A DNA stretch of 22,811 nucleotides from a virus, in IMG/VR virus record IMGVR_UViG_3300037353_000022, positions 1-22,811 of that record; one strand, given 5' to 3'. This document shows positions 1 through 22,811 of this stretch, one piece after another (positions within the stretch are counted from its first letter, which is position 1; every line of letters begins with the position of its first letter). A program made the position numbers and the translations under genes. Below the pieces are notes generated by a model. It saw only the letters and a program-made list of their open reading frames with translations. It was not told where the DNA came from and did no database searches.

Positions 1-45
1 GTCAAATTATTTATAGCTGGAAAAACTCGGGGTGGGCACCATCCA

Positions 46-624
46 TTGAACTCGCGTGACGCGACGGTGGGCCCCAACCGAGCAGCGGCGGAGGAGACGG
101 TCGCCGCGCTGCGAGCGCAGGGTGCTTTGCGGCCCTCCGACTCGGCCAAGGTCCAAATCCTGTTGAGCCTGGCCGTCCTGGTCGATGCCGGCGCGGGCCC
201 GGGCATCTGGATGGAGTACCGCGGGGCCGAGATCGAGATTAGGAAGGGGACGGATGACCGCGGTATTGACGAGGCGCAAGCCGTCCTCGACCTCGTGCTC
301 GCCAAGGTGGGCGACGGCCAGGTCCCCCATGCGGCCAACTCGCGGGGAAGAGGTCGCCAACGTCGCGCGACTCCTCGGAAGGCCCTTGACCCCGTGGCAG
401 AGACTGGTCGCGGACGTGTCCCTCGAGCTGCTGCCCGACGGAAGCCTCGCGTACAGCAAGGTGATCGTCCTAGTCCCGCGCCAGAACGGAAAGACCACCC
501 TGATCATGGGGGTCGAGTGCTGGCGAGCGACGGCGTGGACGGAGGCCCAGCACGTCGGGTACACGGCCCAGGACGGAAACGCCGCCAGGAAGAAGCTGAT
601 CCAGGAGCAGGCGCCGATCATTGA
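46..624 (+). CDS. Terminase small subunit-like protein (boundaries uncertain)
   Basis: The first ~95 residues from the TTG at 46 look like a real protein: an alanine-rich helix (AAAEETVAALRAQGAL), then a stretch ending in IWMEYRGAEIEIRK. This resembles small-terminase-type proteins encoded just before TerL in actinobacterial prophages, which would recognise phage DNA and load TerL. The frame is open from base 1, so the gene may begin upstream of the window; the ribosome site before 46 is weak (G-rich 29-36). After about base 330 the translation becomes Arg/Pro-rich and looks like a shadow of TerL, yet there is no stop until 622-624. The true end is therefore doubtful: a lost stop, a sequencing indel, or a genuine ~295-base overlap. 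The small-subunit assignment rests on position and general resemblance only. Confidence 0.45.
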   Translation: MNSRDATVGPNRAAAEETVAALRAQGALRPSDSAKVQILLSLAVLVDAGAGPGIWMEYRGAEIEIRKGTDDRGIDEAQAVLDLVLAKVGDGQVPHAANSRGRGRQRRATPRKALDPVAETGRGRVPRAAARRKPRVQQGDRPSPAPERKDHPDHGGRVLASDGVDGGPARRVHGPGRKRRQEEADPGAGADH

Positions 625-1690
625 GCGGTCTCGGATGAGGTCGCTCTTGTTCAACATCTACCGCGGGGTTGGCGACGAGCGGGTACTGTGGAAGAACGGC
701 AGCCAGATTGATGTAGTTGCCTCGAGCGCCAGCTCTGGCCACGGGCGCACTTACGACATGGTCGTCTTCGACGAGGCCTTCGACGATGCCGACGATCGGC
801 GCGAGCAGGCCCTTATCCCATCCCTCATCACCCGACCGTCCACTCAGACCTGGGTCATCTCCACCGCGGGAGACGAGGGCTCGGTCTATCTGCGCCGTCA
901 GGTCGAGATGGGCCGCGCCGCCGTGGCGGCAGGCGACCGCGAAGGAATCGCCTACTTCGAGTGGTCGGCCCCGGACGAGGCCGACATCGACGATCCCAAG
1001 ACCTGGTGGTCGTGCATGCCGGCGCTCGGGCACACGATCACCGAGAAGAAGATCTCCGAGATCCGAGCCACCTCGACGGAGTCGCTCTTCCGACGAATGA
1101 TGCTCAACCAATGGACCTCATCCGAAGAGGCGGTCATCCCTCCTGGGCTCTGGAACCTGGTCTGCGTGGACGAGTGGCCCGAGAAGGGCGACCTAGACCG
1201 CTCCGCCGTCACCTTCGCGCTCGACGTCAACCCTGAGAGATCCTCAGCGTCGATCGCGGTGGCTGACACGACCGGGAAGTGCGAGCTGGTCGAAACTGGC
1301 CTCTCCCCCGTAGCGGGATCCAAGCGAGCAATCGAGCTGGCGCTCAAGTGGTCCAAGGGTGGTTACCCGCGGGTGGTCATCGACGCCAAGGGCCCGGCGG
1401 CGCTCTTCAAGTCCGAGATCGAACTCGAAGGCGTGATGTGCATCGAGTACCAGGCGCCCGACATGGCCAAAGCGTGTGCCCGGATCTATGACGCCGTCGC
1501 CGACCGGACGGTGCAGATCCTGCGCTCGACAGCGCTGGACCAGGCGCGGGCGGCGGCGAGCAAGCGGGTGATCCTCGACACCTGGACCTGGTCCCGGACT
1601 GGCGCCGCGGACATCTCCCCTCTCGTCGCTCTAACCATGGCGTTCGACAAGGCGGCTCAGGCCAAGGACGTCTGGGTGTTTACGGGGTAA
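329..1690 (+). CDS. terL: Terminase large subunit
   Basis: ATPase/nuclease motor that packages DNA into the prohead. With the ATG at 329 the protein has 453 residues. The Walker A-type motif PRQNGKTT lies near residues 50-57 and the Walker B motif MVVFDEAFD ends in the Asp-Glu pair near 138-139, typical of phage terminases. The C-terminal half carries a plausible RNase H-like nuclease: acidic residues in FALDVNPE, in VVIDAKGP and near the end in ISPLVALTMAFD. Earlier in-frame ATGs exist at 185 and 254, but the residues they add are Arg/Ser-rich and look like a shadow of the upstream frame, while similarity to the family begins at about RGEEVANVARLLGRPLTPWQ. The family is clear; the start is chosen on similarity, not on a ribosome site. 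Confidence 0.93.
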   Translation: MRPTRGEEVANVARLLGRPLTPWQRLVADVSLELLPDGSLAYSKVIVLVPRQNGKTTLIMGVECWRATAWTEAQHVGYTAQDGNAARKKLIQEQAPIIERSRMRSLLFNIYRGVGDERVLWKNGSQIDVVASSASSGHGRTYDMVVFDEAFDDADDRREQALIPSLITRPSTQTWVISTAGDEGSVYLRRQVEMGRAAVAAGDREGIAYFEWSAPDEADIDDPKTWWSCMPALGHTITEKKISEIRATSTESLFRRMMLNQWTSSEEAVIPPGLWNLVCVDEWPEKGDLDRSAVTFALDVNPERSSASIAVADTTGKCELVETGLSPVAGSKRAIELALKWSKGGYPRVVIDAKGPAALFKSEIELEGVMCIEYQAPDMAKACARIYDAVADRTVQILRSTALDQARAAASKRVILDTWTWSRTGAADISPLVALTMAFDKAAQAKDVWVFTG

Positions 1691-1694
1691 CCAG

Positions 1695-1856
1695 ATCAAA
1701 AAGCTTCGAGCCCATGCGGCAACTCTGCTGCAGGGACTCGGAGTATTGGTGGTCTCGGGAGCTCTGGCGTGGTGGCAGCCCTGGGTCGGCTTGCTCTCGC
1801 TGGGAATCGGGCTGCTGGCGATCGGCGTGGCCTTGGAGTTGAGACTTGCTGGCTGA
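1695..1856 (+). CDS. Small membrane protein between terL and portal
   Basis: The 155 bases between TerL and the portal hold an open frame of about 53 residues that reads as a plausible protein: a basic start (IKKLRAHAATLLQGLG), a hydrophobic segment (VLVVSGALAW), a WWQPW turn, then a second hydrophobic segment (VGLLSLGIGLLAIGVAL) and a short ELRLAG end. Two transmembrane helices with a positive N-terminus are likely. Small hydrophobic proteins are common at this site in actinobacterial prophages; the role is unknown. The frame has no ATG, GTG or TTG before 1746. The position that fits best is ATC at 1695, preceded by GGGG at 1684-1687 (spacing 7); CTG 1725 or TTG 1746 are alternatives. Its stop overlaps the portal start, as with neighbouring genes. 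The frame is convincing; the start is not. Confidence 0.55.
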   Translation: MKKLRAHAATLLQGLGVLVVSGALAWWQPWVGLLSLGIGLLAIGVALELRLAG

Positions 1857-3213
1857 TCTGATCCGGCGCCGGTCCGAGGTGAGGGCCACCGGTAACCAAC
1901 TCTCGATGCCGGACTACCTCCGACTGTGGGAGCAGTTCGGCTACAACGGCGTCTCCTACGTCATCCCGGGCGGAAACATCGTCGAGATGACGGCGCTGAT
2001 GGCGCAGCGCAATCCCATCGTCGCCGCCTGCATCATGGCCCGCCAGCTGGTCTTCTCCGACGTTCGCCTGGCCTATCGCCGCCGACTCAAGGGACAGGTC
2101 GGGCCTCTCTACACCGACCAGACCCTCTCGTTGCTCCAGACCCCCTGGCCGCAGGGCACGACCTCCGACCTCTTCTCTCGGATGGAGGTCGACGGCTCGC
2201 TCTTCGGCAATTCGTACTGGGTCAACTCCGGTGAACGCCTGACCCGACTCGATCCGCCGTGCGTGAAGATCGTGACCGGCGACGTCGACGACGTCATCAC
2301 CGGCAAGCCCTATGGCAAGGTGCTGCTGGGGTACATCGTCGAGGACCGCTCCAAGCACACGGTCGCAACCTTCATGCCGGACGAGGTGGCTCACTACCGG
2401 CCGCAGCCGGATCCGAACCACGAGTTCAGGGGACTCTCCTGGCTCGGTAGCCTGCTCCCGGACGTGGTTGCCGACATGGACCTCAGCGACTACAAGCACG
2501 CTTTCCTGGCCAACGCGGCGACACCGAACATCGTCTTCTCCTTCACCCAGCCGATCGGCGAGGACGCGCTGCGGCGGTTCATGGAGAAGGTCGAGGGCCG
2601 CCACACCGGTCCTCAGTCCGGCTTCAAGAGCCTCTACCTCGGCGCCGGCGTCGATGCCAAGGTGGTCGGCTCCAACTTCTCCGACCTGGCCATGGACGCG
2701 GTCCAGTCCGCCGGCGAGACGCGGATCGCCGCGGCGGCCGGCGTCCCACCATCCTTGATGGGAATCTCGGAGGGGCTGAAAGGGTCGGCGCTCAACGCCG
2801 GCAACTACGCCTCGGCTCGCAGGAACTTCTCCGACCGGATCATCCGGCCCAACTGGCGCTCTGCCTGTGGGGCGCTGCAGACCCTCCTGGGCCCGCTCCA
2901 GGCCGGAGTGGAGCTCTGGTACGACGACCGGGAGACATCCTTTCTCCAGGCCGACATGCAGGACGCCGCCGAGGTTCGGCAGGCCGACTCAGCGACCCTG
3001 CTGAACCTCATCAACTCGGGCTTCGTGCCTGATACCGCTGTGCTGGCGGTGAGGACCGGCGACTGGTCCTACCTCGAGCACACCGGTCTGATCTCGGTGC
3101 AGATGCAGCCCATCAAGGCCAAGGACGCCGAGGACGACACCATACCCATCGCCCCGGTCCCGATCAAGGGCAAGGGCATCAAAGCTCCCGCTGCCGATGA
3201 GGAACCAGTGTGA
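1846..3213 (+). CDS. Phage portal protein (HK97 gp3-like)
   Basis: Forms the dodecameric ring at one capsid vertex through which DNA enters and to which the tail attaches. The 455 residues match the usual length of HK97-type portals. Recognisable parts are the N-terminal LWEQFGYNGVSYVIPGG and ALMAQRNPIVAACIMARQLVFSD, the middle GNSYW and VTGDVDDVITGKPYG, and the late GVPPSLMGISEGLKGSALNAGNYASA, which is characteristic of portals. The start is TTG 1846, preceded by GGAG at 1835-1838. The start overlaps the end of the small membrane frame by 11 bases and the stop overlaps the protease start (GTGA), so translation is probably coupled. Adjacency to TerL and the protease supports the call. Confidence 0.94.
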   Translation: MLADLIRRRSEVRATGNQLSMPDYLRLWEQFGYNGVSYVIPGGNIVEMTALMAQRNPIVAACIMARQLVFSDVRLAYRRRLKGQVGPLYTDQTLSLLQTPWPQGTTSDLFSRMEVDGSLFGNSYWVNSGERLTRLDPPCVKIVTGDVDDVITGKPYGKVLLGYIVEDRSKHTVATFMPDEVAHYRPQPDPNHEFRGLSWLGSLLPDVVADMDLSDYKHAFLANAATPNIVFSFTQPIGEDALRRFMEKVEGRHTGPQSGFKSLYLGAGVDAKVVGSNFSDLAMDAVQSAGETRIAAAAGVPPSLMGISEGLKGSALNAGNYASARRNFSDRIIRPNWRSACGALQTLLGPLQAGVELWYDDRETSFLQADMQDAAEVRQADSATLLNLINSGFVPDTAVLAVRTGDWSYLEHTGLISVQMQPIKAKDAEDDTIPIAPVPIKGKGIKAPAADEEPV

Positions 3214-4385
3214 AACTCAAACTTCGCTCAGCCATCGCGGTCCACCACACCGCGACCGACACCGGCTCCTGGGATGGCCCGGCCGCCGAGAAGGCGCTGC
3301 CGAACGACGATGGCGAGGCCCTCTACAAGCAGGAGTACGCCTGGGTCGATCCCAAGGCGGACCCGGATACCAAGTCCGCCTACAAGTTCCCTCACCACGA
3401 CGTGAGCGATGGGAAGGTGGGCGCCGCCAACACCAGCGCCTGCTCGGCTGGGATCGGTGTGCTCAACGGTGGCCGCGGCGGCACGGTGATTCCAGAAGCC
3501 GACGTCCAGGGCGTCTACGACCACCTGGCCGCGCACCTCAAGGACGCCAAGAAGGATGTCCCGGAGCTGAAGTCGGCAGCCCCCGCGCTCGGCCGCGAGA
3601 TCCGCGATGCCTTCATGCCCTGGGCAGTGGAGCTCCGGGCCCAAGCCGACGGCGACGGCACCGAGCTTCACGGCCACTTCTCCAAGTACCTGAAGTGGTA
3701 CCGGGTCGATTCCATGTTCGAGGGCTCGTTCATGGAGCGGATCATGCCCGGGGCGTTCGACAACACCATCGCCCAGCACCGCTCGCAGATGCGCGTGTGC
3801 TTCAACCACGGCTTCGACCCGTCGATCGGCGACAAGCCGCTTGGGCCGATCGAGACCCTCGATGGGTCTGGCGAGGGAGCCGAATACGGCGTGCCCCTCC
3901 TGGACACGGACTACAACCGCGACCAGGTCCTTCCTCTCCTGGAAGGACGCCTGATGAATGGCAAGCGGTCCGGGTCGATGCTGGGCGCCTCGATGGCCTT
4001 CTCGGCCACCGACGACACCTGGGATATGAAGCCTCGGCCGACCCAGGACAACCCCGACAGCCTGCCGCGTAGGTCGGTCAATGAGGCCCGCGTCTACGAG
4101 TTCGGGCCTGTCACCTTCCCGGCCAGCTCCAGCGCCACGGCAGGAGTCAGGTCGGGCACCGATGAATTCATCGAGCACTTGCTCAAGGACCCGAGGTTCG
4201 CTCTGCAACTCGCAAAGCGGTCGAGCCTCAGCTACGTCGACAAGGCGATTGAGGCCGCGCGCAGCCGTGCTGGCGCAGCCGACCCGGCGACCGAACCCGA
4301 TGAGCCGACCAGTGGTGGCTCCAGGGCCGCAGGAATGCTCGCGCGTCAAGCCGAGCGACACCCGCTTATGGAGTTCAAGCCATGA
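3210..4385 (+). CDS. Prohead protease (S78/U35 family) with N-terminal extension
   Basis: Serine protease that cleaves scaffold and capsid precursor during head maturation. The 391 residues are about twice the length of a minimal HK97 protease. Residues ~125-330 are the protease: LHGHFSKYLKWYRVDS, then VCFNHG with the likely catalytic His at 200, and SMLGASMAF with the likely nucleophile Ser near 261. Residues 1-120 form a separate domain with HHTATDTGSWDGPAAEKALP, SAYKFPHHDV, LNGGRGG and VYDHLAAHL; this extension recurs in phage proteases and its function is not known to me. The C-terminal ~60 residues are polar and Ala/Pro-rich and may be scaffold-like. The GTG start overlaps the portal stop and the stop overlaps the capsid ATG. 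Confidence 0.88.
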   Translation: MKLKLRSAIAVHHTATDTGSWDGPAAEKALPNDDGEALYKQEYAWVDPKADPDTKSAYKFPHHDVSDGKVGAANTSACSAGIGVLNGGRGGTVIPEADVQGVYDHLAAHLKDAKKDVPELKSAAPALGREIRDAFMPWAVELRAQADGDGTELHGHFSKYLKWYRVDSMFEGSFMERIMPGAFDNTIAQHRSQMRVCFNHGFDPSIGDKPLGPIETLDGSGEGAEYGVPLLDTDYNRDQVLPLLEGRLMNGKRSGSMLGASMAFSATDDTWDMKPRPTQDNPDSLPRRSVNEARVYEFGPVTFPASSSATAGVRSGTDEFIEHLLKDPRFALQLAKRSSLSYVDKAIEAARSRAGAADPATEPDEPTSGGSRAAGMLARQAERHPLMEFKP

Positions 4386-5899
4386 CTCTCGAGGAGATGA
4401 GGAAGCGCGTTCTGGCCCTTCAGGCCGAGATGCGTGGTCTCACCGACAAGCAGACCAAGTTCGAGGCGGATGCCGCGGACGACAAGATCGCAGCCGACAA
4501 GAAGGCTCCGGCCCTGACCGAGGACGAGGAGAAGCGCTTCAAGGAAGTGCTGGCCGAGGCCGACACGGCGCTGCCGGAGCTGCGCCAGCTGGAAGAGCGT
4601 GCCCAGAAGGTGGCGGCCCTCCAGGGAGCTGCGACCGGACGCACTGACGGGTTCAGCGCGCCGGCGCAGCACAACAGTCGCAACCCCTTCGAGATCGACC
4701 TCAGGGACGCACGCCCCGAGGCTCGCAGCGAACGGCGGGACGCGGCGCTCAAGATCGTCGAGGAGTCGGAGAAGCGCTACCGCTTCTCGTCTCGGCAGAT
4801 GGACGAATTCGACCGGCTGCTCCGAGCGGGCAAGTCGGCCAACCTGGACTCGGACTACATCGCCCAGCGGGCGATCATCACTGAGTCCGACGCCTACCAC
4901 CGGGCCTTCATGAAGGGCCTCGGCGGAGACACGGTCTTCGAGCCTGACGAGGCCCGAGCCATCTCGGCCTACCGCGAGCTGGAGCGGCGCGCTGCGTCTG
5001 AGGGCACCATGTCCGCAGGCGGGTACGGCGTCCCGGTCCTGATCGACCCAACCATCGTCCTGACCTCAGGAGCGCTCGACGCTCCGATCATGGCCATCTC
5101 AAAGGTGGTCACGATCACGACCGATCAGTGGAAGGGCGTCACTTCCACCGGCCTGACCTTCGAGATCACCCAGGAAGCGAGCGTTGTCGCTGACAAGACC
5201 CCGACCCTGGCCCAGCCCACCATCCCGGTCTACCGGGCGGATGGGTTCATCCCCTACTCCTTCGAGATCGGGGAGGACTACCCCGGCTTCGCCGAGGAGA
5301 TGGCCGGCCTTTTGGAGCAGGGGTACATCAACCTGCTCGCCCAGAGCACCATGACCGGTTCTGGAAGCAGCTACCCGACCGGGATCTTCACCGCGCTCAA
5401 GGCCTCCGGTGGCAACTGCGCCAACGGCACCTCGGGCAAGGAGGTCACGCTGACCACCCTGGGGACCCTCGGGGCGATCGACATCCGCGATTGCTGGAGC
5501 TCTCTCGGTGAGCTGTTCCGGCAGCGGTCGAGCTGGGTCATGAACGTGACGACCGAGTCGGTCATCCGAGCGTTCGGCAACAACCTGGCGCTCTCTGACT
5601 TCACCCAGGACCTGACCGCGCAGGGCGTCGACAAGCTGGTGAGCCGGCCAGTGGTCCTCTCGGACTACGCGCCGACCTACAGCACGGCGACCACCACCGT
5701 CACCCAGTACTGCGTGCTCGGAGACTTCTCGAAGTTCCTGATCGTGCAGCGAGCGGGGATGGTGGTCGAGCAGGTGCAGCACCTGTTCGATCCCACGACC
5801 GGCCGTCCCACTGGTCAGCGCGCGTGGCTGGCCTGGAGCCGATACGGCCACAACGCCTTGGACAGCAACCCCTTCCGGGTCCTGTCCAACGGAGGCTGA
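4382..5899 (+). CDS. Major capsid protein, HK97 fold, with N-terminal delta domain
   Basis: Main shell protein, 505 residues. Residues 1-~85 are a charged coiled coil (LEEMRKRVLALQAEMRGL, EDEEKRFKEVLAEADTALPE), typical of the scaffolding delta domain that the upstream protease removes. The rest resembles HK97-type capsids: MSAGGYGVPVLIDPTIVL after the N-arm, VVTITTDQWKGVTST, EASVVADKTPTLAQPTIP, a spine-helix region around FAEEMAGLLEQGYINLLAQ, LGAIDIRDCWSSLGELFRQRSSWVMN, and a C-terminal end with ALDSNPFRVL. The ATG at 4382 overlaps the protease stop (ATGA). A strong hairpin follows the gene, as often seen after highly expressed capsid genes. Confidence 0.94.
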   Translation: MTLEEMRKRVLALQAEMRGLTDKQTKFEADAADDKIAADKKAPALTEDEEKRFKEVLAEADTALPELRQLEERAQKVAALQGAATGRTDGFSAPAQHNSRNPFEIDLRDARPEARSERRDAALKIVEESEKRYRFSSRQMDEFDRLLRAGKSANLDSDYIAQRAIITESDAYHRAFMKGLGGDTVFEPDEARAISAYRELERRAASEGTMSAGGYGVPVLIDPTIVLTSGALDAPIMAISKVVTITTDQWKGVTSTGLTFEITQEASVVADKTPTLAQPTIPVYRADGFIPYSFEIGEDYPGFAEEMAGLLEQGYINLLAQSTMTGSGSSYPTGIFTALKASGGNCANGTSGKEVTLTTLGTLGAIDIRDCWSSLGELFRQRSSWVMNVTTESVIRAFGNNLALSDFTQDLTAQGVDKLVSRPVVLSDYAPTYSTATTTVTQYCVLGDFSKFLIVQRAGMVVEQVQHLFDPTTGRPTGQRAWLAWSRYGHNALDSNPFRVLSNGG

Positions 5900-5935
5900 C
5901 CCTCTCGTGGCCAACTTCCCCGCTCCGCTACCAAA

Positions 5936-5961
5936 GCCGCCCTTCCCCCCGGACGGGCGGC
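5936..5961 (+). terminator. GC-rich inverted repeat after the capsid gene
   Basis: GCCGCCC at 5936-5942 and GGGCGGC at 5955-5961 are perfect 7-base complements around a 12-base C-rich loop. The element lies in the only sizeable gap of the head operon. No T tract follows. It may act with the stronger hairpin at 5985-6012 or merely compete with it. Confidence 0.35.
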
Positions 5962-5984
5962 CGCCAGTCTAGCCCCCCCCTCTC

Positions 5985-6012
5985 GGGGCGTCCGCCTTCG
6001 GGCGGGCGCCCT
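5985..6012 (+). terminator. UUCG-tetraloop hairpin, terminator or attenuator
   Basis: Arms 5985-5996 and 6001-6012 pair over 12 positions (10 Watson-Crick pairs, two G-U pairs) and enclose the stable loop TTCG at 5997-6000. Only a short TTT (6012-6014) follows, as is usual for terminators of high-GC bacteria. It sits between the capsid gene and a gene with an exceptionally strong ribosome site, so partial termination lowering expression of downstream genes relative to capsid is a reasonable inference. Confidence 0.65.
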
Positions 6013-6027
6013 TTGGGGGACTCTCAG

Positions 6028-6034
6028 AGGAGGG
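6028..6034 (+). promoter_or_regulatory. Strong Shine-Dalgarno AGGAGGG that decides the TTG start at 6042
   Basis: AGGAGGG lies 7 bases before the TTG at 6042. It follows the post-capsid hairpin and supports the otherwise weak TTG start of the next gene. Confidence 0.75.
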
Positions 6035-6041
6035 AATCTCT

Positions 6042-6317
6042 TTGGCGAAAGACATTGTGTTTGCGCGCGACGGCGCCCTGCTCCAACTCGACAATGGACT
6101 GCCCTACCGGGTCTTCAAGGGACAGGCGTGGGCAGCAGAGGACCCCTTGGTGAAGCGGTGGCCCGCGCACTTCGTGGACACGCCAGACGTGTTCCACTCC
6201 GACGGACCGCCCACCACACCCGACGATGCACCGGTCGAGCGTGCCGTTGCCGCACCCGGGCAGAAGCGTGGGTACATCCGGCGCACCCCTCAGCCGGAGT
6301 CGGCCAGCTCGTGGTGA
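6042..6317 (+). CDS. Small head-region protein of unknown function
   Basis: Protein of 91 residues from a TTG start with an excellent ribosome site. The N-terminal half (DIVFARDGALLQLDNGLPYRV, FKGQAWAAEDPLVKRWPAHF) resembles short proteins often encoded directly after the capsid in phages of high-GC Gram-positives, with a small beta fold followed by a D-P-x-V and a hydrophobic F motif. The C-terminal half is Pro/Ala-rich and probably disordered (PPTTPDDAPVERAVAAPG). A structural or head-completion role is suggested by position only. Its stop overlaps the GTG of the glycosyltransferase (GTGA at 6314-6317). Confidence 0.7.
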   Translation: MAKDIVFARDGALLQLDNGLPYRVFKGQAWAAEDPLVKRWPAHFVDTPDVFHSDGPPTTPDDAPVERAVAAPGQKRGYIRRTPQPESASSW

Positions 6318-7771
6318 ATGGGCCGAAGCACGACGTCCTGATGGGCTACCTGCATGGGAACGACACTGCAGCCACCTTCCAGAAGTCGCTCTTCGACCTC
6401 TTCGGCTACGACATGGCCCACGAGGGCCGGATCCGGCACTGGGTGTCTGTCAGGGCCCCGATCATGGGCATCCCCGACGCGCGGAACTCGCTCTGCCAGC
6501 AAGTGCTCAAGAGCGACGCTCAGTGGCTGTTCATGCTCGACGCGGACATGGGGTTCGAGCCGATCCTGCTCGACCTCCTGCTCTCGGTGGCGGATCCCAA
6601 GGAGCGGCCGATCGTCGGGGGCCTGGCTTTCTCACAGCGCGAGGCCGTCCCTGATGGGCGCAACGGATTCCGCACCTACCCCACTCCCACCATCTTCGAC
6701 TGGCGCCCGCATCCCCAGAAGGACGACGGCAGCTACCGATTCATCGGCCGGCTGCACTACCCGGTGAACACGCTGATTCAGGCCGGGGCCACAGGGGGCG
6801 CGGTGCTGGTAATCCACCGGTCTGTGCTGGAGCGGATCCAGACGAGAGATGGCGACCAGTGGTTCACGAGGATTCCGGACGCCGGCGGCGAGATGCAGGG
6901 CGAGGACATCTCCTTCTTCGACCGCTGCCGGCAGCTCGAGATCCCGCTCCACATCCACACCGGGATCAGGACGACCCACTTCAAGCATCGCTGGCTGGCC
7001 GAGGAGGACTACTGGCAGAGCTTCTTCGCCCCGCCCGCGACCGAAGAAGTGGACGTGATCGTGCCAGTGCTCCACCGGCCGCAGAACGTGAAGCCACTCA
7101 TGGAGTCGCTTCGCGCATCGACCGGACTCGCTAGAGCCTGGTTCGTCACCGAGCCCGATGACGACGAGGAAGCCGAGGAGGTCCGGAGCCGCGGCGGCCG
7201 GCTGATCCCTCACGCCGGGACCTTCTCTGAGAAGGTGAACCATGCCTTCCGCTACCTGGCCACGCCTCCGATCGAGGCCGCCCCGTGGGTGCTCCTGGTC
7301 GGTGACGACGTCCGCTTCCGGCCCGGGTGGCTCGACCACGCCCAGGACATCGCTCGCCGCTACAACGCGATGGTGGTCGGGACGAACGACCTGGCCAATG
7401 CGCGGGTGATGCGCGGCGAGCACGCCACCCATCCGATGATCTCCCGGGCTTACGTCGACGAACTCGGCTCCTCATGGGACGGCCCGGGCGTGGTCTGCCA
7501 CGAGGGTTACCGGCACTGGTACGTCGACGACGAGATCTGCAAGGTAGCCGTGCAGCGCGGAGTCTTTCAGGCTGCTCTGGCCTCCGAGGTCGAGCACCTC
7601 CACCCGATGGTTGGCAAGTCCGAGATGGACGAGGTCTACCAGCTCGGCCAGGCGCACACCGTCGAGGATGGCAAGCTCTTCCAGTCCCGCCTGGCCCGGT
7701 TCGCCGGTGGACCCAACCGTGACCAGCGTCGGCATCCGGAGAAGCGGCCGCAGCTGGTCCTGGCTCGGTGA
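6314..7771 (+). CDS. Two-domain glycosyltransferase in the head operon
   Basis: Protein of 485 residues with two GT-A-type (family 2-like) domains. Domain 1 (about residues 5-235) has DARNSLCQQVLKSDAQ followed by WLFMLDADMGFEP, with the D-A-D metal/nucleotide-sugar motif at 76-78, then GGAVLVIHRSVLERI and a late EDISFFDRCRQL, the pattern of phage and bacterial GT2 enzymes. Domain 2 (about 243-460) restarts with VDVIVPVLHRPQNVKPLMESL, contains LLVGDDVRFRPGW near residue 330 and VDDEICKVAVQRG. It would transfer sugar to a virion protein or another acceptor; the position between capsid and connector genes points to virion glycosylation, which is inference. An ATG at 6128 lies in the same frame, but the added residues are a shadow of the preceding gene; GTG 6314 (or 6311) fits the overlapping style. 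Confidence 0.85.
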   Translation: MNGPKHDVLMGYLHGNDTAATFQKSLFDLFGYDMAHEGRIRHWVSVRAPIMGIPDARNSLCQQVLKSDAQWLFMLDADMGFEPILLDLLLSVADPKERPIVGGLAFSQREAVPDGRNGFRTYPTPTIFDWRPHPQKDDGSYRFIGRLHYPVNTLIQAGATGGAVLVIHRSVLERIQTRDGDQWFTRIPDAGGEMQGEDISFFDRCRQLEIPLHIHTGIRTTHFKHRWLAEEDYWQSFFAPPATEEVDVIVPVLHRPQNVKPLMESLRASTGLARAWFVTEPDDDEEAEEVRSRGGRLIPHAGTFSEKVNHAFRYLATPPIEAAPWVLLVGDDVRFRPGWLDHAQDIARRYNAMVVGTNDLANARVMRGEHATHPMISRAYVDELGSSWDGPGVVCHEGYRHWYVDDEICKVAVQRGVFQAALASEVEHLHPMVGKSEMDEVYQLGQAHTVEDGKLFQSRLARFAGGPNRDQRRHPEKRPQLVLAR

Positions 7772-8121
7772 GCGACGTCTCATCGGCGGCGCTGGACGCT
7801 GCCCAGAACGCGATCATCGTCTCGGGCACCTCGTACTACATGAGCCTCCACAAGGCCGATCCCGGCCAGACGGGCGCCAACGAGGGCTCCGAGGGAAGAC
7901 AGCTGATCAAGTTCGGCTCTTCCTCCGGCGGTAGCCAGGCATCGACCGATGCTCAGACCTGGGCCTCGGCCGTGGGCGGGACGTACCCCTACTTCGGCAT
8001 CTGGACAGCGTCGTCCGGAGGCACGTACCAGCGCGGTGGATCACTCACCAGCACGATCGTCGTGCCCGGTGGCGCTGAGATCAACTTCCCGACCGGCGAC
8101 ATCCTCCTGGAGGCCGCATGA
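7768..8121 (+). CDS. Small virion protein, LHKADPGQTGANEG type
   Basis: Protein of 117 residues. The motif YYMSLHKADPGQTGANEG followed by GRQLIKFGSSSGG matches a widespread small phage structural family (typical motif S-L-H-T-A-D-P-G-x-T-G-A-N-E) that is predicted beta-rich and found near head-tail or tail genes. The C-terminal part (FGIWTASSGGTYQRGGSLT, VPGGAEINFPTGDI) is consistent with a jelly-roll-like strand pattern. The GTG start overlaps the glycosyltransferase stop (GTGA) and the stop overlaps the next ATG. The exact role, for example decoration or tail component, cannot be decided here. Confidence 0.75.
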   Translation: MSDVSSAALDAAQNAIIVSGTSYYMSLHKADPGQTGANEGSEGRQLIKFGSSSGGSQASTDAQTWASAVGGTYPYFGIWTASSGGTYQRGGSLTSTIVVPGGAEINFPTGDILLEAA

Positions 8122-8441
8122 CCGCAACGCCGGGCTACGTGGTCCTCTCGACCCCGCAGTCCAAGTACACGGTCGGCTCGCTGATCCCGCTCACCGCGAC
8201 CTTCTACGACCTCCAAAACAACCTAGTGGATCCAGGCGCCGTCACCATCGAGTACTCGCCGGCTGGGACCACCACGGTCACGGCGCTCGAGGACGTAACG
8301 CAGGTCTCGACCGGCGTCTACACCGGCGACCTGGACACGACCGGAATGGCTGTCGGCGATGTCCTGTGGGAGGCGGCCGGCACTGGAGCTTGCCAGGCCA
8401 ACGGACAGGACCAGTTCACGCTCGACGAACTCCCCTTCTAG
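8118..8441 (+). CDS. Ig-like beta-sandwich virion protein
   Basis: Protein of 107 residues with the strand pattern of an immunoglobulin-like domain: YTVGSLIPLTATFYDLQNNLVDP, VTIEYSPAGTTTVTAL, STGVYTGDLDTTGMAVGDVLWE. Single Ig-like domains are common as capsid decoration or virion surface modules, thought to bind carbohydrate or host surfaces weakly. It starts with ATG overlapping the preceding stop (ATGA) and ends with TAG at 8439-8441, which runs into the ribosome site of the connector gene. A decoration role is inferred from fold and position in the head-to-tail segment. Confidence 0.65.
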   Translation: MTATPGYVVLSTPQSKYTVGSLIPLTATFYDLQNNLVDPGAVTIEYSPAGTTTVTALEDVTQVSTGVYTGDLDTTGMAVGDVLWEAAGTGACQANGQDQFTLDELPF

Positions 8442-8450
8442 GAGCGCCCC

Positions 8451-9131
8451 TTGAGCTACAACATCCCGCACCCGTTGTGCTCGCTTACCGACGTCAAGAC
8501 GGCGATGAGCGTCGATGACACCAGCGACGACTACCAGCTCTCGATGTGCATCGAGGCGGCAAGTCGAGAGATCGAGCAGTACTGCGGGAGGCATTTCTGG
8601 CAGACCTCGACCGTCTACGCCCACATCATGACCGCTCTCAACTCCTGGGAGGTCCTCTTCCCCGAGGACGTGATGACGCTCAACGGCCTCGAGATCGCCC
8701 TGGACATGGCCGGCGACGGCACTTTCTCCACGGTCCTCGAGAACCCAACCCAGAACGAGGACGGCTCCCTGACCGGTGGAGACTTCCAGCTCGAGCCGCT
8801 GAACGGCAGGCTCAATGGCCAGCGGTGGCCCTGGGAGCGCTACCAGATGGTGGCTTCCCAGTACAACCCGATCTGGGGTGGCATCGCGTATCCCCGGCCC
8901 TACGTCCAGGCCCTGGTCAAGATCACCGCCCAGTGGGGCTGGGACTACGTGCCGGTTCCGGTCAAGCGAGCCTGCATCTACGAGACCATCTCGCTCCTTA
9001 AGGCCGGCGACGTGCCCTTCGGCGCCACCGCCTTCGGCGAGTCAGGCGTCCTTCGACTCCGGCCGACCATGCACCCCACGGCAGAACGGCTGCTGATTCC
9101 CTACGGGCGCGACGAGGTGCCAGTCTTTTGA
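8451..9131 (+). CDS. Head-tail connector / adaptor protein (gp6-like)
   Basis: Protein of 226 residues. The N-terminal part (CSLTDVKTAMSVDDTSDDYQLSMCIEAASREIEQYCGRHFW) is the helical signature of head-tail adaptors that bind under the portal. The middle beta-rich segment (MTLNGLEIALDMAGDGTF, RYQMVASQYNPIW) and the later ALVKITAQWGWDYVPVPVKRACIYETISLLK are typical of longer actinophage versions. The start is TTG 8451 with AGGAG at 8440-8444. The stop overlaps the next TTG (TTGA). The family assignment is firm; whether it is adaptor or stopper is less so. Confidence 0.82.
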   Translation: MSYNIPHPLCSLTDVKTAMSVDDTSDDYQLSMCIEAASREIEQYCGRHFWQTSTVYAHIMTALNSWEVLFPEDVMTLNGLEIALDMAGDGTFSTVLENPTQNEDGSLTGGDFQLEPLNGRLNGQRWPWERYQMVASQYNPIWGGIAYPRPYVQALVKITAQWGWDYVPVPVKRACIYETISLLKAGDVPFGATAFGESGVLRLRPTMHPTAERLLIPYGRDEVPVF

Positions 9132-9574
9132 CTGCGACGGTGACCGCAATCGCGACGGCGATCGGACAGACCATCTCGGCCAATTGCCAAACCCCGGCGG
9201 GTAAACCGATCCGCTATCTCACGGAGCTGAGGGACCCGGTGAACCCGCCCGTCTTGCTGGTTGGAATCAGCAAGGTTGAGTACCACGCGGCCATGGGTCG
9301 CGGCAATGTCCCCCACTCGTTCGACGTGCATCTGATCCTGGCCCGGGCGAGCGATCGCGCCGCGCTCCTGGCCATGGAGGCCTACATGTCCGCGGAGGGG
9401 CCTTCGTCGATCGCCTCTGCGGTGGAGACCAAGGACGAGAGCCTGGCACGGTCGCTAGGAGGCGTGGTGCAGGACTGCGTGTGCGTCGAATCGGGTCCTC
9501 CTGCGGGACTCAACATCGGAACCTCGGGTGCGGTCTATCTGATGGTGCCGTTCAAGGTGGAAGTTATCGCATGA
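9128..9574 (+). CDS. Tail terminator / tail completion-like protein
   Basis: Protein of 148 residues located between connector and tail tube, where the tail terminator is normally encoded. The N-terminus (TATVTAIATAIGQTISAN) is a helix, then strands: PPVLLVGISKVEYHAAMG, FDVHLILARASDRAALLAMEAYM, and VYLMVPFKVEVIA at the end. This helix-then-strand order with a long central helix resembles tail terminators that cap the tube. The TTG start overlaps the previous stop (TTGA at 9128-9131). Function is assigned from order and secondary-structure pattern. Confidence 0.6.
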   Translation: MTATVTAIATAIGQTISANCQTPAGKPIRYLTELRDPVNPPVLLVGISKVEYHAAMGRGNVPHSFDVHLILARASDRAALLAMEAYMSAEGPSSIASAVETKDESLARSLGGVVQDCVCVESGPPAGLNIGTSGAVYLMVPFKVEVIA

Positions 9575-9735
9575 AATACCGCGTCCTATCGGCGAATTTC
9601 GTCAAGCCCAAGGGCGAGCTGGTCGCCCCCGAGGACCTGCAAGGCCTGAACGTTCCCGCCCTCATCGAGGCCGGGCATCTAGCGGAAGAGCCGGACCCAC
9701 CGGCGAAGGACAAGGAGCCGAAACCCAATGGCTAA
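9571..9735 (+). CDS. Small protein between terminator and tube genes
   Basis: Protein of 54 residues beginning MKYRVLSANFVKPKGELV, then LQGLNVPALIEAGHLAEEP and a Lys/Pro/Glu-rich end (PPAKDKEPKPNG). The short beta-plus-helix start resembles small proteins that are often encoded near tail genes in this phage type; no function is known to me. The ATG at 9571 overlaps the previous stop (ATGA), which decides the start over the in-frame ATG-like codon further upstream, and the stop TAA overlaps the tail tube start by 8 bases. Confidence 0.7.
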   Translation: MKYRVLSANFVKPKGELVAPEDLQGLNVPALIEAGHLAEEPDPPAKDKEPKPNG

Positions 9736-10144
9736 GATGAACCTGATCGCAGTCCAGGTGGTGGTCAACTCCGTTGACCTCAGCGCCTGGGTTGACACCG
9801 TGGACCTGGAAGAGGCCTACGCCGACACTGACACGACCGCATTCGGCAGCGGGTCCAAGACTCGCCAGGCGGGGCTTGGCGACCACAAGGTCACCCTCGA
9901 TTTCCAGCAAGACTGGGCGCTCTCCGCGGTTGAGGCAACCATCTATCCCCTGCTCGGCACGACCGTGGCCGTCGCAATCGTGCCCGTCTCGGGGACGATG
10001 TCGTCGACCAACCCGGGCTACTTGTTCTCGGCGCTCATCAACAGCTGGCATCCCATCAACGGCAAGGTCGGCGACCTGGCGAAGAGCTCGGTCAGTTGGC
10101 CCGTCTCTGGCGGAGTGACCAAGCTCACCTCGGGCACTGTCTGA
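9728..10144 (+). CDS. Major tail (tube) protein
   Basis: Protein of 138 residues, a common length for compact siphovirus tube proteins. The sequence VVVNSVDLSAWVDTVDLEEAYADTDTTAFGSGSKTRQAGLGDHKVTLDFQQDW is characteristic: a strand, the variable acidic loop, then the TR-x-x-GL-x-D-x-x-V-T-L-D-F-x-Q-D-W signature seen in actinophage tail proteins. The end (SSVSWPVSGGVTKLTS) is a final strand. It directly precedes the tail assembly chaperone and tape measure genes, the canonical position. It overlaps the previous gene by 8 bases. Confidence 0.82.
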   Translation: MAKMNLIAVQVVVNSVDLSAWVDTVDLEEAYADTDTTAFGSGSKTRQAGLGDHKVTLDFQQDWALSAVEATIYPLLGTTVAVAIVPVSGTMSSTNPGYLFSALINSWHPINGKVGDLAKSSVSWPVSGGVTKLTSGTV

Positions 10145-10509
10145 TGCCAGGTGTCGAGGGCTGGGAGGGAGAGCCGGGCAAGGACCGGCGGTCGGGCAAG
10201 GACCGGCGTCGAGAGCGTCCAAAGAGGACGGGGTTCTTCATCCACAAGATCGGCGGAACCGTCGTTGAAGTGCCATGCCGCGCGCTGGCCATGGTGAACT
10301 TTGAAGAGAAATTCAAGACCTCGATGGGCAAGGCGATCGGAGATCTGCCTGCGTCCCGAGTGACGTGGCTCGCCTACGAGTGTGAGCGCCTCTATGCCGG
10401 TTACCAGGGCACTTACGAGCACTGGCTCGCCGACCTGGACACGGTGGAGGACTGGGAGGAAGACCTCCCTTTGACCGAAAGAGCGTCGGCTTCTCAATCG
10501 CGCGACTGA
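10144..10509 (+). CDS. Tail assembly chaperone, short form (gpG-like)
   Basis: Protein of 121 residues from ATG 10144, which touches the tube gene stop. It has a basic N-terminus with a duplicated GKDRR, then TGFFIHKIGGTVVEVPCRALAMVNFEE and helices RVTWLAYECERLYAGYQGTYEHWLADLDTVEDW. Tail assembly chaperones bind the tape measure protein and recruit tube subunits; they are not part of the mature virion. Position between tube and tape measure and the frameshift signal near the 3' end identify it. In the zero frame it ends TERASASQSRD after the slippery site. An upstream ATG at 10096 is in frame but lies inside the tube gene. Confidence 0.8.
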   Translation: MPGVEGWEGEPGKDRRSGKDRRRERPKRTGFFIHKIGGTVVEVPCRALAMVNFEEKFKTSMGKAIGDLPASRVTWLAYECERLYAGYQGTYEHWLADLDTVEDWEEDLPLTERASASQSRD

Positions 10510-10616
10510 GCGCGATCACAGGGATTCCGCCTCAAACCCTGCTCGACCCGGCGCTCACGGACCTGATGCTGGCGTACGTATTCATCAACGTGGACGACAT
10601 CTACGGGAGGCGATGA
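10144..10616 (+). CDS. Tail assembly chaperone, -1 frameshifted long form (gpG-T-like)
   Basis: The zero frame up to base 10473 (110 residues) is joined by a -1 slip to the frame that runs from 10473 to the TGA at 10614-10616, adding 47 residues for a total of 157. The added tail reads DRKSVGFSIARLSAITG, then IPPQTLLDPALTDLMLAYVF, which looks like a true protein and resembles the second chaperone domain of actinophages. This frame has no start codon of its own in a suitable place. The low-frequency fusion is expected to bind the tape measure. The join is inferred; no protein data are available. Confidence 0.75.
10467..10473 (+). promoter_or_regulatory. Slippery heptamer C-CCT-TTG for -1 frameshifting
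   Basis: CCCTTTG fits the X-XXY-YYZ rule exactly in the zero frame (CTC CCT TTG). A slip by one base lets both tRNAs re-pair on CCC TTT and continues with GAC CGA AAG in the -1 frame, which is open and protein-like for 47 residues. It lies about 36 bases before the zero-frame stop. Confidence 0.8.
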
Positions 10617-11072
10617 GTGGCCAACACAGCGACGGTACGCAGTGGCGGCCTAACGATCGACCTGGCCGATTTTCATAGCCTGGCTCGTGGATTCCGCCGT
10701 GTCGAGCCTGAACTCTTTGCGGGCCTGAAGCTGCGCTTGCGTGGCATTGGGCAGCTCGTCGCCGACTCTGCGAAAGAGCACGCCTCCTTCTCCGAGACCA
10801 TTCCGCCCTCCATCAAGGTGCGGATGTCCACGTTGTCGGTCTCCGTCGTGGCGACCAAGGCTCCCCTCTCGGGCCTAGAGGAGATGGGTAAAAAGGGAAA
10901 CAGGGGGTCGGGTGTCGCCTGGCGTCACCCAGTGTTCGGGAACAAGGACGTCTGGGTGACTCAGATCGGCCATCCGTTCCTGCTGCCGGCACTGAAGGAC
11001 AAAGCCGAAGTGATTGAGGCCTTGGTCGACGAAGCAGTTGGCGAGGCCTTCGACGTGGCCCTGGAGGTCTAA
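10617..11072 (+). CDS. HK97 gp10-like / tail completion-type protein
   Basis: Protein of 151 residues. It begins with a strand (ATVRSGGLTIDLADF), a long amphipathic helix (HSLARGFRRVEPELFAGLKLRLRGIGQLVADSAKEHA), then IPPSIKVRMSTLSVSVVATKAPLSGLEEMGKKGNRG and VFGNKDVWVTQIGHPFLLPALKD, ending in a helix. The pattern of helix, beta hairpin with a conserved H-P, and PFL-x-P-A-L is that of HK97 gp10-family neck or tail completion proteins. These are normally encoded before the tube gene, so the place between chaperone and tape measure is unusual. GTG 10617 is preceded by GGGAGG at 10605-10610. Confidence 0.7.
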   Translation: MANTATVRSGGLTIDLADFHSLARGFRRVEPELFAGLKLRLRGIGQLVADSAKEHASFSETIPPSIKVRMSTLSVSVVATKAPLSGLEEMGKKGNRGSGVAWRHPVFGNKDVWVTQIGHPFLLPALKDKAEVIEALVDEAVGEAFDVALEV

Positions 11073-11074
11073 CA

Positions 11075-13210
11075 ATGGCCGATCGCCTCGTGCGCGTCAT
11101 GGTGACCGCCGACACCGCGGCAGCCATGCGGAATATCGGGGCGCTGGCTGAAGAGTCGGACGCCGTTGCCGCGGACTCCTCGGCGGTCATGGGCGAGACC
11201 GCAGCCAAGACGGGGAACGTCTTCGAGCGTCTCGGTAACTCCATGGCCAACTGGGGCCTTCCCTTCTCTGGCTCCGTAACCAAGATGGGCCAGAACCTCG
11301 AGGAGGCTGACACCAAGGGCCAGAAGTTCGGATCCGCGCTCTCGTCGGTCGGCAAGGTAGCGCTAATCGGCGTCGCGGTCGCGGCAGCTGGAGCGGCGGC
11401 AGAGTCCATGCATCTCGCCGACGAGTTCGACAAGGCGACCAACTCGATTGCGGCCAACGCCGGGATCTCGCAGAAGGCGGCCAAGACGATCGGAGACAGT
11501 TTCCTCAACAGCGCTCAGGGGACGATCTACTCGGGGACACAGGTTGCCCAGGCCTACGCGGGTGTCGCGGCCCAGCTGGCCACGGTGCAAGGGAAGGCGC
11601 TCAATGCCGGGCAGGCGACCAGCGTGATGAAGGCCGCGATGGACCTGGCAGAAGCGACGGGCGAGGACCTGAACACGACGGCGAGCTCGCTGGGCACGAC
11701 CATGCAGCTCTACGGCATCAAGGCGGCCGGGGCCACCAACGCCTCGAACATCCTGTACAACGCCGGCAAGGAGACCGGTGCCGGACTGGAGGCGGTCACC
11801 AAGGCTGTGACCAAACTGCATTCTCAGCTGGGCGTCGCCACGCCCCCCCTGGCCCAGGTTGGTGCGCTGCTCGAGGACCTAGCAAAGCACGGTGAGTCAG
11901 GGCGCCAGGGACTGTCTGCTGCATCAACCGCCATGGCGACCTTGATGAAGGCGTCGGTGGGTGTGACCCAGGCCCAGCAGCAGCAGAGCGCCATCTACAA
12001 AGAGATGTCGCCTCAGCTCCAGAGCCTGGTCAGTCAGTACCAGTCGGGGGCAATGTCTTACACGACCTTCGACGCCGCCGCCCAGGGGTTGGGTGAGACC
12101 CAGTACAACCTGGCTAGTCAGTTCGCCTCGGCTGGTGCTGCCGTGCAGACGGCTCAGACCAAGCTCGCCACGATGGGGATCACGGTCGACAACGCCAAGG
12201 GCAAGTTTGTCGGCATGGCCTCGGTGATCACCCAGCTGCACACCAAGATCCAGGGGATGAGCCAGGCCCAGGCCTTGGCCACCGTGGGCCAGGTCTTCGG
12301 CACGACGGCGGCTCAGAAGATGCTCACGACGATCGAGGCAGGGCCAGCTGCCTATGAGAAGTCGGCTGCAGCGATCGCGAAGCACAACTCCACCGCCGCG
12401 GCTGCCAGCAAAGCCATGGACAACATGGGCGACCAGTTCAAGATCATCGGCAAGGACGTGGAAGATGTCGGCGTCAAGGTTGGCGAGGTCCTCCTTCCCC
12501 CGATGGAGAAATTCATGGGATTTCTCACTGGGCACATGTGGGTGCTAGGAGCGCTCGCCGGAGTGATCGGTGGAGCGCTCGTGGTGGCGATGGCGGCCTA
12601 TACCGTCAACACGATCGCTGCCGCGGCGGCGACCCTCGGACTTACCTGGCCTATCGTGGCGATCGTCGCCGGCGTGGCGCTCCTGGTGGCTGGAATCATT
12701 CTCCTGGTGACCCACTGGAACCAGGTCTGGGGAGCGATCGTGGCCACAGCTCAGGGTGTTTGGACAAGCATCAAGACCGGGCTGGTCGACCCCATCGTGA
12801 ACTTCTTCATCAGCCTCCCCAATACCATCAAGAATGCCTTTGGGACGCTGGCGAGCGCCATCACATCGCCCTTCCGGGACGCATTCAACCTGGTGGCCAC
12901 GCTCTGGAACAACACCCTGGGGAAGCTCAGCTTCTCCATCCCCGGGTGGGTGCCCATGATTGGTGGAGACAAGTTCTCGCTGCCCAAGATCCCCACGCTC
13001 GCCACGGGCGGGATGGTGACCGGCGATGGCCTGGCATATCTCCATGCGGGTGAGGTCGTGGTCAACCAGCAGCAGCAGGTAGCTGCAGCAGGTGGCGGGG
13101 GTTCCCAGGTGAACATCAACGTCACCTCGAATGACGGCCAGGCGGTTGTAAACGCCCTCAAGCTCTACATGCAATCCCACGGAAGCGTGCCGATCCGCAC
13201 GACGGGGTAA
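11075..13210 (+). CDS. Tail tape measure protein
   Basis: Protein of 711 residues that sets tail length (roughly 0.15 nm per residue suggests about 105 nm) and is released during DNA injection. Residues ~110-470 are the TP901-type core: EFDKATNSIAANAGISQKAAKTIGDS, GQATSVMKAAMDLAEATGEDLNTTASSLGTTMQLYG, ALATVGQVFGTTAAQKML. Three hydrophobic segments follow in the WVLGALAGVIGGALVVAMAAYTV to ALLVAGIILLVTHW region (~485-550). The end has LATGGMVTGDGLAYLHAGEVVVN, the usual tape-measure C-terminal signature, and a Gly-rich QQQQ/GGGG linker. ATG 11075 is preceded by GGAGG at 11063-11067. Confidence 0.93.
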   Translation: MADRLVRVMVTADTAAAMRNIGALAEESDAVAADSSAVMGETAAKTGNVFERLGNSMANWGLPFSGSVTKMGQNLEEADTKGQKFGSALSSVGKVALIGVAVAAAGAAAESMHLADEFDKATNSIAANAGISQKAAKTIGDSFLNSAQGTIYSGTQVAQAYAGVAAQLATVQGKALNAGQATSVMKAAMDLAEATGEDLNTTASSLGTTMQLYGIKAAGATNASNILYNAGKETGAGLEAVTKAVTKLHSQLGVATPPLAQVGALLEDLAKHGESGRQGLSAASTAMATLMKASVGVTQAQQQQSAIYKEMSPQLQSLVSQYQSGAMSYTTFDAAAQGLGETQYNLASQFASAGAAVQTAQTKLATMGITVDNAKGKFVGMASVITQLHTKIQGMSQAQALATVGQVFGTTAAQKMLTTIEAGPAAYEKSAAAIAKHNSTAAAASKAMDNMGDQFKIIGKDVEDVGVKVGEVLLPPMEKFMGFLTGHMWVLGALAGVIGGALVVAMAAYTVNTIAAAAATLGLTWPIVAIVAGVALLVAGIILLVTHWNQVWGAIVATAQGVWTSIKTGLVDPIVNFFISLPNTIKNAFGTLASAITSPFRDAFNLVATLWNNTLGKLSFSIPGWVPMIGGDKFSLPKIPTLATGGMVTGDGLAYLHAGEVVVNQQQQVAAAGGGGSQVNINVTSNDGQAVVNALKLYMQSHGSVPIRTTG

Positions 13211-13216
13211 CCTCGG

Positions 13217-15643
13217 GTGGCCACGTACGGGTCCCAGCCGACCTTCAGCGACTGGTACCTGAGTGAAGAGAACACCCAAACGCAGGTCGCATTCCTCGGG
13301 GAGATGCCCGAGGACGGCTACATCACCGCCGTCAACTTCTACGCGGGAGGGTATGGCGGCACGGTCCCTGGCGTGGGCTGCGTCTGGGCCGGCGATGGTG
13401 CGCTGCTCTTTGAGGGCAACGGGGTCACGATCCCAGCGGCCTCGGAAGGTGTCGGCTCTCAGGACTGGAACACCGACACCGGTGATGGGGTATTCGTCGC
13501 TGCCGGCACGCCGATCTACATCGGCTGGTGGCGCAAGCCCGCTGACTCGGTGGTCTGGAGCTGCGCCGGCTACGGCACCGAGTACGTCCAGAGCACGGAG
13601 TCGAGCTCTCCCACAACCCTCTCCCCGGGGACTCAAGCCGGTGCCATCGGCGCGACCATCACCTTCACCCCGGCCGACGCTCCCACGGTCAATACCGACC
13701 CGGCCACGAGCGTCACCGGCACGACTGCCACCCTTGAGGGGGATGCGGTCCCGAACGGCCTTGACACCCAGGGCTTCTTCGAGTGGGGGACAACCGAGAG
13801 CTACGGCAACACCACCGCTAACCAGGATCTAGGCAGCGGGACGTCCGATGCGGACTTCAGCCAAGCCATCACCGGGCTCTCGCCCAACACGCTCTACCAC
13901 TTCCGAGCCTGTGCCAGCAACGAGGTCGGCACCAGCTACGGGCCGGACCAGAGCTTCGAGCAGGTCATTGTCACCGCGAGCGGCACCGGGCACCTGGCGC
14001 TCACTGGCCAGGGCGTCGTTCCGACCCCGACAGTCACGGTCACTGCGCCATCTGGTGCAAACACCGAGGCGAATCCCACCGTCGAGTGGACGGTCACAGT
14101 CCCGACCGGGCAGACGATCGCCTCGACCCAGGTCATCATCTACTCGGCCGCGCAGGTGGCGGCCGGCGGCTTCTCCCCGGGCAGCGGTCCGAACATCTGG
14201 AACAGCGGAGCCCTCGCCGGATCCGCTCGGTCGGCCGCTCCTGTTGGCGTGCCGAACTTCGGCAACTTCATCGCTTACGTCCAGGCCACGACCAACCTCG
14301 GGGTGGTCTCGCAGTGGGCCCTCATTGAGTGGACCCAGGCGGTCGGCATCGTCGCGGTGGAGATCGGCTTCCCCTCGACGCCGAACGGCAACAACTTTGT
14401 GCTCGGCGACCCGGTCAAGGGAGTGCTCGGAAGCGCCACGTACACCCTCGGCGGCACCGACTGGGTCGATGTCACCCAGTGGTGCAGCGGACAGATCTCG
14501 GTATCTCGCGGCCGCTCGCGGGAGACCGATCAGTACACGACTGGATCGGCGAGCTTCTCGCTCCGCAACGAGGACCGCCGCTTCGACCCGCTGAATATTG
14601 ACTCGCCCTACTACCCGGGCATTGTGCCGCGGGCCCCGGTCAACATCTACGTCGGCGGGATCCAGGTCTTCGGCGGTTACGTCAGCGACTACAACCCCGG
14701 CTATGAGAAGCCGAGCACGGCGACGGTCCCCGTCAAGGCCCAGGACGCCTTCTGCATCCTGGCCAACGCCTACATCAACAACTGGACCGCATCAGAGGAG
14801 CTGACCGGCCAGCGGATCCTCGACCTGATCAACGACAACGTCCCCGGCTTCCCGGCGGACATGAACATCGCGGCCGGGAACACCCTGCTCCAAGCCAATC
14901 TGTTCGGCGCCAACTCTGCCGGATCCGACGGCGACGTCGCCCTCGACGACCTGCAGACGGTCGCTGACTCCGAGTGGGGATTCCTCTTCGTCGACCGGAC
15001 AGGCACTCTCACCTTCCTTGATCGGTACGCGATCATCCGCCAGCTGGCCGCTGGCACCGTCTACGCGACCTTCTCCGACCTCGCCGCGGACATCGAGGAG
15101 GGGGCGTTCGGTTACTTCGGAATCAGCCTCGTCTCGGCCGTGCTGCTCCTCTACAACCAGGTCCAGGGGACTAGGAACAGCGACCAGCTCGACTCCGACG
15201 ACGAGCCGATCACCCAGATCGCCAACAACGCCGAGAGCCAGGAGGCTTACCTCCTGCGGGCCTTGCAGCTCCCGTCGATCGAGAACAACTCCGACGCGGA
15301 CGTGCTCGCGCTCTGCAACTGGGTCCTCTCGCTCTACTGCCAGCCCGAGGTGCGATTCGACGCGCTGACCTTGGAGTTGACCGGGATGGACATCGCGCAG
15401 CTGCAGCAGCTGGCGGCGCTGGACATCCCGCAGGTATGCGTCGTCAAGCGCACTCCCCCCGGATCCGGCAGCCCGACCACGATCGAGCTCCTCTCCTACA
15501 TCGACCAGATCGGCTGGGACTTCGATGTCTCGGGTTCGACCTATCGCATGAACCTCTCGTTCGGCTCGGCGGAAGACCTCAATTACTTCGTCCTCGGAAG
15601 CCCGGTCTACGGGGTCCTGGGGACGTCAGAGCTCGCGTACTAG
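13217..15643 (+). CDS. Minor tail protein / baseplate hub with FN3-like domains
   Basis: Protein of 808 residues from GTG 13217. Residues 1-150 are a beta-rich N-terminal domain. Residues ~155-255 resemble fibronectin type III (PTVNTDPATSVTGTTATLEG ... TGLSPNTLYHFRACASNEVGTSYG), and ~270-385 a second Ig/FN3-like unit. From ~391 the hub-like part begins: FVLGDPVKGVLG, YTLGGTDWVDVTQWCSG, SRGRSRETDQYTTGSASFSL, RRFDPLNIDSPYYPGIVPR, GYVSDYNPGY, a pattern shared by minor tail proteins of many uncultured phages. The last residues repeat the tag as FVLGSPVYGVLG. It probably forms the tail tip that carries the receptor-binding protein encoded next. Confidence 0.82.
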   Translation: MATYGSQPTFSDWYLSEENTQTQVAFLGEMPEDGYITAVNFYAGGYGGTVPGVGCVWAGDGALLFEGNGVTIPAASEGVGSQDWNTDTGDGVFVAAGTPIYIGWWRKPADSVVWSCAGYGTEYVQSTESSSPTTLSPGTQAGAIGATITFTPADAPTVNTDPATSVTGTTATLEGDAVPNGLDTQGFFEWGTTESYGNTTANQDLGSGTSDADFSQAITGLSPNTLYHFRACASNEVGTSYGPDQSFEQVIVTASGTGHLALTGQGVVPTPTVTVTAPSGANTEANPTVEWTVTVPTGQTIASTQVIIYSAAQVAAGGFSPGSGPNIWNSGALAGSARSAAPVGVPNFGNFIAYVQATTNLGVVSQWALIEWTQAVGIVAVEIGFPSTPNGNNFVLGDPVKGVLGSATYTLGGTDWVDVTQWCSGQISVSRGRSRETDQYTTGSASFSLRNEDRRFDPLNIDSPYYPGIVPRAPVNIYVGGIQVFGGYVSDYNPGYEKPSTATVPVKAQDAFCILANAYINNWTASEELTGQRILDLINDNVPGFPADMNIAAGNTLLQANLFGANSAGSDGDVALDDLQTVADSEWGFLFVDRTGTLTFLDRYAIIRQLAAGTVYATFSDLAADIEEGAFGYFGISLVSAVLLLYNQVQGTRNSDQLDSDDEPITQIANNAESQEAYLLRALQLPSIENNSDADVLALCNWVLSLYCQPEVRFDALTLELTGMDIAQLQQLAALDIPQVCVVKRTPPGSGSPTTIELLSYIDQIGWDFDVSGSTYRMNLSFGSAEDLNYFVLGSPVYGVLGTSELAY

Positions 15644-15651
15644 GAGTCTGA

Positions 15652-16347
15652 ATGGCCGCTCCCTCCTTCACCAACGGCCAGGTCCTCACTGGGACCGAGC
15701 TGGACCAGCTGGCGGACATGGTGACCTATCCAGATGCTGTCGCTGCCGGGGTCAACCCGTGCGTGGCCGGCACCCTCTACCTGATCACCAACGGGTCGTC
15801 GAACTTCACATTCGACCTCCCCTCCCCCACGGCCGGGATCTGCATCGCCTTCAAGAAGGTGGACTCCGGAGCAGGCGGCAACACGATCACCGCCAGTTCG
15901 GGCGTCATCCTTGGGCCAGGTTGCGGATCCGGGGGCGCCTCGTCCATCCCGGTGAGCGCACTCGGCGCCAACGTCGAGCTGATGGCGGACGGCACCAACT
16001 GGCACATCATCGGGGGTGCCCAGGATTCCGGATGGCTGGCCTTCTCCTACTCCAACTCCTGGGTCAGCAATAGTGGACCTGGGGCTGCCGGCACTGTCGC
16101 TGGGTACCGGATAACGGGGAATATCGTGAGGCTGGGGGGGTCTATCAAGACAGGTGCGAGCGGGTCCGCGCCCTGTACCGCGCTCCCAGTTGGGTACCGC
16201 CCTCTAGCTGCCGTGGCCATGACGGTCAACCCCTACGGAGCGGCCGGCAGCGCATCGTTCACCGTCTCCACCGCCGGCGTCACGGCAGCCTTCTACAGCG
16301 CGGGAACGGGCGTGAACCTCGACGGAGCCACGTACACAGTCGATTAG
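15652..16347 (+). CDS. Receptor-binding tail protein with switchable C-terminus
   Basis: Protein of 231 residues; ATG 15652 follows AGGAG at 15642-15646. Residues 1-~25 (FTNGQVLTGTELDQLADM) form the usual attachment start of short tail-tip proteins; the middle has LYLITNGSSNFTFDLPSP, FKKVDSGAGGNTITASSGV and NVELMADGTNWHIIGG. The C-terminal domain starts near GWLAFSYSNSWVS and has the common layout Y-R-I-T-G-N-I-V-R-L-G-G, GYRP and a final LDG-x-x-Y-T-V-D, typical of distal receptor-binding or fibre domains. From about residue 160 a homologous alternative end lies downstream on the other strand. Both share RLGG, IK, GAS, GYRP, TAGV, LDG and TVD. Residues 1-152 are constant if inversion occurs. 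Confidence 0.85.
   Translation: MAAPSFTNGQVLTGTELDQLADMVTYPDAVAAGVNPCVAGTLYLITNGSSNFTFDLPSPTAGICIAFKKVDSGAGGNTITASSGVILGPGCGSGGASSIPVSALGANVELMADGTNWHIIGGAQDSGWLAFSYSNSWVSNSGPGAAGTVAGYRITGNIVRLGGSIKTGASGSAPCTALPVGYRPLAAVAMTVNPYGAAGSASFTVSTAGVTAAFYSAGTGVNLDGATYTVD
16107..16136 (+). repeat. Left inverted repeat of the tail-protein switch
   Basis: A 30-base element starting CCGGATAACGGG and ending CTGGG, matching the reverse complement of 16561-16590 at 28 of 30 positions. Differences are at positions 13 and 25, both third codon positions (GGG/GGA and AGG/AGA). It lies in the coding sequence and specifies R-I-T-G-N-I-V-R-L-G. Confidence 0.9.
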
Positions 16348-16571
16348 TCGACCGTGAAGGTCATCCCATCGAGCACCACCACTGACCAGCCAGAGGCGGC
16401 GATCGCGTTTGCCACCCCGGCTGTGGTGATGGAGACTTGGGCTACATTCGGCGCGTTGCTCACGTCTGACGCGCTGGTGAGATAGACCTGCGCCGCCGGG
16501 CGGTACCCGGCGGCCAGCGTGAAGGGGGATGTGTTGCTCGCGCCGCTCTTGATGTTGCCGCCCAGTCTCAC
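16344..16571 (-). CDS. Silent alternative C-terminal module of the tail protein (partial gene)
   Basis: The reverse frame encodes 75 residues from a GTG inside the right repeat (MRLGGNIKSGASNTSPFTLA, then GYRPAAQVYLTSAS, QVSITTAGVANAIAASG, VVVLDGMTFTVD). It is a clear homologue of the end of the forward tail protein but different in its middle, with TSASDVSNAPNVAQ in place of TVNPYGAAGSAS. There is no ribosome site or N-terminal domain, so it is expected to be silent until inverted onto the 5' part of the upstream gene. The open frame, the conserved landmarks and a proper stop argue against decay. A shorter reading as an independent small gene is unlikely. Confidence 0.8.
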   Translation of the reverse strand: MRLGGNIKSGASNTSPFTLAAGYRPAAQVYLTSASDVSNAPNVAQVSITTAGVANAIAASGWSVVVLDGMTFTVD

Positions 16572-16590
16572 GATATTTCCCGTTATCCGG
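16561..16590 (-). repeat. Right inverted repeat of the tail-protein switch
   Basis: Reverse complement of the left repeat with 28 of 30 identities. Read on the reverse strand it gives R-I-T-G-N-I-V-R-L-G in frame with the silent module. Outside the repeats the two flanks differ at once (GGGTA against TAGCT before CCGG), so the homology has a sharp outer edge, while on the inner side similarity fades gradually through the coding sequence. Confidence 0.9.
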
Positions 16591-16612
16591 AGCTATGCAC
16601 TTTGGAGATTTC

Positions 16613-17020
16613 ATGCTTCTAACGACGGTCGCGCCGTCGCTAGGCTCATCTCCTAGCTACGTTTCACTGATCTTTTACGCGCTGGCCATTCTCGGCGTCC
16701 TGGGCGGCGCCGTTTCGTACTTCCGAGGGAGTCTCGGCCAAGCGACGATCGCGCAGCTGGAGACCAACAACAAGGTCCTCAAGCAGACAGTCGATCTCCA
16801 GACAGAGCAGATCACCGAGCTAAAGGCCCAGAACCAAGAGCAGGCCGGCCAGCTCACCGTCCTCCGCGAGCAGGTAACCCAGAAGGCTGCGGTCGCGGAA
16901 CTGGCCAAGCTGTCGAGTAGTCATCACAGCGAGTTGATGGAAGCCATTGGGGCACTAACAAAGGCTCTCTCAAACAACATCCAGAAGCCTGCTTCGAGGG
17001 CTCGACGTGCCGGATCTTAA
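16613..17020 (+). CDS. Membrane-anchored coiled-coil protein
   Basis: Protein of 135 residues. One transmembrane helix (YVSLIFYALAILGVLGGAVSYF, about residues 16-37) is followed by a long coiled coil (ATIAQLETNNKVLKQTVDLQTEQITELKAQNQEQAGQLTVLREQVTQ) and a basic end (KPASRARRAGS). ATG 16613 is preceded by GGAG at 16604-16607 with spacing 5, so it is preferred to ATG 16595, which lies 5 bases from the switch repeat. Such proteins are common downstream of tail genes in phages of Gram-positive bacteria; role in lysis or as an envelope protein is not known. The end overlaps the next gene by 14 bases. Confidence 0.7.
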   Translation: MLLTTVAPSLGSSPSYVSLIFYALAILGVLGGAVSYFRGSLGQATIAQLETNNKVLKQTVDLQTEQITELKAQNQEQAGQLTVLREQVTQKAAVAELAKLSSSHHSELMEAIGALTKALSNNIQKPASRARRAGS

Positions 17021-17447
17021 GGGTGCCGTCAGGCATGATCGCCTAACTTTCCGGATCGCCGCTGTCGCCTTCGCTTGCTCGCTCCTGGCCATAGGCTTGT
17101 TGTTCGGTCAGTCAATTGCTGTGTCCGATTATGGCGTGGAGTTGGCGCGCGCCAACCACCAACTGATCGAGCTCCACAAGGCCGAGATACTCCGGGACGG
17201 CGAGACCATCCAGGATCTCCAGCATCGGGTTCTAGCGATTGATGCCGTGCTGGATCGCTACTGCAAGGCGCTTGAAGTGCCGTGCCCGCCTCCGCTGACC
17301 GTGCCTAGGGCATCGGGCAGTAACTCCACAGCGACGCCCGCGCCCAGTGAGAGCCGCGCCAGTCCTTCGGGTGAGCCAACGGCCACGCCGAGCCCCAAGC
17401 CGCTGCCGACGCCAGTCCTCTGTATCGGGAGTTTCTGCATTGGATGA
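17007..17447 (+). CDS. Membrane-anchored protein with Pro/Ser-rich tail
   Basis: Protein of 146 residues. A basic start (MPDLKGAVRHDRLTFR) leads into one transmembrane helix (IAAVAFACSLLAIGLLFG, about residues 17-34), then a coiled-coil stretch (ELARANHQLIELHKAEILRDGETIQDLQHRVLAIDAVLDRYCKAL), then a low-complexity Pro/Ser/Thr linker (TPAPSESRASPSGEPTATPS) and a Cys-containing end (VLCIGSFCIG). The topology suggests an extracytoplasmic or wall-spanning stalk. GTG 17007 has GAGGG at 16996-17000, spacing 6. It forms a pair with the preceding membrane coiled-coil protein; joint action at the envelope is inference. Confidence 0.7.
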   Translation: MPDLKGAVRHDRLTFRIAAVAFACSLLAIGLLFGQSIAVSDYGVELARANHQLIELHKAEILRDGETIQDLQHRVLAIDAVLDRYCKALEVPCPPPLTVPRASGSNSTATPAPSESRASPSGEPTATPSPKPLPTPVLCIGSFCIG

Positions 17448-18474
17448 CCTGGTCCTCGAGCGCATCACGGCTCCCAAGCCGGTCGGCGCGTACCTGCACT
17501 CGCTCCCCTGGCCTGACGGACTTGCGCCCAGACCGTCGACCGTGACCTACCCCGCGAACGCATCGCTGCCCAAGGCCGAGGTGCTCATCGTCACCTACAC
17601 CACGGCCGAGAGCCACGCTCTCGCGGACACCCTGACGCCCGGCCACCAGGCCGAGGACTGGAACCGGTACACCAAGAACTGGGCGCAGTTCGAGAAGCAC
17701 CTGACCGAGCGCTCGCCGGCCAAGTTCTCGCGCTGCCTAGCCTCCTACTGGGTGACGCAGATCGACCAAACGGTCGTCATTTGCGCCAAGTCAGACCTGC
17801 ACCTCAGCACCGACGATGCAACCCTGCCCATCCGAGCCCTCTTCAAGCAGATGATCGAGGACTGCCAGCCGAGGCTGGTCATCACCACCGGTACCGCCGG
17901 CGGGATCGGTTCCTCGGAGTCGCTGGGCGACGTGCTGGTGACCAACACGTCCCACTTCGACTGCCAGAAGACCTTTGGGAAAGAGCCCTTCGCTCACTCG
18001 CAGTACGTCTGCGCTGCCAGCGCGCAACTGGCGGTGGCCGAGAACTATGCGGACATCGGCTCGCTGCTGGACGCGAACGCCGCCGAGCTTGACCCGGTGG
18101 CTACGCACGAGCCCCGGGTCATCGGGCTTGACGCCCTCCAGAAAGGTGAGCACGTCCTCACCACCGACTTCTTTGCATTCGACGACTCGGCCAACAGCTA
18201 CGGGCTGCGGACCTACGACCCGGATGCAGGCATGGTCGAGATGGATGACGCGGTCCTGGGCCTGGTCTGCCAGGAGGACCTGACCAACCCCCCGCCGTGG
18301 CTCTCGATTCGCAACGCCTCGGATCCCCAGATGGTCAACGAGCCGGATCAATCGCTTGAGCAGCTGGCCAAGCAGGCCAGCGACATCTATCTCAAGTACG
18401 GCTACTGGACGACGGTCGGATCGGCGATCTGCTGCTGGGCAGCTGTCGTGACCTTCTCCGGTGTCCAGCCGTGA
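17440..18474 (+). CDS. Nucleoside phosphorylase-superfamily (PNP/MTAN-like) protein
   Basis: Protein of 344 residues from TTG 17440, preceded by GGGAG at 17427-17431. The fold signatures are AEVLIVTYTTAESHAL at the start of the Rossmann-like core, PRLVITTGTAGGIGSSESLGDVLVTN (glycine loop about 150-157), VEMDDAVLGLVC (M268-D269, in place of the usual M-E), and LSIRNASDPQ with a candidate catalytic Asp at 295, then a closing helix (GSAICCWAAVVTF). Family members cleave purine nucleosides or nucleotides; some are effectors of antiphage systems that destroy ATP or other nucleotides. Here it sits among late membrane and lysis genes and is not a usual virion gene. Substrate and role are unknown; a phage-benefit accessory gene is the likeliest reading. 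Confidence 0.75.
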   Translation: MDDLVLERITAPKPVGAYLHSLPWPDGLAPRPSTVTYPANASLPKAEVLIVTYTTAESHALADTLTPGHQAEDWNRYTKNWAQFEKHLTERSPAKFSRCLASYWVTQIDQTVVICAKSDLHLSTDDATLPIRALFKQMIEDCQPRLVITTGTAGGIGSSESLGDVLVTNTSHFDCQKTFGKEPFAHSQYVCAASAQLAVAENYADIGSLLDANAAELDPVATHEPRVIGLDALQKGEHVLTTDFFAFDDSANSYGLRTYDPDAGMVEMDDAVLGLVCQEDLTNPPPWLSIRNASDPQMVNEPDQSLEQLAKQASDIYLKYGYWTTVGSAICCWAAVVTFSGVQP

Positions 18475-18599
18475 GGCGCCTACGCCAGCGCTACATCCGC
18501 AACTTCCGGGCCATGGCCCACGCCAATGACGAGCGAATCGCTGAACTGGCCGAGTTCATGCGGCACGCGCCCTGGATTCCCAAGCGGTTCTGGCGATGA
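18471..18599 (+). CDS. Small basic protein
   Basis: A 42-residue frame from GTG 18471, which overlaps the phosphorylase stop (GTGA), to TGA 18597-18599, which overlaps the next ATG (ATGA). The sequence is Arg-rich: RRLRQRYIRNFRAMAHA, NDERIAELAEFMRHAPWIP, KRFWR. The exact coupling at both ends, identical to that of accepted neighbours, argues that it is translated. No family is recognised. An amphipathic helix with basic ends is likely, and an accessory role for the following membrane protein is possible. Confidence 0.6.
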   Translation: MRRLRQRYIRNFRAMAHANDERIAELAEFMRHAPWIPKRFWR

Positions 18600-18832
18600 T
18601 TGCGGGCAAATTCACCTGGTACGAGGCAGCGATCATTTTCGTGGGTGTGCTCAGCTTCGCTCACATCCCCTTCACCTACTGGCTCTACCACACTCGCCAC
18701 CACCTCAAGAAGGATCTCGACGAGGCAGCGGTGAAGCAGATCGAGCACCTGGTGGGCATACACCCCACGGCCGGCGCTGAGCACCAGCCCGTCCCTAGTC
18801 CGCCCGACGAGGTCGTGGCGAGGGAGCCATGA
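18596..18832 (+). CDS. Small single-span membrane protein
   Basis: Protein of 78 residues. One hydrophobic helix (AAIIFVGVLSFAHIPFTYWLY, about residues 11-31) is followed by a charged segment (HTRHHLKKDLDEAAVKQIEHLVGIHP) and a Pro-rich end. It lies immediately before the lysin gene and overlaps it (ATGA at 18829-18832). A holin-like or holin-partner role is possible by position, but a second, better holin candidate follows the lysin. No family is recognised. Confidence 0.7.
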   Translation: MIAGKFTWYEAAIIFVGVLSFAHIPFTYWLYHTRHHLKKDLDEAAVKQIEHLVGIHPTAGAEHQPVPSPPDEVVAREP

Positions 18833-19797
18833 GCCGGGTCTGGACGGTCCACAACCTCAAGAGCCTGCGGGCCATGCTTGCCGCCGGCGTGGGCCTGGTG
18901 GCCGACAGCGCATCCGCGCCCACCCCAGCTCAGGCACTCGCCTTCAAGGCTGCCGGCGGTGTCGCCTGGGGTGGCTACATCGGGAAGGCTGGCGACGACC
19001 TGGAGAACCCCTGGACGGCTGCGGACTTCGCCACCATCCGAGCAGCTGGCCTCGTCGCCTTCGCCTTCGTCAGTGGCGACGACGACCCGGCCTGGGTCCG
19101 CGACGAAGCGACCTCGATGGGCGTCACGCTGATCATCTTGGACGTCGAGAACGGCATCCGCGGCGACGGCGCCTGGGTCGATCCCTGGCTGGCCACGAGC
19201 GGCGCGGGAATCTACGGCAACCCCCCGGTCATGGATAACCACGCGATGCATGGTCATCCCTGCTACATCGGCGCCGCCTATCCGGAGGACGGCACCCAGA
19301 CGGCCGCGTGGCCGTCCGACGCAACCGCGCCCATCCCCGCACGGCCGATGGGCTGGCAGTGGGCTGACAACGGCTCTTACGGCGGCCTAACCGTCGATCT
19401 CAGCAATTACCAAATGACGGTCTTCGGGTCGTCGCCAGCCCCAGGAGGAGACGCGGACATGTTCATCCAACAGAACCCGGCTGGAACCGCTGACCAGTAC
19501 GTCATCAACCCCCCGTTCAAGCACCCGATCACGACCTTTGCTGATCAGCAAGACCTGGTCCATAACATCGGCTTGGCGGCCTACGGCCCGGCCGACGGGA
19601 TCTCCCAGGAATACTTCGACAGCCTGATCGTCCTAACCTCCCTGAGCCAGTTGCAGGGGGCGCCCGGGAAGGACGGCACTAACGGGTCTGACGGCACCGA
19701 CGGAGAGCCCGGCCCTCCTGGCAAGCCAGGGCCAGCGGGTAAGACCCCGTCGACGGCGACCCTGAGCGGCCCGGTCAAGCTCGCCTTCAGCAAGTAA
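18829..19797 (+). CDS. Lysozyme-like lysin with collagen-like C-terminus
   Basis: Protein of 322 residues. Residues 1-~205 have the layout of GH25 or DUF1906-type glycoside hydrolase-like domains: LVADSASAPTPAQALAFKAAGG, WGGYIG, TAADFATIRAAGLVAFAFVSG, LIILDVENG (D105 and E107 as candidate catalytic residues), GAGIYGNPPVM, and MGWQWADNGSYGG followed by VDLSNY. It would cleave peptidoglycan. Residues ~215-260 (MFIQQNPAGTADQYVINPPF) resemble a module common in actinophage lysins and tail proteins. Residues ~277-306 are ten Gly-X-Y triplets (GAPGKDGTNGSDGTDGEPGP), a collagen-like stalk unusual for a lysin; a virion-associated role is the alternative. Confidence 0.72.
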   Translation: MSRVWTVHNLKSLRAMLAAGVGLVADSASAPTPAQALAFKAAGGVAWGGYIGKAGDDLENPWTAADFATIRAAGLVAFAFVSGDDDPAWVRDEATSMGVTLIILDVENGIRGDGAWVDPWLATSGAGIYGNPPVMDNHAMHGHPCYIGAAYPEDGTQTAAWPSDATAPIPARPMGWQWADNGSYGGLTVDLSNYQMTVFGSSPAPGGDADMFIQQNPAGTADQYVINPPFKHPITTFADQQDLVHNIGLAAYGPADGISQEYFDSLIVLTSLSQLQGAPGKDGTNGSDGTDGEPGPPGKPGPAGKTPSTATLSGPVKLAFSK

Positions 19798-19856
19798 CCC
19801 AGTGGCCACGCCCTGGAAAGAAGGGGTGTCCCATCCGGCCATCCCAGACGAAATCG

Positions 19857-19862
19857 AGGAGG
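19857..19862 (+). promoter_or_regulatory. Shine-Dalgarno AGGAGG that sets the holin start
   Basis: AGGAGG lies 5 bases before ATG 19868. This selects the ATG over the in-frame GTG at 19802, which has no ribosome site. Confidence 0.8.
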
Positions 19863-19867
19863 AAACC

Positions 19868-20257
19868 ATGAAGAAAGTCTCGCTGTACCTAATCGCTTCG
19901 GCCATCCTGGCGGTCAACGCCGGGGTCCTAGCCCTGACGCACCATAACCCCTTCGTCTCGGCGGTCCTGGGGGGCCTGGCCGGCCTGAGCGTGATCGCTC
20001 ACAGCTTCTTCGTCGGCACCTATATCACCATCCCTTCCGGGATCTACAGCTTCCTGGAGAAGTTCAACGGGGTGGTCGTCGCGATCTTCGGTGGCTCATC
20101 CGTCATCGTTGCCTGGGTCAGTTCGCTCCACAACGGCCAACTCAGCACAGACGCCGCCGTGTTCCTGGAGGTCTGCGCTCTAGTAGGCAGCGTCCTGGCG
20201 GTGCTCGGTGTGCCCAAGCTGGCCAAGGCGGCGGGGGTCGTGGCCAAGCGTGGCTGA
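19868..20257 (+). CDS. Holin candidate (multi-span membrane protein)
   Basis: Protein of 129 residues with four hydrophobic segments: about 4-23 (VSLYLIASAILAVNAGVLAL), 31-52 (SAVLGGLAGLSVIAHSFFVG), 68-86 (GVVVAIFGGSSVIVAWVSSL) and 97-117 (AVFLEVCALVGSVLAVLGV), and a basic end (KLAKAAGVVAKRG). Small size, several spans, short charged ends and position directly after the lysin gene fit a holin, which would permeabilise the membrane at a set time. The strong AGGAGG gives the start. The stop overlaps the next gene by 8 bases. No sequence family is recognised, so the call rests on topology and place. Confidence 0.68.
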   Translation: MKKVSLYLIASAILAVNAGVLALTHHNPFVSAVLGGLAGLSVIAHSFFVGTYITIPSGIYSFLEKFNGVVVAIFGGSSVIVAWVSSLHNGQLSTDAAVFLEVCALVGSVLAVLGVPKLAKAAGVVAKRG

Positions 20258-21122
20258 CTCCATAGCGCGCTCGACCAAGTTCGGGCGCATCCAGGTCGCC
20301 GAGCGACCGTCCCTCCGGACGCTGCACCTCTACCAGGGCGAGCAGCTCAACGAGGTCAGCTGGACGTCGGACGTGCCCTGTCTCGACCAGGAGGACTTCT
20401 CTGAGCAAGGGATCGTCGTGTCCTCCTTCGTTCCGGGGGCGCCGGCCGACTGTGACGCGCTCGGCTCATGCACCTGCAACGCCTTCACCCGGCATCTAGG
20501 CGAAAGGCTGAAGCAGTCAGGGATCGTGCTCGGCGATGCCTCGATCGCGGCCTCGGGGTTCCCTGTGACCTTCACTCTGTCCGGGACCGACCCGGCGGTC
20601 GACGAGAAGTTCGCCATCGAGCTCTACCACCAGGTCACCGACCAGACGGGCGACCCCTCCCAGGAGTGGCCGCCCTCTGATTGCGGCTCTACCGAGCTCT
20701 TCGTGATGGAGTACGCAGAGAGGCTGGGTCTGATCAAGGCCCACAAGACGGCCGCCAACGTGGACGGGATGCTCTCCCTGCTCCAGGTGGGCTCCGTCGC
20801 TATGGGCAGTCCTTGGTTCAACGCCTGGATGCAGCCAGACTCGCAGGGCTTCGTCGACGGCGACGGCTCACGCGAAGCGTTGGAAGCGGCGATCAAGTCC
20901 GGAGTAGCCGGCGGTCACGAGACGGTCCACCACGAGCTGGTCCAGGTCGCGCAGACCACCAACGGTGTGATCGAGTACGACAAGACGATCACCGAGGTCT
21001 GGAACAGCTGGGACCCCGCTTGGGGCGTCAACGGCGGCTGCTATCGCATCCACGCCTCGACGCTGCAGATGCTAGGCGGCAACTGCGACTACAAGCAGGC
21101 CCTCGAAGCCGACCTCCCTTAG
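20250..21122 (+). CDS. Papain-like (C1 family) cysteine peptidase
   Basis: Protein of 290 residues. The motif ALGSCTCNAFTRHL near residues 70-83 matches the C1-type LGSC-x-x-NA signature, with Cys74 the probable nucleophile. GGHETVHHELVQV (His about 222) and VWNSWDPAWGVNGGCYRI (Asn about 252) supply the usual His and the N-S-W motif of the papain triad, in the correct order and spacing. C1-type peptidases occur in phages of several Gram-positive hosts. Here it closes the lysis segment, so cleavage of a cell-wall peptide, a surface protein or a virion protein are all possible. GTG 20250 overlaps the holin stop; the upstream in-frame ATG 20208 would add shadow residues. Confidence 0.78.
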   Translation: MADSIARSTKFGRIQVAERPSLRTLHLYQGEQLNEVSWTSDVPCLDQEDFSEQGIVVSSFVPGAPADCDALGSCTCNAFTRHLGERLKQSGIVLGDASIAASGFPVTFTLSGTDPAVDEKFAIELYHQVTDQTGDPSQEWPPSDCGSTELFVMEYAERLGLIKAHKTAANVDGMLSLLQVGSVAMGSPWFNAWMQPDSQGFVDGDGSREALEAAIKSGVAGGHETVHHELVQVAQTTNGVIEYDKTITEVWNSWDPAWGVNGGCYRIHASTLQMLGGNCDYKQALEADLP

Positions 21123-21132
21123 CTCTCTTTCC

Positions 21133-21202
21133 GGGGCAGCCCAGATAACTCCTTCACCCAAGAAGCTGCGTGCGGTTCACCTACTCCGTCTGGGTTTGCC
21201 CC
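21133..21202. terminator. Interrupted inverted repeat at the convergent gene boundary
   Basis: GGGGCA(g)CCCAGA at 21133-21145 pairs with TCTGGG(tt)TGCCCC at 21189-21202: 12 pairs with one small internal bulge around a 43-base loop. It occupies the gap between the forward late operon (ends 21122) and the reverse zinc-ribbon gene (ends 21222). A bidirectional terminator is a reasonable reading; there is no T tract and the loop is long, so confidence is limited. Confidence 0.4.
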
Positions 21203-21221
21203 AACTCCTGGCCCTCGCTGT

Positions 21222-21518
21222 TCAGTCTTCGGACTGGGCGGCGGGGGCCTCTTCTGCGTTCTCGGGGCCGAGAGGCCGTTCCACCCATCCAAATCCGCAG
21301 CGCTTGCAGGTGCGGTGCAGCCTGTCGGTGATCCAGCTGGTCGCGGCCTTCTTCTTCCCGCACTTCGGGCACGGCCGCATCGGATCGTAGGTTGGAATCG
21401 GCGCCAGCACATCGGGGAAGTTCTCTCGGATCTGCTCTTCGACCTTCTCGCGCAGTCGGGGGCAAACTTTCTTGTCGCGGAGCGTGGGGAGGGTGTAACA
21501 TCCCCCTGTGCTTACCAC
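21222..21518 (-). CDS. Zinc-ribbon protein
   Basis: Protein of 98 residues on the reverse strand, the only clear reverse gene besides the silent tail module. It has CPKCGKKKA and HRTCKRCGFGW, two C-x-x-C knuckles spaced about 20 residues apart, that form a zinc ribbon as in transcription-related or DNA-binding proteins. Upstream is a charged helix (LREKVEEQIRENFPDVLAPI); the end is an acidic/alanine tail (ENAEEAPAAQSED). The GTG at 21516-21518 has no obvious ribosome site and overlaps the first codons of the divergent HTH gene, so a later start is possible. A regulatory or nucleic-acid role is inferred from the ribbon. Confidence 0.65.
   Translation of the reverse strand: MVSTGGCYTLPTLRDKKVCPRLREKVEEQIRENFPDVLAPIPTYDPMRPCPKCGKKKAATSWITDRLHRTCKRCGFGWVERPLGPENAEEAPAAQSED
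21472..21499 (+). promoter_or_regulatory. Possible promoter for a leaderless HTH gene
   Basis: TTGTCG (21472-21477) and TGTAAC (21494-21499) stand 16 bases apart and resemble sigma-70-type -35 and -10 elements. The expected transcript start falls at or just before the GTG at 21508, which lacks a ribosome site at normal spacing. That suits a leaderless mRNA, frequent in actinobacteria. A short dyad GGGGA...TCCCC (21487-21505) overlaps the -10. Confidence 0.35.
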
Positions 21519-21699
21519 CCGACAGGTCGCGATGCTTCTGAAACTGAATAGAGACTACGTGATCGAGCTGTGCCGCACCGGCAAGATCAGGGCGCTTCAG
21601 ATCGAAGGGCGCTGGTTCGTCAAGGACGAGGACTTGCACATCTTCCAGCAGAAGAGACTTGACAAACCCCGATACGTCGGGATAGAGTCGGCTTCATGA
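21508..21699 (+). CDS. Excisionase / MerR-type helix-turn-helix protein
   Basis: Protein of 63 residues: LTTRQVAMLLKLNRDYVIEL forms the helix-turn-helix, CRTGKIRALQIEGRWFVKDEDL is the wing, with the typical G-R-W-x-V and a final D-L of HTH_17 or excisionase-family proteins. Members bind DNA as recombination directionality factors or small repressors. The window contains no integrase, so either role is open. It is transcribed divergently from the zinc-ribbon gene, whose GTG overlaps its first codons. A promoter with an internal dyad lies in its 3' end, and self-regulation is possible. Confidence 0.75.
   Translation: MLTTRQVAMLLKLNRDYVIELCRTGKIRALQIEGRWFVKDEDLHIFQQKRLDKPRYVGIESAS
21659..21688 (+). 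promoter_or_regulatory. Promoter with internal dyad inside the HTH gene end
   Basis: TTGACA (21659-21664, perfect -35) and TAGAGT (21683-21688, fits the actinobacterial TAnnnT -10) are 18 bases apart. The spacer contains CCCGA-TACG-TCGGG (21668-21681), a perfect 5-base dyad well placed for a repressor. The expected transcript start is near 21695-21696, next to an ATG that overlaps the HTH stop and opens a 36-residue frame of doubtful reality (21696-21806). Confidence 0.6.
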
Positions 21700-21724
21700 G
21701 ATGGACTGACGGAAGTCATCAGCT

Positions 21725-21755
21725 CCGGAGGACATCTCTTCTCCGGTCCTTATTT
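21725..21755 (+). terminator. Hairpin followed by T-rich stretch
   Basis: CCGGAG (21725-21730) and CTCCGG (21741-21746) pair around a 10-base loop, followed by TCCTTATTT. It lies about 30 bases downstream of the predicted start of the 21659 promoter, so it could attenuate transcription into the following genes or end a very short RNA. Confidence 0.4.
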
Positions 21756-21802
21756 GTAGCTAAATCGGATGTGCGGCTTCTGGCCTCCTCCCTGGTGGGC
21801 GC

Positions 21803-22114
21803 GTGAACACCTGGGGCGACGACATGGAGACCCACGATTCGGTAGACGCCTTTGTCCGCAGCCGGGAAGGGCTGACAGCCAAGCAACTGAAAGCCCTTGG
21901 GGTTTACTCGCAGAGGCAGACAGAGCGTGACGTAGAGCGGCGCTTGGAGGTGCCGGGATACCGCAAGGTCGCTGAGGCTCCCGGGATGGCGGCATACGTC
22001 CGCAAACCTTCCCGCTGGCGTCGGATTGTGCGCTGGCTAGCCAACGGAAACGTCTGGCTGTTTGTGGGCCTCTTTGTGGCTCTCTTGCTGGCTGTGAATG
22101 CGGTGGCTCGGTAG
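21803..22114 (+). CDS. Small C-terminally anchored membrane protein
   Basis: Protein of 103 residues from GTG 21803 (or 96 from ATG 21824; neither has a strong ribosome site). The soluble part has DSVDAFVRSREGLTAKQLKALG, which reads as a helical pair, then RDVERRLEVPGYRKVAEAPG and a basic RKPSRWRRIVRW before a single hydrophobic helix at the C-terminus (NVWLFVGLFVALLLAVNAVA). It would be a tail-anchored protein with its bulk in the cytoplasm. No family is recognised. The stop touches the start of the next gene. Confidence 0.6.
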   Translation: MNTWGDDMETHDSVDAFVRSREGLTAKQLKALGVYSQRQTERDVERRLEVPGYRKVAEAPGMAAYVRKPSRWRRIVRWLANGNVWLFVGLFVALLLAVNAVAR

Positions 22115-22811
22115 TGAAGACCATGACCGGCTGGCACTTTCTGGCCGACCCGGCACAACTCCGGGACGGAACGCCGACTCCCGCCGTGGGGGTGAAGCTC
22201 AAGCTGGACGGCAAGCCCGTTCTCTGCCAGCACGGGTTTCACGCCAGCGTGAAACCGATCGACGCCCTGGGCTACGCTCCGGGTGCGTACCTCTGTCGCG
22301 TTCGTCTGTCCGGGACCGTGGTTGAGGATGGCAGCAAGGCCGTGGCCTCTGAGCGCACCATCCTGGCCGGACCGGTCGATGTGTCGGTCGAGCTGCGGAT
22401 CTTCGCTGCTCAGCAAGCGCTCCGTGCAGCGGACGAGGCAGAGAAGGTGCTGCCCAACTTTGAGAAGGTCTTTCCCGAGGACAAACGTGCCCGGGAGGCC
22501 ATCGAACAGGCTCGAAAGACCGCTCGGGCGGTGATCGCGAGCCGAGGGCCACAGCCCGAGGCTTGGTCGGCTGCTAGGTCGGCTGAGTCGGCTGCTTGGT
22601 CGGCTGCTAGGTCGGCTGAGTCGGCTGCTTGGTCGGCTGCTAGGTCGGCTGAGTCGGCTGCTAGGTCGGCTGAGTCGGCTGCTTGGTCGGCTGCTGGGTC
22701 GGCTGCTGGGTCGGCTGCTGAGTCGGCTGGGTCGGCTGCTGGGTCGGCTGCTGAGTCGGCTTGGTCGGCTAGGTCGGCTGCTGGGTCGGCTGCTAGGTCG
22801 GCTTGGTCGGC
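22114..22811 (+). CDS. A-X-S-A repeat protein, truncated by the window end
   Basis: Open frame from GTG 22114 (ATG 22123 is an alternative) to the end of the window, 232 codons and still open. Residues 4-~95 form a globular domain: MTGWHFLADPAQLRDGTPTP, CQHGFHASVKPIDALGYAPG, AYLCRVRLSGTVVEDG, ERTILAG. Residues ~100-145 are helical and charged (QQALRAADEAEKVLPNFEKV). From ~147 the chain becomes Ala/Ser repeats of the form A-X-S-A with X = W, R, E or G. Similar proteins with an HGFHAS-like motif and these repeats are known from phages and prophages, without a known function. The frame is the only one of the three forward frames free of stops across the repeat. Confidence 0.72.
   Translation, partial: MKTMTGWHFLADPAQLRDGTPTPAVGVKLKLDGKPVLCQHGFHASVKPIDALGYAPGAYLCRVRLSGTVVEDGSKAVASERTILAGPVDVSVELRIFAAQQALRAADEAEKVLPNFEKVFPEDKRAREAIEQARKTARAVIASRGPQPEAWSAARSAESAAWSAARSAESAAWSAARSAESAARSAESAAWSAAGSAAGSAAESAGSAAGSAAESAWSARSAAGSAARSAWS
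22561..22811 (+). repeat. Tandem repeat array of 12- and 9-base units
   Basis: Units GCTNGGTCGGCT or GCTGAGTCGGCT (12 bases) and shortened forms lacking one GCT (9 bases) follow one another without a break to the window end. The variable codon is TGG, AGG, GAG or GGG, while TCGGCT is constant. All units are multiples of three, so gain or loss of units keeps the frame. Confidence 0.9.

Follow-up and report, generated by a model that had tools for sequence, protein, structure and literature searches.

The window, that is, the whole 22,811-base stretch of DNA analysed here, is one virus record. It carries a glycosyltransferase gene inside a head module, with the following features:

185-1690: large terminase
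1846-3213: portal
4382..5899, + strand: HK97-type major capsid protein (MCP; phrog_10), whose lineage has domain 1 of the transferase as a core gene
6042..6317, + strand: small post-MCP protein of 91 aa, directly preceding the transferase, with a beta domain and a low-confidence tail
6314..7771, + strand: two-domain GT-A glycosyltransferase of 485 aa, with a GTG start
6315-6317, + strand: TGA stop of the upstream gene, in a 4-nt overlap with the transferase gene
7768, + strand: GTG start of the downstream gene, in a 4-nt overlap with the transferase stop
7768..8121, + strand: head protein (phrog_240; Pfam Gp80), overlapping the transferase stop by those 4 nt
8118-8441: product without family assignment
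8451-9131: head-tail adaptor
9128-9574: tail terminator
9728-10144: major tail protein
11075-13210: tape measure

The original prediction, made from the letters of this DNA, had described a double GT-A chain within the head operon, with a DAD motif in one half and a GDD motif in the other, overlapped by head genes on both sides. Both observations are confirmed: the open reading frame, its PHROG matches, a structural model and residue conservation all show the double chain, and the overlaps amount to 4 nt on each side. The same prediction called the 8118-8441 product Ig-like, a label that we could not confirm, with no family match below E 0.06. Farther along the window, the gene at 17347-18474, which lies after a possible lysis gene, matches the phosphorylase superfamily (PNP_UDP_1, E 3.9e-6). 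The gene at 16595-17020 has a weak Rz-like spanin match (phrog_739, 1.1e-5) that may be a chance coiled-coil match; a real Rz-like spanin would suggest an outer-membrane host, at odds with the actinobacterial relatives. Neither tRNA genes nor Rfam families were found in the window.

The two halves of the transferase match separate PHROG glycosyltransferase profiles, phrog_34859 at residues 53-239 (E 9e-19) and phrog_14945 at residues 245-448 (E 6.5e-8). Among the 29 members of the transferase alignment, the first profile matches all 29 and the second 23. Against Pfam Glycos_transf_2 (PF00535), the second half scores 21.8 bits, below the curated cut-off of 23.3, which the relatives L035, L049, L108 and L118 do pass. 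The two domains and their conserved acidic and histidine positions are:

6314..7042, + strand: domain 1 (phrog_34859-like; residues 1-243), which forms the conserved core
6539..6547, + strand: D76-A77-D78 in domain 1, both Asp in 131 of 131 sequences
6902..6907, + strand: E197-D198 in domain 1, 131 of 131
6977..6979, + strand: H222 in domain 1, 129 of 131
7043..7768, + strand: domain 2, residues 244-485, phrog_14945-like GT-A, the variable module
7301..7309, + strand: G330-D331-D332 in domain 2, in 47, 44 and 47 of 47 sequences
7526..7534, + strand: D405-D406-E407 in domain 2, in 47, 43 and 47 of 47
7595..7597, + strand: H428 in domain 2, 46 of 47

Conservation in domain 1 was counted across 131 non-redundant sequences, with matches of E above 1e-20 or fewer than 190 profile positions excluded and near-copies collapsed at 95%. 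For domain 2, we used the 47 of 54 fused genes with long matches. Further positions are invariant in these sets, namely R57, G161 and H168 in domain 1 (131 of 131) and P251, R255 and H373 in domain 2 (47 of 47). By analogy with GT-A enzymes, the donor/metal and catalytic positions would be the DxD motif, the acidic pair that follows it and the histidine towards the end of each domain. Because both sites are under constraint, domains 1 and 2 are very likely both active, as judged from residue conservation.

Consistent with the profile matches, an AlphaFold2 model of the transferase computed from 29 homologues (pLDDT 91.9, pTM 0.88; poorly defined only at residues 1-3 and the last 19) shows a chain that is, as modelled, two complete GT-A folds. 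Both are globular, and the model contains no separate membrane-spanning helix pair. In model comparisons, the closest solved fold to domain 1 is STIV A197 (Z 19.3, rmsd 2.5, 174 aligned), and domain 2 superimposes on PcManGT (Z 18.6, rmsd 3.2, 211 aligned); domain 2 also matches heparosan synthase, GalNAc-T2 and others at Z of about 17-18.6 (Foldseek, VIA-align). Over the whole chain, Foldseek ranks collagen galactosyltransferases highest, at an rmsd of about 16. The whole chain does not superimpose on two-domain enzymes of known structure (rmsd about 15-21), and no solved structure thus offers a parallel for how the two sites are placed relative to each other. We also considered an internal duplication as the origin of the two domains and rejected it: their profiles align unconvincingly (hhalign probability 2.1%, E 0.023), which argues for distinct GT-A domains and against a recent repeat. 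In this comparison, the DAD region is aligned with the GDD region.

A protein scan with the transferase found 37 distinct viral loci, of which a few cover only part of the chain and two show no difference from the window within the matched region. This recurrence, together with the conservation of domain 1, indicates that the two-domain chain is not a chance arrangement. All relatives with this chain are uncultivated. Among 50,697 phage records, tblastn at E 1e-5 returned two remote matches of about half length, both from 'Caudovirales sp. ct2KA10'. Bacterial genomes gave at least seven matches; those listed are all to domain 1 alone, at 26-40% identity, and four of the seven listed are in actinobacteria. 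The gene order portal, MCP, small protein, transferase, adaptor is repeated across the relatives.

We approached the same locus from the capsid side with an MCP-anchored scan of the same viral collection, using as query an MCP alignment that held no transferase information. The analysis covered the best 80 of 589 MCP relatives, which sample the part of that family closest to the window, and the 19 of these loci with less than 2 kb downstream were left uncounted. Domain 1 follows the MCP in 58 of the 61 remaining loci, those with at least 2 kb downstream among the best 80 of 589 relatives; the three without it are L230, L231 and L251. The proportion is 43 of 45 when loci are collapsed at 90% MCP identity, and 57 of 60 upon removal of L182, the contig of L002, which is identical to the window over the transferase. 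In L037, MCP matches fall in two pieces (1811-2674 and 3622-4467), suggesting that its capsid gene has an insertion, an intron or an assembly break.

On an MCP tree of 185 rows (137 with domain 1 and 48 without), the presence of domain 1 needs 6 changes, compared with a mean of 42.9 for shuffled labels, where none of 500 shuffles was as low as 6. This is a FastTree phylogeny with flagged long branches, and some of its rows were fetched via the transferase itself. The GT-independent rows by themselves (135, of which 90 have domain 1 and 45 do not) need 5 changes, where shuffled labels average 37.8 with a minimum of 32 in 100 shuffles. Within this MCP lineage, domain 1 belongs to the core genes and is co-inherited with the capsid gene. 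This co-inheritance makes glycosylation of the virion likelier than could be known from the letters of the window.

Domain 2 behaves differently. The 131 non-redundant domain-1 genes include 54 fusions with domain 2, 18 cases in which domain 2 is a separate open reading frame nearby, 12 fusions with another module and 6 genes cut by the end of the contig. In the other 41, neither arrangement was detected, 'neither' meaning that there is no domain-2 profile match; some such loci (L034, L051 and L243) have other transferases next door. Since these 41 genes show no second module of any kind tested for, a chain that performs two steps is not a requirement. For the 102 rows with enough downstream DNA, domain 2 needs 15 changes on the MCP tree (shuffled mean 32.6), indicating that the second module moves more than domain 1. 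Two further split genes were rejected as natural arrangements: in L014, a single-base nonsense change lies between the domains and the sister L015 is 99.9% identical, and L032 differs from L022 by an indel.

The other second modules include Pfam-recognised GT2 domains (L035, L049 and L108) and an FkbM methyltransferase (L048). Further enzymes are encoded next to domain 1, including a C-methyltransferase in L035, a TylF-like methyltransferase in L044 and a hexapeptide/PglD-type acyltransferase in L108. A 2OG-Fe(II) oxygenase gene lies right after the transferase in L033 (6587-7213), L036 (5825-6409) and L050 (5997-6608), hinting at hydroxylation coupled to glycosylation. Oxygenases, methyltransferases and acyltransferases are expected content of a glycan-building cassette; of these enzyme types, the window itself has the double transferase only. 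The gene set fits a modular cassette for virion glycosylation, for which mycobacteriophage Corndog is a precedent.

We favour, as the probable explanation, a soluble bifunctional GT-A transferase that is made together with the head proteins and glycosylates a virion protein. Its expression would coincide with that of the head genes, and its target would most likely be a head or neck protein from the same operon. Domain 1 would carry out the common step, plausibly the addition of the first sugar to Ser or Thr of a virion protein, the O-linkage being presumed. Domain 2 would add a second, lineage-specific sugar, such that the fused enzyme could build a disaccharide-type decoration. In sister phages, where domain 2 is separate, replaced or absent, the outer glycan would vary and the first step would be kept. 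We infer this order, domain 1 and then domain 2, because domain 1 is constant and domain 2 is replaceable. The nature of the sugars and their purpose, which may be shielding, stability or adsorption, are likewise matters of interpretation.

Virion glycosylation had already been put forward in the original prediction, and it gains from the presence of two GT-A domains, their constrained catalytic-type residues, the position in the head module, the co-inheritance and the precedent of phage Corndog, which together make it more likely. The accompanying idea of two different sugars or a disaccharide fits a constant first module whose partner is exchanged or becomes a separate gene. As for the targets named there, nothing that we found singles out either the capsid protein or the 8118 product. 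With regard to the capsid protein tail as a candidate acceptor, MCP C-termini are of similar length in the two groups, extending a median of 0 residues beyond the profile end in domain-1 loci and 3 in the others. The head protein at 7768..8121 is a possible candidate acceptor.

A different target within the virion, the tail tube or a fibre, would make the position of the gene a mere consequence of a continuous structural operon. Papers that cite the original work (PMC12363180, PMC12619734, PMC11600133) describe glycosylation of the tail tube as well as the capsid subunits of mycobacteriophages, and collagen galactosyltransferases are, as noted above, what Foldseek ranks highest over the whole chain. 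The window also encodes a protein with a collagen-like Gly-X-Y stretch containing several Thr/Ser (19657-19686). We nevertheless regard a tail or fibre target as improbable, since domain 1 tracks the capsid gene and the similarity to collagen galactosyltransferases, at an rmsd of about 16, is that of a generic double GT-A chain. Collagen was rejected as a general acceptor: the window has a 10-repeat Gly-X-Y stretch, yet stretches of at least 6 repeats occur in only 3 (the window, L006 and L041) of the 54 sequences scanned, and most of these 54 include only about 5 kb of flank. The collagen-like stretch of the window lies near the C-terminus of the 18829-19797 product (Pfam Collagen 1.9e-4, below the cut-off), which has no Pfam match outside it. 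In L041, a Gemmatimonadetes MAG contig that also has terminase, portal and MCP matches, a collagen-like GPT-rich protein (6714-7085) directly follows a lone domain 1.

A special case of the favoured explanation would make the small post-MCP protein the dedicated acceptor or docking partner of the transferase, recognised through a short tag in its tail:

6234..6269, + strand: tail tag VERAVAAPGQKR; family consensus VEQATAAPGERR, with Val here at a position that is mostly Thr or Ser elsewhere

The small protein folds into a small beta domain, with a pLDDT of about 86-96 as far as residue 50, and a low-confidence tail follows. Its N-terminal part reaches at most Z 3.8 against solved folds (an SH3-like one) and has no viral match at E 0.001 or below. 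The protein resembles the 'head-tail connector' Gordonia phage Eyre gp7 and Brujita gp8, sharing with that family the position after the MCP, the beta domain and the tail motif; sequence similarity between the window protein and cultured family members is seen only via intermediates.

Several observations connect the tag to domain 1. Scans seeded with the small protein found 9 new distinct loci, and domain 1 adjoins in 8 of them. At the variable position within ATAAP, 36 of 37 proteins have Thr or Ser (Thr 32, Ser 4, Val 1), in a tail of low confidence that is probably flexible. Furthermore, the tag occurs on unrelated or nearly tag-only small proteins at 6 loci with 5 distinct carrier sequences (L060, L082/L107, L108, L118 and L122), and domain 1 always follows. 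The locus L051 (3674-3913) is a further VEQATAAPGERR-type recurrence.

The wider distribution of the tag argues against a dedicated role. An exact DNA scan for EQATAAPGE found at least 120 viral stretches, and the same exact pattern was absent from all 396 actinobacterial genomes scanned. Among the 119 tag loci listed, 18 were excluded for short downstream DNA, and the 101 assessable ones comprise 49 with domain 1 and 52 without it. A short tag carrier at the sequence edge of L114 likewise comes without domain 1. In the cultured Gordonia phages Eyre and ThankyouJordi, the tag belongs to gp7, a head-to-tail connector or hypothetical protein by annotation, and none of the neighbouring genes shown is a transferase; relatives of ThankyouJordi gp7 are present in 57 phage records. 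Conversely, the window tag has Val at the Thr position, the tag is missing from 3 of 40 listed members of the small-protein family, and 8 of the 61 MCP-scan loci have domain 1 and no tag match. Its occurrence in phages lacking the transferase suggests that the tag is older than, or independent of, the enzyme, and weakens the idea of a dedicated sequon of domain 1. The small protein is thus probably not a dedicated acceptor, and a role for the tag in docking or acceptance is possible, though not favoured.

We accordingly hold it unlikely that the small protein serves as the recognised partner, and we are equally doubtful of the broader scheme of peptide-directed glycosylation, in which the VEQATAAPGERR tag would act as docking site or acceptor and recruit domain 1 to the nascent head. 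If it were true, module 2 would write a lineage-specific outer sugar after a tag-guided domain 1, and the glycan coat of this capsid lineage would be obligatory yet variable, with a short transferable sequence as its address.

Two readings that place the target outside the virion fare worst. Glycosylation of phage DNA bases as a means of restriction evasion has a precedent in virus-encoded DNA-modifying glycosyltransferases (from a title cited in PMC12619734), but is very unlikely, as it fits poorly with the head-operon position and the co-inheritance with the MCP, and no base-hypermodification genes were found among the window genes scanned, in what is a 22.8-kb fragment. Modification of a host wall polymer or glycolipid, giving superinfection exclusion or a changed receptor, agrees with the PHROG category of phrog_34859 and phrog_14945 (moron/host takeover) and with the GT-A wall-teichoic-acid enzymes TarS and TarP among the structural matches of domain 2, but is highly improbable for two globular domains lacking a membrane-spanning helix pair, encoded among head genes by a lineage core gene that is not sporadic.

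Domain 1 thus hardly ever parts from this type of capsid gene (58 of 61 loci), while its partner module is freely swapped. This suggests that glycosylation is built-in head biology of a large uncultivated phage group with a variable outer sugar, a variation that we liken to antigenic variation. The loci, residues and neighbouring enzymes identified here are concrete starting points for tests of what phage glycans do; within the portions of the open-licence literature consulted, phage virion glycosylation is documented in a few mycobacteriophages only.

Other enzymes also hold two GT-A domains in one chain, including COLGALT1, LH3, mimivirus R699, K4 chondroitin polymerase and heparosan synthase; they share about 8-15% identity with the window transferase and do not superimpose on it over the whole chain. 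Its domain arrangement is unlike that of the two-domain polysaccharide synthases K4CP and heparosan synthase (2z87_A: rmsd 19.0, 377 aligned residues). PHROG treats 34859 and 14945 as separate families, whereas they are fused in the window, where domain 1 belongs to the core of the head module rather than to the sporadic morons. In the actinobacterial phage phiAsp2 of Actinoplanes, Pas33-35 encode a glycosyltransferase, a methyltransferase and a glucosyltransferase in a row, and Pas34 is a structural match of the window transferase; unlike the fused gene described here, these are separate genes that lie after the tail genes.

The closest parallels in function come from mycobacteriophages, although tblastn at E 1e-5 across the 50,697 phage records gave no match between the transferase and the Corndog or Che8 records. 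Capsid glycosylation in Che8 (cluster F) requires the glycosyltransferase gp110, as stated in a citing paper (PMC12363180); in Maravista, a Che8-related phage of cluster F1, the glycosyltransferases are encoded close to the genome's 3' end and apart from the head genes. Papers that cite Freeman et al. place glycans at the C-termini of capsid and tail tube subunits and associate them with weaker antibody recognition (PMC12363180, PMC12619734, PMC11600133), and one of them describes the Corndog capsid as glycosylated (PMC12363180). Corndog (cluster O) gp35-gp38, an O-methyltransferase, two glycosyltransferases and a GlcNAc-transferase, are encoded between portal and protease; in that report, the methyl- and glycosyltransferases were seen in infected cells and not in virions, and few capsid peptides were recovered (PMC4351075). 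As in the window, the Corndog glycosyltransferases, as described there, sit in the structural operon next to the capsid genes, but as separate genes upstream of the MCP rather than as a fused gene downstream of it. The arrangement described here, fused, modular and capsid-linked, is new, and its principle is known from phage virion glycosyltransferases.

Follow-up and report, generated by a model that had tools for sequence, protein, structure and literature searches.

Can a phage keep two alternative ends for a single tail protein and exchange them by turning round a few hundred base pairs of DNA? The question is raised by positions 16107-16590 of the stretch analysed here (the window), an entire 22.8-kb IMG/VR fragment (22,811 nucleotides) whose + strand carries the terminase, head, tape measure and tail genes of a tailed phage. 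We interpret this segment, with a probability of roughly 0.6, as a compact two-state invertible cassette that sets the tip of a small tail protein: by inversion between 30-bp coding arms, one constant part of 152 residues would be followed by one or the other of two homologous modules of ~80 residues. The terminase is nearest, among reference phages, to those of Arthrobacter phages (about 32%), and an actinobacterial host is therefore likely.

The tail protein gene and its surroundings

The protein concerned is encoded by a 231-aa ORF (15652-16347) that adjoins, downstream, the 808-aa tail protein of the phage. The features referred to below are as follows.

15652..16106, + strand: constant half of the tail protein gene (ORF; ATG at 15652, ribosome site taggag just upstream)
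16107..16136, + strand: left arm of the inverted repeat, coding RITGNIVRL in frame (repeat search)
16108..16347, + strand: module 1, the C-terminus in use, 79 residues, ending in TAG (ORF)
16344..16589, - strand: module 2, the silent alternative C-terminus, 81 residues, ending in TAA (tblastn; match to the tip of contig L006, described below)
16561..16590, - strand: right arm of the inverted repeat (repeat search)
16593..16595, - strand: in-frame TAG just upstream of module 2 (read from the sequence; no longer reverse ORF is listed)
16613..17020, + strand: next gene, with a weak Rz-spanin-like match (ribosome site GGAG at 16604-16607)

The last ~100 residues of the ORF form a module that also occurs in tail proteins of Streptomyces, Arthrobacter and Geobacillus phages, and alignment with L006 and other phage tail proteins places the first 28 residues of this C-terminal domain, from 16024, in the constant half. 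Position and domain family suggest a receptor-binding role, in which the protein would bind the host; structure predictions reached a pLDDT of only about 30 and were unusable. Relatives of the upstream 808-aa protein are 30% identical, and the one such locus read downstream (L040) has no module of this kind.

Three other features of the window are recorded here. Past the tail genes, a 344-aa protein (17440-18474) carries a phosphorylase-superfamily domain (PNP_UDP_1, Pfam E 3e-6), unusual for a phage. A 63-aa HTH_17 protein (21508-21699) also matches excisionase families, which hints at a temperate phage whose integrase may sit in the missing part of the genome. The contig ends on a tandem repeat at 22528-22811, long and imperfect (9/12 bp; GGTCGGCTGCT...), whose Ala/Ser-rich product (WSAARSAES) may vary in repeat number without loss of frame.

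Two homologous modules between inverted coding arms

An initial sequence-only reading had described 30-base inverted repeats with 28 identities, homologous C-terminal modules lying stop to stop, and repeats coding the same residues in frame with synonymous mismatches, and each of these observations held on reanalysis. The arms, 16107-16136 (+) and 16561-16590 (-), are identical at 28 of 30 positions, differ at bases 13 and 25, and constitute the longest inverted repeat in the window; a repeat search allowing <=3 mismatches returned just these two copies in the window, versus none in 100 shuffles. Inwards of the arms similarity declines gradually (45/55), while outwards it ends abruptly. Codons start at base 2 in both arms (CGG ATA ACG GGR AAT ATC GTG AGR CTG, coding RITGNIVRL), and because this phase is shared and the mismatches fall in GGR and AGR, both are synonymous. 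The arms have the rare codons ATA, AAT and AGR in common, and their DNA identity exceeds that expected from the shared peptide when the test is conditional on either arm (P 2e-4 to 9e-4 over nine codons; P 0.006 over eleven), whereas an unconditional codon-usage simulation gives P 0.07, so that significance is confined to the test conditional on the rare codons.

The two modules are homologous (tblastn, 51% over 83 aa, E 4e-16, for the reverse-strand stretch 16592-16344) and run into each other so closely that their stops overlap (TAG at 16345-16347 on the + strand, TAA at 16346-16344 on the - strand); the hairpin at this junction is not notable (z -1.6). Module 2 begins exactly at the arm, has no start of its own and, owing to the in-frame TAG just before the right arm, is no independent long ORF. 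The first 28 residues of the domain are missing from it and occur once, in the constant half; all 81 codons of the module are open, with neither frameshift nor stop. Because the arms share their codon phase, inversion would yield a protein of 233 aa (152 + 81 codons), and as the GGAG ribosome site of the next gene sits just outside the right arm, that gene would keep its site intact. To judge from the sequence, the arms, their phase, the silent truncated module and the position of the next ribosome site fit the layout of a switch, and would be unexpected for a random inverted insertion.

Module 2 as the working tip of an unrelated phage

A search of IMG/VR for the stop-to-stop motif, and searches with the whole protein and with module alignments, recovered only two other contigs with the repeat pattern: a near-identical sister contig and L006 (IMGVR_UViG_3300037242_000012), which comes from the same metagenome as the sister contig. 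None was confirmed in genome contigs, a plasmid search gave no match, and a two-motif scan for other tail-to-tail modules produced 24 matches, among which the sister contig alone is real. Where Streptomyces, Arthrobacter and Geobacillus reference phages carry a related module, no inverted partner accompanies it.

The sister contig differs from the window by one mismatch in 10 kb, has the segment in the same orientation and adds 10.2 kb upstream, bringing the phage to ~33 kb of a still incomplete genome; neither contig breaks at the arms. In the added upstream region, a 474-aa protein (L009 2863-4287) contains DUF6745 (Pfam E 4e-59), a domain without known function.

L006, by contrast in gene content, has a terminase and tape measure that match families other than those of the window, and blastp finds only one tail-protein stretch and the tip in common; on these comparisons it is a different phage. 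Its 199-aa ORF ends in module 2, which serves there as the expressed C-terminus (97.4% nucleotide identity over 274 bp; 96% of amino acids, with three residues differing), and identity is 79% in the 80 bp of common constant half. Past the L006 stop there remain 27 bp, 24 of them matching, whose reverse reading is LGVATYTVD, the last residues of a partner resembling module 1. The L006 lineage or its donor therefore once had two tail-to-tail modules of which module 2 was the one in use, and, with a related constant half as reference, both orientations of the module pair are thus known. Within the window phage it is never seen in both, the two near-identical contigs sharing one orientation, and L006 is itself fixed, the rest of its inverted partner being missing. 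An open stretch behind the L006 module (10785-10855, ATVTTKIDGANQDCYFDIQQT*) looks like a gene end cut by the arrival of the tip or by the loss of the partner.

These comparisons bear on two earlier claims, that the C-terminus is an invertible switch and that the phage alternates between proteins of 231 and 233 residues. The predicted lengths hold, from the ORF and from the codon count, as does the two-state anatomy, to which L006 adds an expressed module 2 with a partner remnant; present-day alternation does not follow, with a single orientation in the near-identical contigs. The two arrangements are most simply related through inversion at the arms, with horizontal exchange taking part too. 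We infer that they are connected by inversion, or by recombination of the arms that amounts to inversion, at least over evolutionary time; the inversion may have happened in the window phage or only in an ancestor of the module pair, and active, frequent flipping in this population is hypothetical. The L006 arm carries the reverse-arm alleles at both mismatch positions, which would confine any exchange to 16102-16118, in the first 12 bp of the arm and not at its centre, and the L006 tip may stem from horizontal exchange instead of inversion in its own lineage.

What could drive recombination at the arms

The absence of a nearby invertase, remarked on in the sequence-only reading, extends to the whole window: neither a serine recombinase (PF00239) nor a tyrosine recombinase (PF00589, PF13102) is encoded in the window, the sister contig or L006, the genome being incomplete, and attempts to extend the contig at either end in search of one added nothing. 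The suggestion that the enzyme and its core site might be of a new type gains no backing, as no recombinase was identified in the incomplete genome and the arms lack the dyad symmetry of serine and tyrosine core sites, with none above that of random windows. Given that the genome is incomplete, a recombinase of the phage's own may lie in the missing part. Action in trans is known from PinQ, which inverts a segment of another prophage (PMC12529663), and a trans-acting enzyme has been proposed for the second inversion locus of bifidophages (PMC6109161). The flipping enzyme would be either a product of the still missing genome part or one supplied in trans by the host or another phage. Several findings count against the cassette reading: the missing recombinase, the lack of an arm dyad, the mismatch at base 13, the off-centre exchange implied by the L006 alleles, the single orientation in both near-identical contigs with no break at the arms, the loss of the L006 partner, and the chance that L006 received its tip by horizontal exchange.

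Alternative explanations

The strongest competitor, possible though on the unlikely side, is a silent reserve without a dedicated switch, in which module 2 came in by horizontal transfer, lying inverted from the start, and is moved on rare occasions by homologous recombination, of phage or host origin, either inside the genome or with phages that co-infect the cell. Module 2 has clearly moved between unrelated phages, no site-specific recombinase was found, and the sister contig encodes a phrog_3290 single-strand annealing protein (L009:215-1231) with homologues in mycobacteriophages; the 79% match over 80 bp upstream in L006 and the window is the type of patch used in phage mosaicism (PMC3945230). 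However, the longest perfect stretch common to the arms is 12 bp, below the published minima of 23-27 bp for Red beta and 31-34 bp for RecA (an 11-bp case was below detection; PMC3945230), which counts against annealing or homologous recombination at the arms, and a reserve alone leaves the exact in-phase, stop-to-stop, truncated layout unexplained.

An elaboration of the cassette reading that we regard as speculative and rather unlikely would have the segment both invertible within the phage and traded between unrelated phages sharing a host, the tip of the other phage being kept as the 'off' module. The coding arm would then be the common joint for both processes, driven by a trans-acting or undescribed recombinase on an asymmetric coding site.

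It is improbable that the segment is a relic, left by an inverted insertion or by a switch that has stopped working in the window phage: the single orientation, the two arm mismatches and the lost L006 partner would suit decay, but module 2 is open over 81 codons and just three residues away from the expressed L006 copy. Metagenomic contigs are the sole source of the locus, but a chimeric assembly is very improbable, since two contig records (which may not be independent) have the same structure with one mismatch in 10 kb, the arms are located at gene borders, and the L006 copy is 2.6% different and therefore not the same DNA misplaced.

Comparison with known systems

Invertible tail-fibre segments include the G segment of Mu (Gin), the C segment of P1 (Cin) and the P segment of e14 (PinE/PinQ), in which, as proposed for the window, tail-fibre C-termini are swapped by inversion between repeats that lie in genes. 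These segments, of 1.8-4.2 kb in the case of P and C (PMC12529663), are served by a serine invertase, and Mu, P1 and e14 have a fibre-assembly gene as well; neither gene was found in the window, where no PF00239 protein lies beside the segment, the arms form no dyad, and the centre is not identical (base 13).

Second closest among published systems is the Rin shufflon, known from Bifidobacterium and Eggerthella prophages (PMC6109161, PMC8778435), which likewise combines a constant N-terminal part with alternative C-termini of ~80-100 residues in a receptor-binding protein by intragenic inversion. It differs in having several variable segments, sites of 8-11 bp and an adjacent tyrosine recombinase, whereas the window has two segments, 30-bp arms in two copies and no tyrosine recombinase found.

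Closest in layout is the second bifidophage inversion locus, that of the tRNA-Met prophages 689b-1 and Bb423phi2 (PMC6109161), which comprises ~500 bp with the 3' end of a virion-region gene and a small opposite gene, has no adjoining recombinase and belongs to actinobacterial phages. The window shares this plan, with a ~500-bp segment, inverted repeats, a gene 3' end and an opposite coding segment, and the compactness and absent invertase that had been thought unusual are therefore not new. The repeat is 8 bp there and 30 bp here, and the segments are quite dissimilar there and homologous in the window. Both orientations were observed there by comparing two related phages (PMC6109161); here the sister contig matches the window, and it is the otherwise unrelated L006, with only the tip shared, that has the other module in use and a partner remnant. 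Horizontal exchange of tail-fibre parts between unrelated phages, as cited in PMC3945230, likewise leaves nearly identical tips in otherwise unrelated phages; the difference here is that one of the two phages carries the exchanged tip inverted and silent.

What sets the window apart, partly on the basis of absences in incomplete genomes and of the open-access literature, is the long coding arm, the homology of the modules, and a silent module nearly identical to the working tip of an unrelated phage. Two known routes to a changed host range, inversion of DNA and horizontal exchange of modules, thereby meet at one site: what one phage keeps as a spare tip, an unrelated one uses as its working tip. 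Should flipping prove active, the segment would join the few switches of this kind that the open-access literature reports in actinobacterial-type phages, and would rank among the smallest. Two questions can be tested on the locus: whether phages that share a host are the source of alternative tips, and whether a phage lacking an invertase of its own can manage with short coding repeats.
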